From the NCBI GenBank assembly GCA_002483145.1, contig DLHJ01000014.1, positions 62,001 through 126,000 on the forward strand: a DNA stretch of 64,000 nucleotides, read 5' to 3'. Below, piece after piece: positions 1 to 64,000 of the stretch (the first letter of the stretch is position 1; the number at the start of each line of letters is the position of its first letter). The notes beneath the pieces were generated by a model. That model made no database searches. It worked only from the letters and a program-made list of their open reading frames with translations, and was not told where the DNA came from. The DNA is from Cellvibrio sp. UBA7671. Lineage in GTDB: Bacteria; Pseudomonadota; Gammaproteobacteria; Pseudomonadales; Cellvibrionaceae. The translations under genes and the position numbers were made by a program.

Positions 1-1134
1 CAGATTACTGCATTGCGCACTGTGCAATCGCAACAAGTGATTGAGGAAGGGAATGGGGATATTGATGTAATCGCGGCAGAAATGCGCGCAGCTGCGATTT
101 GTGTGCACGTATTGTTTATTCGGCAGGGGCGAATTCTCGGGAGCCGCAGTTTTTATCCATCGGCCACACTGGCAGAAACACCTGCAGAAATTCTCGCTGA
201 GTTTATCCCACAATTTTATCTCGCCAGCAGCGGCCGTGAAATTCCGCGCGAGCTTATTGTAAGTAATCAATTAGAAGAGTCTGAGTTGCTCAGTGCCGCC
301 TTGCAGCAATCGGTTGGGCGTCAGGTATTAATCAATCACCAGGTGCGCAGTCATCGCGCGCAATGGTTACAAATGGCGGCAACGGCTGCACAACAAAATT
401 TAATTGCCCATATCAATAATAAGAAGAATTCGCTCGATCGTTTTATCGCATTGCAGGAAGCGCTTAATCTGGATGAAACACCGCAGCGTTTGGAATGTTT
501 TGATATCAGCCACAGTAGCGGCGAACTTACCGTTGCCAGTTGTGTGGTGTTTGATACCAATGGCCCACTCAAGTCTGATTATCGCCGCTTCAATATTGAT
601 GGAATTACGCCCGGTGATGATTACGCGGCAATGGAGCAGGCGCTTACGCGGCGCTACACCCGCTTGCAAAACGGTGAAGGCAAGTTGCCTGATATTTTAT
701 TGATCGATGGTGGCAAAGGGCAGTTGGGCAAGGCGATAGAAGTGCTTGCTGAGTTGGGTGTACAAGGTGTGCAGTTAATTGGTGTCGCCAAAGGTACAAC
801 GCGCAAAGCAGGTTTTGAAACTTTGTTCGATGGTGAAACTGGTGCAGAGATAGTATTGCCCGGCGATTCACCTGCATTGCACTTGATCCAGCATATCCGC
901 GATGAGTCGCATCGCTTTGCCATTACCGGTCACAAGCAGCGGCGCGATAAAAAGCGCAAGACGTCGACCCTGGAAGATGTCCCCGGTATTGGCGCTAACC
1001 GCCGCCGCGAGTTGTTGCGTCACTTTGGTGGTTTACAAGAGGTACAAAACGCCAGTATCAATGATTTGGCGCGCGTCAATGGCATTAGCCAGCGGCTTGC
1101 CGAAGAAATCTATGCCTTTTTCCACAATGATTAA
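1..1134 (+). CDS. uvrC: UvrABC excinuclease subunit C (5' end outside window)
   Basis: C-terminal 377 residues of UvrC, the nuclease that cuts both sides of a DNA lesion in nucleotide excision repair with UvrA and UvrB. The reading frame is open from base 1, so the GIY-YIG domain and most of the UVR motif lie upstream of the window; the visible part starts at the end of the UVR helix (ALRTVQSQQ). It then has the RNase H-like endonuclease domain (LECFDISHSSGELTVAS near residue 160, DILLIDGGKGQL near 230) and a C-terminal helix-hairpin-helix pair (LEDVPGIGANRRRELLRHFGG, then ARVNGISQRLAEEIY). The TTG at base 13 is internal and not a start. pgsA follows in the same direction, a gene pair conserved in many gammaproteobacteria. 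Confidence 0.97.
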   Translation, partial: QITALRTVQSQQVIEEGNGDIDVIAAEMRAAAICVHVLFIRQGRILGSRSFYPSATLAETPAEILAEFIPQFYLASSGREIPRELIVSNQLEESELLSAALQQSVGRQVLINHQVRSHRAQWLQMAATAAQQNLIAHINNKKNSLDRFIALQEALNLDETPQRLECFDISHSSGELTVASCVVFDTNGPLKSDYRRFNIDGITPGDDYAAMEQALTRRYTRLQNGEGKLPDILLIDGGKGQLGKAIEVLAELGVQGVQLIGVAKGTTRKAGFETLFDGETGAEIVLPGDSPALHLIQHIRDESHRFAITGHKQRRDKKRKTSTLEDVPGIGANRRRELLRHFGGLQEVQNASINDLARVNGISQRLAEEIYAFFHND

Positions 1135-1243
1135 TCCTCCTCGACACATACTCCAATTGTTTCAGTAATATAACCAAAGCGTGTTAATAGCTTGTTGCTG
1201 GTGTATTATCGCGCCCGAACATACAGTCTCCCGGGAACCGCTT

Positions 1244-1798
1244 ATGACCCTTGCCAACCAACTTACCTTGGTGCGGATTTTTTTAATCCCGCTCTTTGTA
1301 GTGGTCTTTTATTTACCCTTTGGCTGGGCTTACATAGTCTCTTCATTGATTTTCAGCGTCGCCGCCATTACTGATTGGGCGGATGGTTATGTTGCGCGCA
1401 AATACAATCAAAGCACACCTTTTGGCGCCTTTCTTGATCCCGTCGCCGATAAGTTGATGGTGGTGATTGCGCTCCTGTTGTTGGTCACGCTGCACCATGA
1501 TTCAGTCTGGTTTGTGGTTGCCGCCGCAGTTATTGTTGGGCGTGAGATAGTCATATCGGCATTGCGTGAATGGATGGCCGCGGTAGGGCAGCGGGCAAGT
1601 GTGGCTGTATCGAGTATTGGCAAAATCAAAACAACGCTACAAATGACAGCCATTATTGTATTGCTAGCTAATATCCCGATACTGCTTCCTATTGGTTTTA
1701 TTGCCTTGGCGGGTGCTGCAGTGCTGACACTCTGGTCAATGATTCTTTATTTGCGTGCCGCCTGGCCTTATTTGTTACCAGAGTCGCCTGAAAAATAA
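1244..1798 (+). CDS. pgsA: CDP-diacylglycerol--glycerol-3-phosphate 3-phosphatidyltransferase
   Basis: Makes phosphatidylglycerol phosphate from CDP-diacylglycerol and glycerol 3-phosphate in the inner membrane, the committed step to phosphatidylglycerol and cardiolipin. The 184-residue protein has several hydrophobic segments and the full CDP-alcohol phosphotransferase signature D-x2-D-G-x2-A-R-x8-G-x3-D-x3-D (TDWADGYVARKY then GAFLDPVADK, residues about 42-68). The ATG at 1244 starts at MTLANQLTLVRI, the usual N-terminus; an upstream in-frame ATG at 1181 would add a non-conserved stretch and is not preferred. It lies 109 bases after uvrC and just upstream of two tRNA genes, as in E. coli (uvrC-pgsA-glyW-cysT-leuZ). 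Confidence 0.96.
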   Translation: MTLANQLTLVRIFLIPLFVVVFYLPFGWAYIVSSLIFSVAAITDWADGYVARKYNQSTPFGAFLDPVADKLMVVIALLLLVTLHHDSVWFVVAAAVIVGREIVISALREWMAAVGQRASVAVSSIGKIKTTLQMTAIIVLLANIPILLPIGFIALAGAAVLTLWSMILYLRAAWPYLLPESPEK

Positions 1799-1869
1799 CG
1801 CCTTTTTGATCGACCTGCACAGCATTTAGTCAACTGTCAAAAAACCTTCCTGCGACCTGGATAAAAGAC

Positions 1870-1898
1870 TAGGATTTTCAAAATGAGTCCGCTAGAAT
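1870..1898 (+). promoter_or_regulatory. Possible promoter of the tRNA-Cys/tRNA-Leu unit
   Basis: A TAGAAT -10-like hexamer lies at 1893-1898, followed directly by a GC-rich discriminator (TGCGGCC), as is common for stringently controlled stable-RNA promoters. The -35 position (about 1870-1875, TAGGAT) is poor. The mature tRNA starts 17 bases after the -10, leaving room for a short leader. Assigned from position and -10 only. Confidence 0.3.
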
Positions 1899-1914
1899 TG
1901 CGGCCTCTCGAAAT

Positions 1915-1988
1915 GGCGCGATAGCAAAGCGGTTATGCTCTGGATTGCAAATCCAGCTAGTCCGGTTCGACTCCGGATCGCGCCTCCA
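1915..1988 (+). tRNA. tRNA-Cys (GCA)
   Basis: A 74-base tRNA. The acceptor stem GGCGCGA (1915-1921) pairs with TCGCGCC (1978-1984), followed by discriminator T and an encoded CCA (1986-1988). The anticodon loop TTGCAAA is closed by CTGGA/TCCAG and gives anticodon GCA (Cys). The T arm contains GGTTCGACTCC. It corresponds by position to E. coli cysT downstream of pgsA. Confidence 0.97.
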
Positions 1989-2024
1989 TTTTTCCCCTTT
2001 TACGTACCGACGTAAAAGCACTCC

Positions 2025-2111
2025 GCCCGAGTGGTGAAATCGGTAGACACAACAGATTTAAAATCTGTCGATCTTTTGGTCGTGCCGGTTCAAGTCCGGC
2101 CTCGGGCACCA
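2025..2111 (+). tRNA. tRNA-Leu (TAA)
   Basis: An 87-base class II tRNA with a long variable arm (GTCGATCTTTTGGTCGT region). The acceptor GCCCGAG (2025-2031) pairs with CTCGGGC (2101-2107), followed by A and an encoded CCA (2109-2111). The anticodon loop TTTAAAA, closed by ACAGA/TCTGT, gives TAA (Leu). It starts 36 bases after tRNA-Cys, so the two are very likely one transcript, and by position it corresponds to E. coli leuZ. Confidence 0.97.
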
Positions 2112-2142
2112 TCTACAAATCGCAAGTTATTGCGATCACCTC

Positions 2143-2170
2143 AAAGCCCTGCAATTGCAGGGCTTTTTGT
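2143..2170 (+). terminator. Rho-independent terminator of the tRNA unit
   Basis: AAAGCCCTGC (2143-2152) and GCAGGGCTTT (2157-2166) form a perfect 10-bp stem with a 4-base loop, followed by T-rich sequence (TTTTTGTTTT). It lies 31 bases after the CCA of tRNA-Leu. Confidence 0.9.
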
Positions 2171-2441
2171 TTTCCATAAGCAATTTCTTATTGATTAATA
2201 ATCGGTGAGCTTCTGGCTCAGAGACTTATTTCAATCCTTTGTTGGCAGTGAGCGCTGGGTTTAGCTAGCGTCAATGAGTTTTAAAATACTTGCTTTATCA
2301 GTGTTGCAGGAAATGATTTTTTAGGTGATACCAACTTCTTGAAAATTATAAGAATATTCTGTGGTGATTTGCACTTCCACTCGAATACCTCAGCCAAGTG
2401 GGAAGCAAAGTGTCTGGCGCCATAATCGGAGCTAAAATATC

Positions 2442-2603
2442 CTACTCCAATTTGGTCGTATTTTCTTTTGGATCTATCGATACACTATTGTTTACAGTGT
2501 CTTTTTCAGAGCGGCCTACGGAATCTATTTTGGCTGCTCGATTTCGTAGAATCATCGCTACGATACCGAAAATAATAGAGCTGAAAATACCGCTACCAAC
2601 CAT
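2442..2603 (-). CDS. Possible small single-pass membrane protein (53 aa)
   Basis: An ATG at 2603 opens a 53-residue frame. It begins with a hydrophobic segment (MVGSGIFSSIIFGIVAMIL), followed by a basic RNRAAK stop-transfer-like stretch and a polar tail ending DPKENTTKLE. This layout is typical of small bitopic membrane proteins. The ribosome-binding site is weak (GAAGA upstream). A second, better-spaced GTGGAG-ATG start (ATG at 2627) in another frame stops after 22 codons, so either this is a non-coding coincidence or the original gene has a frameshift. No family is recognised and there are no partner genes nearby. Confidence 0.3.
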   Translation of the reverse strand: MVGSGIFSSIIFGIVAMILRNRAAKIDSVGRSEKDTVNNSVSIDPKENTTKLE

Positions 2604-2840
2604 AAGTTATCTTCAGTAACCGACATAAATTACTCCACAGTTTCCCCTGATTGCACTCCCAAATGTGTTTGACCATAGACTTAGGCTAAAACAGTGTCGG
2701 TGCAGATGCGAACATACGGCAATCACATTCAATAAATTGCAAATGCTTGCAAAAGTGAGTAGAGATTTCCCGTTAATTTTTCGTCGCACTATTTGTGTGA
2801 GGTGCATCTCTTTATTGTGGTCGTTCTTTTGGAGCAAGCC

Positions 2841-2868
2841 CGTACGGTTGAATAACACCAACCGTACG
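2841..2868. repeat. Orphan 10-bp inverted repeat
   Basis: CGTACGGTTG (2841-2850) and CAACCGTACG (2859-2868) form a perfect 10-bp stem around an 8-base loop. No T-run follows on either strand, so it does not look like an intrinsic terminator. It lies in a region without a clear gene. It could be an operator, a structured RNA element or the relic of a mobile sequence. Confidence 0.6.
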
Positions 2869-3225
2869 AACCATTTTGGCCATTCGTATCCTCGGTAATC
2901 AATCCAATTTCGCTATCAAAAACATCTGCCTAGTGTGACCTATTTGGCTAAAAAACAGCTGTTTAATCCCATGTTTCTGCAAGTCGCCAAAGTGAGATGA
3001 GTTTTGCTCCAGTGGTTCCTATCATAGGCTGGCTCAGTGAACCCTATAACTCTCCGTTTAATCACAAGTAAGAATAATAAGTAGCAAGGTTTTCAGTGGG
3101 CAATCAACTGTGAGGTTATTCCGTAATTTCATCTCCATTTTTTAACTTCCACGCAGCACACCGTACATAGCAAGTAATGCTTTGGCGTCGCACTGCGTCA
3201 TTCCGGTTCTATTGGAGGCAACTCA

Positions 3226-6200
3226 ATGAACACCTTTATAAATATAATTAGGTGGTGCAGAAGTATTCACAAGCTGTGTTACGCGCTTGCGGTAGTTATA
3301 TCTGCGCTGTTTGTCGCTGCATCAGCAACGGCGCAAGCTCCCAAGTCCACTGATTTTCAGCGGACGGTGGTAGCGGAGGGATTGGATTTACCCATGGAGT
3401 TTGAAATTTCTGCCGATGGCCGCGCATTTGTCGTGAGCAAGTGCGGCAAGTTTTACGGTTGGAAATTGGATGCGGGTATCGCTACTGTCACATCTACTGT
3501 ACCGAATGTGCGCTGTGTATTTGAAGACGGATTACTGAGCGTTGCGCTTGATCCCAAATTTACCCAAAACGGATTTATTTATTTCCAATACACCTCGCCG
3601 GGGAGTAAAACCCGAGTGTCGCGTTTTACGGTGAATGCCAACAACGCGCTGATTGCCGGCTCTGAATCCATTTTGTTGGAGTGGATTACTGGTAATGAAG
3701 CGCATGGCCATATGGGCGGCAGTTTGAAGTTTGATAAAAACGGCAACCTGTTGATTACCACTGGCGATAACAACGCGGCGAGCGGTTATTTCTCCGAAGG
3801 TGCGCAAGCGACGTCAGGCAACACCAACGATTTGCGCGGTAAAGTATTGCGCATTACGCCGACAGCCGATGGCAAATACACCATTCCGGCAGGCAATTTA
3901 TTTCCCGCTAGTGCAACCCATCGCGCTGAAATTTACGGAATGGGGTTCCGCAATCCCTTCCGCATTAATATCGATCCGCTGACCGGTTATGCATACCTCG
4001 GCGATATTGGCCCGGATTCTTCTGCTGCGAGTGCTGAGGGCCCCGGTGGAATGGATGAGCTGAATGAACTGCGCACGGCAGGAAATTATGGCTGGCCCTA
4101 CATTGTTGGTTTCAACGAGCCTTATGCTGGCTTTAATCCGAATAACATTGTTAATAATCACGCCCGCAATACCGGTGCAAAAAATTTACCGGCGGCTAAA
4201 CCGGCGCTCTGGACTATTCGCCACCAGGCGACCATGGCGGGGCCGGTGTATCGTTTTAATCCAGCGATTACCAACGAATTTAAATTGCCTGAGTATTACG
4301 ATGGCCGTTTGATTTTTTGGGATTTCAACAGCAGCAAATTTTCAACGATTAATTTGGCAGCGGGTGGCAATCCACCCGTTGCTGAAGATTTTCCGTTGAA
4401 CACGGCAAATTTTCAGGGTGCGATTGATGTAGAACTTGATCCTCGCACCCATCAACTTTATGTATTGCAATGGGGTTCAGGTTGCTGCGATAAGGAGCCC
4501 TTTGGCAACGGTGTTTTGTATCGTTTTGATTATATCGGCGACCGCGATAACGGCACCAATGTCGCGGTGGGTGGTGTTGCAAATGCAACGACAGAAACCG
4601 GTGGAAATCTCGCGGCCTATGCGATTGATGGCAACCCGGCAACTCGCTGGGAAAGTACCGCTGCAGATCCACAAAGCCTGACCATTGACCTGCGCACACC
4701 CACAACGATCGCGACCATTATTATTAAATGGGAAGCCGCATTCAGTTCCAAATATATTATTGAAGCTTCAGTCAACGGCACAACTTGGGAGCGCTTGGTC
4801 ACTAACAATAACGGCACCGGTAATGCCGAATTGCATATGATCAATTCAACCACGGCTTACCGTTATGTGCGCTTGACCGGAACGGCGCGTGCGAGTGCCT
4901 ATGGCCACTCAATCTACGAGTTTGAAGTATTCGCAGGTGCACAGCCGGAGCAACCGCTCACGCAATTTGCCTATTTGAATATGCCTAAAACGCTGGATGC
5001 CAGTTTCACCGGCGTGCCCAAGTTGTTGTCGCAAACTGGCGTATTCAGCAACACGCCGAATATGACACCGATTGCGAACCTTGTTCCCTTTGCACCTAAC
5101 AGCCAGCTCTATTCCGATAACGCCACCAAGGCGCGTTGGATATCGTTGCCGGCTAATACCAAAGTGAAATGGGATGCGAAAGAAAACTGGGTTTATCCGC
5201 AAGGCACAGTAGTGGTGAAAAATTTTGAATTGCCCACTAATGCAAATAATCCTGCAACTAAAAGACGTCTCGAAACCCGTTTGTTGGTCGTCAAGGCCGA
5301 TGGCAAAGTTTACGGTGTTACTTACAGATGGCGTGCTGATAATAGCGATGCGGATTTGTTGACCACCGGCGCGCAGCAAAATGTCAGCATCACCAATGCG
5401 GACGGCACAACAACAACGCAAACCTGGACTTACCCAAGCCCGACGGAATGTATTGATTGCCACAACGCGCAATCTAGCCAGGTTCTTGGTTTGAGTACGC
5501 GTCAGTTGAATGGCAATTACACTTATCCCAACGGAGTGACAGAAAACCAATTGGTGAATTGGAATAATCGCAATTTGTTTGCGCCTGCGTTTATCAATAG
5601 TCAGGTTTCCGGTTTTGACAAAATGGTCGCACTCGGTGACACCAGCGCTTCGTTGGAAACCCGGGTGAAATCCTATCTCGATGCCAACTGTGCGCATTGC
5701 CATGGTACGGGTAATGGTGGATCGCAATGGGACGCGCGCTTTAATACGCCCTTGAGCCAAATGAAAGTCGTGAACCTCGCGACTACCGGTATTCGCGATT
5801 ACCTCGCGGACTACGGTATTACCAATGCAAAAATCGTTGCCGCTGGCGCGCCGCGGCAATCGGTGCTGTACATCCGCGATAAGAGCATCAACCCGAATGA
5901 CCGTATGCCACCCATTGGTCGCTCGTTGGAGCATAAGGAATACATCGCGGTATTGGAGCAGTGGATCGCCAGTTTGTCGGGCACTCCGCCACAACAAGGC
6001 AAGACGTTATTGTCAAAAGGCAAGCCGGTGACTGTCTCGTCATTTGAAGGTGGTTTTGTTGGCTCCAATGCTGTTGATGGTGATGTGTTAACCCGTTGGG
6101 GCAGTCAATTCTCTGATCCGCAATGGATCGAAATCGATCTGCAATCGGCGCAAAACATCAGTGAAATTAAGCTGGTGTGGGAGGCGGCTTACGGCAAGTC

Positions 6201-8490
6201 TTACACCATTCAAGGATCGCTAGATCGCAACCAATGGACCCCGATAGTGACCAAAACCAATGGCACTGGCGGTGTTGAAACCCATACCAATTTGTCCGGT
6301 TCCTATCGTTATATTCGTTTGAACGGCACTGTGCGCGGAACTGGCTACGGTTACTCGCTATTTGAGTTTGAGATCTGGGGCGGTACGGGTACTCCGCCGG
6401 TTGAGCCACCTGTGGAACCGCCGGTACAAACGCCAGTGCTGATCTCGCAAAACAAAACGGTTTCAACCTCGGCAGTAATTGGCGGCAACAACGGCGCGGC
6501 AGCGGTCGATGGCAACATGGGCACGCGTTGGGAAAGCGTGTTTGCCGATAACCAATTTATCCAGATCGACCTGGGCAGCAAGATGAAGATCACCCAGGTA
6601 GTGCTGGAGTGGGAGGCGGCTTACGGCAAAGGTTACGTGATTGAAGCATCGGATACCGGAACCGGCGGCTGGACTGAATTGTTCCGCACGACTACCGGTA
6701 ATGGTGGGCAAGATGCCTTGACCGTCAATGGCCAGGGGCGTTATGTCCGCTTGACCGGTATCACACGTGGCACCCAGTACGGTTTCTCGCTGTGGGAATT
6801 CCGTGTCTACGGCACTTCTCTGGATGTCGTGACCACGCCAACCATTAGCATTGCCGCACCAACAGCGGGCCAACAGTTTGTGCAAGGTAACAACGCCAGC
6901 CTGCAAGTGACGATTAGTGATGCGGCCTGGTTTAGCGCGGGCGGCAGCTATCGTTACTCGCTCAATAATGCAGCGGCAGTCAGGGTGACTAATGCAGCTC
7001 CCGTCAATCTGGGGGCTTTGCCAGTCGGTGATCACAGCGTTTCGGTCACCTTGCTGAATGCACAGAGCCAGGTCGTGGGGGTAAGTAACTCAGTCGGTTT
7101 CAGTGTTAGATCGACCGGTGTTACACCCACTACACCAAGCCCGGCAAAACTCGCGCCGACGGGATCAACCGCCTCCAGCTTCCTCGGCGGTAATACCGTG
7201 GCAAGTGCGCATGATGGCAATGTCGCGACCCGTTGGGAAAGTGCCGAAACCGACACCCAATATATCCAGCTGGATATGGGGAAAAGTGTGCACTTCACCC
7301 GCGCGGTGCTGAATTGGGAAGCCGCTTATGGCAAGAGCTATGTAATCGAGGTATCTGAAAATGGCAGCACCTGGGAAATCGTCAACACCACCACTAACGG
7401 TGACGGCGGTATCGATACTCTGATACTGGATGGCCAAAAAGGGCGCTATATCCGTATGCGCGGAATACAGCGTGCGACTGGCTACGGTTATTCCCTGTTT
7501 GAGTTTGAGGTTCACGGTGTTCCCGCTGATGCAAACCTCGCGCTCATCAGCTTCCTGTCGCCGGCAAATGATGCGGTGATCGCGCAGACTGAGGCAGTGA
7601 AATTCCGTGTTGCCATTACCGATGCCAATTGGTTTGCGAGCGGTGGTTATGTCTATTACCTGGATACCAACCAAGGGGTGCGTGTTAACAATCTCAATGA
7701 AATAAATCTGGGGCTGTTACCGACTGGCCAGCACAGTTTGCGCATCAGCTTGGTGAACAGCAGCGGTGTGGAAGTCAGTGTGCCCAAGGTGCGCAAATTC
7801 CGCGTGAGTTGCGGAACGACTTGTCCGAAAGTGTTGGTCTTCTCCAAAACCTCGGGCTTCCGCCACGACTCTATCGCGGCCGGTATTGCGATGGTGCAGC
7901 GTATCGCGCAGGACAATGGCTACATAGTCACGACCTCGGAAGATGCGAGCCTTTTCACCACTGCAAATCTCGCTCAGTACTCCACGATTGTGTTTATGAA
8001 TACCACTGGCGACATCTTCACTGCTGCGCAGGAAGCTGCATTCAAAACCTATATGGAAACCGGTGGCGGTTTTGTCGGTACTCACTCGGCGGCGGATACA
8101 GAGCACGGTTGGCCCTGGTATACCGGAACCCTGTTTGCCGGTGCGGAATTTATTCATCACGGCGATGGAATCCCGCGCGCAAAAGTGAAGATCGAGAAAC
8201 TGGAAAATCCGTTGGTGAAACACATCGGTGCTGAGTGGATGCTCGGTGATGAATGGTATTTTTGGAAAACCAATCCGCGCGGTGTAGGCAATGTGGAAAT
8301 CCTGGGCACGCTGGACCGCACCAGTTACACCTCGAATTATCCGGTTGCCGATCATCCGGTGATTTTCACCAATACTGTCGGTACAGGCCGCATGTTCTAC
8401 ACCGCCATTGGCCATGTCGATGCCAATTTCTCCGATCCCAATATGGTGGAAATGATCCGCAAAGCAATTGAGTGGACGTCTGCCAATTAA
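3226..8490 (+). CDS. Secreted multidomain PQQ sugar dehydrogenase-like / diheme cytochrome c / F5/8C / ThuA protein
   Basis: A 1754-residue exported protein. A signal peptide ends near residue 37 (SATAQA). Domains in order: a glucose/sorbosone dehydrogenase (PQQ) beta-propeller at about 40-440, with a His-x-Gly-Gly motif at H162 and GMGFRNPFRINIDP; F5/8C discoidin module 1 at 446-570; a diheme cytochrome c region at about 583-915, resembling the SO2930/HNE_0200 family, with CIDCH (C742, C745, H746) and CAHCH (C822, C825, H826); F5/8C modules 2 (930-1051) and 3 (1072-1197), joined by a Pro-rich linker; an Ig-like segment (1203-1295); F5/8C module 4 (1305-1435); a second Ig-like segment (1436-1527); and a ThuA-like domain (1534-1754, FSKTSGFRHDSI). 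The start has GGAGG 7 bases upstream. Inferred role: oxidation of a sugar or polysaccharide outside the cytoplasm, with electrons passed to the fused hemes. The substrate and the role of ThuA are unknown. Confidence 0.85.
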   Translation: MNTFINIIRWCRSIHKLCYALAVVISALFVAASATAQAPKSTDFQRTVVAEGLDLPMEFEISADGRAFVVSKCGKFYGWKLDAGIATVTSTVPNVRCVFEDGLLSVALDPKFTQNGFIYFQYTSPGSKTRVSRFTVNANNALIAGSESILLEWITGNEAHGHMGGSLKFDKNGNLLITTGDNNAASGYFSEGAQATSGNTNDLRGKVLRITPTADGKYTIPAGNLFPASATHRAEIYGMGFRNPFRINIDPLTGYAYLGDIGPDSSAASAEGPGGMDELNELRTAGNYGWPYIVGFNEPYAGFNPNNIVNNHARNTGAKNLPAAKPALWTIRHQATMAGPVYRFNPAITNEFKLPEYYDGRLIFWDFNSSKFSTINLAAGGNPPVAEDFPLNTANFQGAIDVELDPRTHQLYVLQWGSGCCDKEPFGNGVLYRFDYIGDRDNGTNVAVGGVANATTETGGNLAAYAIDGNPATRWESTAADPQSLTIDLRTPTTIATIIIKWEAAFSSKYIIEASVNGTTWERLVTNNNGTGNAELHMINSTTAYRYVRLTGTARASAYGHSIYEFEVFAGAQPEQPLTQFAYLNMPKTLDASFTGVPKLLSQTGVFSNTPNMTPIANLVPFAPNSQLYSDNATKARWISLPANTKVKWDAKENWVYPQGTVVVKNFELPTNANNPATKRRLETRLLVVKADGKVYGVTYRWRADNSDADLLTTGAQQNVSITNADGTTTTQTWTYPSPTECIDCHNAQSSQVLGLSTRQLNGNYTYPNGVTENQLVNWNNRNLFAPAFINSQVSGFDKMVALGDTSASLETRVKSYLDANCAHCHGTGNGGSQWDARFNTPLSQMKVVNLATTGIRDYLADYGITNAKIVAAGAPRQSVLYIRDKSINPNDRMPPIGRSLEHKEYIAVLEQWIASLSGTPPQQGKTLLSKGKPVTVSSFEGGFVGSNAVDGDVLTRWGSQFSDPQWIEIDLQSAQNISEIKLVWEAAYGKSYTIQGSLDRNQWTPIVTKTNGTGGVETHTNLSGSYRYIRLNGTVRGTGYGYSLFEFEIWGGTGTPPVEPPVEPPVQTPVLISQNKTVSTSAVIGGNNGAAAVDGNMGTRWESVFADNQFIQIDLGSKMKITQVVLEWEAAYGKGYVIEASDTGTGGWTELFRTTTGNGGQDALTVNGQGRYVRLTGITRGTQYGFSLWEFRVYGTSLDVVTTPTISIAAPTAGQQFVQGNNASLQVTISDAAWFSAGGSYRYSLNNAAAVRVTNAAPVNLGALPVGDHSVSVTLLNAQSQVVGVSNSVGFSVRSTGVTPTTPSPAKLAPTGSTASSFLGGNTVASAHDGNVATRWESAETDTQYIQLDMGKSVHFTRAVLNWEAAYGKSYVIEVSENGSTWEIVNTTTNGDGGIDTLILDGQKGRYIRMRGIQRATGYGYSLFEFEVHGVPADANLALISFLSPANDAVIAQTEAVKFRVAITDANWFASGGYVYYLDTNQGVRVNNLNEINLGLLPTGQHSLRISLVNSSGVEVSVPKVRKFRVSCGTTCPKVLVFSKTSGFRHDSIAAGIAMVQRIAQDNGYIVTTSEDASLFTTANLAQYSTIVFMNTTGDIFTAAQEAAFKTYMETGGGFVGTHSAADTEHGWPWYTGTLFAGAEFIHHGDGIPRAKVKIEKLENPLVKHIGAEWMLGDEWYFWKTNPRGVGNVEILGTLDRTSYTSNYPVADHPVIFTNTVGTGRMFYTAIGHVDANFSDPNMVEMIRKAIEWTSAN

Positions 8491-8524
8491 TTAGCAATCA
8501 ATTATTAAGTTTCATCCTCGCTTC

Positions 8525-8554
8525 TCCGCGCTGTTAATACAGCGCGGATTTTTT
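8525..8554 (+). terminator. Rho-independent terminator after the large secreted protein
   Basis: TCCGCGCTGT (8525-8534), loop TAAT and ACAGCGCGGA (8539-8548) form a perfect 10-bp stem followed by six T. It lies 35 bases after the stop at 8490 and 27 bases before the ATG of the next gene, so the receptor gene needs its own promoter or transcriptional readthrough. Confidence 0.9.
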
Positions 8555-8580
8555 CATGCAGCTTTGGTGTCGAAAACGTT

Positions 8581-10515
8581 ATGAACAACAATAAAGTAAA
8601 AAACCGATTTAAAAATATTTCACATCTTTCAATGAATGTATTGCCGACTGCTTTGTTATTGAATGCAATGCCGCTTTTTGCACAGCAGAATGCTATCGAG
8701 CAAATTATTGTTACGGGAACATACAACCCACTCACTATGGAACAAGTGTCATCCAGCTTGAGCGTGGTTGATCGGGAAATGTTGGGGCAATTGAATAAAA
8801 CCAATCTGGCCGAGGTACTGCAATCGATACCCGGCGTATTGATTGAGCGGCAGGGCGGTCCCGGTGGGTTAGCGGTGGCATCCATTCGCGGTGGAGAATC
8901 AAATTACACAGTAGTGATGATTGATGGCATCGCGATGAATGATCCAGGCAACAGCCGTGGTGGTGCATTTGATTTGGGCAGCATCAATGTGGATTCTATC
9001 GAGCGCATTGAAATAGTACGCGGCCCGCAGTCTGCTATTTACGGTGCGGATGCACTTGCCGGTGTTATTAATATTATTACGCTGCGCCCGCAACAGGGCC
9101 ATCAGCAATCGATATCTGCCAGTGTTGGCGATGAAGGTTTTCAGCAAGCGGGTTTTAGTGCGCTGGGTGCCGGTGATAAAACCGATTATGCAATTCAAGC
9201 GCGCGTGCGCGACTCGGGTGAGCCGGTTGAAGGAAGCAGGGCAGAAGACAGTGAAATTAATTTACGTTTGGGATGGCGACCAACAGACGCACATTCTATA
9301 ACCGCAAGCGTCCGCTATTTTGATGGTGACCGCAGCAGTTATCCAGAGCAAAGCGGTGGCCCGCAATTCGCTACATCCCCTGCATTGGACTACACCGACT
9401 ACACCGATAAAAGTGCAGCTCTGGGTTGGCAATTCCAGATCGCCGAACAATGGAAAAGCCATTTGCAAGCGACACATTACGAGCGCAGTGAATTATTTGA
9501 TTCGCCGGGTATTGCCCCTTACAACGCAATTCCTCCCAATGGTGCTGACACCGAATTTAAACGTCAGCAAATATCCTGGATAAACACCCTTGGCGAGCAA
9601 GGAAAGTTGTGGGCGAATGTCGGTTTGGAAAATCGTAAAGAAGAGGGCGATAGCCGCGGTTATCTGGATTTTGGTTTTGTAATTCCTACAGATTTTGCAT
9701 TGGATCGCTCCACCGACAGTGGTTTTATTGATATCAATGCGCAACTGAATGAAAAACTATTATTGCAGGCCAGTGTGCGCAATGACGATACCGATGGCTT
9801 TGGTGGCGAAACATCAAACAGACTGGGGTTGCGCTATCAATTATCTGAATCTATTGCGCTACGTGCGAATCGCGGTGACGGTTATAAATTACCGAGTTTT
9901 TTTGCTCTCGGGCATCCATTAGTGGGTAATGCAAATTTAAAACCCGAAAAAGTTGATAGTTGGGATGCAGGAATTGCATGGCAATTGTCAGATCAACTCA
10001 ACACCAGTATCGATTATTTTGCCAACGATTTTCGTGATCCCATTGATTTTGACAGCGAGCTTTTTACCAACGTCAATCGTGAGCAAATCAAAACCAGCGG
10101 TGTTGAGTGGCAAGCGCAATGGAGCAGCGTGGATAATCGTGTAGGGTTGCGTGGTAATGTGACCTATACAGATATTGATGTGAAAGATAGCGTTTCAGTT
10201 TTGACGGGTAGACCCCAATGGCGCGCGGGAATAGCAGCGCATTGGCAGCTCAGTGAGAGTTTGCGCACCAGCCTGGATTATCAGCAAGTGGGTGAGCAGT
10301 TCGCAACCAGTCAGCACACCGGTGATGCAACCTTACAAGTATTAGATGATTACCAACGGTTAGATGCCACTTTGTTTTGGTCGGTGAGTGATTCATTGGG
10401 TATGACTGTGTCAGTAGAAAATCTATTTGACAGTGCAGCGTCTACAGCTGTCGGTTTTCCGGCACCAGGTTTATTGTGGCGGTTTGGGTTACAGTGGAAA
10501 ACGGGACAGCAATAA
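8581..10515 (+). CDS. TonB-dependent outer-membrane receptor (BtuB/FepA-like)
   Basis: A 644-residue outer-membrane receptor that would import a scarce ligand using TonB energy. The N-terminus has a signal-peptide-like stretch (ALLLNAMPLFAQ, cut near residue 35) and then a TonB box-like IEQIIVTG. The plug domain follows (LAEVLQSIPGVLIERQGGPGG, VVMIDGIAMND, IEIVRGPQSAIYGADALAGVINIIT) and then a 22-strand-type beta barrel ending SVENLFDSAASTAVGFPAPGLLWRFGLQWK. Length and plug sequence recall BtuB and small siderophore receptors, but there is no cobalamin riboswitch or Fur box that I can see, so the ligand is open. An ATG at 8632 is a less likely start because it would lose the basic N-region. 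The gene sits directly after the PQQ/cytochrome protein, and the tonB-type gene at the window end could serve it. Confidence 0.88.
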   Translation: MNNNKVKNRFKNISHLSMNVLPTALLLNAMPLFAQQNAIEQIIVTGTYNPLTMEQVSSSLSVVDREMLGQLNKTNLAEVLQSIPGVLIERQGGPGGLAVASIRGGESNYTVVMIDGIAMNDPGNSRGGAFDLGSINVDSIERIEIVRGPQSAIYGADALAGVINIITLRPQQGHQQSISASVGDEGFQQAGFSALGAGDKTDYAIQARVRDSGEPVEGSRAEDSEINLRLGWRPTDAHSITASVRYFDGDRSSYPEQSGGPQFATSPALDYTDYTDKSAALGWQFQIAEQWKSHLQATHYERSELFDSPGIAPYNAIPPNGADTEFKRQQISWINTLGEQGKLWANVGLENRKEEGDSRGYLDFGFVIPTDFALDRSTDSGFIDINAQLNEKLLLQASVRNDDTDGFGGETSNRLGLRYQLSESIALRANRGDGYKLPSFFALGHPLVGNANLKPEKVDSWDAGIAWQLSDQLNTSIDYFANDFRDPIDFDSELFTNVNREQIKTSGVEWQAQWSSVDNRVGLRGNVTYTDIDVKDSVSVLTGRPQWRAGIAAHWQLSESLRTSLDYQQVGEQFATSQHTGDATLQVLDDYQRLDATLFWSVSDSLGMTVSVENLFDSAASTAVGFPAPGLLWRFGLQWKTGQQ

Positions 10516-10518
10516 TTA

Positions 10519-10545
10519 TGGATACCCGCGTTCGCGGGTATGATG
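10519..10545 (-). repeat. REP-like palindrome, copy 1
   Basis: ATACCCGCG (10522-10530), TT and CGCGGGTAT (10533-10541) form a 9-bp palindromic core. Read on the minus strand it matches the other copies (TCATCATACCCGCGAACGCG). It is in inverted orientation to copy 2, the usual paired layout of repetitive extragenic palindromes. It starts 4 bases after the receptor stop codon. Confidence 0.85.
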
Positions 10546-10573
10546 AAAGTGCAATCTGTTGGATGTTTCTTTA

Positions 10574-10604
10574 TTCGTCACTCCTGCGAACGCGGGAGTC
10601 CAGC
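10574..10604 (+). repeat. REP-like palindrome, copy 2
   Basis: TCGTCACTCCTGCGAACGCG leads a stem CTCCTGCG (10581-10588) / CGCGGGAG (10591-10598) with one T-G wobble, followed by TCCAGC. It is the inverted partner of copy 1, with about 30 bases between them. Both lie between the convergent receptor and DUF1566 genes. Confidence 0.85.
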
Positions 10605-10624
10605 ATTGTATATTTCTCACTTAT

Positions 10625-11224
10625 TTATTTTCTATTTCCACGCACCAAACGTAAAGGTAAGCGATCACCACGAAAGCCGTTGTAATAATTCGATGCACCT
10701 GTGGCAAAATCAACCGTTTGCGCATGTTCAGGATAATTTTGATAAGTGGATACGGACCAGTAGGGGGCTTCCAAGGTTAATTGAAAAATTTCAGGATTAA
10801 CTGTTGTTTTTTCGGCTGTGTTGGTTGCCAACGTCTTTAACTCATCAATAGTTGGCACTCGCCAGTCATCAAAACCACATAGCTTTTCAGTATTGGTTGC
10901 ATTGAGCAGGCTATTCCAGTCATCAAAAAAAATCGATCCAGTTTTTTCTGCACCATTGCCGCCCCAACGATAAACATTGTCTTTATCGTGAGCACTGGCG
11001 TCATCGGTTTTTAGTTCCCATGTTAAACCAGAAGTGAGAATAGTGGCGCAGCGTGCATGTGCGGTGACGGTTTTGCCTTGTGCATCCAATAATGTGTACG
11101 ATCTTTTGTCTGCTGAGGTTGATGCAGTCACAGGTTCAGTTGCATCGCAGTTTAAAATTAAAATATTGGTGGTAATAAAAATGGTTAGTGTTGCGGTTGA
11201 TTTCAATCGTTTTATCAAATGCAT
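10625..11224 (-). CDS. DUF1566 (Lcl C-terminal-like) putative lipoprotein
   Basis: A 199-residue protein with an N-terminal export signal ending in a lipobox-like LILNC (Cys near residue 26), so probably a lipoprotein. The body has the DUF1566 pattern: GLTWELKTDD, a tryptophan-rich core, CGFDDWRVPTIDELKTL, YWSVSTYQNYPEHAQTVDFATG and a terminal LPLRLVRGN. Members of this family are exported, and some carry adhesin-like (Lcl) C-terminal modules; the biochemical role is unknown. The start at 11224 has GAGG 9 bases upstream. It converges on the TonB receptor gene and is not obviously in an operon with the hemerythrin gene 143 bases upstream. Confidence 0.75.
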   Translation of the reverse strand: MHLIKRLKSTATLTIFITTNILILNCDATEPVTASTSADKRSYTLLDAQGKTVTAHARCATILTSGLTWELKTDDASAHDKDNVYRWGGNGAEKTGSIFFDDWNSLLNATNTEKLCGFDDWRVPTIDELKTLATNTAEKTTVNPEIFQLTLEAPYWSVSTYQNYPEHAQTVDFATGASNYYNGFRGDRLPLRLVRGNRK

Positions 11225-11366
11225 GGACTATACCTCTGTGTGGGCATTTTTATTATATAGCAAGCTGGTTGCTGTGCAGAAGGTGATTTTTAAGGGTGAC
11301 AATGTAGGGCTGTTGGGTAGTGCTGAGAGGAGCTTTAAGAGAATTCCTTTTCTCTTGAGGCCAATG

Positions 11367-11852
11367 TTACTTCTGGGCTAAAAGCTCTTCTTTGCGTTGT
11401 GTCAATTGTTCACCAAGGGCATACATGTCCAGTTTGCTCGCCTTGGCTTTTGGGAATATTTCATTTTGCTCTTCTTTCACGTGGTGCTTAACGTATTCAG
11501 AAAGTACTTTTACTTTAGCGTCATACATTTCGTCGTTCGGCTCACCTTCCTCTATTTGGGCAATTAGCTCTTTAAGCGTTGCGTGTTCCACCGTTGCTTC
11601 AGGAATTAATTCCTTGTCCTTTAAGGCTGCCTTTACTTGAGGATAGAAAATCTCTTCTTCGATTTGCGCATGCACTGTCAATTCAGTACAAATTTGGGAG
11701 ACTATAGCCTTCTTTTTGGTGGATGATTTGGCGCTTTCATATTGCTCAAATAACAAATCCACTGCTTTGTGGTCTGCTTTAAGCAATGCAGTAGCTTCCT
11801 GCGCCTTAGGGGCCTTCTCTGTGCTAACTGATTTCTTTTGTGCGGTTGCCAT
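11367..11852 (-). CDS. Hemerythrin HHE domain protein
   Basis: A 161-residue cytoplasmic protein. After a Lys/Ala-rich N-terminus it has a four-helix HHE hemerythrin-like domain with His/Glu metal ligands (LLKADHKAVDLLFEQYE, TVHAQIEEEIFYPQV, VEHATLKELIAQIEEGEPND, YVKHHVKEEQNEIFPKAK). Such proteins bind a di-iron centre and are linked to oxygen, nitric oxide or iron handling. ATG 11852 is chosen because GGAG lies 7 bases upstream; a longer frame from 11888 lacks a site. It is the last of four same-strand genes (SDR, catalase, alcohol dehydrogenase, hemerythrin) with a stress-protection theme. A 7-bp hairpin (AAGAGAA 11337-11343 / TTCTCTT 11350-11356) lies downstream without a T-run. Confidence 0.88.
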   Translation of the reverse strand: MATAQKKSVSTEKAPKAQEATALLKADHKAVDLLFEQYESAKSSTKKKAIVSQICTELTVHAQIEEEIFYPQVKAALKDKELIPEATVEHATLKELIAQIEEGEPNDEMYDAKVKVLSEYVKHHVKEEQNEIFPKAKASKLDMYALGEQLTQRKEELLAQK

Positions 11853-12011
11853 ATCAATCTCCAAGGTTTTGTTTAAGTGACAGCTCAAGTTCGAGCCTTG
11901 CTTATTTATAAGTCAATAGCGACGGCATCTCGGTGCTACACCTAACATACAGAGCGAAAAGTTTCTTACACTTATTGGTTCAATATAAATCCTGCTTTGC
12001 GCAATATTGCC

Positions 12012-13178
12012 TTAGGGTCGTAAGATGACTTTTCTGCAAGCATCTTCCTTCTTATCAAAAATTCGATAACCATCGGCGGCACTTTCAAGGCTTAGGCGAT
12101 GGGAAATAATAACTTCCGGATGTAAATCGCCTTTCAAGATATGTTCAATAAGGGTGGGCAAATATGATTGCACATGTGTCTGACCCGTTTTAAAGCTCAG
12201 GCCTTTCTCAAATACATCACCGAAGAGAAAACCATGGATAAAACCGGCGTATACGCCGGGCACGCTGATAGTGCCTCCACGCCTTACGGCTGCTATACAT
12301 TGACGCAGTGCTGCACCACTACTGCCTTCCATTTTTAAAGCAGTGAGGGCGGTTTCCAAGGTGCTTCCTTTTGCTTCAAAACCCACTGCGTCTATTGCCG
12401 CATCAACTCCACGATAGCCGGGTGTCTGTTCAATAATTGCGGATGCCGGGTCATCTATGTCATCAAAATTAATGGGAATGACACCATAATTACGCAGCGC
12501 GAAATCCAAACGGTATTGATGGTGATCAACCATAAAGATTTGCTGGGCGCCTAACAGACGAGCGCAGGCAGCGGCCATAAGTCCTACCGGGCCTGCACCA
12601 TGAATAACGACACTGCTGCCGGGGACAATTCCGGCGTTAAGGGCAGCTTGATATCCAGTCGGAAGAATGTCGGAAAGAAAAAGTACTTTTTCGTCATCCA
12701 TTCCTTCAGGGATTTTAAATGGCCCAACATTGGCTTTGGGCACGCGCACATACTCTGCCTGGCCACCCGGAATTCCACCGTAAAGATGACTAAAGCCAAA
12801 CAATGCGGCACCTGGTGGTATTTGTTTTTTATTAAGGATTGCACCGCGCCCAGTGTTAGTTGTTTCGCATGCGGCTTGCAAATTCATCGAGCAGAAAAAG
12901 CAGTTACCGCATGCGATGACAAAAGGAATTACCACGCGGTCGCCCTTTGCGACCGCCGTTACACCACTACCGACTTCTTCAACAATACCCATAAATTCGT
13001 GACCAAAAATATCGCCATCTTTAGTCTCGGGAATTTTTCCGCGATAAAGATGTAAGTCAGAACCGCAGATAGCAGTGGCAGTTACTTTCAAAATAATATC
13101 GTCAGCTTCTTGAATAACAGGGTCGGGCATATTATCTACCCGAACATCATTACTGCCGTGATAAGTGAGCGCGCGCAT
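12012..13178 (-). CDS. Zinc-dependent alcohol dehydrogenase (FdhA/threonine dehydrogenase-like)
   Basis: A 388-residue medium-chain dehydrogenase/reductase. The catalytic zinc site has [11 protein letters not shown] near residues 38-48 and [12 protein letters not shown]; the structural zinc loop is [15 protein letters not shown] (four Cys, about 91-105). The Rossmann motif [21 protein letters not shown] lies at about 180-200. Length and the segment after the zinc loop resemble the glutathione-independent formaldehyde dehydrogenase-like group often annotated as glutathione-dependent formaldehyde dehydrogenase. The natural substrate cannot be read from sequence. The start has GGAG 7 bases upstream. 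It lies 67 bases after katE on the same strand, so co-transcription with the catalase gene is likely. Confidence 0.87.
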
Positions 13179-13245
13179 AATGAATCTCCAGTCCAGTGAA
13201 ATTACTTACCCTTTTTTTCGTGCTTCATGCTTGCCGCCTCAGGTT

Positions 13246-15690
13246 TCACACCGGGCATGGATCTTTTTCCCGTTCAAATGAACGGTGTCCGGCTAACGCG
13301 TTTTTAAATTGCGTGAGCGATGCGTCCTGGATTTTTTCCTGGTCAACGATGACAGCTGGGTCGGGAGTGCCATCAGCAAAAGTTGAAGGAACGCCTGCTA
13401 CGGCTAACAATATCCCACCGCCAATTGAATATATCGGCTTACAGTGGCGATATTGTTGACGTACAAAATCGAGCGCGTCGGCGTTGTGTTGGAGTGAGCC
13501 ATCGCCCTGAACAATGATCACACCATCGTAGAGTACCGAAGGGCCTGCCTCTAATGTGATTTCAATATCCAGCGCGGCGCCATCGGCAGTTGTTACTTTA
13601 CCCAGACGGGTACCCACGAGCCTCGGCACGGCGCCATCTTTAAGCAAATCTTCGTAAAGAGTGGATACGCATTTTTGGTCAATACCATTACTGATTAGTA
13701 GCGCAACACGACGTGTGGCGATACCAGTAGTGCCCGGTCTGGTTAACAATGAGAGCGCAGGAGAGGGCGGATAAGTGGGAATTGGCAAATTGGATGCGAG
13801 TGGCATCGCCGGAGGAAGCTCAATACCCAAACCATCTGCAACGCTACCGGCCAATAACTCATTCACATTGACTAATAGGGAAAGGACGCGCGCGCGGATG
13901 GCCGGCGTTTGTACGCGTGTCAGTTCAAAACGAAATGCATTGATAATGTGGGTTTGCTCTGCGGGTGATTGGCTTTGCCAAAATAATCTTGCCTGCGAAT
14001 AGTGATCGGAAAAAAGTTCGGGATTCCCACGCACCTTATCTTCTGCGATTGGTTCTGGATAACTTTTGTAACCCGACATTCCCGCCTGGAACGGGCATCC
14101 ACCTGCAAGCGAATTTGGCTCGTAGTTAACGCGACCGCGATTGATCGCTTGGCGATGCATGCCATCACGTTGATTATTGTGCACTTGTGCTACAGGTGAA
14201 TTGATTGGAATTTCGTGGAAGTTTGCGCCTCCCAAGCGACTAATTTGTGTATCAACGTAGGAGTGAATTCTGCCTTGCAATAGTGGATCATTCGAGAAAT
14301 CGATTCCCGGTACAACATGCGCGGTACAAAACGCGACTTGCTCGGTTTCTGCAAAAAAATTATCCGGATTTCGATTCAATACCATTTTCCCAACCGGTGT
14401 AATCGGAACCAATTCTTCCGGCACTAATTTGGTAGGGTCGAGCACATCAAAAGGAAACGTGTTCGCGGTATCTTCTGTAAATATTTGTAGCCCTAATTCA
14501 TATTCCGGAAATACACCTGCTTCAATGGCTTCCCATAAATCGCGGCGATGAAAATCCGGATCGGCGCCAATAATTTTGGCCGCTTCGTCCCACACTAATG
14601 AATGCGTCCCAGCCAAGGGTGTCCAATGGAATTTACAAAATACCGACTGACCTTCAGCGTTGACCAAACGAAAGGTATGTACACCAAACCCTTGCATAGT
14701 GCGATAACTGCGCGGAATAGCGCGATCAGACATTTGCCACAACAGCATATGTGTTGATTCCGGCATCAGCGAAACAAAATCCCAAAAGGTATCGTGTGCG
14801 CTCGAAGCTTGTGGCATAGCGTGATGCGGCTCGGGTTTAACCGAATGCACAAGATCCGGAAATTTCATCGCATCCTGAATAAAAAACACGGGAATATTAT
14901 TGCCGACTAGATCCCAGTTGCCTTGATCGGTATAAAATTTCACTGCAAAACCGCGTACGTCACGTACTGTATCAGCAGAGCCACGTTCACCGGCAACCGT
15001 TGAAAAACGTGTAAACACCGGCGTGCGTTTTCCTTCTGCACTAAAAGGCGCCGCCGTAGTAAATTCTGTTAACGCGCGATAGGATTCAAAATAGCCATGC
15101 GCAGCAGAGCCTCGCGCGTGAACTACACGTTCCGGAATGCGCTCATGGTCAAAGTGAGTAATTTTTTCACGCAGAATAAAATCTTCCAGCGCTGTTGGGC
15201 CGCGTAATCCAATTTTTAATGAGTGTTGGTTGTCGGCAATTCTCACACCTTGATTCGTTGTTAACGGCTGATTACTGCTATCAACTCTCACGCGGTCCAG
15301 GGAATCCACGGTAGGGTTTGATCCTGGAAAAAGTATTCCTTCACCTGTTTTTGGTGAAGCAATAATTTCTGAAGATGTACTGCTACCGGCTGCGGGGGAG
15401 GTAGGCTCAACTATCGCTCCGGTAAGGGGAGTGCGCGAAGCTTCGCCATACTCATGTGGCTTATTAAGATTCGATGATATTTTTTCAGCCAGCTCCTGAC
15501 CTCCTAGTGTTTTGTCTAACAAGCGTTGCTTAACTGGATCATCTGATCCAAGTGTTTTTGGCGGTTGGTTGGTTGAGGGTCCAGAAACGGTACTTAAGAC
15601 AGAGCCTGCACCTGCTGTATCTTTATAGGTGTCACTGGATTTATCTTTTTTACTGACTTTACTGTCATTTGTTTTTGAAGAGTTGCTCAT
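13246..15690 (-). CDS. katE: Catalase HPII (large-subunit, GATase-like C-terminal domain)
   Basis: An 814-residue large-subunit catalase that dismutates hydrogen peroxide. The heme site has the active His in [12 protein letters not shown] (about residue 192), the distal Asn in VGNNIPVFF and the proximal Tyr ligand in [15 protein letters not shown]. The C-terminus (about 655-800) is the flavodoxin/class I amidotransferase-like domain specific to HPII catalases ([22 protein letters not shown]). The N-terminal ~120 residues are Ser/Lys-rich and longer than in E. coli KatE (753 residues in total). ATG 15690 has AAGGA upstream. It is followed by an alcohol dehydrogenase and preceded, 163 bases upstream, by an SDR gene; such genes are often under the general stress sigma factor, but no clear box is seen here. 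Confidence 0.95.
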
Positions 15691-15853
15691 AAAAATATCC
15701 TTACAAAATATTGCATTGATCGAAAGGGATGTTTATCCACGCGGATTTATCGATATAAATCCGGTGGAATGGGTAAGGACAATGAAGCTGGAAAACAGGT
15801 AGCCTGAACAATATTGGCTGAAAATTTATCTGTTTTTTTGCCATGATTAAAAC

Positions 15854-16756
15854 TCATGGCAAATGCGCCCCTCCAGTAACCCCGATAACTTCGGCAGTGA
15901 TGTAACTGGATTCCTGGGATGCAAGAAAGACAAAGGCCGGTGCTACTTCTGCGGGTTGCCCTGCGCGACCGATGGGAACTTTGTCTCCAAAATGTTGGAG
16001 TTTTTCATCGGGTTGGCCTCCACTTTGTTGCAATGGTGTCCACACCGGACCCGGAGCAACGGCATTCACGCGAATGCCTTTTTTAATTAACATTTTTGCC
16101 AAACTTTTGGTGAACGCGGTGATTGCACCTTTGGTGGATGCGTAATCCAATAACCCGGGTGATGGCTGGTAAGACTGGATTGAGGTTGTATTGATAATGC
16201 TGGCCCCGGGGGGCATATGTGGCACAGCAGCTTTGGTGATCCAAAACATAGCAAACACATTTGTGGCATAGGTTTGTGTAAATTGTTCGGTAGTTAGATT
16301 TTCCAACTCTTCAACAAATTGTTGCTTGCCCGCATTGTTCACCAGAATATCAATTGATCCTAATGCTTCGACTGTTTGCTGAACGAGCGTTTTGCAAAAA
16401 ACTTCGTCGGTAATATCACCTGGGACCGCAATGGCTTTTTGCCCTGCTTGTTGGATCATATTCAAGGTTTTCTGGCCGTCGATTTCTTCGCTGGGTAAGT
16501 AATTGATGGCGACAGCGGCACCTTCGCGTGCAAATGCAATTGCCACCGCGCGGCCGATACCAGAGTCGCCCCCGGTAATAAGTGCCTTTCTCCCCGAGAG
16601 ACGATTTGCGCCACAATAACTTTCTTCGCCATGATCAGCTTGCGGTTTTAAAATGGCGTCCAATCCGGGTTCCGGTTGTCGGTCGTCGGATTTCCCTTGC
16701 GCTTTGGGGTATTGGGAGCGCGGATCTTGCATAGTGTATTGATTGAAGTTCGACAT
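15854..16756 (-). CDS. Short-chain dehydrogenase/reductase (YghA-like)
   Basis: A 300-residue NAD(P)-dependent oxidoreductase of the YghA/general-stress-protein-39 type. After an N-terminal ~45-residue extension typical of the group (QDPRSQYPKAQGKSDD) come the Rossmann motif TGGDSGIGRAVAIAFAREG, NNAG (about residue 141), a catalytic Ser in INTTSIQSY and the YxxxK pair in YASTKGAITAFTK. It ends in ITAEVIGVTGGAHLP. The substrate is unknown; homologues respond to stress or reduce aldehydes and ketones. A strong AGGAGG ribosome-binding site lies 5 bases before ATG 16756. It is the first gene of the minus-strand stress group and is divergent from the AEC carrier gene. Confidence 0.9.
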   Translation of the reverse strand: MSNFNQYTMQDPRSQYPKAQGKSDDRQPEPGLDAILKPQADHGEESYCGANRLSGRKALITGGDSGIGRAVAIAFAREGAAVAINYLPSEEIDGQKTLNMIQQAGQKAIAVPGDITDEVFCKTLVQQTVEALGSIDILVNNAGKQQFVEELENLTTEQFTQTYATNVFAMFWITKAAVPHMPPGASIINTTSIQSYQPSPGLLDYASTKGAITAFTKSLAKMLIKKGIRVNAVAPGPVWTPLQQSGGQPDEKLQHFGDKVPIGRAGQPAEVAPAFVFLASQESSYITAEVIGVTGGAHLP

Positions 16757-17013
16757 AATACCCTCCTGAAATTGCTAACAGATGCGAGGAGGTTGTTCTC
16801 AAACCAGTACATAATCTGTGCGGTGAGTAACTCAGTACAATATTTATGCGGGATTTCGCTATTTGATTTAAATCTTGCCTCAGTTATAGTCAGTAGCCTC
16901 TATCCAGTCATTTAAATCATTTAATCAGGTCAATTAGTTTTAATACTGTTCTTGCTCTCCGCTTATTTATGGGATTTGCGAGTTGGCTACCTGTCCTCTG
17001 CCGCAGAATATTC

Positions 17014-17907
17014 ATGTCAAATATCGCCGTTGTTGTTATCGCGTTGATCATTGGATTGTTATTACAACGAGCCAAACGGTTTCCTGAAAACGCCGCATCT
17101 ACCTTAAACCTTTACGTGATTTATGTTGCTTTGCCTGCGTTAATTTTGGCGGAGATTCCCAAGCTGTCGTTTAGTCATGAGGCATTGATTCCAGTTGTTG
17201 CCGCCTGGGTAATTATGTTGCTTAGTGCATTATTGACATGGTGTACGGCACGGCTGATGAAATGGTCGCGCGCGTTAACCGGTGCATTAATGTTGTTGGT
17301 GCCTTTAGGTAATACCGGATTTGTCGGCATTCCACTTATTGAGGCGCATTTAGGTTCTAAAGCAATTCCCTATGCGATTCTTTATGACCAATTGGGTACG
17401 TTTGTGGCCCTGAATACTTATGCAATTGTGGTTGCCTGTTATTACTCGTCTGGTTCTACCTCTGCAGTAAAGATTTTGCGCAGCATTCTGATTTTTCCAC
17501 CGTTTATTGCACTGATTTTGGCCTTTGCAGCGAGTGCATTTGTATACCCGGAATGGTTGGCGGAGGCGCTCGCGAGAATCTCATCTACACTTGTACCTGT
17601 GGTCATGGTTGCCGTGGGTTTGCAGTGGCGTTTGACCCTTAGTCAGGAGTATTTATCGCCGCTAATAGTGGGCTTGGTGTATATCCTGTTGGTCTCGCCT
17701 GCGCTGGTCTGGTTGGGATTGTGGTTGTTGGGTATTGAAGGATTGGTTGCCCAGGTGGTGATATTGGAAGCGGCCATGCCCGCGATGATTTCGGCAGGTG
17801 TGTTAGCGATAAGCCATAATTTGGTACCGCGGTTTGCATCATCTTTAGTGGGTTACAGTTTGCTGATCGGCTTGGTCAGCGTATGGCTGTGGCGATTGGT
17901 GATTTAG
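17014..17907 (+). CDS. AEC family transporter (auxin efflux carrier-like)
   Basis: A 297-residue inner-membrane protein with about ten hydrophobic segments and the AEC fold. The first half begins MSNIAVVVIALIIGLLLQRAKRFPENAASTLN and continues with VYVALPALILAEIP and GNTGFVGIPLIEAHLG. The second half repeats the motif with EAAMPAMISAGVLA. Family members export or exchange small carboxylates or malonate-like compounds; the substrate here is unknown. The start at 17014 is preferred because the family begins just before the first membrane helix; an in-frame ATG at 16969 would add 15 residues. The ribosome-binding site is weak for both. The HD-GYP gene follows after about 70 bases. Confidence 0.85.
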   Translation: MSNIAVVVIALIIGLLLQRAKRFPENAASTLNLYVIYVALPALILAEIPKLSFSHEALIPVVAAWVIMLLSALLTWCTARLMKWSRALTGALMLLVPLGNTGFVGIPLIEAHLGSKAIPYAILYDQLGTFVALNTYAIVVACYYSSGSTSAVKILRSILIFPPFIALILAFAASAFVYPEWLAEALARISSTLVPVVMVAVGLQWRLTLSQEYLSPLIVGLVYILLVSPALVWLGLWLLGIEGLVAQVVILEAAMPAMISAGVLAISHNLVPRFASSLVGYSLLIGLVSVWLWRLVI

Positions 17908-17976
17908 TAACCGGTTAAAAAACAAAACTCTAAAAATTATTCAGTTAAAAATCAATTGCACGGATGGTTTTTATGT

Positions 17977-19362
17977 ATGTCGCGTGATCAACAGTCATTC
18001 GTGTCAAGTGAACGTTCGCCTGTGTGGAGTCCATTGCAGGTCGGCGCTTATGCTGACTATCTTGCGCTCTTGTCTGCGACTAATCCGGTTGTAGTGGTTG
18101 AAGACATTCTAGCGCGTGATGGTGAATTACTGCTTACTCAAGCCAGTTTGCTGGATCAAAAAAGCATCGTGCGCTTAAAAAATAAAATGCTGGCCCGGCC
18201 ACTGGCAGATTCCATCCGTATTGAAAAAACCATTACGGCTGGAGATTTATTACAGCACCTGCTCGACACTATTCGTTCGACCGAATATTTTCAATCGCTG
18301 GCTGAGCGGAAACACCCTTTAAGCTCGCTTGAGCCTGTTTGTGCGATGCTGTCGGATTTGCCGTTGGTGCAGCAATTTTTGACGGTGATGGCGGCGCAGA
18401 TGAATGACTTGTATCACCGTACGCTTTGCGTGAGTCTTTGGTCGCTATACATCGCACAAGAAATGCGTTTGCCTGCGCATGATTCGGGCGAGATTTTTTT
18501 GGCTGCGCTTACCCATGATGTGGGCATGCTGCATCTTAATCCACAAATTCTCCATAAAGCGGATGAATTGACTGCAGATGATTGGCAACACGTGCAAAGT
18601 CATGTCGATATATCAACAAAAATCTTACGTGATATTCCCGGCGTGTCACCAGCGATTGTTACGGCTGTTATGGAGCATCACGAGCGCTGTGATGGCACAG
18701 GTTACCCGTTCGCAAAAGTCGAAAGTGAACTTTCTATACCGGGGCAGATCCTCGCCGTTGCAGATGCCATTGTCGGTATTTATTTTAATCGTTTTAAAGC
18801 GCAAGGGCGGCGCTGGCGCGAAGTAATTCCCGTGTTGGAAATGAACAGAGCCGCTTATTTGTACCGCAGCTGCGATATCGTAACCACCATGATCCTGCGC
18901 AGCGAGTTACCTCTGCCCAATCTTGTGAGTGGTAGTGGGGTGCCTGAATTTGCCGAGCGTATGCTGCAACAAAATTTGCATTTGCAAAATTGGTTCACGC
19001 AGCTGCGCGAGTGTTTGACCTCAGTGGGTTACACCCATGGTGACCGCAAGTTGCACGCATTGCAAAACGTTGTCTTGCACATTGCGACCACGTTTAAAGG
19101 TAGCCTTTTATTCAAAGAGGATTTGCGTGAATCCTTAGAATCTATGGCGAGTGAGGAGGCTGACAGCATCAGCAAAGTAGTTGCCGATGCATCGCTTGTA
19201 CAACAGGAAATGGCGTTCCATTTGCAACGATTAAGTCGAATGATGCAAATGTATATTTCGTCGGGTGAGGGCAAGGATCCAAAAATCACCCAGCGGTTAC
19301 AGGATGGTTTTACAAAAATCAGCGGCTATATTGGAAGTTCCACCAATACGCCGCAGTCTTGA
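17977..19362 (+). CDS. HD-GYP domain protein, probable cyclic-di-GMP phosphodiesterase
   Basis: A 461-residue cytoplasmic protein. The central part is an HD-GYP domain: the HD pair in ALTHDVGMLHL (near residues 178-180) and the signature HHERCDGTGYP from H234, both intact, so hydrolysis of c-di-GMP is likely. The first ~130 residues and the last ~130 (helical, Met/Gln-rich) have no domain I recognise and may sense or bind a partner. The start is taken at ATG 17977; a TTG at 17956 in frame would add 7 residues. It is one of several c-di-GMP-linked or motility-linked genes in the window (PilZ protein, FimL, two chemoreceptors). It converges on thiG with only 31 bases between and no terminator seen. 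Confidence 0.88.
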   Translation: MSRDQQSFVSSERSPVWSPLQVGAYADYLALLSATNPVVVVEDILARDGELLLTQASLLDQKSIVRLKNKMLARPLADSIRIEKTITAGDLLQHLLDTIRSTEYFQSLAERKHPLSSLEPVCAMLSDLPLVQQFLTVMAAQMNDLYHRTLCVSLWSLYIAQEMRLPAHDSGEIFLAALTHDVGMLHLNPQILHKADELTADDWQHVQSHVDISTKILRDIPGVSPAIVTAVMEHHERCDGTGYPFAKVESELSIPGQILAVADAIVGIYFNRFKAQGRRWREVIPVLEMNRAAYLYRSCDIVTTMILRSELPLPNLVSGSGVPEFAERMLQQNLHLQNWFTQLRECLTSVGYTHGDRKLHALQNVVLHIATTFKGSLLFKEDLRESLESMASEEADSISKVVADASLVQQEMAFHLQRLSRMMQMYISSGEGKDPKITQRLQDGFTKISGYIGSSTNTPQS

Positions 19363-19393
19363 TTTGTGCCTATCTTGATTTTCTTTATATAGT

Positions 19394-20197
19394 TTATTGT
19401 TGATGCCAAAATGGCTGGCCGATAGTCGGTGTGCTCGGACTGGCGGTTTGGCGTTTCTGCATGAGCCCCGCTTTATAGGCTTTTCTCCCCGAATCAATTG
19501 CATCGCCAAAGGCTTCTGCCATCATCGGTGGATTCAATGCTTTGGCTACAGCGGTATTCAATAAAATTCCATCAAAACCCATTTCCATTGCTTCAGCTGC
19601 TTGAGATGGCGCACCAAGCCCTGCATCGATAATCATAGGCACATCTTTAATGCGCTCGCGCAGTGTGCGCAAGTTGTAGCGATTTAATAAGCCTTGCCCG
19701 GTACCGATAGGTGCTCCCCAAGGCATAAGTACTTCACAGCCGACATCGAGCAGCCGCTTGCACAGGATTAAATCATCAGTGCAATAAGGCAATACTTTAA
19801 AACCTTTTTTAATCAATATTTCCGATGCCTCAACCAAACCAAACGGATCGGGTTGTAAATTGTAATCATCGCCGATGACTTCCAGTTTGATCCAGTCTGT
19901 ATTAAAAATTTCGCGTGACATTTCCGCTAGTGTCACTGCTTCTTTAACGGATTTACAACCGGCAGTGTTGGGCAGCAAACGACAGCCGCTTTCCTGGATA
20001 AATTGCCAAATCGCATCACCGTCGCGATTGGCCGGGTTTTGGCGGCGCAGGCCGAGAGTGACGATTTCACAGCGCGATTGGATAATGGAGTCGCGCATTA
20101 ATTGTGGCGATGCGTAAAGTGCAGTGCCCAATAAAAAGCGGCTGGAAAAAGTTTCGCCGTAGAGCGTGAAATCTTTTTCGGGTTTGTTGTAATTCAT
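19394..20197 (-). CDS. thiG: Thiazole synthase
   Basis: A 267-residue ThiG, which condenses deoxyxylulose phosphate, dehydroglycine and the ThiS thiocarboxylate into the thiazole phosphate half of thiamine. It has [18 protein letters not shown], the Schiff-base lysine in [25 protein letters not shown] and [35 protein letters not shown] 20197 is chosen because GGAGG lies 5 bases upstream; an earlier start would run through thiS. It is the last gene of thiO-thiS-thiG, separated from thiS by a single base, so translation is coupled. It is regulated by the upstream TPP riboswitch. Confidence 0.96.
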
Positions 20198-20198
20198 A

Positions 20199-20405
20199 TC
20201 AACCTCCACCAACCGGTTTGACGATATCGATTTGATCGCCATTCAATAATTCGCGCTCGGTGTAAGTCGAGCGGGGTACAAATTCGCCATTGATGGCCAC
20301 GGCGATTTTGCTTTCGCCGTAGCCCCATTGTAGTAAGGCGTCGCTGAGTAATGTCTTGCTGGTCAGCGATATGCTTTCGTTGTTTACACTCAGTTCAATA
20401 GTCAT
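20199..20405 (-). CDS. thiS: Sulfur carrier protein ThiS
   Basis: A 68-residue ubiquitin-like carrier that brings sulfur to ThiG as a C-terminal thiocarboxylate. It has the beta-grasp pattern and ends in the required Gly-Gly (KPVGGG). It sits between thiO and thiG in one operon, 13 bases after thiO. ThiF, the adenylating partner, is not in this window. Confidence 0.95.
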
Positions 20406-20418
20406 AAGCTCGTGCTTT

Positions 20419-21522
20419 TTAGTGGTGATTCAGCAGTGCAGAAAAAACCGGATCAGTTTTTTTGAAGATGTGTGCCAGCACATTTTCAACTACCGCTGGC
20501 GCTAATAAATAGCCGTGGCGAAATAATCCGTTGGCGGTAATCAATCCATCGACGATGGTCACTTTTGGCAAGTTATCCATAAATGCCGGACGTAAGTTCG
20601 TATCCATTTCAATAATGCGCGCTTCCGCAAATGCCGGAGAAAGTGTGTAGAGTGCACTGCTTAATTCCAGCGATGATTGAAGCGTGACCGGCGTTCTGTC
20701 TTCGCTTTCAATTTGCGTCGCGCCAATAATAAAACGGTTATTCGGTTTGGGTACCACATAAAGTTGGTAGCGCGGGTGCATCAAGCGTACCGGGCGCCGC
20801 AAATGGATTTCTTTGGTTTCCACATGCAAGGTTTCACCGCGCACACCACGCAAATTACGCAGCTGTTTTTTTGCACCCAGCCCGCGGCAATCAATTACCA
20901 AATCAAAATGTTCTTCGCTGCTATCGGTAACAATCTTTCCTGGAAGTGCCTCGACTGAGGTGAACTCGCGGATCGTCGTACCAAGTTTCAATAATTCAAC
21001 GCCAATCAAACGCAAAAACTCGCGATTATTCACATGACCTTCTTCGCGTAAAAAAATTCCGCTGTGAAAGTTGGAATGCAAATCAGGTTCGAGCTGGTGA
21101 ATCTCATGTTGGTTAACATGTTGATAGCCTTTGCAGCCGGGCAATATAAATCCAAGCTCGCGCTCAAATTGGTCGAGTTCGCTTGTATCCTGTTGATGCG
21201 CGACCACGAGACTGCCATTATTAAAAAACAGCGGCGTTTCGTTCGCCGGTAATTGTGCAATCCATGTGGGCCATTGCTGCAGTGCAAAAATGCCCATGCG
21301 GTATACACCTTCGTCAGACACAACGGCTTCGCTCAGTGGCGCGACCATCCCGGCCGCAGTAAAGGCGGCGGCGCGAAGGCTTTGTGGTGCGTCCGGCGTA
21401 AAACTGCCCGCTTCAAATAGGGTGATATTGATTCCGGCGCGCTGCAATTGCCAGGCGAGCAAGCGCCCGAGTAAACCGGCACCGGCGATAGCAATTGTTT
21501 GTGGGAATTTATGGTTGGTCAC
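20419..21522 (-). CDS. thiO: Glycine oxidase ThiO
   Basis: A 367-residue FAD enzyme that oxidises glycine to iminoglycine (dehydroglycine) for thiazole synthesis in aerobes. It has the dinucleotide-binding motif IAIAGAGLLGRLLAWQLQRAG near the N-terminus, the D-amino-acid oxidase fold (VIDCRGLGAKKQLRNLRGVRGE, RHPRY-like LMHPRYQLYVVPK) and a C-terminal NGLFRHGYLLAPAV motif. The start is GTG 21522 with GAGGC 3 bases upstream; that same GAGGC is one arm of the riboswitch sequestor hairpin, which supports this start. It is the first gene of the thiOSG operon. Confidence 0.94.
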   Translation of the reverse strand: MTNHKFPQTIAIAGAGLLGRLLAWQLQRAGINITLFEAGSFTPDAPQSLRAAAFTAAGMVAPLSEAVVSDEGVYRMGIFALQQWPTWIAQLPANETPLFFNNGSLVVAHQQDTSELDQFERELGFILPGCKGYQHVNQHEIHQLEPDLHSNFHSGIFLREEGHVNNREFLRLIGVELLKLGTTIREFTSVEALPGKIVTDSSEEHFDLVIDCRGLGAKKQLRNLRGVRGETLHVETKEIHLRRPVRLMHPRYQLYVVPKPNNRFIIGATQIESEDRTPVTLQSSLELSSALYTLSPAFAEARIIEMDTNLRPAFMDNLPKVTIVDGLITANGLFRHGYLLAPAVVENVLAHIFKKTDPVFSALLNHH

Positions 21523-21525
21523 ATT

Positions 21526-21543
21526 GCCTCGGAATTGTGAGGC
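21526..21543 (-). promoter_or_regulatory. Ribosome-binding-site sequestor hairpin of thiO
   Basis: On the minus strand GCCTC (21543-21539), an 8-base loop and GAGGC (21530-21526) form a hairpin that buries the thiO ribosome-binding site just before GTG 21522. The 5' arm overlaps a CCCTCCGC segment (21549-21542) that can instead pair perfectly with GCGGAGGG (21589-21582) in the 3' part of the TPP aptamer. The two structures exclude each other, which fits translational control. Confidence 0.65.
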
Positions 21544-21574
21544 GGAGGGCAGGGAATAGCCGCAGCTATAAGCA

Positions 21575-21676
21575 CCTTGTTCCCTCCGCAGGTATTAGCC
21601 TGTTCAGGTTCCACGGATTGGGCCGAACCCATCTCAGCCTTCGTGCAGACAATGTCTACCAAGGCGCTCCGACAAG
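21575..21676 (-). promoter_or_regulatory. TPP riboswitch (THI element)
   Basis: On the minus strand the conserved TPP aptamer blocks appear in order: a GGCTGAGATGGG pyrimidine-sensor block, then GAACCTGAACAGG and CTAATACCTGCGGAGGGAACA. The outer P1 stem forms between CTTGTC (21676-21671) and AACAAG (21581-21576). It lies 53 bases before the thiO start and controls thiO-thiS-thiG, lowering expression when thiamine pyrophosphate is abundant. It is located between xseA and thiO. Confidence 0.95.
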
Positions 21677-21726
21677 AAAGTGGCCAATATACTGGCCACG
21701 AATTTACTTCGCAATCTATACGCAGG

Positions 21727-23082
21727 TTATTTGCTGATGGATTCCACCCGGCATACAAATTCCCCCTGTGCAACGCGCGCATTAATCACTGTGCCTATTT
21801 TGACCTGATTACTGCTAGTAATCACTTTTTTGGTGTGTGCGTCCGTAATTAATCCATATCCGCGTTCGAGTGTGCTCAGGGGATTCAACGTATTTAACAT
21901 GCGCACCGTTTCACCAAGTGCTTGTTGTTTACGCTCAATCAACCGATGTTGCGCTGTTTGCAAGCGTTGGTGATGCGCTGCAACGCGCTCCCTGAGTTGT
22001 TGCAATCGCACTTGCGGATGATGTGGCTGTTGGCGGATCTCCAATTGGCGGATATGGTTTTTAAAATCGCTCAGCAGGTGTTTGATGTGGTTTTTCAAGC
22101 GCAATTCGAGGTTATCCAACCGCTGCGACTGCTGTTCCAATCGCTCACGGGGATGGCGCAAACGCTGGCGCAGGTTGAGTAAATGTTTCTGCCATTGCTG
22201 GAGCCGGCGCAGCATGGCTTCTTCAAGCAACACTTCAAAACCGATAAATTTATCGAGCCAGTCATCGGCATCGGGCACCAGCAACTCTGCCGCAGCCGAG
22301 GGCGTGGGCGCACGCAGGTCGGCAACAAAATCGGCGATGGTGAAATCCACTTCGTGGCCAACGGCGCTGACGATGGGCAGCTCGCTGTTAAAGATTGCGC
22401 GGGCGACTATCTCCTCGTTGAATGACCAGAGGTCTTCCATCGAACCGCCGCCGCGCGTAAGCAGTAGTACATCAAATAAACCGGCGCGGTTGGCGAGATC
22501 TATAGCTTTAACGATTTGCGGGGCCGATTCTTTACCTTGTACCGCAACGGGAATCACTGTTACGGGAATGCCGGGAAAGCGGCGTTCCAGCACACTCAAT
22601 ACATCGTGAATCGCGGCGCCTGTGGGGGAGGTGATAACGCCGATATGTTTGGGGAGGCTGGGCAACACTTTCTTGTGCGCCTCATTAAACAATCCCTCCT
22701 GGGAGAGTTTGTGCTTGAGTTCATCAAACGCGCGTTGCAGGGCGCCGCTACCGGCTTCTTCCATGTGCTCGGCGATAATTTGGTAATCACCGCGCCCCTC
22801 GTAAAGACTGACTCTTGCCCGTAATAAGACGTGTTGCCCCTGCTGCGGTTTGAACCGCACCAGCATATTGCGGTTGCGGAACATGCAGCAGCGCACTTGG
22901 GCCTGGTCGTCTTTAAGGGTGAAATACCAGTGCCCGGAGGAGGGGATGGATACGTTGGAAAGCTCACCTTCTACCCACAATAATGGCAAATGAGTCTCCA
23001 ATAGCTGCCGGGCCTGGCGATTAAGCTGGCTGACACTGAAGATTTCACGCTCGGGGGTTTTGCTAAACAGATCGGTAGTCAT
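21727..23082 (-). CDS. xseA: Exodeoxyribonuclease VII large subunit
   Basis: A 451-residue subunit of exonuclease VII, which degrades single-stranded DNA from both ends. It has the N-terminal OB-fold (LWVEGELSNVSIPSSGHWYFTLKD), the catalytic middle domain (HIGVITSPTGAAIHDVL, LTRGGGSMEDLWSFNEE, SAVGHEVDFTIADFVADLRAPTPSAAAEL) and a long coiled-coil C-terminal region rich in Gln/Arg/Leu (about 270-400). The small subunit XseB is not adjacent. It is divergent from guaB, sharing a 144-base intergenic region. The riboswitch of the thi operon starts 51 bases after its stop. Confidence 0.97.
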   Translation of the reverse strand: MTTDLFSKTPEREIFSVSQLNRQARQLLETHLPLLWVEGELSNVSIPSSGHWYFTLKDDQAQVRCCMFRNRNMLVRFKPQQGQHVLLRARVSLYEGRGDYQIIAEHMEEAGSGALQRAFDELKHKLSQEGLFNEAHKKVLPSLPKHIGVITSPTGAAIHDVLSVLERRFPGIPVTVIPVAVQGKESAPQIVKAIDLANRAGLFDVLLLTRGGGSMEDLWSFNEEIVARAIFNSELPIVSAVGHEVDFTIADFVADLRAPTPSAAAELLVPDADDWLDKFIGFEVLLEEAMLRRLQQWQKHLLNLRQRLRHPRERLEQQSQRLDNLELRLKNHIKHLLSDFKNHIRQLEIRQQPHHPQVRLQQLRERVAAHHQRLQTAQHRLIERKQQALGETVRMLNTLNPLSTLERGYGLITDAHTKKVITSSNQVKIGTVINARVAQGEFVCRVESISK

Positions 23083-23159
23083 GGGCGCATTCTAGGGGAA
23101 GCGGGCTCGAGGGTATAGCCTCAGCTTTGCCCTTAAACACTAGATATTGTGGTTTTTGG

Positions 23160-24705
<1,546 letters not shown>

Positions 24706-24730
24706 TCACTGACTTGTTTGGTGCTTACAA

Positions 24731-24755
24731 AAACTCGGGTAAAGCCCGAGTTTTT
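24731..24755 (+). terminator. Rho-independent terminator between guaB and guaA
   Basis: AAACTCGGG (24731-24739), loop TAAAG and CCCGAGTTT (24745-24753) form a 9-bp stem running into TTTTT. It lies 25 bases after guaB. Confidence 0.85.
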
Positions 24756-24827
24756 CGTTTAAACAGAATTCATTTTTCGTTTTTCTTTTTCTTGTTTTTT
24801 TATTCTACTTTTTGAGCAGGAACCAGC

Positions 24828-26405
24828 ATGCCTCACGATATTCACGCACAGCGAATCCTTATTCTCGATTTCGGTTCACAGTACACCCAATTAATTGCGC
24901 GACGTGTGCGCGAGATTGGTGTCTTCTCTGAAATTCGCGCATGGGATATGAGCGAAGAAGAAATTCGCGCGTACAACCCCAAGGGAATTATTCTCGCTGG
25001 TAGCCCTGAATCAACCACTGAAGCAGGTTCGCCGCGCGCACCGGAAGTTGTGTTCAATTTAGGTGTTCCCGTGTTTGGTATTTGTTACGGTATGCAAACC
25101 ATGGCCATGCAAATGGGTGGTTTGGTTGAAGGTTCAAACATCCGTGAATTTGGTTACGCGCAAATTAAAGTGAATGGCCAATCCTCACTGTTAAACGATA
25201 TTAAAGATCACGTTGATCACGACGGTAGTGCTTTGTTGGATGTGTGGATGAGCCACGGTGACAAAGTGACCAAAATGCCGGAAGGGTTCAGCTTGATGGC
25301 ATCAACTCCATCATGCCCGATTGCAGGTATGTACAACGAAGCTAAAAAATTCTACGGCGTGCAATTCCATCCTGAAGTTACTCATACATTGCAAGGCAAA
25401 CGCATATTCGAGCATTTTGTTTTGCAAGCCTGTTCGTGTGAACCGCTCTGGACGCCCGCAAACATTGTTGAAGATGCATTGAAAAAAGTGCGTGAACAAG
25501 TCGGCACTGACAAAGTCTTACTGGGTCTTTCTGGCGGTGTAGATTCATCCGTCGTTGCTGCGCTGTTGCATAAAGCGATTGGCTCACAACTGACCTGCGT
25601 GTTCGTTGATAACGGTTTGCTGCGCAAAAATGAAGGCGATCAAGTAATGGATATGTTCGCCAAAAATATGGGCGTAACAGTTATCCGCGCTGATGCTCAA
25701 GATCAATTTTTAACTAAATTGAAAGGCGAAAACGACCCCGAGAAAAAACGCAAAATTATTGGTGGAACTTTTATCGATGTGTTTGATGCTGAAGCGACCA
25801 AGCTCAAGGATGTTAAATGGTTGGCACAAGGAACCATTTATCCGGATGTAATCGAATCTGCCGCTGCCAAAACTGGTAAGGCGCATGTGATTAAATCGCA
25901 CCATAACGTTGGTGGCTTGCCAGACGATATGGCGTTCAAGTTGGTTGAACCGCTGCGTGAGTTGTTTAAAGACGAAGTGCGTGCGATAGGTTTGGAATTG
26001 GGGCTGCCGTATGACATGGTTTATCGTCATCCATTCCCTGGCCCAGGTTTGGGGGTACGTATTCTCGGTGAAGTGAAAAAAGAATATGCCGATATTTTGC
26101 GTGAAGCCGATGCTATCTTTTTGGAAGAGCTGCATGCGTCTGGCTGGTATCACAAAACCTCACAAGCCTTTGCGGTATTTCTGCCGGTGAAATCAGTCGG
26201 TGTAGTGGGCGATGGTCGTCGCTATGAGTGGGTGATTTCATTGCGTGCGGTGGAAACCGTAGATTTTATGACGGCACGTTGGGCGCATCTTCCTTACGAA
26301 TTATTGGAAAAAGTGTCTGGCCGTATCATCAATGAAATCTCCGGCGTATCGCGCGTTTGCTACGATGTATCAAGCAAGCCGCCTGCAACGATTGAATGGG
26401 AATAA
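24828..26405 (+). CDS. guaA: GMP synthase (glutamine-hydrolysing)
   Basis: A 525-residue enzyme making GMP from XMP, ATP and glutamine. The N-terminal class I glutamine amidotransferase ([18 protein letters not shown], nucleophile Cys in [16 protein letters not shown], His-x-Glu in [11 protein letters not shown]) is followed by the ATP-pyrophosphatase domain with the P-loop [17 protein letters not shown] and the C-terminal dimerisation domain ending KPPATIEWE. Full length. The spacer to guaB is 122 bases and contains a terminator and T-rich sequence. Confidence 0.98.
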
Positions 26406-26503
26406 GTTTTACAGGATTTTTGCGGCACAGGGATGTGCGTGTTTGTTTGCGGTTGTGAGTTATTCTTCTAATAAGGCAACAAATACAACGAGACGCCGAT
26501 CAT

Positions 26504-28096
26504 ATGCGCCACACGCCTGGAATCAACCATCAAGAATCAATCAATCATCACGAGCTAGGCAACATTAACTCATCCGTTTTGCTTTTTGTTCTCTTTTTCT
26601 TGTGCGTGTGCTCTAGCTTTGCACAAACAGAAATCCCTCCTGCAAACGAATCATTGGTTAGCAGTCTAAGTGCCAGCAGTTATCCCGCTACTATCGATGC
26701 TGCGCAATCTTCATCAACTAATAACTTGCAGGATTCAACACTTGAGGTTTCTCCTTCTGTCTCGTCCATAGCATCAGCAAGTGTGTCTGTGCTTGCGGTT
26801 GAAGAGACTTCACAAGCGCAATCGGCGATAGACACATCGTCTGCATTTTCTTCGGCCGTGGCAACAGTTTCATCTTCAACTGCAAGTGACATTTCATCTG
26901 CCAGCGGCGATTTATCAGCAGAGAATTCATCGGTCAACTCATCGCTGCATAACGAATTATCAAGCGCGGCTGATGTTGCGACCTCCGTTGAACCTTTATC
27001 GCTTTCTAAATTTATTCTGGACACGGAAGTTAAACCTGGAACGTCGGTGCGTCTGACATGGAATTCGGAAACTGCTGTTGGTGGTTTCAGTGAGGCCACT
27101 CCTATTCTTGTCGTGAATGGGGCAACCCCAGGCAAAACACTGTGTTTAACTGGCGCTGTTCATGGCGATGAATTAAATGGAATCGAAATGGTTCGCCGTG
27201 TTGTATTTGACATAGATCCGGCCAAGTTGACGGGAACAATTATCGGGGTGCCCGTCGCTAATATTATGGGCTTTCGCCGCAACTCGCGTTATCTTCCCGA
27301 TCGCCGTGACTGGAACCGCTATTTCCCCGGTAATACCCATGGCAGTTCGGCATCGCGTTTGGCGCACTCATTTTTTACCAAAATAATTATGCATTGTGAC
27401 TCGTTGGTAGATTTGCATACCGGCTCATTTCATCGTACTAATTTGCCGCAATTGCGTGCAGATCTTGCGGATGAAAATGTTGCGCGGCTCGCACAAAATT
27501 TTGGTGTGATTGCTGTGCTTAATGGGCGCGGCAATCCGAATTCCTTACGAGCAGCTGCAGTGCGCGCAGGTATTCCCGCCGTAACCCTTGAGGCCGGCGA
27601 GCCTATGGCTATGCAAAGTGAAGTCGTGGAGGAAGGGGTTAAGGCGATCAATACTCTGCTTGCAAAAACGGGTATGTATGGGAAACAACAGCGCTGGACG
27701 CGCATCGCTCCGGTTTATTATCGCTCGGCGTGGGTGCGTGCCAATCAAAGTGGAATTTTATTTAGTAAAGCTACGCTCGGGCAGCGTGTAAAAGAAGAAG
27801 ATATCTTAGGCACAGTAACTGATCCAATTACTAACGCGCGCACCACGATTAAGTCTCCCTACAACGGCCGCATTATCGGTATGGCGCTCGATCAAGTAGT
27901 GCTCCCCGGCTTTGCCGCCTACCACATAGGTATCCAGACACCGGAAGCTATTTTGATCGAAGAAAGTCAAATGAACGAAGGCGTGTTGGAAGAAGATGAA
28001 GAAGACGGTGATGATTCCGGTGTGGATTCTTCCGATGAAATCGATGAGCCCGAAACCGGCGTGAGCAAGGCGCAAGATCGGATGGCGGATGAGTAG
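26504..28096 (+). CDS. Secreted succinylglutamate desuccinylase/aspartoacylase-family protein with Ser-rich linker
   Basis: A 530-residue exported protein. An N-terminal hydrophobic segment (SVLLFVLFFLCVCSSFAQ, about 24-41) acts as a signal peptide. Residues about 45-165 are a low-complexity Ser/Ala/Thr/Val linker of the kind found in secreted proteins of Cellvibrio-type bacteria. The catalytic domain (about 170-480) belongs to the M14-like AstE/AspA deacylase family: zinc ligands H220 and E223 in GAVHGDELNG, H305 in LVDLHTGS, and the candidate catalytic Glu E363 in VTLEAGEP. The C-terminus is very acidic (EEDEEDGDDSGVDSSDEIDEPE). Predicted to hydrolyse an amide bond outside the cytoplasm; the substrate is unknown. 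The start site has no good ribosome-binding site, so a nearby internal start is possible. Confidence 0.8.
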   Translation: MRHTPGINHQESINHHELGNINSSVLLFVLFFLCVCSSFAQTEIPPANESLVSSLSASSYPATIDAAQSSSTNNLQDSTLEVSPSVSSIASASVSVLAVEETSQAQSAIDTSSAFSSAVATVSSSTASDISSASGDLSAENSSVNSSLHNELSSAADVATSVEPLSLSKFILDTEVKPGTSVRLTWNSETAVGGFSEATPILVVNGATPGKTLCLTGAVHGDELNGIEMVRRVVFDIDPAKLTGTIIGVPVANIMGFRRNSRYLPDRRDWNRYFPGNTHGSSASRLAHSFFTKIIMHCDSLVDLHTGSFHRTNLPQLRADLADENVARLAQNFGVIAVLNGRGNPNSLRAAAVRAGIPAVTLEAGEPMAMQSEVVEEGVKAINTLLAKTGMYGKQQRWTRIAPVYYRSAWVRANQSGILFSKATLGQRVKEEDILGTVTDPITNARTTIKSPYNGRIIGMALDQVVLPGFAAYHIGIQTPEAILIEESQMNEGVLEEDEEDGDDSGVDSSDEIDEPETGVSKAQDRMADE

Positions 28097-28130
28097 TTGT
28101 GTTAAGCAAAAGGAGTGATTGTTAAAAAGA

Positions 28131-28154
28131 AAAGGCCAGCAATTGCTGGCCTTT
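28131..28154. terminator. Bidirectional terminator between convergent genes
   Basis: AAAGGCCAGC (28131-28140), loop AATT and GCTGGCCTTT (28145-28154) form a perfect 10-bp stem. A-rich sequence precedes and T-rich sequence follows it, so it can serve both the deacylase gene (plus) and the PEP-CTERM gene (minus). Confidence 0.85.
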
Positions 28155-28176
28155 CTCATTAATACATTCTCTGGTA

Positions 28177-28716
28177 TTAGATTTTAAGACGGCGGCGCAT
28201 AACGCTCAGCCCTATAAGCCCTAATCCAAACAACAATAAACCTGATGGCTCGGCGACACTGGTGAATTTTCCAAACTCAGTAACATGACTAATTGTCGTA
28301 TTTCCCAAATCTTTAAATTTGAATCCACTATTGAGTTGTGAAAAGTCAATCACCCCCCAACTGGCGTTGGCATTGTTTTCAAAGAGTGCCCACCACTTGG
28401 CATTTTTTACTAAAAAATAACCAGGTGTAGCTGCCAATTCAAAAGCATATACGTAGCTGGATTCCGTCGTGGCGTAAATCTCGACGCTATTGGTTTTGGT
28501 GACATAGGTAGTGTCTGGGTTTAGTAAAGAGTTGACCCAGTTAGTTTCAGAGGTGGGGTTGCTATTGCCTTGCATGAGGGTTTGCCCAAGCAAGGTATCC
28601 AAGCTGCCCACATTCGTCCCTGCATAGATTTCACCTGCTTTAATCGTATAAGCGGACGCTGGCGTGCACACCGTAATTACTGCGGTAACTAACAGTGATG
28701 AAATGAGTTTTTTCAT
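28177..28716 (-). CDS. PEP-CTERM sorting domain protein
   Basis: A 179-residue exported protein. The signal peptide MKKLISSLLVTAVITVCTPASA precedes a ~125-residue polar body without a recognised domain. The C-terminus is a PEP-CTERM-type sorting tail: a PEP-like VAEPSG, a hydrophobic helix LLLFGLGLIGLSV and terminal arginines (MRRRLKI). Such proteins are handled by an exosortase (EpsH type), usually linked with exopolysaccharide; no exosortase gene is in this window. The start has AGGA upstream. It stands alone between convergent and same-strand neighbours. Confidence 0.82.
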   Translation of the reverse strand: MKKLISSLLVTAVITVCTPASAYTIKAGEIYAGTNVGSLDTLLGQTLMQGNSNPTSETNWVNSLLNPDTTYVTKTNSVEIYATTESSYVYAFELAATPGYFLVKNAKWWALFENNANASWGVIDFSQLNSGFKFKDLGNTTISHVTEFGKFTSVAEPSGLLLFGLGLIGLSVMRRRLKI

Positions 28717-28864
28717 AACAACTTCCTGTGGGGTTGTCGTGTTCGGGTGGCAAAAATTAAGCCTTAATCTTAAATTGATGTAAATTATTTCGGTCTGCTG
28801 TTTAAGGGCTTATTGACGTGTTTCTGCTGGGGTCTAATGCGTTAGCAGTTTGATCAAAAAGTGA

Positions 28865-29326
28865 CTACAGCAAATCGTTAATGAGTTTCCACTCATCAAC
28901 TGTGACCGGTTGTGTTGATAAGCGACTCTGTTTTACCAGTATCATATTTTCTAATCGCGGTTGCGCTTTGATTTCCGCTAGCGCAATCAACCGCGGGAAT
29001 ACTTTAGTGAGCTTAATATCCACCGAAACCCAACGCGGATTTTCTGGTGTTGATTTGGGATCGTAATAATCGCTTTCCGGATTAAATTGGGTTGGGTCGG
29101 GGTAGGCGGTTTTTACGACTTTAGCGGTGCCGACTATGCCGACATTTTTGCAACTGCTGTGATAGATAAATACTTCATCATTCAATGCGACTTGATCGCG
29201 TAAAAAATTACGGGCTTGGTAATTGCGGATGCCATCCCAGCGGCCGATTTTATCGGGCGCAGCCGCGAGATGGTCGATACCGTAGATGTGTGGTTCTGCT
29301 TTAAATAGCCAGTATTTTTTTGCCAT
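28865..29326 (-). CDS. EVE domain protein
   Basis: A 153-residue protein that is almost entirely an EVE domain of the PUA-like fold (KKYWLFKAEPHIYGIDHL, GRWDGIRNYQARNFLRDQV, DEVFIYHSSC, VGIVGTAKVV, WVSVDIKLTKVFPRLIALAEIK). EVE domains bind modified bases in RNA or DNA; the specific target here is unknown. ATG 29326 follows AAGGAG at 7 bases; a GTG one codon earlier is less well spaced. It is encoded just downstream of rnb on the same strand (35 bases), so it may be co-transcribed with the RNase. Confidence 0.9.
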   Translation of the reverse strand: MAKKYWLFKAEPHIYGIDHLAAAPDKIGRWDGIRNYQARNFLRDQVALNDEVFIYHSSCKNVGIVGTAKVVKTAYPDPTQFNPESDYYDPKSTPENPRWVSVDIKLTKVFPRLIALAEIKAQPRLENMILVKQSRLSTQPVTVDEWKLINDLL

Positions 29327-29361
29327 CACTCACTCCTTAATCATCTACGGATTTATGATTG

Positions 29362-31359
29362 CTACAGCCATGCACTCAAACGCTGTGCTGTTTCTTCGGT
29401 TACTAATTCCAAGCTGATTTTGCGCTTCTCAACATCAACGTCGTTGATCACCACAAATACTTTTTCATCGAGTTTGTAAGTCTTGCCTTCAATTGTCAGG
29501 CTTAGGCGACGTGAATCAAATTGTGCTTTAATGTCACTCTCTTTGGGAGCTAGTAGTGCATAGCCTTCCAAACCCCAATCTTCCATTTTTACGCCGATAC
29601 CAAACGAGTTAACCAAACCGATACTGGCGGGATGCACACTCCCAATGTGCTGCTTCGCATATTGGCAACCGAGCCAGGTTTCCGCATAGCGACATGCTTG
29701 GCGGCCAGTGTTGAGTTGGTTTTGTAACTGTTCGGCAAATTGTTTTTTATTGCCCACATTTTCTGCTGGCAAGCCGCGCAATATGCGTTTAATCGCAAGA
29801 TGGTTAAACAGATCGTTATAGCGGCGAATAGGTGAGGTCACCATCGCATAAGCTTTAAAGCCCAAACCAAAATGCGGAATGGGATCAAAGGTTAATGAGC
29901 CAGCTTGCAGCATGCGTTGTAAGAGTGAATGCAGGCTCGCGCTTAAAGGATTACCTGTCGGGTTTGAGCGCAATTCGCTAAATAATTTTTGGAAGCTATC
30001 CAACTGAGTTAAGTCGCCAATGGTTAAATCCGGGCGGTCTTCCTGAATCAGTGCGACCGCATCATTGATACGTTCCGGGCGAAACCCGATGTGACTGGAA
30101 AAAATACCGTAGCCGGGATGCTGCAAAAATAATTCGCCTGCGCAGAGGTTAGTAACCAGCATTGCCTCTTCAATCATGCGGTGCGCGATATTACGTTCGC
30201 GTTTTTCTACGTGATCAATTTTTCTTTGGTCATTGAGAATGTAGGAATAGTCGGGGCGCTCCTCCATCACCAACGCATTCGCTTGGCGATATTGCGCACG
30301 CGCTTGCGCAAATCCTTTCAATTCGACGAGCATATCGTGGATAAACGCTGGTGCGACGAGTAGTGATTCGCCGGTACTCATCAGGGCATCGAATACACCC
30401 TGGTAACTCAATTTAAAATGCGAGCGAATTTGCGCTTCAATAAATTCAAATGTGCTGATAGTGCCATCGTGCAAAATTTGCATGCGGCATACCAGCGCAG
30501 GGCGTTTTTGCTCCGGTACTAATGAGTAAGTATCGTGCGATAAATCGACCGGCAACATAGTCACCGTTTGGCCGAGTAAATAAAGCGTACTTGCACGCGC
30601 ACGCGCGGATTGTTCCAGCGGGCTATCAAAACTGATGTGTTTGCTGGGATCGGCAATAGCGGTAATTAATTCCCAGCCATTTTCGTTGGGTGCGATATAA
30701 ATAGCATCATCCATATCGCGCGTATTTTCGGAATCTATAGTGACGAAGGGCAGGTGGGTTAAATCCAGTTCACCATTTTCAAACGTGAGTGGCGACCAAT
30801 TAATTCCGCCTGCTTGAGTTTGCGCGGCCGGTTGCCATTCAAACGGAATCTGGAATTTGGCGATGCTGTAACGGCTTTCTACACCAGGCTCTTCCAAGGT
30901 GCCGATTCGGTTGCGAATATGAATCTGGGTTTTGCCTTCACTATTGAACGGGTGACGGGCAACTTCGCAGTGAATTAAATCGCCGACTTTATAACCTTTG
31001 CGCTCTTGCGGTGGAATAAATAACCAGCGATTAAAATTGTTTACGTCTGGCTCCACAAAATCGGTGGTGCCTTTGTTCACGTAGCGGCCAACAAATTCGG
31101 TCAGGCCGGGTTTGATCAGCTTGATTAATTTTGCTTCAAATTGGCCTTTGCTGTTGGTGGTAATTTCCGCTTCGACGCGGTCATCAGGCAGTACGCGCAT
31201 CATTTGGTCGGGGTCGATAAAGGCTTCGCGGCCGTCGTCGAGAATCAAAAAACCAAAGCGTTTGGTGGTGGCGCGAACCAGGCCTTGTGCGACATCTTTG
31301 GTTACAGCGATAGCGGACTTTAATTGAGCGAGTTGCTGCAGGGCATCTTTATTGAGCAT
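29362..31359 (-). CDS. rnb: Exoribonuclease II
   Basis: A 665-residue 3'-5' exoribonuclease of the RNase II/RNB family, acting in mRNA decay. N-terminal cold-shock-type OB folds (LVRATTKRFGFLILDDGREAFI) are followed by the RNB catalytic domain with the acidic cluster TIDSENTRDMDDAIYI (about residues 205-217). A late RNB motif is AMVTSPIRRYNDLFNHLAIKR, and a C-terminal S1 domain follows (VNSFGIGVKMEDWGLEGYALL). ATG 31359 (MLNKDALQQLAQLK) is taken as the start; an ATG 66 bases further upstream would add a non-conserved tail. The ribosome-binding site is weak. It is divergent from the K+/H+ antiporter gene. Confidence 0.92.
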   Translation of the reverse strand: MLNKDALQQLAQLKSAIAVTKDVAQGLVRATTKRFGFLILDDGREAFIDPDQMMRVLPDDRVEAEITTNSKGQFEAKLIKLIKPGLTEFVGRYVNKGTTDFVEPDVNNFNRWLFIPPQERKGYKVGDLIHCEVARHPFNSEGKTQIHIRNRIGTLEEPGVESRYSIAKFQIPFEWQPAAQTQAGGINWSPLTFENGELDLTHLPFVTIDSENTRDMDDAIYIAPNENGWELITAIADPSKHISFDSPLEQSARARASTLYLLGQTVTMLPVDLSHDTYSLVPEQKRPALVCRMQILHDGTISTFEFIEAQIRSHFKLSYQGVFDALMSTGESLLVAPAFIHDMLVELKGFAQARAQYRQANALVMEERPDYSYILNDQRKIDHVEKRERNIAHRMIEEAMLVTNLCAGELFLQHPGYGIFSSHIGFRPERINDAVALIQEDRPDLTIGDLTQLDSFQKLFSELRSNPTGNPLSASLHSLLQRMLQAGSLTFDPIPHFGLGFKAYAMVTSPIRRYNDLFNHLAIKRILRGLPAENVGNKKQFAEQLQNQLNTGRQACRYAETWLGCQYAKQHIGSVHPASIGLVNSFGIGVKMEDWGLEGYALLAPKESDIKAQFDSRRLSLTIEGKTYKLDEKVFVVINDVDVEKRKISLELVTEETAQRLSAWL

Positions 31360-31485
31360 GTAATACAACTTATAGGTAAGGATTATGGCGCGATTATAGC
31401 TCGATTTAACTGCCCTGTTGCGCAAATCTGGGGCAGCTATTTTTTTGGTAAAAATAGTCTTTACTGATTGTTAACGGTAATGCTT

Positions 31486-31516
31486 TTGACAGTCTTGGGC
31501 GCCATCGGGTTACAAT
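31486..31516 (+). promoter_or_regulatory. Possible promoter of the antiporter-gabD unit
   Basis: A perfect -35 TTGACA (31486-31491) is followed by TACAAT (31511-31516) at a long 19-base spacing. It lies 52 bases before the TTG start of the antiporter gene in the divergent region with rnb. Confidence 0.4.
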
Positions 31517-31568
31517 CGCCTTAATGTTAGTTATTGTTTTTATTGAATTTCTGGATAAGGGTTAGGTT

Positions 31569-33308
31569 TTGGACGCAGTTACCATCAACAATATTTTGCT
31601 CGTTGGCGCCCTTTTGGTCGCCGCGAGTATTCTGCTGAGCTCTATTTCTACCAGGGTAGGTGTGCCAATTCTGGTGATTTTCCTCGCGGTGGGGATGCTT
31701 GCGGGAGTGGATGGCCCCGGCGGAATTGTTTTTAATGATTACTCTACTGCTTATCTGGTGAGTAACCTCGCGCTGGCAATTATCCTTTTGGATGGTGGTA
31801 TGCGCACCCGCGCAGCAACTTTCCGTGTTGCGCTTTGGCCTGCGCTGTCATTAGCGACTGTCGGTGTGATGATAACAGCAGGTTTAACGGGCTTTGCAGC
31901 CGCTTGGTTGTTCGACCTCTCCTTACTTGAAGGCTTGCTGATCGGCGCGATTGTGGGTTCGACAGATGCCGCTGTGGTATTTAATTTATTGAATGGCAAA
32001 GGCCTTAATGAGCGTGTTGGTTCAACGCTGGAGATCGAATCGGGCAGTAACGACCCCATGGCGATGTTCCTGACGGTGACCTTAATTGCCATGCTTGCCG
32101 CCGGTGAAACCAGCTTCAGCTGGGGCGTGCTGACCAGTTTGGTGCAGCAGTTTGGGATAGGTATCGCCCTGGGGTTGGGTGGCGGTTGGTTGCTATTGCA
32201 ACTGATCAATCGGCTGTCGATTGCCGGTGGTTTGTACCCGCTATTAGCCGTTAGTGGCGGCATTATGCTCTACGCGATTTCTGGTGCTATCGGCGGCAGC
32301 GGTATCCTGACGGTGTATGTGTGTGGTTTGCTGATCGGTAATCGACCAATCCGAAACCGTCATGGCATCCTCCATATGTTCGATGGCCTCGCCTGGTTGA
32401 GCCAAATTGGTATGTTTTTGGTGTTGGGGTTGTTGCTTACGCCCAGTGAACTTTTGCCCATCGCGGTGCCAGCATTGTTGCTGTCGCTTTGGATGATTTT
32501 ATTCGCTCGTCCTCTTTCCATTTTTGTCGGTTTATTACCCTTCCGCAGTTTTAACTTGAAAGAGCGCACATTTATATCCTGGGTTGGTTTGCGCGGTGCG
32601 GTGCCTGTTATTCTCGCGGTGTTCCCATTAATGGCGGGGCTTCCTAATGCGCAGCTTTTTTTCAATGTAGCGTTTTTTATTGTGTTGGTGTCCTTGCTGG
32701 TGCAAGGAACGACATTAAGCTGGGCCGCCAAAAAAGCCAAAGTTGTTGTCCCGGCTGTGCCTTCGCCATTTTCACGCGCTGGGTTGGAAATTCATGTCAC
32801 CAGCCAGTGGGAATTGTTCATCTATAAATTGGGGGCTGAGAAATGGTGTATTGGTGCCGCATTGCGCGAGTTGCATATGCCGGAAAATACCCGCATAGCA
32901 GCATTATTTCGCGATAAAGAATTATTCCACCCATCTGGTAGTACGCGCTTGATGGCGGGTGATGTGCTCTGCGTAATCGGCCATGAGCAGGATTTACCAG
33001 CGCTCGGAAAATTATTTAGTGAAGCCCCAAAACGTACACTGGATTTGAGTTTCTTCGGTGATTTTATTATTCAGGGCGATGCAGAGTTGCGCGATCTGGC
33101 GATGCTGTATGCGCTGGATATGAAAGGCTACGAAGAGCATAAAACACTAGGCGAGTTGATTGGGCAAATGGTGGGCGGAAAGCCGGTAGTGGGTGATCAA
33201 AGCGAATGGAGTGGAATGCTCTGGACAATTGCCGAAGTGGAAGGAAACAGCGTACGTAAGATCGGAGTTAAACCCGTGGTTAAAAAAAATATGCCATCCA
33301 ATGATTAG
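31569..33308 (+). CDS. Potassium/proton antiporter (CvrA/NhaP2 type)
   Basis: A 579-residue inner-membrane CPA1 antiporter exchanging K+ (or Na+) for H+. About twelve hydrophobic segments cover residues 5-395, with the family core [43 protein letters not shown] containing the ion-binding acidic residues. A cytoplasmic TrkA-C-type domain (about 405-480, [41 protein letters not shown]) and a CorC-type C-terminal domain follow. The start is TTG 31569 with AAGGG upstream. Its stop overlaps the GTG of gabD by one base, so the two are translationally coupled. Confidence 0.92.
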
Positions 33309-34780
33309 TGCAGCCGATGTTTAATCTACGTAATTCATTGCTCTTGCGGACGCAAGCATTTATCGACGGTGAATGGTGTAACGCCGATACGCATAAAACC
33401 TTTGCAGTAAAAAATCCTGCGACTGGAGAAATTATTACCCAGGTTGCAGATTTGGGTGTTACTGAAACCCGCAGGGCGATAGTTGTAGCGGCTCGAACAC
33501 AGCAGGTATGGGCACAAAAAACGGCAAAAGAACGCAGCCAGTTATTGCGCGCATGGTTTGACCTGGTAATGCAACATCAGGATGATCTCGCGCAGATCCT
33601 TACTATTGAGCAAGGTAAACCCTTGGCAGAAGCGCGTGGGGAAATTGCTTACGGCGCAAGTTATATTGAATGGTTTTCTGAAGAGGCCAAACGTATTTAT
33701 GGGGACGTGATTGCTCCGCCCAGTGTTGATCAGCGGATTTTGGTGATCAAACAACCCGTCGGTGTTGTTGCGACAATCACTCCCTGGAATTTTCCCTGCG
33801 CAATGCTAGCGCGAAAAATTGCTCCCGCATTAGCAGCTGGCTGCGCCGTCGTTGCTAAACCTGCTGCAGAAACACCGTTATCTGCGTTAGCTCTGGCATT
33901 TCTTGCACAGCATGCGGGTATACCTGGGGGCGTGATTAATATCGTCACGGGAGCTGATTCTGCTGCAATTGGTGCGGAGTTAACCGGCAATCCACTCGTG
34001 CGGAAGTTGTCGTTTACGGGCTCGACTGCCGTGGGTAAACAATTAATCCACCAATGTGCCGCTGATGTAAAACGCATCACCTTGGAGTTGGGTGGTAACG
34101 CTCCGTTTATTGTGTTTGATGATGCTGATTTGGATGCGGCTGTTGCTGGTGCAATGGTCTCTAAATTTCGCAATGCTGGGCAGACTTGTGTTTGTGCCAA
34201 TCGTTTTTATATACACCGCTCGGTTTACGCCCAATTCAGTGAGAAATTAATCGCCGCAATGAATTTGCTGTCGGTCGGAAACGGAATGGGAGAGGGTGTA
34301 AGTGTTGGTCCGTTAATTTCGTTAGCCGCGGTAAAAAAAGTGCAAGTGTTGGTGGATGATGCGCTCGCAAGAGGTGCACATATCGCATATCAAGCCACAC
34401 TTGATCTAACTGAAGCGGCGCAAGGCAATTTTTATCCACCGACGTTATTGTTGAATGTTTCTCCTGATTCAGCGTTAACTTGTCAGGAAATTTTCGGTCC
34501 GGTAGCAGGATTGATTGCATTCGACACCGATCAACAAGTTATCGCATTTGCGAATGACTCTGAGTTTGGTTTGGCTGCTTATTGTTACACGCAGAATGCG
34601 AAACGCATAAAACATCTATCCGAAGTGCTGGAAGCAGGGATGCTGGGGATTAATACCGGCATCATCTCCAATGAAATGGCCCCTTTCGGTGGTATTAAAC
34701 AATCCGGTTGGGGCAGGGAAGGTTCGCTTTACGGTATCGATGATTATGTGAGCGTAAAATACCTGTGTGAGCGTTTTTAA
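33308..34780 (+). CDS. gabD: NAD(P)-dependent succinate-semialdehyde dehydrogenase
   Basis: A 490-residue aldehyde dehydrogenase closest in pattern to GabD, which oxidises succinate semialdehyde to succinate in GABA catabolism. It begins LLRTQAFIDGEW and has TPWNFPCAMLARKIAPALAAGC, the catalytic Glu in ITLELGGNAPFIVFDDADLD, the catalytic Cys region FRNAGQTCVCANRF and GGIKQSGWGREGS near the C-terminus. The start may be GTG 33308, overlapping the antiporter stop, or ATG 33317 three codons later; both give the same protein core. The pairing with a K+/H+ antiporter may reflect a pH or GABA link, but that is inference. There is no GABA transaminase (gabT) nearby. Confidence 0.92.
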   Translation: MQPMFNLRNSLLLRTQAFIDGEWCNADTHKTFAVKNPATGEIITQVADLGVTETRRAIVVAARTQQVWAQKTAKERSQLLRAWFDLVMQHQDDLAQILTIEQGKPLAEARGEIAYGASYIEWFSEEAKRIYGDVIAPPSVDQRILVIKQPVGVVATITPWNFPCAMLARKIAPALAAGCAVVAKPAAETPLSALALAFLAQHAGIPGGVINIVTGADSAAIGAELTGNPLVRKLSFTGSTAVGKQLIHQCAADVKRITLELGGNAPFIVFDDADLDAAVAGAMVSKFRNAGQTCVCANRFYIHRSVYAQFSEKLIAAMNLLSVGNGMGEGVSVGPLISLAAVKKVQVLVDDALARGAHIAYQATLDLTEAAQGNFYPPTLLLNVSPDSALTCQEIFGPVAGLIAFDTDQQVIAFANDSEFGLAAYCYTQNAKRIKHLSEVLEAGMLGINTGIISNEMAPFGGIKQSGWGREGSLYGIDDYVSVKYLCERF

Positions 34781-34887
34781 TTACCAGCCTTCTATTGTTT
34801 TTTCCTTCATCTGTTAAATCTGCAACAAATTTCTGCAGCATAAAAGCCTGTCCGTAGCTAAATTCCGAATCCTTACTAAACTTGAAC

Positions 34888-34910
34888 GTATCAGTATCCA
34901 TATCTGATAC
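34888..34910. promoter_or_regulatory. Palindrome upstream of chemoreceptor gene (possible operator)
   Basis: GTATCAG (34888-34894) and CTGATAC (34904-34910) form a perfect 7-bp inverted repeat with a 9-base AT-rich centre. The 23-bp size and the position 33 bases before the chemoreceptor ATG fit a binding site for a dimeric regulator. No family is assigned. Confidence 0.4.
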
Positions 34911-34942
34911 ATCACAATAGAAAATTAATGATGAGGTTTGCC

Positions 34943-36583
34943 ATGTTTGGCTGGTATCAAGGATTAAGTTTACGTTGGAAGCTCACACTTCCTTTGCTTC
35001 TGTTGGTTGTGCTGGTGTTGTATATGGGCTTGCATGCGATCAGTACGAGTAAAATGCTGGGCGGGAATGCGGCGACTATTGCGAAGGTTAACTTGCCCGA
35101 AATTCAATTGCTGATACAAGCTGATCGGGACCTTTATCAATCGCTGCTTGCTGAGCGAGCGTTGTTGCAGCTCGATAGCAGCAAGCATCAAGACTTATTC
35201 ACGGAGCAAGGCGACAACGCCAAGCAGGCGCAGGATCGGGTTTATCAATCGCTTGACCTTTCTGATACGGCTACTGCTGCCGAGCGGGAGGAGTTTACCC
35301 GGCGCTACAATGCGTGGAAAATTCAGGCCGCCGACGTTATCAATTCTGCACGCCTTTCCGATGAAGCCAGCCGCACAGCTGCGCTACAAAAATCCTATGG
35401 TAGCGCTGCCGACGCTTTTGGACATTTGCGTGATTATATTGATGAGCTACAAGAAAAGCGCTTGGCTCATGTCGATCAATTCACTGTTCAAATCGATGAA
35501 AACCAATCAACCAGCTCTGCACAGTTACTAGCGTTAGTGGTTGTTGGAACGCTCGTGAGTTTATTGGCAGCTTATTTTTTGCCGATATTGGTTGCCAATC
35601 AAGTCCGCCAGATCAGTCATCGTATTCAAAATATTGCGGAAGGCGATGGTGATTTAACGGCTCGCTTACCTGTCAACACCAATGATGAATTGGGGCAGCT
35701 GGCTACTAACGTCAATCAATTTATTGAAAAACTACAGCGCATCATTGGCAGTGTATTAGCGAATGCGGCAGAGGTTTCCAAGGCGGCAGAGTCTTTGTTG
35801 GTTGTATCCAGCAATAGCCAGTGCGCTGCAGATGACCAATGCCATGCAATTACCATGGTAGTGACCGCCGTGAATGAGTTGACCATGGCGATTCAGGAGG
35901 TTGCGCGCAATACCAGCAATACTGCGCAAAATACCAAAGAAGCGACGGCAATTACTGATCGCGGCCAAGAGCGTATCCATCTTGCCGTTGAACGTGTACA
36001 AGGTTTGGCTACACGGATTAGTGAAACCGCAGAGTTTATGTTGCGCTTGGAAGGAGAGGCGAAAAATGTAACTTCCGTTATTGATGTCATTCGCGGTGTT
36101 GCTGAACAGACCAATTTATTAGCGCTCAATGCGGCAATTGAAGCCGCGCGTGCGGGTGAACAAGGGCGAGGTTTTGCGGTGGTGGCTGACGAAGTGCGTA
36201 CGCTGGCTAGCCGCACACAGCAGTCGACTACTGATATCCACGGAATGTTGAGTAAGCTGCAGCAGGGCGTCCAACATGCGGTGGATGCAATGGGTAGTAG
36301 TGCAGCTATGACTTCAGAAGCGGTTACCTCTGCCACTGAGGCAGGGGATTCATTAACGGGAATAAGCACGGCAGTAAAACAAATTTCAGATATGACTTTG
36401 CAAATCGCCACAGCAGCAGAAGAGCAGAGTTCAGTTACATCTGAAATTGATAAAAATTTGGTGCAGATTAATTCGTTGGCAATGAATAATGCAGAGGGCG
36501 CGTCCAAAACTGCAGTGGAAAGTCAGCGTTTGAATGAATTGTCTATCCAGTTGCGCCAATTGCTGATGCAGTTCAAGGTGTGA
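34943..36583 (+). CDS. Methyl-accepting chemotaxis protein
   Basis: A 546-residue transmembrane receptor. TM1 (about residues 10-30, [20 protein letters not shown]) is followed by a periplasmic four-helix-bundle-like sensor, TM2 ([23 protein letters not shown]), a HAMP domain ([18 protein letters not shown]) and the signalling hairpin with [35 protein letters not shown]. It signals to CheA/CheW or a Chp-type pilus pathway. The start at ATG 34943 is chosen because ATGAGG, a good ribosome-binding site, ends 6 bases before it; ATGs at 34928 and 34931 lie inside or before that site. No CheB/CheR-tethering pentapeptide is seen at the C-terminus (QLLMQFKV). Confidence 0.92.
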
Positions 36584-36610
36584 TTCTAGCTTTATTGTAG
36601 AGATACAAAA

Positions 36611-36638
36611 AAACCGGGTGTTGACGCCCGGTTTTTTA
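36611..36638. terminator. Bidirectional terminator
   Basis: AAACCGGGTG (36611-36620), loop TTGA and CGCCCGGTTT (36625-36634) form the stem, with one T-G wobble, followed by TTTT and preceded by seven A. It serves the chemoreceptor gene (plus) and the convergent Lrp-type gene (minus). Confidence 0.85.
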
Positions 36639-36663
36639 TTGCTTGAGCAATTTGATTTAAATA

Positions 36664-37134
36664 CTAGATCGGTAGCTGCGTAGTAAATTTCACTTGCTTC
36701 AACGCAAACGCCGAATTGATCGAGCCAATATTCGGCAAATGGATCAGGGTTTGTTTCATCAGTCGTTCGTAGTGCTCTACGCTTTCCACCACCACCCGCA
36801 AGACATAATCTTTTTCACCGCTGGTTGAGTAGCACTCAACTACTTCCGGTATTGCCTGCACCATTTCCTCAAAGGCTTCTAGTGAGCTGGCATCGTGGTT
36901 TTTAATCGTGATGTAGGCGTGGACAGTCACCCCCAGGTTAAGCAGTTTGGGGTCAAGCAGGGTCACTTTACCGCGAATCACTCCTTCTACTTCCAGCCGT
37001 TTAAGGCGGCGCCAGCAGGGCGTGTGCGACAGGCCAATCATATTGCCTAAGTCTGCCATCGAGTAATCGGCATTCTCCTGAAGGGCGCGCAAGATCTTGC
37101 GATCATATTCATCGAGTTCTACTGACTTGGCCAT
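36664..37134 (-). CDS. Lrp/AsnC family transcriptional regulator
   Basis: A 156-residue regulator with an N-terminal winged helix-turn-helix (LDEYDRKILRALQENADYSMADLGNMIGLSHTPCWRRLKRLEVEGVI) and a C-terminal RAM/AsnC ligand domain (VHAYITIKNHD, VVECYSTSGEKDYVLRVVVESVEHYERLM). These proteins bind amino acids and form octamers on DNA. ATG 37134 (MAKSVELDEYD) is taken because it begins at the family N-terminus; a start at 37194 would add 20 residues. It is divergent from adk with 291 bases between. Its targets are unknown. Confidence 0.92.
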   Translation of the reverse strand: MAKSVELDEYDRKILRALQENADYSMADLGNMIGLSHTPCWRRLKRLEVEGVIRGKVTLLDPKLLNLGVTVHAYITIKNHDASSLEAFEEMVQAIPEVVECYSTSGEKDYVLRVVVESVEHYERLMKQTLIHLPNIGSINSAFALKQVKFTTQLPI

Positions 37135-37239
37135 GAAAAAGTAATCCTGAAAAGCATGATTGATATTGAGGCATTCTAGGATGAAAATTTTCATATGACA
37201 ATAAATTGAGGATGTATTTAACAGTAACGTCCTAATTAA

Positions 37240-38079
<840 letters not shown>

Positions 38080-38100
38080 TCTAAATCAATACAGCAAAAC

Positions 38101-38125
38101 TAGGCTCTACGGAGCCTATTTTTTT
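38101..38125 (+). terminator. Rho-independent terminator of adk
   Basis: TAGGCTC (38101-38107), loop TACG and GAGCCTA (38112-38118) form a perfect 7-bp stem followed by seven T. It starts 22 bases after the adk stop and ends 48 bases before tsaB. Confidence 0.9.
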
Positions 38126-38172
38126 GTCCCGTGTTTCATTGTGTTTACTGTCAATTTTTCTGTGTTCCTCCT

Positions 38173-38880
38173 ATGAGCCTGATTCTCGCCCTGGATTCTT
38201 CGACTGATGCTTGCTCTGTCGCACTCTATGCCAATGGACAACTGGATGTCCGGTTTGAGCTGGCCGCCAAAAGCCATACCCAACGGTTGTTGCCGATGGT
38301 GGATGAGTTGCTGGGCGACAATAGCCTCAAGTTACATGACCTTGATGCTATTGCCTTTGGCCGCGGACCGGGTTCATTTACCGGATTGCGGATTTGTATG
38401 GGAATAGTGCAGGGCTTGGCATTTGGTGCGCAGTTGCCAGTGATCCCTGTATCCACTTTGGAGGCAATGGCATTAGGTTATTACCGCGCAAATCCTGAGG
38501 TTAGCTTGCCTGTATTAGTGTCGTTAGATGCTCGTATGGATGAGGTTTACTGGGGCTTATTTACCCGTACAGGGGATTCAGTCTCGGCCTTGAGTGATGA
38601 GTTTGTAATGAAACCTGAATTGCTGTCTGAGCAAGATGTTATCCGTTCGCTGGCAGGGCAGTTTATCGCTGCTGGACCTGGATGGCATTATCCGGCAATG
38701 CAGGTGCTGGCCGCATCCACTATAGTGGTTGATTCCCAACCCCAAGCTGAAGATATGGCTTTAATTGCCGCGCAAGTCTGGTCTGCCGGTGGTGCGATTG
38801 ATGTACTCGATGCCCAACCAGTGTATTTGCGCGATACTATCTCCTGGCAAAAGCGCCAGCGTATTCGTAATCCCAACTAG
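38173..38880 (+). CDS. tsaB: tRNA threonylcarbamoyladenosine biosynthesis protein TsaB
   Basis: A 235-residue ASKHA-fold protein that works with TsaD and TsaE to make t6A37 in ANN-decoding tRNAs. It has the N-terminal [16 protein letters not shown], the signature [23 protein letters not shown] (about residues 67-90) and the middle [20 protein letters not shown] 38173 begins the conserved [10 protein letters not shown]; an upstream in-frame ATG at 38131 would add a Cys-rich stretch with no family support. The M18 peptidase gene follows after 17 bases, probably in one operon. Confidence 0.94.
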
Positions 38881-38897
38881 ATTTTGGTGAGTTTATT

Positions 38898-40235
38898 ATG
38901 ACTGCCTCTTGTTCCATGGTGGATTTCAACACCGGTTTGCTCGAGTTCCTGTACTCATCCCCCACAGCTTTTCATGCCACTAAAAATATCGCAGGCAAAT
39001 TGTTGGCGGCTGGTTTTATCCCGCTTTATGAGGGTGATATCTGGCAGCTTGAGCCTGGCAAGCGCTATCTGGTGATGCGCAATGATTCATCGATTATTGC
39101 GTTTGTGTACGGTAAATCACCGTTGTTGGACTCAGGTATCCGCATGCTGGGTGCCCACACCGATAGCCCTTGTTTGAAAGTGAAACCGCGTGCAGAGCTA
39201 AATCGTCGCGGTTATTTTCAGCTGGGTGTGGAGGTCTATGGCGGTGCTTTGTTGGCTCCTTGGTATGACCGTGATTTATCCATGGCGGGGCGGGTGACAT
39301 ACCGCGATCAATCCGATCAAATCGCCAGTGCATTGGTTGATTTTGAGCGCCCTGTCGCGGTGGTACCGAGCCTTGCCATACATCTGGATCGCGAAGCCAA
39401 CAATGCCCGTTCAATCAATGCGCAAAAAGATATAGTGCCGCTGTTGTTGCAGCTTCCCGCTGAAGATGCGGCCTTGCCGGACTTTCGCGGATTGTTGCAC
39501 GCCGAGTTGCTGCGCCAGCAACCGGATCTCGCAATCAAACAAGTGCTGGACTACGAGATCAGCCTTTACGATACCCAGCCACCGGCCATAATTGGTTTTG
39601 AGCAAGATTTTATCGCCAGTGCACGGCTTGATAATTTATTGAGTTGTTTCATTGGGTTGCAAGCTTTACTTGAAGCTGATGATCAAGTTTCCAGCCTGTT
39701 GATTTGCACTGATCATGAAGAGGTTGGCAGCGCTTCTTGCTGCGGAGCCAAAGGCCCGATGTTGCAACAGTTTCTTGAGCGGCTATTGCCCGATGGTGAA
39801 ACGCGCGCGCGCGTAATTGAGCGATCGATGATGATATCGGCCGATAATGCCCACGGTATTCATCCTAACTTTATGGATAAGCACGATGAAAACCATGGCC
39901 CGCTGTTGAACCGCGGCCCGGTTATCAAAGTCAACGCTAACCAGCGGTATGCAACGACCAGTGAAACCAGCGCCTTCTTCCGCCTGCTGTGTGAAGCGGC
40001 GGAGGTGCCGGTGCAAGAATTTGTGGCGCGTACTGATATGGGTTGCGGCAGTACTATCGGCCCGGTGGTGGCATCAGAGGTTGGAGTGAAAACGATTGAT
40101 GTTGGATCGCCCACCTTTGCCATGCACTCCATCCGCGAGCTCGCAGGTGCCCGTGATGGCTGGTATCTCTATAAAGCGGCAGTTGAATTTTTTAGCTATA
40201 GCAAAGCACCTTTTGCCTTAATTTCCCGCAGCTAA
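38898..40235 (+). CDS. apeB: M18 family aminopeptidase
   Basis: A 445-residue dizinc aminopeptidase of the M18 family (aspartyl aminopeptidase-like). It has [16 protein letters not shown] near the N-terminus, zinc-site motifs [13 protein letters not shown] and [32 protein letters not shown], and the C-terminal [25 protein letters not shown]. It releases N-terminal residues, often acidic, from peptides in the cytoplasm. It follows tsaB closely. After it lies a 252-base gap with no recognised element before the cNMP gene. Confidence 0.93.
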
Positions 40236-40487
40236 TGGGTGTGCAGAAACTTTGAGCAAGTCTTTTTGGCTGAGCGGTTGTATTATTGTGATGAAAGTGC
40301 AATCGCTCGCAATCCGGCTGTGATCCAGTACTAATACTGACGACAAGCCTGACTCTTGTAGCTGTCGGCTGTTTATACTCGCGCATATTTCTCTAATAAA
40401 AAACAATTTATTATTTTATCGATAGTCAGAATTAAGCCTTTGTGATTAGCGTTGAATGATCCTGATTAGAGTTTAGTGGAGTCGAAA

Positions 40488-41516
40488 ATGGCGATTAGCC
40501 TTGATGTATTAGCGTCTTTTGCGCCTTTTAATACCCTCAATCATGAATATTTGGTACAGGTTGCCGAGAAAGCCGCACTACGGGAAATCACCAAGGGAGC
40601 GATCATTTTTAAACGGGGTCGCCCGTTTCCTGAAAAAGTGTATTTGGTCAGTGGTACGGTAGATCTTATTGATTCCAGCTTTCAAGTGAATACCATCAAC
40701 CCTGCGAGTGAATCACGTCGTTCGCCGCTCAATATCACCCAACCAACCCAGGTCTCTGCTGTCGCCAAGTCCGATGTCACCCTCTTGTCGGTTGATAGCG
40801 ATTTTCTCGATCTGGTGCTTGCCTGGAGTGAATCCAGCGATGAAGAGGCTGATTTATCGGGTGTGAGCCTGCACGATGACAGCGATTGGATGTCATCGCT
40901 ATTGCAGTCCCCATTATTTAGTCGCTTACCTCCGGCGAATATTCGCCAACTGTTTATCCGTTTCAAGGCGCAAAAAGTATTGGCCGATGAAGTTGTTATC
41001 AAGCAGGGCGAACGCGGTGATTATTTTTACGTGCTGGAATCCGGTAGTGCGATGGTGATGGATACGGCGGGAAAGATTTTGGCGGCGCTGCGCCCCGGTC
41101 ATTATTTTGGTGAGGAGGCATTGGTTGGTGATACCACGCGCAATGCCACCGTAAAAATGATTACTCCCGGCAAGGTAATGCGCTTGGATAAAGAAGATTT
41201 CCGTGAGTTGCTGCAAGAGCCGGTGCTTAAATATGTGAGCGCCGAGGATCTCAAAGCGCGTGCGACGGATCTACCTGCTTATCAAATCCTCGATGTACGT
41301 TTGCCACTTGAACGGCGTGCCCAAGCTGTTCCTGATAGCCGCAATATCCCGCTCAACCAATTGCGCAACAATCTCAAAAATCTGGATGATACAGTGACCT
41401 ATGTAATCACCGACGATTCCGGCCGCCGCTGCGACGTAGCCTCGCACCTGTTGACCCAGGCAGGCTTTGACAGTTGTATCCTGCGCGATTCTGCTCGCTA
41501 CTACTCTGGTTTGTAA
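40488..41516 (+). CDS. Double cyclic-nucleotide-binding domain protein with degenerate rhodanese domain
   Basis: A 342-residue protein. The N-terminal ~110 residues form a divergent cNMP-binding fold (KGAIIFKRGRPFPEKVYLVSGTVDL). Residues about 140-255 form a better-conserved one, with GERGDYFYVLESGSAMV and the phosphate-binding cassette HYFGEEALVGDTTRNATVKM. The C-terminus (about 258-342) is rhodanese-like (YQILDVRLPLERRAQAVPDSRNIPL), but the loop expected to hold the catalytic Cys reads TDDSGRRC, with Asp at the Cys position, so sulfurtransfer is unlikely. It lacks a DNA-binding domain, so it is not a CRP-type regulator. Start ATG 40488 with GGAG upstream. Function unknown; probably a signal-binding adaptor. 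Confidence 0.82.
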   Translation: MAISLDVLASFAPFNTLNHEYLVQVAEKAALREITKGAIIFKRGRPFPEKVYLVSGTVDLIDSSFQVNTINPASESRRSPLNITQPTQVSAVAKSDVTLLSVDSDFLDLVLAWSESSDEEADLSGVSLHDDSDWMSSLLQSPLFSRLPPANIRQLFIRFKAQKVLADEVVIKQGERGDYFYVLESGSAMVMDTAGKILAALRPGHYFGEEALVGDTTRNATVKMITPGKVMRLDKEDFRELLQEPVLKYVSAEDLKARATDLPAYQILDVRLPLERRAQAVPDSRNIPLNQLRNNLKNLDDTVTYVITDDSGRRCDVASHLLTQAGFDSCILRDSARYYSGL

Positions 41517-41532
41517 TGCCGGCTCAAGCAAG

Positions 41533-41562
41533 CTGCAAATTTTTGTGGCTTGCCTGTATGAT
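41533..41562 (+). promoter_or_regulatory. Possible trpS promoter
   Basis: TATGAT (41557-41562) is a good -10; CTGCAA (41533-41538) at an 18-base spacing is a partial -35. It lies 58 bases before the trpS start. Confidence 0.35.
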
Positions 41563-41620
41563 GGCGCCCTGATTTTTATCGCCACACCAACTGGCTATCC
41601 ATCGATAGAGATAGGGCATC

Positions 41621-42631
41621 ATGAGTAAACAACGCGTATTAACCGGCATTACCACCACAGGCACTCCGCACCTCGGCAATTACGTTGGCGCCATTCGTCC
41701 CGCTATTCAGGCGAGCCAAAGTGCAAATGTGCAGTCCTTTTATTTTTTGGCGGATTTTCATGCGCTGATCAAATGTCAGGATCCGGATCTGGTTCATCAA
41801 TCCACCCGTGAAATTGCCGCTACATGGATGGCATTGGGGCTGGATACCGACAACGCGATTTTTTATCGCCAATCTGATGTGCCTGAAATTCCCGAGCTGT
41901 GTTGGGTTCTTACCTGCAATGCAGCGAAAGGGTTAATGAATCGCGCCCACGCCTATAAAGCATCAGTTGATGCAAATCTCGAAGCCGGTGAAGATACTGA
42001 TTACGGTATTACTATGGGGTTGTATTCCTACCCGATTTTAATGGCCGCCGATATTTTAATGTTCAATGCCAATAAAGTTCCTGTAGGTCGCGACCAAATC
42101 CAACACATCGAAATGGCCCGCGATATTGCCGCACGTTTTAATCATCACTACGGTGAACATTTTGTGTTGCCAGAGGCGCAAGTGGATGACAATGTGAATG
42201 CGGTATTACAAGGGTTGGATGGCCGCAAAATGAGCAAGAGTTACGGCAATACCATTCCGTTATTTTTGCCGGAAAAACAACTGAAAAAATCGATTAATAA
42301 AATCCTTACCAATTTACTTGAACCAGGTCAGGCAAAAGATCCTGATACTTCCCCGGTATTTCAAATCTGGCAGGCATTCGCGACACCAGAACAAACTGCG
42401 CAGATGCGCCAACAGTTTGCTGAAGGTATTGCCTGGGGCGAAGCAAAACGCCAATTGTTTGAATTGATCAATGGTCAGTTAGCGGAGGCGCGTGATAAGT
42501 ATGAATCGCTTTTGGCAAACCCCGTCCATATTGAAGAAGTGCTGCAAAAAGGCGCCGCAAAAGCGCGAGCTTACAGTCAGCCGTTGCTGGAAAAAGTGCG
42601 CGAGGCTGTTGGGATTCGCAAAATAAAATAA
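41621..42631 (+). CDS. trpS: Tryptophanyl-tRNA synthetase
   Basis: A 336-residue class I aminoacyl-tRNA synthetase that charges tRNA-Trp. The HIGH-type motif appears as [12 protein letters not shown] (residues about 13-24), and [13 protein letters not shown] carries KMSKS. It also has [36 protein letters not shown]. Full length for the bacterial short form. It starts 105 bases after the cNMP gene and has its own likely promoter and a strong terminator. Confidence 0.97.
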
Positions 42632-42647
42632 TTGTATTTTGTGCAAT

Positions 42648-42684
42648 AAAAAATCCCCGCACGTGTAAACGGCGGGGATTTTTT
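42648..42684. terminator. Bidirectional terminator between trpS and bioA
   Basis: AAATCCCCGC (42651-42660) and GCGGGGATTT (42672-42681) form a 10-bp stem with an 11-base loop. An A-tract precedes and a T-tract follows it, so it works for trpS (plus) and bioA (minus). Confidence 0.9.
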
Positions 42685-42714
42685 ATTGTGTTGTTAGTGT
42701 TATTGTGGTGATAA

Positions 42715-44019
42715 TTACTTGGTTAGTGTCGCCACCACTTTTAATACTGCCGAAGTCAATTTGCTTAATTGATCTTTGCTGATAATAAACGGTGGCATTA
42801 AATAAATAACATTGCCGAATGGTCTTATCCATACGCCCAACTCTACAAACATTGGCATTAACTTGCTGGTGTCCACCGCATTCTCCAGCTCGACCACGCC
42901 AATCGCACCCAGTACGCGCACATCGCTAACGTAGGAAAAATCCTTGCAGGGCGCTAATTCTGCGCGCATTTGTTGGCCGATATTGGCAACGGTCGTTTGC
43001 CAATCGGAGTTGAGTAATAAATCGATACTGGCGTTGGCAACAGCGCAGGCGAGTGGGTTGGCCATATAGGTGGGGCCGTGCATAAAAATGCCGTTCTCGC
43101 CCTTGCAGATACCGTTACTGATTTTATCGTTGCAGAGTGTCGCTGCGAGGGTGATATAGCCAGCGGTGAGCGCTTTGCCGATGCATAAAATATCCGGGCT
43201 GATGCCCGCGTGTTCACACGCAAATAATTTTCCCGTACGACCAAAACCGGTGGCAATCTCATCGACGATCAACAAAATTTCGTTTTTATCGCAGAGTTCG
43301 CGCACGCGGCGCAAATAATCCGGTGAATAAAAACGCATGCCGCCAGCGCCCTGGACAATGGGTTCGAGAATTACTGCTGCAATTTTTTGGCGATGCTGCT
43401 GGATCATCTGTGCAAATTTTGCGATGTGTGATTCTTGGAATGGATCATCAAAACCGCAGGGTGGAGCTTCGGCAAACAAATGATGTGAGAGTGCATGATG
43501 AAACAAGTGGTGCATTCCCGATTGCGGGTCGCATACTGACATAGCGCCAAAAGTATCGCCGTGGTATCCGCGTTTCAAGGTCAAAAACATGGTGCGCTGC
43601 GCTTGGCCCTGTGAATGCCAATATTGAATTGCCATTTTGAGCGCAACTTCGACGGCGACTGAACCTGAATCTGAAAAGAAAACTTTGTTCAAACCCTCTG
43701 GGGTGATTTTGGCGAGGGTAGTGGCGAGTTTTACCGCGGGCTCGTGAGTGACGCCGGCAAACATCACATGCGCCATTTTGCCCAGTTGATCAATGACTGC
43801 CTGATTTAATACTGGATGATTGTAGCCATGCAATGTGCTCCACCAAGAGGACATGCCATCGATTAACACTCGACCGTCGGCCAAATGTAATTCCACGCCT
43901 TGCGCATGGCTCACTGCTGTGATCATGCCCGGTTGGGTAAACGAGGTGTAGGGGTGCCACACATGGGCGCGGTCTAAACGCAGCAAATCATGGTTGGCAA
44001 TTTCTTGGGTGTATATCAT
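42715..44019 (-). CDS. bioA: Adenosylmethionine-8-amino-7-oxononanoate aminotransferase
   Basis: A 434-residue PLP aminotransferase that turns KAPA into DAPA in biotin synthesis, using S-adenosylmethionine as amino donor. It has HVWHPYTSFTQ, DGMSSWWSTLHGYNHP (typical of BioA), GYHGDTFGAMSV, IVDEIATGFGRTGK, the PLP-binding Lys in CIGKALTAGYITLAA and HGPTYMANPLACAVANAS. It stands apart from other bio genes in this window; a biotin-repressor type palindrome is not seen upstream. The ribosome-binding site is weak. Confidence 0.95.
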   Translation of the reverse strand: MIYTQEIANHDLLRLDRAHVWHPYTSFTQPGMITAVSHAQGVELHLADGRVLIDGMSSWWSTLHGYNHPVLNQAVIDQLGKMAHVMFAGVTHEPAVKLATTLAKITPEGLNKVFFSDSGSVAVEVALKMAIQYWHSQGQAQRTMFLTLKRGYHGDTFGAMSVCDPQSGMHHLFHHALSHHLFAEAPPCGFDDPFQESHIAKFAQMIQQHRQKIAAVILEPIVQGAGGMRFYSPDYLRRVRELCDKNEILLIVDEIATGFGRTGKLFACEHAGISPDILCIGKALTAGYITLAATLCNDKISNGICKGENGIFMHGPTYMANPLACAVANASIDLLLNSDWQTTVANIGQQMRAELAPCKDFSYVSDVRVLGAIGVVELENAVDTSKLMPMFVELGVWIRPFGNVIYLMPPFIISKDQLSKLTSAVLKVVATLTK

Positions 44020-44120
44020 GGGAATTCCACATCATTCGCACAAAATAATTATCTGCCTTGCCCAAGCTTAACGAAATTTTTTGCAAAAAGCTGAATCAAT
44101 TTCATTTATTAGGCTGGGTA

Positions 44121-45692
44121 TTAATTAAATCTGATGATCAAATCCAGTTGTTTATGCGAGAGTTTATCCATTTCGCTATTCAGCCCGTCAGCAATACTGA
44201 TCTCTTGTTGTGTTTGATCGGAAATGCGCGCAATCGATTGAGTGTTGCGTTCAATTTCCAATGCCATAGAAGATTGTTCTTCTGCCGCTGTGGCAATTTG
44301 GTGGGACATCTGGTCAATCGTGTTGACTGAGTGAGAAATCGAATCCAGCGCAGTACGGACATTGCTCATTTCATGCACGCTGCGATCGGCTAGATCTAAA
44401 CAATTTTTCATGTTGAGACTGGCGTCTTCAGTGGCTTTGCCCAGGTTGCCGATGATTTGTTGGATGTCACCGGTGGATTCTTGCGTTCTCTGCGCCAGCG
44501 AGCGCACTTCATCGGCCACTACCGCAAAGCCCCGCCCCTGTTCACCTGCACGCGCGGCTTCAATTGCTGCGTTCAGTGCAAGTAGGTTGGTTTGTTCGGC
44601 GATCCCGCGAATCACATCAACCACATTGGCAATTTTGCTACTGTCTTCGCTCAATTTATTGAGCACACTACCGAGGTTGCCAACGGTTTTTGATAAATCA
44701 TCAATTGCGTGGCGGGCACCTTCAATAACAAGATTGCCTTTGTCCACTTCTCCAATCGCCGCTCCGGTCGCCATCGATGTTTGGTTTGCGCCGCTTGCGA
44801 CCTCTTGTACCGCCAACGCCATTTGCTGCATTGCGGTGGCAACACCGGCGGTCTCTTGTTGCTGGGCGCTCATACCTTCGTAGGTTTTGCGCGCGTGATG
44901 ATGAGCTGCCCCTGCTTTGTGTTGCAGCTCTTTGGCTGACTCACCAAAGCGCCCGAGTGCAGTACGCAAGCGCGATTTTATGGCGTGTTGCGCCAGTTCA
45001 ATTTCACCCATAGCATCGCAGCGACCGGTGTAAATATAAGCGGCAAAAGGATCGTTGATGGTGTTGCGGGCCTCTTGTAATGCCTGTGCAATACGGTTTT
45101 GTTGCAGCACTTGCGCAGTGCCGCCGATGATAACTGCGATTACGGCAGTAGCTATGACTGAGGTGATTGAAAGCGAAGCGAACATGCCGGTAGCGACAAG
45201 TAACAATATCCAGCTTGTCAGTGCAATGAGGGTGCTACCGCCAAAGTCACTCCAAAATTTTTCCCAGGACGAATAGGGTGGTTTACCTTGGTTCAAGCGT
45301 TCATAGACATATTCCGCACGGCGAACCAGATTGGGGTCTGCTTTGGCGCGCACGGATTCATAGCCATACACCTGACCCTTTTCGCGCAGTGGGGTGATAT
45401 AGGCATCGACCCAATAATGGTCACCATTTTTGCAGCGGTTTTTAACTATCCCCATCCAGGGCTTACCGGCTTTTAATGCTGTCCAGAGCATACCGAATGC
45501 CGCTGGCGGCATTTGCGGGTGGCGCAAAATGTTGTGCGGTTGGTTGAGCAATTCTTCACTGCTGTAGCCGGAAATGCGGCAAAACGTTTCGTTGCAAAAT
45601 TCGATATCGCCGCGCAGGTTAGAGGAGGAGACGATTTCTTCGTGGTTGGAAAGGTGTACTTCCCTGCCGGTTACATGACCATTATTGCGCAT
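44121..45692 (-). CDS. PAS-containing methyl-accepting chemotaxis protein (Aer-like)
   Basis: A 523-residue receptor. The N-terminal PAS domain (about 10-120: [59 protein letters not shown]) matches the Aer redox/oxygen-taxis type, which binds FAD. A hydrophobic hairpin (about 150-200) anchors it to the membrane. The signalling domain carries [41 protein letters not shown]. There is no periplasmic domain, as in Aer. ATG 45692 follows AGGAA at 7 bases; a start at 45749 is less well supported. No methylation-enzyme tether is seen at the C-terminus. Confidence 0.92.
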
Positions 45693-45843
45693 GAGTGAAT
45701 TCCTGAAATATCGACAAAAACTTGATCTTTCGTGCCCTGTTTTTGTCAAATTGCAAAAAACTCACGAGCAGATCATCTATCTTGGTTTTTCAAGCCTAGT
45801 CCAAAATTGGCGAATCTCTAGTTGCCTTATAGCCATTTAGTTT

Positions 45844-46659
45844 TCAGGCGGCTCGGGTGTTGGTTGACTGGGGAGCGTAGAGTTTGCCATGGACGAGTTG
45901 CGATTCGCGCAGAAATCGGGCGAGAGCGGTGCGCGTCTCTTCCTCCATATCGATAAACTCGACACTAATTTGAGTGTGGCGATAAGGGCTACGGCCGATA
46001 CGAAAGGCGCAGATACGCGCGCGGCAGCGGATCTGTAATTCATCGTTGATATCGACTTCGCACATAGGCAAGAGCGCGCCATGGCGCAAGTAGGGAAGCA
46101 TGTTGCCTGCTATTATCAGGCGCAGGCCGCCTGTGGAAATATCTTGCAGGGTGCCATAGCTTGGCTCCTGCCCGAGGGTACGAATTTTTACTGAGAGCGG
46201 TGATTGGTGGCCGATGATATAACGCGGGGAGCTGCGTCTGGGCATGTAGTAGACGAATTCGGGCAGGGTGATTGCAAAGCCAGAAGCATTATATGTTGAA
46301 CCCATGGCGACAATATGTGCACGAATGACAAGTTGCTCGCCATTGCGGTGATGGCGCAAAGTGATCTCGTCACCCGCGTCCAATATATGCTGTTGGGGAA
46401 ACAGATCGTCCAGCCATAACAGGCCGCGCTCAACATCAATTGCCAGGATCATACTTTGATAAACGCGGCTGGCGCCTGTGATTTTTACCTCCAGCAGTTG
46501 TCGTTGTTTTAGCAGCTCCCAGAGTGGGAGATACTGGTCGGGAATATGACTCTCCGGAGATATGCCGTCCTGCTCCGTAAGCGGATTTTTTAGCTCTGGG
46601 GTCTGGTGTGTGACAGAAGAGCGAAAACTTTTCTTGAACAGTTTATCGAGAAACGACAT
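45844..46659 (-). CDS. PilZ domain protein, YcgR-like
   Basis: A 271-residue cytoplasmic c-di-GMP receptor. The N-terminal half has a YcgR-N-like fold (LLEVKITGASRVYQSMILAIDVERGLLWLDDLFPQ). The PilZ domain follows with the binding residues R-x3-R (RRSSPRYIIG) and D-x-S-x2-G (LQDISTGGLRL), both intact. YcgR proteins brake flagella or adjust surface behaviour when c-di-GMP rises. ATG 46659 is decided by GAGGAGG 5 bases upstream; the frame is open further to 46800 but without support. It lies behind the Aer-like receptor on the same strand, 151 bases apart. Confidence 0.87.
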   Translation of the reverse strand: MSFLDKLFKKSFRSSVTHQTPELKNPLTEQDGISPESHIPDQYLPLWELLKQRQLLEVKITGASRVYQSMILAIDVERGLLWLDDLFPQQHILDAGDEITLRHHRNGEQLVIRAHIVAMGSTYNASGFAITLPEFVYYMPRRSSPRYIIGHQSPLSVKIRTLGQEPSYGTLQDISTGGLRLIIAGNMLPYLRHGALLPMCEVDINDELQIRCRARICAFRIGRSPYRHTQISVEFIDMEEETRTALARFLRESQLVHGKLYAPQSTNTRAA

Positions 46660-46945
46660 TACTACCTCCTCGCGGCAAAGATTCTCCCCTGGCGCTAATT
46701 TCGGCGGGGTTTGATAGGGGTAGGAGCAAGCCCTATGCCAGATACTTGAGATGCCAGTTTGATAAGGTGTGCGGGCGGGGCTTGCTGCTATTTCAACCAT
46801 TTAGCCTGCAATTCCAGAATTATAGACCGGCAATGCCTTGCCGCGTTCCGGTGATTGATTTCAACTTGCGCGCAAAATCCGTACAATGCGCCGCTCGCCG
46901 ACCCAGTCGCCGTTTGATCTACCCTCCCGCACGAGTTATGAGTCC

Positions 46946-47851
46946 ATGAAAGAGTTACACGAACGCAAAGATCGCCTTGAATTTAACAAGCTGCAAAAGC
47001 GTCTGCGCCGCTTGACCGGTTCAGCGATAGTCGATTACAACATGATCGAAGATGGCGACAAGGTGATGGTGTGCCTATCGGGTGGTAAGGATTCATACAC
47101 GATGCTGGATGTCTTGATGAGTCTGCAAAAGACCGCGCCCATATCGTTTGAGCTGGTTGCGGTCAATATGGACCAGAAACAACCGGGTTTCCCTGAGCAC
47201 GTTCTGCCTGCCTATCTTGAGCAGGTGGGTGTGCCTTACCATATCATCGAGCGCGATACCTACAGCATCGTCAAAGAAGTGATTCCGGAAGGCAAGACTA
47301 CTTGCGGACTCTGTTCGCGTTTGCGCCGCGGTACGCTCTATGGTTTTGCCGATGAGATAGGCGCGACCAAAATCGCGCTTGGCCATCACCGCGACGATAT
47401 TATCGAAACCCTATTTTTGAATATGTTTTTCGGTGGCAAATTAAAAGCCATGCCGCCCAAATTATTGGCGGATGACAAGCGCAATATCGTCATTCGCCCG
47501 CTGAGCTATTGTGCCGAAGAGGACATTGCGCACTTTGCCGAATTGAAAGGTTTTCCCATTATTCCGTGCAACCTTTGCGGGTCGCAGGAAAATTTGCAGC
47601 GCCAAGTGGTGAAGGATATGTTGCAACAGTGGGAACGCCAATTTCCTGGCCGTACCGAAACCATTTTTTCCGCAATCCGCAATGTGCAACCATCGCAATT
47701 GGCAGATTTGAATTTATTTGATTTTGTAAATCTGAAAACCAGCAAAGATGCATCTGTTGATGATTCCGACGCGGATTCTTGCAGCATAGTGCCGCTGGCC
47801 CCCCGCACTGACAATTCGGTTCAGTATGTTGATGTGTTGGATATTCATTGA
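46946..47851 (+). CDS. ttcA: tRNA 2-thiocytidine(32) synthetase TtcA
   Basis: A 301-residue iron-sulfur enzyme that thiolates cytidine 32 in some tRNAs. It has the PP-loop [16 protein letters not shown] (about residues 40-55), the Cys pair CGLC in [16 protein letters not shown] that holds the cluster with a third Cys, and [22 protein letters not shown] 46946 ([16 protein letters not shown]) matches the family start; the frame is open to 46886 upstream. It ends in a strong terminator shared with mltD. Confidence 0.95.
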
Positions 47852-47871
47852 GAAAAGTTAGCGATATCCGT

Positions 47872-47905
47872 GAAAAAGGCCTGATTGAAAAATCAGGCCT
47901 TTTTC
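47872..47905. terminator. Bidirectional terminator between ttcA and mltD
   Basis: A perfect 15-bp stem: GAAAAAGGCCTGATT (47872-47886), loop GAAA, AATCAGGCCTTTTTC (47891-47905). The T-run lies inside the stem on both strands, suitable for the two convergent genes. Confidence 0.93.
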
Positions 47906-47923
47906 ATTGTAAACTAATAAAAA

Positions 47924-49474
47924 TTAATTTTTGGCGGTAAGATAAATCGTTAATTCTTGACCTGGATGAATGTAGCTTTCATCTTTCACTTTATTCCAGT
48001 TCAAAATATCTTTTTTGGATACATCAAATTTGCTGGCAATTTTGTGTAGGGTATCGCCGCTTTTAATTTGATAAGTGATTTTGTTATCTGCAGGTTGGGT
48101 AGCAGATTTATTGACCACTAATAATTTTTGTCCCGGTTTTAATTTTGCGTTAGCCGGTAATTCATTCCACTTCAGCAAATTCTTAACGCTGGTATCGTGT
48201 TTTCTGGCGATGGTCCAAAAACTGTCGCCCGATTCGATGGTGTAGTAGGTGCCGGTATTTTCTTGTGAGCGCTGGGCTATCTCTTGTTCTGCTTGGATTG
48301 CATAGGGCGAGCTCATCGGCGACTGGCCGGGAATGCTTAAACTTTGGCCAACTTTTAATTGTGATGATTTGAGATTATTAGCGGATTGAATTGCAGCAAC
48401 ACTGGTTCCAAAACGTTTGGCGATGGCACCAAGAGTATCACCGGATTTTACTTTGTAATCGCCAGCTACTTGCACGGTGGCGATTTTGGGAAGCTTGTCG
48501 AGGTTCAGAGTAAATTGCGCGGCATCGGCAACAGGCACAAGGAGTTGGTGCGGACCAGTGGGATCAGTGATCCATTTGTTGTAGCCCGCATTGAGATTGC
48601 GCAGCTCTTTAGGGTCAATCTCCGCCATGCGTGCCGCTTGGGCAAGGTCAATTGGTGCGCTCACGTTCACAGTGGTGAAGTAGGGGTTATTGGAAATTTC
48701 ACCCAGTTCCAGATCATATTTTTCGGGGTTAGCTATCACCTTGGAGAGCGCGAGTAATTGCGGAACATAGGATTGGGTTTGTTGTGATAACGGCAGCGAC
48801 CAGAAATCTGTCCCCTTGCCTTGTTTGCGGTTTTTTTCAATCGCGCGGCGAATGGTGCCTTCACCTGCGTTGTAAGCGGCGATGGTCAACAGCCAATCGC
48901 CATTGAACATGGTATTCAGACGTTTGAGGTAGCGTACGGCGGCATCGGTGGAAGCAACTATGTCGCGACGACCGTCATACCAGTGGTTTTGCTTGAGTCC
49001 GAAATTGCGCCCGGTCTGTGGCATAAACTGCCAAACGCCAAGAGCCTTGCTGGGTGATGAGGCAAAAGGGTCATAAGCACTTTCAACGATGGGAAGGAGC
49101 GCCAGTTCCATTGGTAATCCGTTTTCACGCAGTTCATTCGCAACATAATAGAGGTAGGGTTTGCTTTGTTCTGTTACTCGATCAAGGTAGCGCTGGTTGT
49201 TGGAAAGCCAGCGCAGATTTTTGTTGACCTTGGCATCACTGATTTCGGGAAAGCTATACCCATCTGCAATTTCTTCCCAGAGATTGCCGTAATCACCGGT
49301 GTGTTCTCGGAGTTTTGCACCCAGTTCGGATTCTTCGGGTGGAGTGGCGGGTTCTGTGGTGCTGGTATCAGCAACGGGTTCATCGGTCTTTTTCAAGGTG
49401 CTACAGCCAGCCAACGCAATAATCCAGGCAAAGCAGATGAGTAGCAACAGCGGGGAGCGGTTTTGATGGTTCAT
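47924..49474 (-). CDS. mltD: Membrane-bound lytic murein transglycosylase D
   Basis: A 516-residue lipoprotein transglycosylase that cleaves peptidoglycan glycan strands. The signal ends in a lipobox LAGC (Cys 24 from ATG 49474). The SLT domain (about 90-240) has [36 protein letters not shown] with the catalytic Glu, and [13 protein letters not shown]. Three LysM repeats follow in the C-terminal half ([58 protein letters not shown]), which bind peptidoglycan. The start at 49474 puts the lipobox at the right distance; a frame open to 49567 would bury the signal. As in E. coli, gloB is its near neighbour. Confidence 0.94.
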
Positions 49475-49763
49475 AGGGTCACTTGTCAGGGTTGCTTTTC
49501 CACCCCGAAGGGTTGGAAAATCCGGTTGATTTTGGCCTTCTTTATTCTTGCGTCTTAGGATTTTCATCCTATTAATTCGCCAAATAACGGCTATTTAGTG
49601 ATTACCTTCGCCCTCCCTGGGGCTGTGGATCTCGGATTCTAGGTGCAGGCGTCGCATGGGTCAACGCCTAATTCGGAATAAGGGCAGCCGGTCACAACCT
49701 GCTTGAGAGCTGATCGGGAATTTGTTTGCGGTGCTTATCCTATTTAGTTTGGCAAAGCGTTTT

Positions 49764-50552
49764 TCAATTGGGCCAAGTGTCTTTGATTAGACGCAGAGCA
49801 CCAAATATCTCTGCTGATGTTTCCGGTATTTGGTGCATTTCGTTTTCAATGAAGATTTTGATGCCAGGGTGTTGACAGCGCAAAAACGGATTTGTTCGTT
49901 TTTCCAGCAAAATATTCGAGGGCAGGGTGATACCGCCTTGCGCTCGGGTCTGTTTGACCTGCTCAAAGCGGGTGCAAAGTTCCTGGTTATCAGGCTCTAC
50001 CGCGACGGCAAATGCCAGATTGGCTTGGGTATATTCGTGGGCGCAATAAATTTGGGTGTCGTCAGGAAGCGCTGCAAGTTTTTGCAAGGAATTCCACATA
50101 ATTTCAGCAGTGCCATCAAATCGTCTTCCGCAACCACCTGCAAAAAGTGCGTCACCGCAAAATAGTAGCGGAGGTGATATTTCATTCCATGAAGACGAGA
50201 AATAGGCAATATGTTCCCAAGTATGACCAGGCACGCCAATGATCCTGAATGTAATTCCTGCTAACTGCAGTAAGTCGCCATCGTTGAGTTTGTGGGTTAC
50301 TTGTGGGATGAATTCTGAGTCAGGGCCGTAAACGGGCACTGGCCACCGCTCCAGCAAACCTGCGATTCCCTGAATATGGTCGTGATGACGATGGGTGATA
50401 AGAATGGCAGCCAGTGTTAACTGATTGCGGACAAGGTAATCGATAACCGGCGCGGCATCACCTGGGTCTACCACGTAGACAGCGTTTGTATCAGCGCTAG
50501 GCTGAATCACCCAAAAATAATTGCTGTCGAGTGCGGGAATCGGGGTAATCAT
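49764..50552 (-). CDS. gloB: Hydroxyacylglutathione hydrolase (glyoxalase II)
   Basis: A 262-residue metallo-beta-lactamase-fold enzyme that releases glutathione and D-lactate from S-lactoylglutathione in methylglyoxal detoxification. The metal site is ITHRHHDHIQG (THxHxDH, about residues 51-61), with further ligands in GHTWEHIAYF and FCGDALFAGGCGRRFDGT. The C-terminus LRLIKDTWPN is slightly divergent from the usual R-x2-KD-x-F. Start ATG 50552; a GTG two codons upstream is an alternative. It is divergent from the YafS-like methyltransferase gene, as in E. coli. Confidence 0.94.
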   Translation of the reverse strand: MITPIPALDSNYFWVIQPSADTNAVYVVDPGDAAPVIDYLVRNQLTLAAILITHRHHDHIQGIAGLLERWPVPVYGPDSEFIPQVTHKLNDGDLLQLAGITFRIIGVPGHTWEHIAYFSSSWNEISPPLLFCGDALFAGGCGRRFDGTAEIMWNSLQKLAALPDDTQIYCAHEYTQANLAFAVAVEPDNQELCTRFEQVKQTRAQGGITLPSNILLEKRTNPFLRCQHPGIKIFIENEMHQIPETSAEIFGALRLIKDTWPN

Positions 50553-50698
50553 TAGCACGCTGGCGCCTCGCTAAAATGGTGCCCACTATTCTACGCCTCT
50601 CCTGCGGTATGTTTTAACGCTAATTTGTCCCTGGCTCTTGTGCTAGATTGTTGTCAGCCTTATATAAGAGCACTTGCAGTAGATGATGAGCGCGAAAA

Positions 50699-51571
50699 AT
50701 GCATCGTAAGTTGATCAAAGCACCGCATCGATTACTAATCCGTTTTTCCGCCATCTGGAAAAAGCGTTTCGGTGTATTGCCCATGCGGGAGTCTATTGTT
50801 GACTTGACTGATTGGTTTGAATCTCCGCTTGGGCGTGCATTGCTGGAAGAAGAGCAGGAGGCAATTTCCGATGGTTTGCAGTGTGTGTTTGGGTACCATC
50901 TGTTGCAACTCGGAATCAGTGGGCGAGTGAACTTGACGGGAGAGTGCCGTATCTCCCACCGCTTTGTATTGCATCCCCAACTTGAAGATACGCTGCACAA
51001 AGATAACCAGCAGCTGGGTGCCTTGGCAGATTTCAACCACTTGCCGCTTGCGGCCGAATCCATCGATGCGGTCGTGCTCCACCATAGTCTCGATTTCAGC
51101 CAAAGCCCCCATCATTTATTACGCGAGGCAACACGCATCGTTATTCCCAAGGGGCACTTAATTGTGGTTGGATTTAATCCCTGGAGCCTCTGGGGATTGT
51201 GTGCGAGTCTTACGCGTATTGTGAAATCCCAACCGCGCTGGCGCTTTCAATATTTGCGTTTAGGTCGTTTGATGGACTGGTTGAAGCTGTTGGATATGGA
51301 GCCGATTGCGGTCTACCAAGGTTTTTTCCGGCCGCCGTTACCACAGGAAAATGCGATTAAACATTTGCATTGGCTGGAGCGCTGGGGTAAAAGGCTGCGC
51401 TTGCCTTGGGGTGGATTTTATATGGTGGTCGCGCGCAAGGATCATATCCCGCTGATCCCCATTAAACCTGCATGGCAACAATACCGCCCCTTGCGCGGTT
51501 TGGCGGTGACACGGATCCTCGGCCCCGCGCCCGGTTTGCGTTCGCACTTTCGTCTTTTGTCGCCACGATGA
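50699..51571 (+). CDS. Class I SAM-dependent methyltransferase, YafS-like
   Basis: A 290-residue protein matching E. coli YafS, a methyltransferase-fold protein encoded next to gloB. It has LLQLGISGRVNLTG, HLPLAAESIDAVVLHHSLDFSQSPHHLLREATRIVIPKGHLIVVGFNPWSLWGL (about residues 125-170) and a basic C-terminus. The glycine-rich SAM motif I is degenerate, as in YafS. The substrate is unknown. The start at 50699 gives an N-terminal basic extension; an in-frame ATG at 50783 is an alternative closer to the YafS length. dnaQ follows after 51 bases; in E. coli and Pseudomonas rnhA lies between the two, but it is absent here. Confidence 0.82.
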   Translation: MHRKLIKAPHRLLIRFSAIWKKRFGVLPMRESIVDLTDWFESPLGRALLEEEQEAISDGLQCVFGYHLLQLGISGRVNLTGECRISHRFVLHPQLEDTLHKDNQQLGALADFNHLPLAAESIDAVVLHHSLDFSQSPHHLLREATRIVIPKGHLIVVGFNPWSLWGLCASLTRIVKSQPRWRFQYLRLGRLMDWLKLLDMEPIAVYQGFFRPPLPQENAIKHLHWLERWGKRLRLPWGGFYMVVARKDHIPLIPIKPAWQQYRPLRGLAVTRILGPAPGLRSHFRLLSPR

Positions 51572-51622
51572 ATACACCCAACCACAGGGTTACTTTTAAG
51601 ACCTGACCTAAGGTTTAAGAAC

Positions 51623-52336
51623 ATGCGTCAAATCGTACTGGATACTGAAACTACCGGCTTGGAAACCTCCCAGGGGCACCGGATTATTGAAATCGGCTGC
51701 GTAGAGTTATTCAATCGCCGCCTCACGGGCCGCCACTACCATCAATACATAAAACCCGAACGTGAGATAGATGCAGGCGCACAGGCTGTGCATGGTATTA
51801 GCAACGCCATGTTGGAAGATAAACCGGTGTTTGCACGTATTGCAGATGAGTTTTTGCAGTTTATTGGCGATGCGGAATTGATCATCCATAACGCCGCGTT
51901 TGATATCGGCTTCCTCAATTACGAAATGAATATGCTGCGCCCGGGTTTTGGCAGCATCAGCGACCGCTGCCATGTCATAGATACTTTGTTGATGGCGCGC
52001 GCCAAGCATCCCGGTCAGAAGAACAACCTGGACGCGCTCTGCAAACGCTATGGTGTTGATAACTCCCAGCGCGAGTTGCACGGCGCTTTGCTCGATGCCG
52101 AAATTTTGGCCGACGTCTATCTTTTAATGACCGGCGGCCAGACTGCCTTATCCCTTGGTGGTAACCAATCCAAAAACGAAGATGGCGGCGACCAAAATGA
52201 GCTGCGTAGACTGGCGCCCGGTCGCAAGCCCTTGCCGGTTATTTTGGCCACGGAAGAAGAGCTGGTATTACACGAACAAAAATTGGCGGTGATTGCTAAA
52301 AGTAGTGGCGACAATTGCGTTTGGCTGCGCGAATAA
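51623..52336 (+). CDS. dnaQ: DNA polymerase III epsilon subunit
   Basis: A 237-residue 3'-5' proofreading exonuclease of the replicative polymerase. DEDDh motifs: ExoI LDTETTGLE (residues about 6-14), ExoII IIHNAAFDIGFLNYE and ExoIII LHGALLDAEILADVY. The C-terminal ~60 residues are the polymerase alpha-binding tail. Follows the YafS-like gene in the same direction, 51 bases apart. Confidence 0.96.
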   Translation: MRQIVLDTETTGLETSQGHRIIEIGCVELFNRRLTGRHYHQYIKPEREIDAGAQAVHGISNAMLEDKPVFARIADEFLQFIGDAELIIHNAAFDIGFLNYEMNMLRPGFGSISDRCHVIDTLLMARAKHPGQKNNLDALCKRYGVDNSQRELHGALLDAEILADVYLLMTGGQTALSLGGNQSKNEDGGDQNELRRLAPGRKPLPVILATEEELVLHEQKLAVIAKSSGDNCVWLRE

Positions 52337-52549
52337 GCAGCGGAAAAATTCCGTTGGCATACCAAGTAGAAAAAATGATCAAGTGAGAGATGTTTGGCAA
52401 TCTCCCGGACTTGCCCCGCTTATTTGTGCGGCAGCGGTGAAATAAGGCCAAACATGGTATAGAGTCAATGTGACTTGTATGTATTGCTTGGCTTGCCGCC
52501 GTTGTGTGCGAGCCCCAACCCGTTAAGAGACAAACGCCAGGATGTTATT

Positions 52550-54253
52550 GTGAGCACAACAGAAACCTTAAATCTCGCCTCCCTCAAAATGGTTCAGGAC
52601 GAACTGGTTGCCACCATTGAGCAATCGGCCATCCGCTTGGAGCAGTTTTCGCAAGATCGCAACAACGGCGAGCTGCTGCAAAACTGTATTGATGGTATCA
52701 AACAAATTCGCGGCATCCTCAGTTTGATCCAGCTGCGCGGTGTGGATTTGTTGGCCGAAGAGCTGGTCATCCACATTACCGATATCACCTTGGGTGAAGA
52801 CGAAAAAACTGATGCGAAATTGGAGTTGCTGACATCCAGCTTTTTTATCCTGCCGCGCTATCTTGAATACTGCACACAAACCGCGCGCAGCATGGCGATG
52901 CTGTTGATTCCCCACATAAATGAATTGCGTCTGGCCCGCAAGGTGGCGCCGCTGCCGGAAAGTTATTTTTATCCGTTGCCCTCTGTAAAAGCGAACCGCA
53001 GTTTGGTTGCTGCGCAGCAATTGCCGGAAGATTTGAGTGTGCTGGTGCGCCGCTTGCGCCACATGTACCAAACCGGTTTATTGAACGTCCTTAAAAATGT
53101 GCAAACAAAAGCCTCGCTGGGCATGATGACCCGTGCATTGCAACGCTTGGAAGCTGCTGCCGCTGGCAGTGTGCTCAGCAACTTCTGGTGGTTGAGCAGC
53201 GCTACACTGGCAGCACTCGCTGAAAAAAATATGCGCCTGACCAAAAGCCGCAAAATGCTTCTCAGTGCAATCGAGCGAGAAATAAAGCGGTTTCAGTTTG
53301 AAGGTAAAGCTGTCTTCACTCGCGAAGTAGAGCCAGCGTTGCAAAAAGAATTGGTTTACTTGCTTGCGCTCTCTCATTCTGAGCAGGAGGTTTCCAAAAC
53401 CGTTTTGTCTGCTTACGGTATGCCATCGTTAAGTTACACCGAGGCAGAACTTGCACGTGAAATGGAGTTCCTCAATGGCCCCAGCGCCAATACCATCAGT
53501 TCGATGGTCGCTGTGTTAACCGACGAGTTGCACAGCACCAAAAATATTCTCGAGCGCGCTGCGCAGGGCGGCGCTGAACTTTTGAGCGAATCGCCAGAAT
53601 TATTGGAAACCCTTAAAAAAGTGGCCGATATTTTATCGATTGTGGGTCTGGTATCGCCAAGCAATAGCCTCAAACAAGAAATCGAAAAGATCGCTGTATG
53701 GCAAGCCAATCATACACCTGTCACACCCGATGAATTGCTGGTGGTTGCCGATACCCTGTTATACGTCGAAAGCACTATTGCCGGATTGCATAACGCCAAT
53801 CTGTCTGATGAAAAAGTGGCACAGATCAATGCGCTGTCGCGCGATGCGGCAATGGCCAATAACCAAATCGCTGAAGCTGAAAAAATCGTTATAGATGAGG
53901 CGGAAGCTGGTTTGTCGATGGTCAAGCGTGCGCTTACCGCATTTGCAGAATCCAATTACGACAAAGGCCATATCCGCAATATTTCCGGCATACTGGATTC
54001 AGTGCGCGGTGGTATGTTCTTATTGGGGTTGTCGCGCGCGGCGAACGTACTTGCAGGTTGCATGCGTTTTGTCGATGAGGATTTATTGGCTTCGGATCAG
54101 CATCCCGCAGTGCAACATCTGTTAGAAACTTTTGCCGATGCAGTTATCAGCCTTGAATATTATCTCGATGCAATCAAGCTTGATAAAAATGCTGATACCA
54201 GTGTATTGCAAATTGCCGAAGAGAGTTTGCAAGCGCTGGGCTACAACGTCTAA
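52550..54253 (+). CDS. fimL: FimL-like scaffold protein of type IV pilus/cAMP signalling
   Basis: A 567-residue helical protein. The N-terminal ~140 residues (SLKMVQDELVATIEQSAIRLEQF, LQNCIDGIKQIRGILSLIQLRGVDLLAEEL) resemble the FimL/ChpA N-terminal Hpt-like modules, but the phosphoaccepting His of Hpt domains is not seen. In Pseudomonas, FimL links the Pil-Chp pathway to adenylate cyclase and twitching motility. The GTG start at 52550 has AGGA 8 bases upstream; the ATG at 52475 has no such site. nudC follows after 2 bases. As I recall, fimL and nudC are also neighbours in P. aeruginosa, which supports the call. Confidence 0.78.
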   Translation: MSTTETLNLASLKMVQDELVATIEQSAIRLEQFSQDRNNGELLQNCIDGIKQIRGILSLIQLRGVDLLAEELVIHITDITLGEDEKTDAKLELLTSSFFILPRYLEYCTQTARSMAMLLIPHINELRLARKVAPLPESYFYPLPSVKANRSLVAAQQLPEDLSVLVRRLRHMYQTGLLNVLKNVQTKASLGMMTRALQRLEAAAAGSVLSNFWWLSSATLAALAEKNMRLTKSRKMLLSAIEREIKRFQFEGKAVFTREVEPALQKELVYLLALSHSEQEVSKTVLSAYGMPSLSYTEAELAREMEFLNGPSANTISSMVAVLTDELHSTKNILERAAQGGAELLSESPELLETLKKVADILSIVGLVSPSNSLKQEIEKIAVWQANHTPVTPDELLVVADTLLYVESTIAGLHNANLSDEKVAQINALSRDAAMANNQIAEAEKIVIDEAEAGLSMVKRALTAFAESNYDKGHIRNISGILDSVRGGMFLLGLSRAANVLAGCMRFVDEDLLASDQHPAVQHLLETFADAVISLEYYLDAIKLDKNADTSVLQIAEESLQALGYNV

Positions 54254-54255
54254 TC

Positions 54256-55131
54256 ATGTCTTTCCGTTTTGATCCCGCTTCATTTGAATTTCACGCCTCC
54301 ACTATAGCGCCGGTTGTTTCCCGCAACCGGCGTTTTATTATTGTCGCGGCATCGCCTGCTTATCGCTGCGACCAGCTGCTTTGCGATACCTATGGTCATT
54401 TGTTGCTCGCCAATGAATCGCATCTGCAAGACTTTGGTTTAACTCTCGCAAGTGAGCACTATTTGGGTGTCCTCAACGGCGAGGATTTGTGGGTCAAGGT
54501 ATTTGCTTCCGGTGTTTTGCCTGGGGAGTATCAGTGGCTCGGTTTGCGTTCGCAGCTAGAGATTTTATCGGCAAGTGAATTTCAGTTGGCGGGGCGCGCC
54601 CTGCAGGTCGCGCAATGGTTTTATGATCATCGCTACTGCGGCCGTTGCGCGCGCGAAACTTTGCAGGATGATGTCGACCGGGCCAAAGTCTGTAGTGCGT
54701 GCGAACTCCGTTTTTACCCGCGCATATCCCCTTGTATGATCGTACTGGTTACTCGCGGAGAAGAATTGTTGCTTGCACATCATCAACGCTCTACAAGGGT
54801 GATGTATTCAACTCTGGCAGGATTTGTGGAGGCAGGGGAAAGTGTCGAGGAGTGTGTTCGCCGCGAAATTTTGGAAGAGGTAGGTGTAACAGTCGGCAAG
54901 TTGGAGTATTTCCGCAGCCAACCTTGGCCATTCCCCAGCCAATTAATGCTCGGCTTTTTTGCAGAATATGAGGGGGGCGATATCCATATTGACCCTACGG
55001 AAATTGTGGATGCGAAATGGTTCCGTTACGACCAGTTGCCTCAGACGCCAGCACCCGCTAGTGTAGCGGGGCAATTGATCGCTCATCACATCGAGCGCTT
55101 GCGTCAAATCAACCCTCACCATAAACAATAA
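54256..55131 (+). CDS. nudC: NAD+ diphosphatase / NAD-cap decapping hydrolase NudC
   Basis: A 291-residue Nudix hydrolase acting on NADH/NAD and on NAD-capped RNA ends. Zinc is held by C128, C131, C146 and C149. The Nudix box GFVEAGESVEECVRREILEEVGV is complete, and the NudC signature SQPWPFPSQLMLGF follows it. It starts 2 bases after fimL and is followed after 27 bases by a membrane protein gene, so they probably share a transcript. Confidence 0.96.
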   Translation: MSFRFDPASFEFHASTIAPVVSRNRRFIIVAASPAYRCDQLLCDTYGHLLLANESHLQDFGLTLASEHYLGVLNGEDLWVKVFASGVLPGEYQWLGLRSQLEILSASEFQLAGRALQVAQWFYDHRYCGRCARETLQDDVDRAKVCSACELRFYPRISPCMIVLVTRGEELLLAHHQRSTRVMYSTLAGFVEAGESVEECVRREILEEVGVTVGKLEYFRSQPWPFPSQLMLGFFAEYEGGDIHIDPTEIVDAKWFRYDQLPQTPAPASVAGQLIAHHIERLRQINPHHKQ

Positions 55132-55158
55132 CAAGCTGTTAACACAGGTAGGACATTT

Positions 55159-55812
55159 ATGATTTTTACCTTACTGGCGATTCTTATTGGTCTTATTGCT
55201 GCCTATCTAGCGTATAACGCGGTGAGCCTCCTCTGGAAAAATTCCTGGTTTGTCGGTTTTTGCCGGGGGATGTTTGGTTTGGCATTGCTGGCTGCAGGCA
55301 CACTAGTGGCGCTAACTGCTTATGATGTCTACAGCTACAAGCAAGTCTTGCAAGAGCAGGTGGTCGCCACCATTAACTTTGACAAGATCGAAGACCAGCA
55401 TTATTTTGCGGTGCTCTCCGATAAGGATGGCAAAGAGCAGCGTGTTGAGATACGCGGTGACCAATGGCAACTGGATGCGCGTATTGTGAAGTGGAAAGGG
55501 TATCTTTCTACCTTTGGTCTCAAGCCCGCATTCAGGCTCGAACGTTTGAGTGGCCGCTATTACGATATCGAGCAGGAAACCACCTCCAAGCGCACCGCTT
55601 ACACCGTGCATGACAGCTTGTACGGTGTTGATGTTTGGAAAATTTTTCATTCCAATCCTGGATGGGTGCCAGTTGTTGATGCCGTTTACGGCTCAGCTAC
55701 CTACTTGCCGATGAAAGATGGTGCTTTGTTTGAAATCAGCCTTTCCAATACCGGTTTGGTGGCGCGCCCCATAAACGAAGTTGCCCGTGAAGCAGTGGCA
55801 GAATTTAATTAA
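55159..55812 (+). CDS. Conserved inner-membrane protein of unknown function
   Basis: A 217-residue protein with two N-terminal hydrophobic segments (residues 2-22 IFTLLAILIGLIAAYLAYNAV; 33-53 FCRGMFGLALLAAGTLVALTA). The ~160-residue soluble domain, probably periplasmic or facing the cytoplasm near the membrane, is rich in beta-type sequence (YFAVLSDKDGKEQRVEIRGDQWQLDARIVKWKG). I do not recognise a catalytic motif. A similar small membrane protein is found between nudC and sohB in pseudomonads, sometimes annotated as efflux-related, without proof. GTAGGA lies 8 bases before ATG 55159. Confidence 0.8.
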   Translation: MIFTLLAILIGLIAAYLAYNAVSLLWKNSWFVGFCRGMFGLALLAAGTLVALTAYDVYSYKQVLQEQVVATINFDKIEDQHYFAVLSDKDGKEQRVEIRGDQWQLDARIVKWKGYLSTFGLKPAFRLERLSGRYYDIEQETTSKRTAYTVHDSLYGVDVWKIFHSNPGWVPVVDAVYGSATYLPMKDGALFEISLSNTGLVARPINEVAREAVAEFN

Positions 55813-55863
55813 TTTTTGTTGTCCCCGATTCATTTCATTTAAAAGTTGTACGGAGTTTACCCT

Positions 55864-56949
55864 TTGGAATTTTTAACAGAGTACGGTTTGTTTCTCGCCA
55901 AGACGATCACCTTCGTTGCGGCCATTGTTGTCATAATTACAGTTGCGGTATCAATGGGTGGGCGTAACAAAAAGTCAGATAAAGGGCATATTGAGGTGAC
56001 CAAACTCAATGAGAAGTTTGATCACCTGCGCGACTCCTTGCGCGATGCCATGTTGGATGACGAAGAGTACAAAGAGTTTGAAAAAGCGGAAAAGAAACGC
56101 TTAAAAGAAGAGAAGGCACAAAAGAAGAAAGCTGCCAAAGAAATGGCAAAAACCAAAACTGACGAAACCGCCAGTGATGCCGCAGAGACAACGAAAAAGC
56201 GTATCTTCGTGTTGGATTTTTACGGTGATATTAAAGCTTCCGAAGTGGAATCGCTGCGGGAAGAAATCAGCACCGTCTTAACCCTCGCTAAACCTACTGA
56301 TGAAGTGGTCGTAAAAGTAGAGAGCGGTGGTGGCATGGTGCATAGTTATGGTTTGGCATCGAGCCAGTTGGCGCGTATCACCAACAAAAATATCCCGCTC
56401 ACAGTATGCGTTGATAAGGTTGCTGCCAGCGGTGGTTATATGATGGCCTGCGTGGCCAATAAAATTGTTGCCGCACCTTTTGCAATCCTTGGATCTATCG
56501 GTGTAGTTGCGCAGCTACCCAACTTCCATAAACTGCTCAAGAAAAACGATATTGACTATGAAATGTTTACCGCTGGCGAGTACAAGCGCACAGTGACCAT
56601 GTTTGGTGAAAATACCGAGAAAGGTCGCGCAAAATTTGTAGAAGAACTGGAAGACACTCATGTTCTGTTTAAAGAATTTGTGAGTGAGCATCGCCCACAG
56701 GTTGATGTGGTGAAAGTCGCTACGGGTGAGGTGTGGTTCGGCCGTCGCGCCATAGAAGTGAACCTAATTGATGAAATGCAAACCAGTGATGAGTATTTGT
56801 TCGCTCAAGCTGAGAATGCGGATATTTATGAAGTTGAATTCACTTACAAAAAATCCCTGCCTGAAAAATTGGGCTTTGCTGCGCAAGCTGCAGTGGATCG
56901 GTTATTAATGACTTGGTGGGAGCGGTTGAATATCAGCCGCTGGTTCTAA
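55864..56949 (+). CDS. sohB: Inner-membrane serine protease SohB
   Basis: A 361-residue signal peptide peptidase-type (S49) protease. An N-terminal membrane segment (LAKTITFVAAIVVIITVAVSM) precedes a Lys/Glu-rich helical region (about 45-110) and the catalytic domain. The Ser-Lys dyad is S189 (DKVAASGGYMMAC) and K241 (GEYKRTV). The start is TTG 55864 (LEFLTEYGLFLAK, like E. coli MELLSEYGLFLAK) with GGAG 7 bases upstream; a TTG at 55846 would put the ribosome-binding site inside the gene. It ends with a terminator and closes the fimL-nudC-sohB group. Confidence 0.93.
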   Translation: MEFLTEYGLFLAKTITFVAAIVVIITVAVSMGGRNKKSDKGHIEVTKLNEKFDHLRDSLRDAMLDDEEYKEFEKAEKKRLKEEKAQKKKAAKEMAKTKTDETASDAAETTKKRIFVLDFYGDIKASEVESLREEISTVLTLAKPTDEVVVKVESGGGMVHSYGLASSQLARITNKNIPLTVCVDKVAASGGYMMACVANKIVAAPFAILGSIGVVAQLPNFHKLLKKNDIDYEMFTAGEYKRTVTMFGENTEKGRAKFVEELEDTHVLFKEFVSEHRPQVDVVKVATGEVWFGRRAIEVNLIDEMQTSDEYLFAQAENADIYEVEFTYKKSLPEKLGFAAQAAVDRLLMTWWERLNISRWF

Positions 56950-56971
56950 CCAAAAACTTTATAACCATGAG

Positions 56972-56994
56972 CGGTGCCTGAGGGCACCGTTTTT
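56972..56994 (+). terminator. Rho-independent terminator of sohB
   Basis: CGGTGCC (56972-56978), loop TGAG and GGCACCG (56983-56989) form a 7-bp stem followed by TTTTT. Confidence 0.9.
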
Positions 56995-57052
56995 GTTTGT
57001 ACACCTTTTTGTTTGTATAAAAGTATTTGTCTGAATATGACGGGAGCAATCA

Positions 57053-57694
57053 ATGATTTTCTCAACCACCAAACTCCAAATGCCCACGCGCGACCAAGCC
57101 TTGAAGGGGAGAGAAGATGTTATGCGTGTTGATAATCAACACGCAGTAAAGAATGCGACGATCAAGCCGCCGTTTCCCGATGGGCATGAACGGATTGTAT
57201 TTGGCTTGGGTTGTTTTTGGGGCGCGGAGCGCAAGTTTTGGCAGCAGCCGGGGGTTTATACAACGGCGGTGGGGTATGCAGCAGGTTATACGCCAAATCC
57301 AACCTATGAAGAGGTGTGCAGTGGTTTAACCGGGCACAATGAAGTTGTATTAGTGGTCTTTGATCCCAAAGAAACGTCGCTGGAAAAATTGTTAAAAGTA
57401 TTTTGGGAATCGCACAACCCAACCCAAGGGATGCGTCAGGGTAATGACCGTGGCACCCAGTACCGCTCCGGTATTTATTATTTTAATGAAGCACAGCGCG
57501 AATTGGCTGAGCAGACAAAAGCGGCTTATCAGGCTGCCTTAAATGAAAAAAATATTGGTGAGATAACTACCGAAATTTTACCTGCCAGCGAATTTTATTA
57601 CGCTGAAACCTATCATCAACAATACCTGCATAAAAATCCCGGTGGCTATTGTGGTTTGGGCGGCACAGGTGTTTGCTACGCTGACGATTTTTAA
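57053..57694 (+). CDS. msrA: Peptide-methionine (S)-S-oxide reductase
   Basis: A 213-residue repair enzyme that reduces S-methionine sulfoxide in proteins. The catalytic C54 lies in [19 protein letters not shown], and the C-terminal Cys residues of [15 protein letters not shown] act in resolving. It also has [26 protein letters not shown] and [28 protein letters not shown] lies 6 bases before ATG 57053. It stands alone after the sohB terminator, with a REP-like palindrome downstream. Confidence 0.96.
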
Positions 57695-57708
57695 TCGTGT
57701 TAAATATC

Positions 57709-57737
57709 ATCGTCATACCCGCGAGCGCGGGTATCTA
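57709..57737 (+). repeat. REP-like palindrome, copy 3
   Basis: ATACCCGCG (57715-57723), AG and CGCGGGTAT (57726-57734), preceded by TCGTC and followed by C. Same consensus as the pair near 10.5 kb. It lies between the convergent msrA and ETF-ubiquinone oxidoreductase genes. Confidence 0.85.
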
Positions 57738-57754
57738 TTACTGTTGAATAAATA

Positions 57755-59407
57755 TTACATCGCCTCGTAATAGGGGCCACTGCCACCCTGAGGTGGCACC
57801 CAGGTAATATTTTGTGTGGGATCTTTAATGTCACAGGCTTTGCAGTGGATGCAATTGGCGGCATTGATTTGCAAGCGCGATGTTTTATCTTTTTCGATAA
57901 TTTCATACACGCCCGCCGGGCAATAGCGTTGTTCAGGTGCTGCATAAAGCGCGAGATTCGTCGCAATCGGTATAGTGGTATCGGCTAATTGTAAATGAAC
58001 TGGTTGATCTTCCTCGTGTTGGATATTGGCTAAATAAATTGACGCCAAACGATCAAAGGTGATTTTCCCATCTGGCGCAGGATAATTAATGGGCTGCGCA
58101 TCTTTTGCCGCAACCAGTGTTTCATGATCCGCCTGTTTATGTTTTAACGTCCACGGAAGGGTAATGCCAAGTGAGTGCAGCCACATATCCACACCACCGT
58201 ATAAAGTCCCTCCAATATTCCCCCATGCCGAAAGCGCCGGTTTGATATTGCGCACCTTATATAAATCTTTCCACAGCCATGAGGAGCGAATTTTTTCCGG
58301 GTACGCATGCAATAGCGGCTCGTATTGGTCGTGCGCCAGAGCGGCAATAATAGTGTCCGCCGCGAGCATGCCGGATTTCATTGCATTGTGTGAACCTTTA
58401 ATTTTTGGCACATTGACAAAACCCGCGGAACAACCAATCAACGCGCCACCAGGGAAGATTAATTCCGGTAGCGATTGCACGCCGCCTTCATTAATGGTGC
58501 GCGCGCCATAAGAAAGTCGTTTGGCATTCTGTAATAAAGGTTTAATGGCCGGATGGGTTTTAAAACGCTGGAATTCCTCAAAGGGATTTAAATAAGGATT
58601 GCGGTAATTTAAATGCACCACAAAACCCAGCGCAATTTTATTGTCAGTCAGGTGATACAAAAATCCGCCGCCGCCGGTGTGGTTATCCAGCGGCCAGCCC
58701 TGTGTATGCAGCACCGAGCCTTCATTGTGTTGGCTCGGGTCAATACTCCAAACTTCTTTAAACCCTAAGCCGTATTTTTGCGGCTCGGCATTCGCGCGCA
58801 AATTAAATTTTTGCTCCAGCGATTTTGCGAGTGATCCCCGTGTACCTTCTGCTATCAACGTATAGCAAGCATGTAATTCGATTCCGGCAGAAAACGTATT
58901 CTTATGGCTTCCATCGCGTGCAACGCCCATATCGCCGGTGATAATGCCTTTAACACGGCCATCATCACCATAGAGAATGTCGCTGCCGTTAAAACCAGGA
59001 AATAAATCTACGCCTAATTCTTCTGCTTGCGTTGCTAACCAACGGCAGACTTGCCCAAGGCTTACAATATAATTGCCGTGATTATTCATTAGCGGCGGTA
59101 AGACCGCAGCGGGAATTTTGTAATGGTTATTTTCAGTCAGCCATAGGAATTGATCCTGTTTCACCTCTGTTGTGATAGGTGCGCCTTTGCTTTTCCAATC
59201 GGGAATTAATTCATTCAATGCTATAGGGTCAATCACTGCGCCGGATAAAATCTGCGCACCGACTTCAGCGCCTTTTTCCAACACGCAAACACTCAGGTCG
59301 CGCCCCTGGTCACTGGCAAGTTGTTTCAAACGAATGGCAGCAGCAAGGCCCGCAGGGCCGGCACCGACAATCACTACGTCATATTGCATTTGATCGCGTT
59401 GGGTCAT
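57755..59407 (-). CDS. Electron transfer flavoprotein-ubiquinone oxidoreductase
   Basis: A 550-residue membrane-associated flavo-iron-sulfur enzyme that passes electrons from ETF to ubiquinone, linking fatty-acid and amino-acid oxidation to the respiratory chain. FAD motif VVIVGAGPAGLAAAIRLKQ at the N-terminus; GLGFKEVWSIDPSQHNEGSVLHTQGWPLD; and a C-terminal 4Fe-4S ferredoxin-like motif CIHCKACDIKDP. It starts 7 bases after the LysR-type gene on the same strand, so they form an operon opposite etfBA. Confidence 0.95.
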   Translation of the reverse strand: MTQRDQMQYDVVIVGAGPAGLAAAIRLKQLASDQGRDLSVCVLEKGAEVGAQILSGAVIDPIALNELIPDWKSKGAPITTEVKQDQFLWLTENNHYKIPAAVLPPLMNNHGNYIVSLGQVCRWLATQAEELGVDLFPGFNGSDILYGDDGRVKGIITGDMGVARDGSHKNTFSAGIELHACYTLIAEGTRGSLAKSLEQKFNLRANAEPQKYGLGFKEVWSIDPSQHNEGSVLHTQGWPLDNHTGGGGFLYHLTDNKIALGFVVHLNYRNPYLNPFEEFQRFKTHPAIKPLLQNAKRLSYGARTINEGGVQSLPELIFPGGALIGCSAGFVNVPKIKGSHNAMKSGMLAADTIIAALAHDQYEPLLHAYPEKIRSSWLWKDLYKVRNIKPALSAWGNIGGTLYGGVDMWLHSLGITLPWTLKHKQADHETLVAAKDAQPINYPAPDGKITFDRLASIYLANIQHEEDQPVHLQLADTTIPIATNLALYAAPEQRYCPAGVYEIIEKDKTSRLQINAANCIHCKACDIKDPTQNITWVPPQGGSGPYYEAM

Positions 59408-59414
59408 AACAAAC

Positions 59415-60353
59415 TCAGACAGAAGAGGTGATAGAAGACGTTAAACGTATTTCGTCACTGCGTTTTATATTGGCGGTGAGCGTGCGGCAATAATCGAGAA
59501 AGGCAATCATCGCTGGTGTTTGGTAACGGTTTTTATGCCACACAAACATAAATTGGCGACGCAAATCCAACATGGGTGTTTTAATTTCTACCAAGCTTCC
59601 GCGCTTGAATGCATCACGCACGGCCAAGCGTGAAATGCAACCAATGCCCAGTCCGGATTCTACCGCGCGTTTAATTGCCTCAGTGTGTTCCAGTTCCAAA
59701 CGAATTTTTAATTGAGGTAAATAGTGGCGCAATGCCTGATCGAAGGTTTCGCGAGTACCCGAACCTTGCTCGCGCAATATCCAGGTGGCCGCTAACAACT
59801 CATCTATTGTTGCTGCACTTTTAGTGGCGAGCGGATGGGAGGGTGCGCAAAATACCGCGAGCTCATCGTCAATCCAGCTTTCTGCTTGCAGCTCTGGGTG
59901 ATGGCAGCTGCCTTCAATTAATCCTAAATCTAATTCATAGCCTGCAACCTGCTGCAAAATCGCCTGGGTATTTTTTACCTGCAGCGCGATATGGCAATCC
60001 AGATGATTCTGCATAAATTCGCTGATGATCATAATTGCCAGATAGTTGCCGATCGTGAGGGTCGCGCCGACATTCAAATCCCCCAGCGCCGACTTTCCCT
60101 CCAATAGCTGCTGGATTTCGCCCGCTTGGGTGAGCAAGCTGCTCGCAACAGGTAACAGGGTTTTACCCAAAGCGTTGAGTTTAAGCAGCTTGCCGTTGCG
60201 GTCAAAGAGTTGGCAATCAAACTGCCGCTCCAATTCGGCCAGCGCGGTGCTGGCGGCGGATTGGGATAAAGCGACCATTTCTGCCGCACGGGATACGTTT
60301 CCGGTGCGGGCGATGGCCACAAAGATCTCTAGTTGGCGCAGCGTATATCTCAT
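59415..60353 (-). CDS. LysR family transcriptional regulator (YeiE-like)
   Basis: A 312-residue regulator. The N-terminal helix-turn-helix (LRQLEIFVAIARTGNVSRAAEMVALSQSAASTALAELERQFDCQLFDR) is followed by a ligand-binding domain (LNVGATLTIGNYLAIMIISEFMQ, LDLGLIEGSCHHPELQAESW, LREQGSGTRETFDQAL). The sequence pattern is close to YeiE/CbbR-type members. ATG 60353 (MRYTLRQLEIF) is the family start; the frame is open to 60494 but that would overlap etfB. Directly upstream of the ETF-QO gene and divergent from etfB, so control of the electron-transfer-flavoprotein genes is likely; the inducer is unknown. The 109-base divergent region is AT-rich. Confidence 0.88.
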   Translation of the reverse strand: MRYTLRQLEIFVAIARTGNVSRAAEMVALSQSAASTALAELERQFDCQLFDRNGKLLKLNALGKTLLPVASSLLTQAGEIQQLLEGKSALGDLNVGATLTIGNYLAIMIISEFMQNHLDCHIALQVKNTQAILQQVAGYELDLGLIEGSCHHPELQAESWIDDELAVFCAPSHPLATKSAATIDELLAATWILREQGSGTRETFDQALRHYLPQLKIRLELEHTEAIKRAVESGLGIGCISRLAVRDAFKRGSLVEIKTPMLDLRRQFMFVWHKNRYQTPAMIAFLDYCRTLTANIKRSDEIRLTSSITSSV

Positions 60354-60462
60354 ATCTACTCTGTGAATATATAAAATATGGATTATCAATTTAACAAATA
60401 TGCTAGCGCGAAATAGAATGGACATCAACAAGCATCTTGCTGACTTTTGATGGAGGCTCGCA

Positions 60463-61212
60463 GTGAAAGTATTGATCGCGGTTAAACATGCCATTGATTA
60501 CAACGTAAAACCCAATATCCATACCGAAACCGGGCAGGTAGAGCTCGCCCAAGTGAAAAAGGCGATCAACCCGTTTGATGAGATCTCACTGGAAGAAGCG
60601 GTGCGCTTAAAAGAGCGCGGGCAGGTGAGTGAGATCATTGCGGTATCAATTGGTGGTGCTGAGGCTAAAGACAGCTTGCGCCATGCCTACGCTTTGGGCG
60701 CTGATCGCGCGCTCTTGATCGAAACTGACGCGCAACTACAACCCCTTGCGGTAGCCAAACTATTAAAAGCGATAGTTGCTCGCGAGCAACCACAACTTAT
60801 CTTCCTCGGTAAACAAGCGGTCGGTGAGGATTACGGCCAAACCGGGCAGATGCTCGCGGCATTACTCGGTGTAGGTGTGGGTACTTTTGCATCAACGATT
60901 CAGCTTAATGACGATCACGTTGTAGTGACACGTGAAGTGGATAAAGGAACGCAAACCCTCTCGGTAAAACTACCAGCAGTTGTTACATCGGATTTACGTT
61001 TGAATGAACCGCGCTTTATCAAATTACCCAATTTGATGATGGCCAAGAAAAAAGCGATTGAAACTATCGCGGTGAGCGAGTTGGATGTTGATCTCGTGCC
61101 ACGCTTTAGTGTCATTAGCTCGCGTGAGCCACAACAAAAACCCGGTGCAATCCAATTGGCCAATGTGCAGGAATTGGTTGCGAAATTGCGTCAAGCGGAG
61201 GTGTTGCAATGA
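60463..61212 (+). CDS. etfB: Electron transfer flavoprotein beta subunit
   Basis: A 249-residue subunit of the ETF heterodimer, which collects electrons from acyl-CoA dehydrogenases. It has KVLIAVKHAIDYNVKP, NPFDEISLEEAVRLKERG, LGKQAVGEDYGQTGQMLAALLG and a C-terminal tail typical of EtfB. GTG 60463 has TGGAGG 6 bases upstream. It overlaps etfA by 4 bases (ATGA), so translation is coupled. Confidence 0.96.
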   Translation: MKVLIAVKHAIDYNVKPNIHTETGQVELAQVKKAINPFDEISLEEAVRLKERGQVSEIIAVSIGGAEAKDSLRHAYALGADRALLIETDAQLQPLAVAKLLKAIVAREQPQLIFLGKQAVGEDYGQTGQMLAALLGVGVGTFASTIQLNDDHVVVTREVDKGTQTLSVKLPAVVTSDLRLNEPRFIKLPNLMMAKKKAIETIAVSELDVDLVPRFSVISSREPQQKPGAIQLANVQELVAKLRQAEVLQ

Positions 61213-62141
61213 GTGTATTAGTGTTGGCAGAACGCGAAGGTAAGCAATTAAAGCCATCTACCTATCAAGCGGTGACCGCCGCTGCGGCCTGGCAATTGCC
61301 GATAGATTTATTAGTGTATGGCGATGATGTGGAAGCTGTTGCAGCAGAAGCAAAACAATTGGCTGGTGTGTGCCGTGTACTGACTGCACAAGCAGGGCAC
61401 TTACTGCATCCGCTAGTGGAAGATGTGCAGGAATTGGTTTTAAGCATTGCTAAGCAATACACTCACATCCTCAGTGCACACAGTGTGCTGGGTAAAAGTG
61501 TGGTGCCGGGCATTGCTGCACGTTTGGATATCGCACCCATCACCGATGTTATTGAAATTAAAGCTCCCTCAACTTATGTGCGCCCCGGTTATGCGGGTAA
61601 TATTTTATCCACCATTAAAAATCATGAGCCTGTGCAAATTATCACTGTGCGTGCGACTGCGTTTCGCGCGAGCAATCGCGGTGGAGATGCGGAGATTTTT
61701 ACTATTGATGTGCCGCCAGCGCGCGAAATCAGTCAATGGATTAGCGAGCAACTTACCCATTCTGAACGCCCTGAGTTAAATTCGGCGCGTGTTGTGATCG
61801 CTGGTGGCCGCAGTTTAGGCGAGGAATTCAATGCGTTGCTGGACCCTATCGCCGTGCAGTTAGATGCAGCAATCGGTGCAACTCGCGCGTGTGTTGATGC
61901 AGGATTTGCTGCTAATGATTTACAGGTGGGGCAGACGGGCACCATCATTGCGCCTGAGTTATACATCGCAGTTGGGATTTCCGGTGCAATGCAACACCTT
62001 GCTGGTATTAAAGACAGTAAAATAATTGTGGCGATTAATCACGACCCAGATGCTCCCATTTTTAAGCATGCTGATTATGGTTTGGTGGCAGATTTATTTA
62101 CGGTCTTGCCTGAATTGAATTCGGCGTTACAACAAAGCTAA
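61209..62141 (+). CDS. etfA: Electron transfer flavoprotein alpha subunit
   Basis: A 310-residue FAD-binding subunit. The C-terminal FAD domain has VVIAGGRSLGEEFN, AAIGATRACVDAGFAANDLQVGQTGTIIAPELYIAVGISGAMQHLAGIKDSKIIVAINHDPDAPIF. It starts inside the etfB stop (4-base overlap) and is followed by a ferredoxin-NADP reductase gene after 24 bases. Confidence 0.96.
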   Translation: MSVLVLAEREGKQLKPSTYQAVTAAAAWQLPIDLLVYGDDVEAVAAEAKQLAGVCRVLTAQAGHLLHPLVEDVQELVLSIAKQYTHILSAHSVLGKSVVPGIAARLDIAPITDVIEIKAPSTYVRPGYAGNILSTIKNHEPVQIITVRATAFRASNRGGDAEIFTIDVPPAREISQWISEQLTHSERPELNSARVVIAGGRSLGEEFNALLDPIAVQLDAAIGATRACVDAGFAANDLQVGQTGTIIAPELYIAVGISGAMQHLAGIKDSKIIVAINHDPDAPIFKHADYGLVADLFTVLPELNSALQQS

Positions 62142-62165
62142 CTATTCGATGGTAGGAATTTTTTA

Positions 62166-62942
62166 ATGAGCGCATTTAATACGCAAAAGGTTTTGTCGGT
62201 TACTCACTGGAACGATAGTTTGTTTAGTTTTACTACAACCCGCGATGAATCATTTCGTTTTGAGAATGGCCAGTTTGTCATGATTGGTTTGCAGGTAAAT
62301 GATAAGCCGCTGCTGCGAGCTTATAGTATCGCCAGTCCCAATTACGCCGAGCATTTGGAATTCTTTAGTATTAAAGTTCCCAATGGGCCGCTTACATCGC
62401 GTCTGCAAAATATTAAAGTGGGTGATGATATTTTGGTTGGGCGCAAGCCAACAGGGACATTGCTGTTGTCAGATTTAAAGCCCGGTAGGAATTTATACTT
62501 CTTATCAACGGGAACTGGTCTTGCTCCTTTTATTAGTCTGATTCAAGATCCGGAAGCCTACGATAAATTTGAAAAAATTATTCTTGTGCACGGCGTGCGC
62601 AAAGTGGACGACCTTGCTTATCGCGACTTCATCACCAAAGAATTACCGAACAATGAATTTTTAGGTGATGATGTAAAGCAAAAATTAATTTATTATCCGA
62701 CTGTCACACGCGAAGCGTTTGAAAATGAAGGTCGGTTAACGGATTTGTTAGCCAGTGGGAAATTGTTGGCTGATATTGGCTTGCCGCCACTGAATCCGAA
62801 AACTGATCGTGCAATGCTTTGCGGAAGTCCCGGTATGCTGGATGATACTTGTGTGTTGTTGGATGGTGCGGGTCTGCAAGTGTCTCCGCGTATTGGTATC
62901 GCGGGCGATTATGTTATTGAACGTGCGTTTGTGGAAAAGTAA
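62166..62942 (+). CDS. fpr: Ferredoxin--NADP+ reductase
   Basis: A 258-residue flavoprotein of the bacterial Fpr type, moving electrons between NADPH and ferredoxin or flavodoxin. It has the FAD motif RAYSIASPNY (R-x-Y-S type), NGPLTSRLQNIKVGD, the NADP-binding FLSTGTGLAPFISLIQDP, and ends IGIAGDYVIERAFVEK, the Phe-Val-Glu-Lys tail of subclass I Fpr. GGTAGG lies upstream of ATG 62166. Encoded after etfBA, probably one transcript. Confidence 0.95.
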   Translation: MSAFNTQKVLSVTHWNDSLFSFTTTRDESFRFENGQFVMIGLQVNDKPLLRAYSIASPNYAEHLEFFSIKVPNGPLTSRLQNIKVGDDILVGRKPTGTLLLSDLKPGRNLYFLSTGTGLAPFISLIQDPEAYDKFEKIILVHGVRKVDDLAYRDFITKELPNNEFLGDDVKQKLIYYPTVTREAFENEGRLTDLLASGKLLADIGLPPLNPKTDRAMLCGSPGMLDDTCVLLDGAGLQVSPRIGIAGDYVIERAFVEK

Positions 62943-63005
62943 TTTTCTCTATCTTCTTTGATAAAAATAAATCCGGAAAATAATGATATGTTTTACGGAT
63001 TTTTT

Positions 63006-63069
63006 ATTCTTCACTTCTTCATTTCTTCATTTCTTCATTTCTTCATTTCTTCATTTCTTCATTTCTTCA
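63006..63069 (+). repeat. Octanucleotide tandem repeat (TTTCTTCA, about 8 copies)
   Basis: Eight consecutive 8-base units; the first two (ATTCTTCA, CTTCTTCA) differ at one base and the next six are identical TTTCTTCA. The unit length is not a multiple of 3. It lies between fpr and the tonB-type gene, 341 bases before the tonB ATG, inside very AT-rich DNA. Confidence 0.95.
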
Positions 63070-63410
63070 CTTATTTATTCTCTTTTTTCTACTTTTTATT
63101 GGCTTTACTCCTCGTTTACCGCAAATTTGATTTTTTGTGTTTTTCTATTTACGCAGTTTTTACGCGAAAAATATTTTATGGGAAATTTATTTCACGTTTA
63201 CGGCTTGTTAACGATGTAAAAAATTAAACGTAATACACTGATTAAAAGTTAAGGAAATAATTTTTATATATCGCTTTTTATTGGTGTAAAAAATCCGTTT
63301 AACAGGCGTTAATTCGACGTTAATTTCCCGTAAAGAAAATATCTGGTTTTATAGCTTAAACGGTATAGAAGTAAATATTGTAGATCTCTAACTTTAAAGA
63401 TGTATTGGCT
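63070..63410. other. AT-rich upstream region of the tonB-type gene
   Basis: About 340 bases of AT-rich DNA that should hold the promoter of the tonB-type gene. Direct repeats CGTTAATT at 63307-63314 and 63318-63325 are spaced 11 bases apart, on one helical face, and may be regulator sites. Open frames crossing this region are hydrophobic and repetitive because of the T-rich sequence and have no recognised family. No Fur-type box is clear. Confidence 0.45.
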
Positions 63411-64000
63411 ATGACTTATAACGCAAATAAAACGGTTTTAGAAAAATCCAGCGGATTAATCTTTGTTGCACTCTTTCATGCGGTCATCATCTATGGACTT
63501 GCAGTGGGCTTGGGGCATGATCCAATGAAGCTGGTTAAGCAGCAAATTGATGCAAAAATTATTGAAGATGAAGCGCCGCCAGAAGAGGAGGCGCCACCGC
63601 CACCTCCGCCGGATTTTGTACCTCCACCACCGGATTTTGTGCCGCCCCCGGATATTGATTTTGCACCGGATGTAGCACCTGCGAATGCCAACGCGATTAC
63701 TGTTTCTACCAAGCCCGTAGAAGTAAAAGCTACGCCAGCACGTTCACCGAAAAAAGGTCTGAGCAAGCCACCTTACCCATCTGGATCGCAGCGTTTGGGG
63801 GAGGAAGGTGTAGTCGGTTTGGCGCTTTATCTCGGTGAAGACGGCAAAGTTATGGATGGAAAAATTGATAAGTCCAGTGGTTTTGAGCGCTTGGATGCAT
63901 CAGCACTGAAGCACGCAATACGCGCTTGGAAATTTGAGCCTTGCACTAAATCGAACCAACCGGTTGCTTGTTGGCATCGCATTAATTTCCGTTTCAAACT
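63411..64000 (+). CDS. TonB-type energy transducer (3' end outside window)
   Basis: The first 196 codons are visible, starting ATG 63411. A short cytoplasmic N-terminus and one membrane anchor (residues 14-33, GLIFVALFHAVIIYGLAVGL) are followed by a Pro-rich periplasmic stretch (about 56-95, repeats of PPPPDFV) and a TonB C-terminal domain (YPSGSQRLGEEGVVGLALYLGEDGKV, then SALKHAIRAWKFEP). The gene passes the proton motive force, through ExbB/ExbD, to outer-membrane receptors such as the one at 8581. A weak ribosome-binding site lies upstream. exbB/exbD are not in the window. Confidence 0.92.
   Translation, partial: MTYNANKTVLEKSSGLIFVALFHAVIIYGLAVGLGHDPMKLVKQQIDAKIIEDEAPPEEEAPPPPPPDFVPPPPDFVPPPDIDFAPDVAPANANAITVSTKPVEVKATPARSPKKGLSKPPYPSGSQRLGEEGVVGLALYLGEDGKVMDGKIDKSSGFERLDASALKHAIRAWKFEPCTKSNQPVACWHRINFRFK

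Follow-up and report, generated by a model that had tools for sequence, protein, structure and literature searches.

A conserved Cellvibrio fusion of a GSDH propeller, a diheme cytochrome, F5/8C modules and a ThuA domain, and its possible role as a polysaccharide-anchored dehydrogenase

The window considered here, by which we mean the whole 64,000-nucleotide stretch of Cellvibrio sp. UBA7671 DNA that was analysed, lies on contig 11 of the host genome (5.04 Mb). It contains a long gene for a multidomain protein, whose parts are as follows.

3226..8490, + strand: whole fusion gene, 1754 aa, product apparently exported (single ORF; same backbone in 14 homologues)
3331..4533, + strand: GSDH six-blade propeller, aa 36-436 (PF07995; Foldseek best 1qbi, sGDH, E 5.9e-21)
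3709..3711, + strand: His162, equivalent of the catalytic base (sGDH His144), from residue conservation in alignment
3949..3954, + strand: Arg242-Asn243 (sGDH Arg228-Asn229), in 15/15 window-type proteins
4009..4017, + strand: Gly262-Pro263-Asp264, calcium loop (sGDH Gly247-Pro248; Asp as in AA12), 15/15
4483..4488, + strand: vicinal Cys420-Cys421, in 15/15 window-type proteins
4543..4950, + strand: F5/8C module a, aa 440-575, at the propeller/cytochrome junction (Pfam; homologue alignment)
4951..6000, + strand: SO2930-type diheme cytochrome domain, aa 576-925 (TIGR03806; AF2 model)
5449..5463, + strand: heme site 1, C742-H746 (CxxCH in 48/48 sequences)
5689..5703, + strand: heme site 2, C822-H826 (CxxCH 48/48), with Met894 the likely sixth ligand (46/48, 2 gaps)
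6007..6381, + strand: F5/8C module b, aa 928-1052, nearest to chitosan-binding CBM32 (4zy9, E 2e-32; Glu14/Arg31/Glu61 pattern)
6433..6813, + strand: F5/8C module c, aa 1070-1196 (Pfam; homologue alignment)
6823..7101, + strand: Ig-like spacer (Pfam Big_7, aa 1205-1274, E 5.8e-05)
7117..7515, + strand: F5/8C module d, aa 1298-1430 (Pfam; homologue alignment)
7519..7815, + strand: probable second Ig-like spacer, aa 1432-1530 (conserved block in 14/14 homologues, without a Pfam name)
7816..8487, + strand: ThuA domain, aa 1531-1754 (PF06283, 205.2 bits; 4jqs, E 8.6e-24)

An earlier note, made from the DNA letters, had described an exported 1754-residue chain; a single + strand ORF of that length is indeed present, and export appears likely from a signal peptide judged by eye. 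Pfam recognized the propeller (GSDH, aa 53-294, E 9.7e-38, 130.7 bits against a gathering threshold of 25), the four discoidin-type modules (F5_F8_type_C, matched as the CBM32 / F5/8C profile by four stretches, E 1e-81) and ThuA (aa 1535-1751, E 1.8e-60, against a threshold of 33.4 bits). Both CxxCH sites stand exactly where the note had placed them, and the diheme cytochrome proposed there aligned with the SO2930-family profile TIGR03806 over positions 2-314 of 314 (aa 598-917), although its score (239.7 bits) is under the curated cut-off of 313.3 bits. Of the two Ig-like spacers claimed, Pfam names the first, and the second is a likely one, judging from its position and its presence in all 14 homologues.

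How widely is this arrangement distributed? A search for TIGR03806 in 116 relatives gave matches in 61, those above the cut-off being mostly ORFs of about 300-460 aa; 20 regions, a part of those with longer TIGR03806 ORFs, were fetched, so that the homologue counts are lower bounds. At least 14 homologues, from 11 further genomes of the genus and family, share the order seen in the window (GSDH, F5/8C, diheme domain, one to three further F5/8C modules, ThuA) and are 60-93% identical to it over the GSDH-cytochrome part. The survey proposed in the note therefore revealed a conserved backbone and, because it is repeated in 14 homologues, the domain order is attributable neither to chance nor to misassembly. 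The Ig-like spacers are variable, three homologues have two b modules, and one (L062) bears an extra N-terminal F5/8C module. In all, 15 such proteins were found in at least 12 of the 116 genomes (8 of 21 from the genus, and 4 others of the family). Among 369 genomes drawn across the class, a sample that hardly covers the host's own family, the host alone matched the GSDH-F5/8C-cytochrome model in full at E<=1e-60; any match to the model was confined to 8/369 genomes, and the seven besides the host matched one part. Two homologues (L050 and L051) have C-termini in which a tail rich in Ser and a stretch rich in Gly are followed by a hydrophobic segment and by basic residues; they look like a surface-sorting signal of the GlyGly-CTERM type.

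The same core occurs with other partners. Proteins of about 730-870 aa with GSDH and diheme domains are common, and the host genome has one (L046). In one larger class, of about 2250 aa, these two domains are accompanied by four stretches of CBM26 and by a cytochrome block of planctomycete type (3/3 scanned); in another, proteins of 1322-1324 aa combine them with PA14, CBM10 and CBM5_12 (2/3 scanned; the third, L061, is cut short by the end of its contig, and Pfam finds GSDH alone). The GSDH-diheme core is a swap-in kit for carbohydrate-binding modules of the CBM32, CBM26 and CBM5/CBM10 types. In two sister proteins (L181 and L182) at least five CxxCH motifs come after the same GSDH-F5/8C pair, L181 giving a weak, below cut-off match to MtrC/MtrF-like proteins. 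In a FastTree analysis of the propellers, with the YliI type as root and 21 of 83 actinobacterial rows included, the window type grouped with the propellers of ThuA-GSDH proteins (support 0.93), and the GSDHs of the remaining diheme forms (18 rows, 17 distinct) fell elsewhere. A midpoint-rooted tree set the diheme domains of these GSDH fusions apart from 13 further TIGR03806 proteins, which are mostly short. From the two trees, it seems that the diheme domain is paired with two GSDH lineages.

The note had called the protein a PQQ enzyme, and the sequence alignments bear this out by half. His162 is kept in 15/15 window-type propellers, in 18/18 SO-type rows (17 distinct proteins) and in 83/83 propellers from named contigs (among the matches listed); with the Arg and Asn, the catalytic set is conserved in all 116 aligned rows of these three groups (115 distinct, one locus having been entered twice). 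In alignment with sGDH, the window type also retains Arg242-Asn243 and the calcium-loop Gly-Pro, followed, as in AA12, by Asp (15/15 for each). What has gone is a set of basic anchors: at the position of sGDH Lys377 there is Asn (15/15), at that of Arg406, likewise a PQQ anchor, Gly (15/15), and at that of Arg408 Ile (14, with Asn in 1). As a control, the host's own GSDH of YliI type (L047) retains all three, and Arg is found at the 406 position in 33/83 of the named-contig propellers, mostly on ThuA chains (among the matches listed). Vicinal cystines adjoin PQQ in alcohol dehydrogenases, and the Cys420-Cys421 pair is invariant (15/15). PQQ contacts are named in the accessible parts of PMC6881789 and PMC6881810, sGDH Lys377 and Arg408 in the former. 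Against the AA12 PQQ-binding set (CcPDH Arg273, Arg621, His539 and His560), compared by position alone, Lys72 and His333 (each 15/15) are candidate substitutes that sit roughly where AA12 has other basic contacts, and the C-terminal Arg position is occupied by Gly. The loss of PQQ-binding residues that the note had named as fatal to its idea has thus taken place for the anchors, while the catalytic residues stay.

These losses (15/15 at each anchor) are one reason to consider that the cofactor has gone altogether, leaving the propeller as a binding or scaffold domain comparable to Hedgehog-interacting protein (HHIP), with the hemes serving another role. HHIP is among the best Foldseek folds for the propeller and, according to the part of PMC10916295 available, GSDH-annotated domains of Teredinibacter neither bound PQQ nor oxidised glucose, although these belong to a different (pf08450-X173) pair. 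We think this unlikely: the catalytic His, Arg and Asn persist throughout the aligned rows, and such propellers are repeatedly paired with different kinds of cytochrome, from which we would argue that they really do hand on electrons.

How might PQQ be obtained, if it is the cofactor? Synthesis by the host was rejected, since pqqC was found in 0/21 genus genomes searched; it is present in 18/116 relatives overall and, given that frequency, its absence from all 12 genomes in which the fusion was seen is not a telling depletion. One receptor in the host genome stands out as PqqU-like (425 bits, the next scoring 59.7, against a curated cut-off of 1200), so scavenging of PQQ, as in E. coli, is possible.

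The cytochrome domain is modelled confidently by AF2 (pLDDT 91.2, pTM 0.89); a model extending from the propeller to its end (aa 37-925) gave pLDDT 83.8 and pTM 0.60. By fold, no PDB chain matched the domain at E<=0.001 (best 0.087), and sequence comparison with the PDB gave nothing convincing (best E 0.18, with chance-level streptavidin matches). Across 48 aligned diheme sequences both CxxCH motifs are invariant, and His746, His826 and Met894 are the only His or Met columns conserved at the 75% level. Met894 is likely to be the sixth ligand of heme site 2, and site 1 lacks any His or Met partner conserved to that degree. A site of this kind may bind peroxide or some other ligand, and the heme domain might then itself be the catalyst of a peroxidase- or oxygenase-like enzyme with a lectin-like propeller. 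A gene for a di-heme oxidoreductase (DHOR) lies near 5/14 homologues (the DHOR protein beside L050 had no PDB relative at E<=0.01), and in fold the domain faintly, but not significantly, resembles cytochrome P460 (E about 0.3). We regard catalysis at the heme as very unlikely, as neither fold nor sequence comparison matched the domain significantly to any peroxidase, and Lys665, conserved in all 42 of the 48 rows that reach its column, could be a ligand.

As to what the protein might bind, module b is nearest in the PDB to chitosan-binding CBM32 modules of Paenibacillus IK-5. The b module of the window protein has all three of Glu14, Arg31 and Glu61, which we take to be the chitosan-contact residues of CBM32 DD1/DD2. 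Glu14 is found in 15/17 b modules and 4/10 c modules, but in 0/15 for both a and d; in module a of the window a Glu lies one column away, so that its zero may be an alignment effect. The IK-5 modules are described in the available text of PMC4663542 as chitosan-specific and important for adsorption to fungal walls, and a discoidin domain from a GH16 beta-1,3-glucanase is reported, in the accessible text of PMC2789033, to bind various polysaccharides. GH16-type genes occur near three of the 14 homologues (L052, L056 and L060), a minimum, as the neighbours scanned were those resembling GH16 by eye; the product beside L052 combines GH16, Glyco_hydro_cc, CBM6 and an F5/8C module. Our best guess for the substrate is beta-glucan or chitosan of fungal walls.

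The ThuA domain had been described in the note as an unexplained second activity. The domain is certainly there, but its presence beside such a GSDH is not unusual: a scan of named genomes with a query that contained no ThuA matched at least 597 stretches, and in 76 of the 80 loci kept, a sample biased toward the nearest, ThuA and GSDH were on one chain (among the matches listed). The diheme domain was seen in only two of the 80, both Cellvibrio (again among the matches listed), and the Cellvibrio contigs JAJQJO010000012.1 and MVDH01000002.1 carry fusion proteins that were also found in two genus genomes. The actinobacterial proteins of this set (L075-L152), with GSDHs 36-40% identical to that of the window, have ThuA on the same chain in 74/78 loci (among the matches listed), but differ in having neither diheme domain nor CxxCH, and in the N-terminal position of ThuA in nearly all. 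Two of the three ThuA domains in the host genome are joined to a GSDH, and its own ThuA-GSDH protein carries a single cytochrome c.

A clue to function may come from L140, a chain with the order GSDH, PKD, CBM6, ThuA and 3-keto-disaccharide hydrolase. A profile built from its last domain found that type of domain joined to ThuA in 8/80 loci, with GSDH as well in two (among the matches listed), and the host genome has three PF06439 proteins above the cut-off. According to the accessible text of PMC9007349, 3-keto-glycosides are the actual or proposed substrates of PF06439 proteins, one of which probably works in the periplasm, and a thuAB-like operon is proposed in that of PMC4765114 to make 3-keto-maltose. 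Chains of ThuA and GSDH occur commonly in Actinobacteria and, as some of them contain a 3-keto-disaccharide hydrolase domain as well, it is probable that ThuA acts on an oxidised sugar. Motifs sought in the ThuA domains as regular expressions were not uniform among the 15 proteins (THS?A in 12, GDE.Y in 4, GH.D in 13). No paper joining ThuA with sorbosone dehydrogenase was found in the open-access literature.

Downstream of the fusion gene are the following features.

8525..8548, + strand: terminator-like hairpin between the fusion and receptor genes (consensus scan)
8581..10515, + strand: BtuB-like TonB-dependent receptor, directly downstream in the window and in 6/14 homologous loci
10625..11224, - strand: Lcl_C (DUF1566) protein, in the window and in 5/14 loci (BLAST cluster)

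The receptor is not a direct neighbour in 8/14 homologous loci, and the hairpin argues against close co-expression of the two genes. The consensus scan found 8 such hairpins in the region, against 11.1 expected from shuffles. Neither a BtuB nor a PqqU assignment could be sustained (TIGR01779, 242.1 against 599.7 bits; NF041535, 46.3 against 1200 bits), and positions 1-12000 of the window held no cobalamin riboswitch at gathering score. Members of the receptor subfamily also lie near the CBM26-type chain of L067. The sole close paralogue of the receptor in the host genome (47% identity; E<=1e-20) is preceded by a gene for a 1077-aa one-heme protein and, directly before that, by a PF06439 gene, so that the subfamily adjoins two different cytochrome chains in one genome.

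Taking all of this together, we propose that the fusion is an extracellular, polysaccharide-anchored, quinohemoprotein-like dehydrogenase, and we judge the whole proposal, mechanism included, to be evenly poised between right and wrong. The CBM32-type modules, to judge from their relatives and from the neighbours of a few homologous loci, would hold the protein on a polysaccharide of the beta-glucan or chitosan type. The GSDH propeller, with its conserved catalytic residues, would oxidise a sugar unit by way of a calcium-bound ortho-quinone, most likely scavenged PQQ in a modified pocket, and the two c-hemes would pass the electrons on to an external acceptor, for example a cytochrome at the cell surface or a lytic polysaccharide monooxygenase (LPMO). 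ThuA would then process the oxidised, probably 3-keto, sugar, as is suggested by the chains of relatives in which it accompanies a 3-keto-disaccharide hydrolase, and the BtuB-like receptor might import the product or the cofactor. A bolder and rather doubtful version has one chain that may oxidise, wire and cleave: a 3-keto unit would be made within the polysaccharide, the hemes would wire the electrons to the cell surface or to other enzymes, ThuA would break or rearrange the keto-sugar linkage, and a dedicated receptor would take up the product. If this were true, the polysaccharide would be opened through oxidation-elimination instead of hydrolysis.

The likeness to fungal CcPDH that the note had drawn, as one of layout, is a fair one: that AA12 enzyme likewise has a six-blade propeller with catalytic His/Arg/Asn and calcium-loop Asp, and a cytochrome and CBM on one chain, but its cytochrome is of the b-type AA8 kind, its CBM is a CBM1 and no ThuA is described (PMC6881789, as far as the accessible text goes). 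The window fusion, for its part, appears to be without Arg at the conserved C-terminal anchor position, and its membership of AA12 was rejected: PF22807 (TrAA12) had no match in the host genome, nor in the fusion at E<=0.1. Across 57 relatives short PF22807 matches were found in 9, one of them above the cut-off and containing internal stops. With sGDH and Asd (YliI) the fusion shares the fold, the catalytic residues and the Gly-Pro calcium loop; compared with them it has lost the Lys377/Arg406/Arg408 equivalents and has gained fused hemes, CBMs and ThuA.

The layout also fits a different main job, that of passing electrons from small sugars to substrate-bound AA10 LPMOs, as a bacterial functional analogue of fungal CcPDH or CDH. 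The host genome has four AA10 LPMO genes; CcPDH drives LPMOs (PMC5960967, in the part available), and reduction of an LPMO can be started by the X183 cytochrome of Cellvibrio japonicus Cbp2D (PMC8981238, likewise). None of the four genes is in the window, the accessible text of PMC10916295 and PMC12055684 judges that results for two redox proteins of Teredinibacter do not fit a role as LPMO donors, and ThuA would be left without explanation; we therefore hold LPMO reduction to be an improbable main function. The redox reading proposed above is likelier than its rivals. Cbp2D and Cbp2E, from the same genus, are CBM-bearing redox proteins important on cellulose, and Cbp2D has c-type cytochrome domains (PMC8981238, PMC12542752), but they are built from YceI-like X158 and CBM2 (Cbp2D also from X183 and X132), and GSDH, ThuA and CBM32 are not mentioned in the text available; the fusion had no Pfam match to YceI-like X158 or CBM2 at E<=0.1.

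The note had thought that a bacterial version of this kind would be new, but the general idea is not wholly so. The secretome of Teredinibacter turnerae includes a secreted chain of GSDH, cytochrome c and CBMs (E7_MBN_03865 / TERTU_2567), which was likened to CcPDH in 2025, its function being left open (PMC12055684, accessible text). By its description (143 kDa, CBM5 and CBM10), it appears to belong to the class of L064 and L065 (1322-1324 aa). It differs from the window protein in having CBM5/CBM10 rather than CBM32, no activity is known for it and ThuA goes unmentioned in the same text. No account of the CBM32-ThuA form was found in the open-access literature searched. The CBM32-ThuA form is a real, conserved variant of a GSDH-cytochrome-CBM kind that is already in print (PMC12055684, as available).

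The absence of a bacterial counterpart of cellobiose dehydrogenase has been named as a gap (PMC8981238 and PMC10916295, in the parts accessible). The fusion family, in which a GSDH-type propeller is covalently joined to hemes and CBMs, offers a tractable test, and it has CBM26 and CBM5/10 siblings as well as sister proteins that carry a different cytochrome. One of its parts is a cytochrome domain with a confident model, and the search for a solved relative of that domain found none; the family would also tie GSDH and ThuA to extracellular 3-keto-sugar chemistry, and would offer ThuA a role.

The vicinal Cys-Cys pair of the GSDH propeller (window 4483-4488) is invariant, being found in 15 of 15 window-type propellers, and it is present also in L183 and in L181, one of two sister proteins that share the GSDH-F5/8C pair and continue into a multiheme stretch:

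L181, 1372-4719: GSDH-F5/8C chain, then at least five CxxCH motifs
L182, 1408-4671: GSDH-F5/8C chain, then at least five CxxCH motifs

L181 gives a weak MtrC/MtrF-like match, and in the two proteins another gammaproteobacterial family has its own, independent fusion of GSDH to a multiheme part. GSDH is joined to further cytochromes in the CBM26 class (L066, L067 and L068), whose chains of about 2250 aa combine GSDH and the diheme domain with four stretches of CBM26 and with a planctomycete-type block (cytochrome/DUF1587-1592-1588-1585), and are adjoined by a DUF1552-type protein.

Among loci of fusion homologues with the same backbone, a di-haem oxidoreductase (DHOR) gene lies close to the fusion gene in L050, L051, L053, L054 and L058, the DHORs of L053 and L054 carrying two F5/8C modules. 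In L056 and L060, genes for an ECF sigma factor, FecR and a large TonB receptor separate the fusion from a GH16 gene; the L056 receptor, the one of the two scanned, has an STN domain. A few genes away from the fusion itself lies a large ORF:

Window 13246-15690: putative catalase, by reading of the sequence

In the Cellvibrio sp. UBA7671 genome, 3-keto-disaccharide hydrolase (PF06439) genes also stand near cytochrome chains:

L176, 3847-10973 (contig 15): consecutive genes for L,D-transpeptidase, 3-keto-disaccharide hydrolase, 1077-aa one-heme protein and BtuB-like receptor
L175, 6528-11944 (contig 11): PF06439 gene and heme protein

The L176 one-heme protein matches DUF7133 weakly, below the cut-off, and its receptor is the second member of the BtuB-like subfamily to which the fusion's neighbour in the window belongs. 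L175, with a PVC-type HEAT-repeat heme protein (TIGR02604/TIGR02603) two ORFs from the PF06439 gene, is a further case of such a hydrolase close to an exported cytochrome chain.

The same genome encodes a candidate route for PQQ supply:

G000:C14:18015-19886 (L153, L168): PqqU-like receptor

The genus lacks pqqC (0 of 21 genomes), and this receptor is likely to be a PQQ scavenger.
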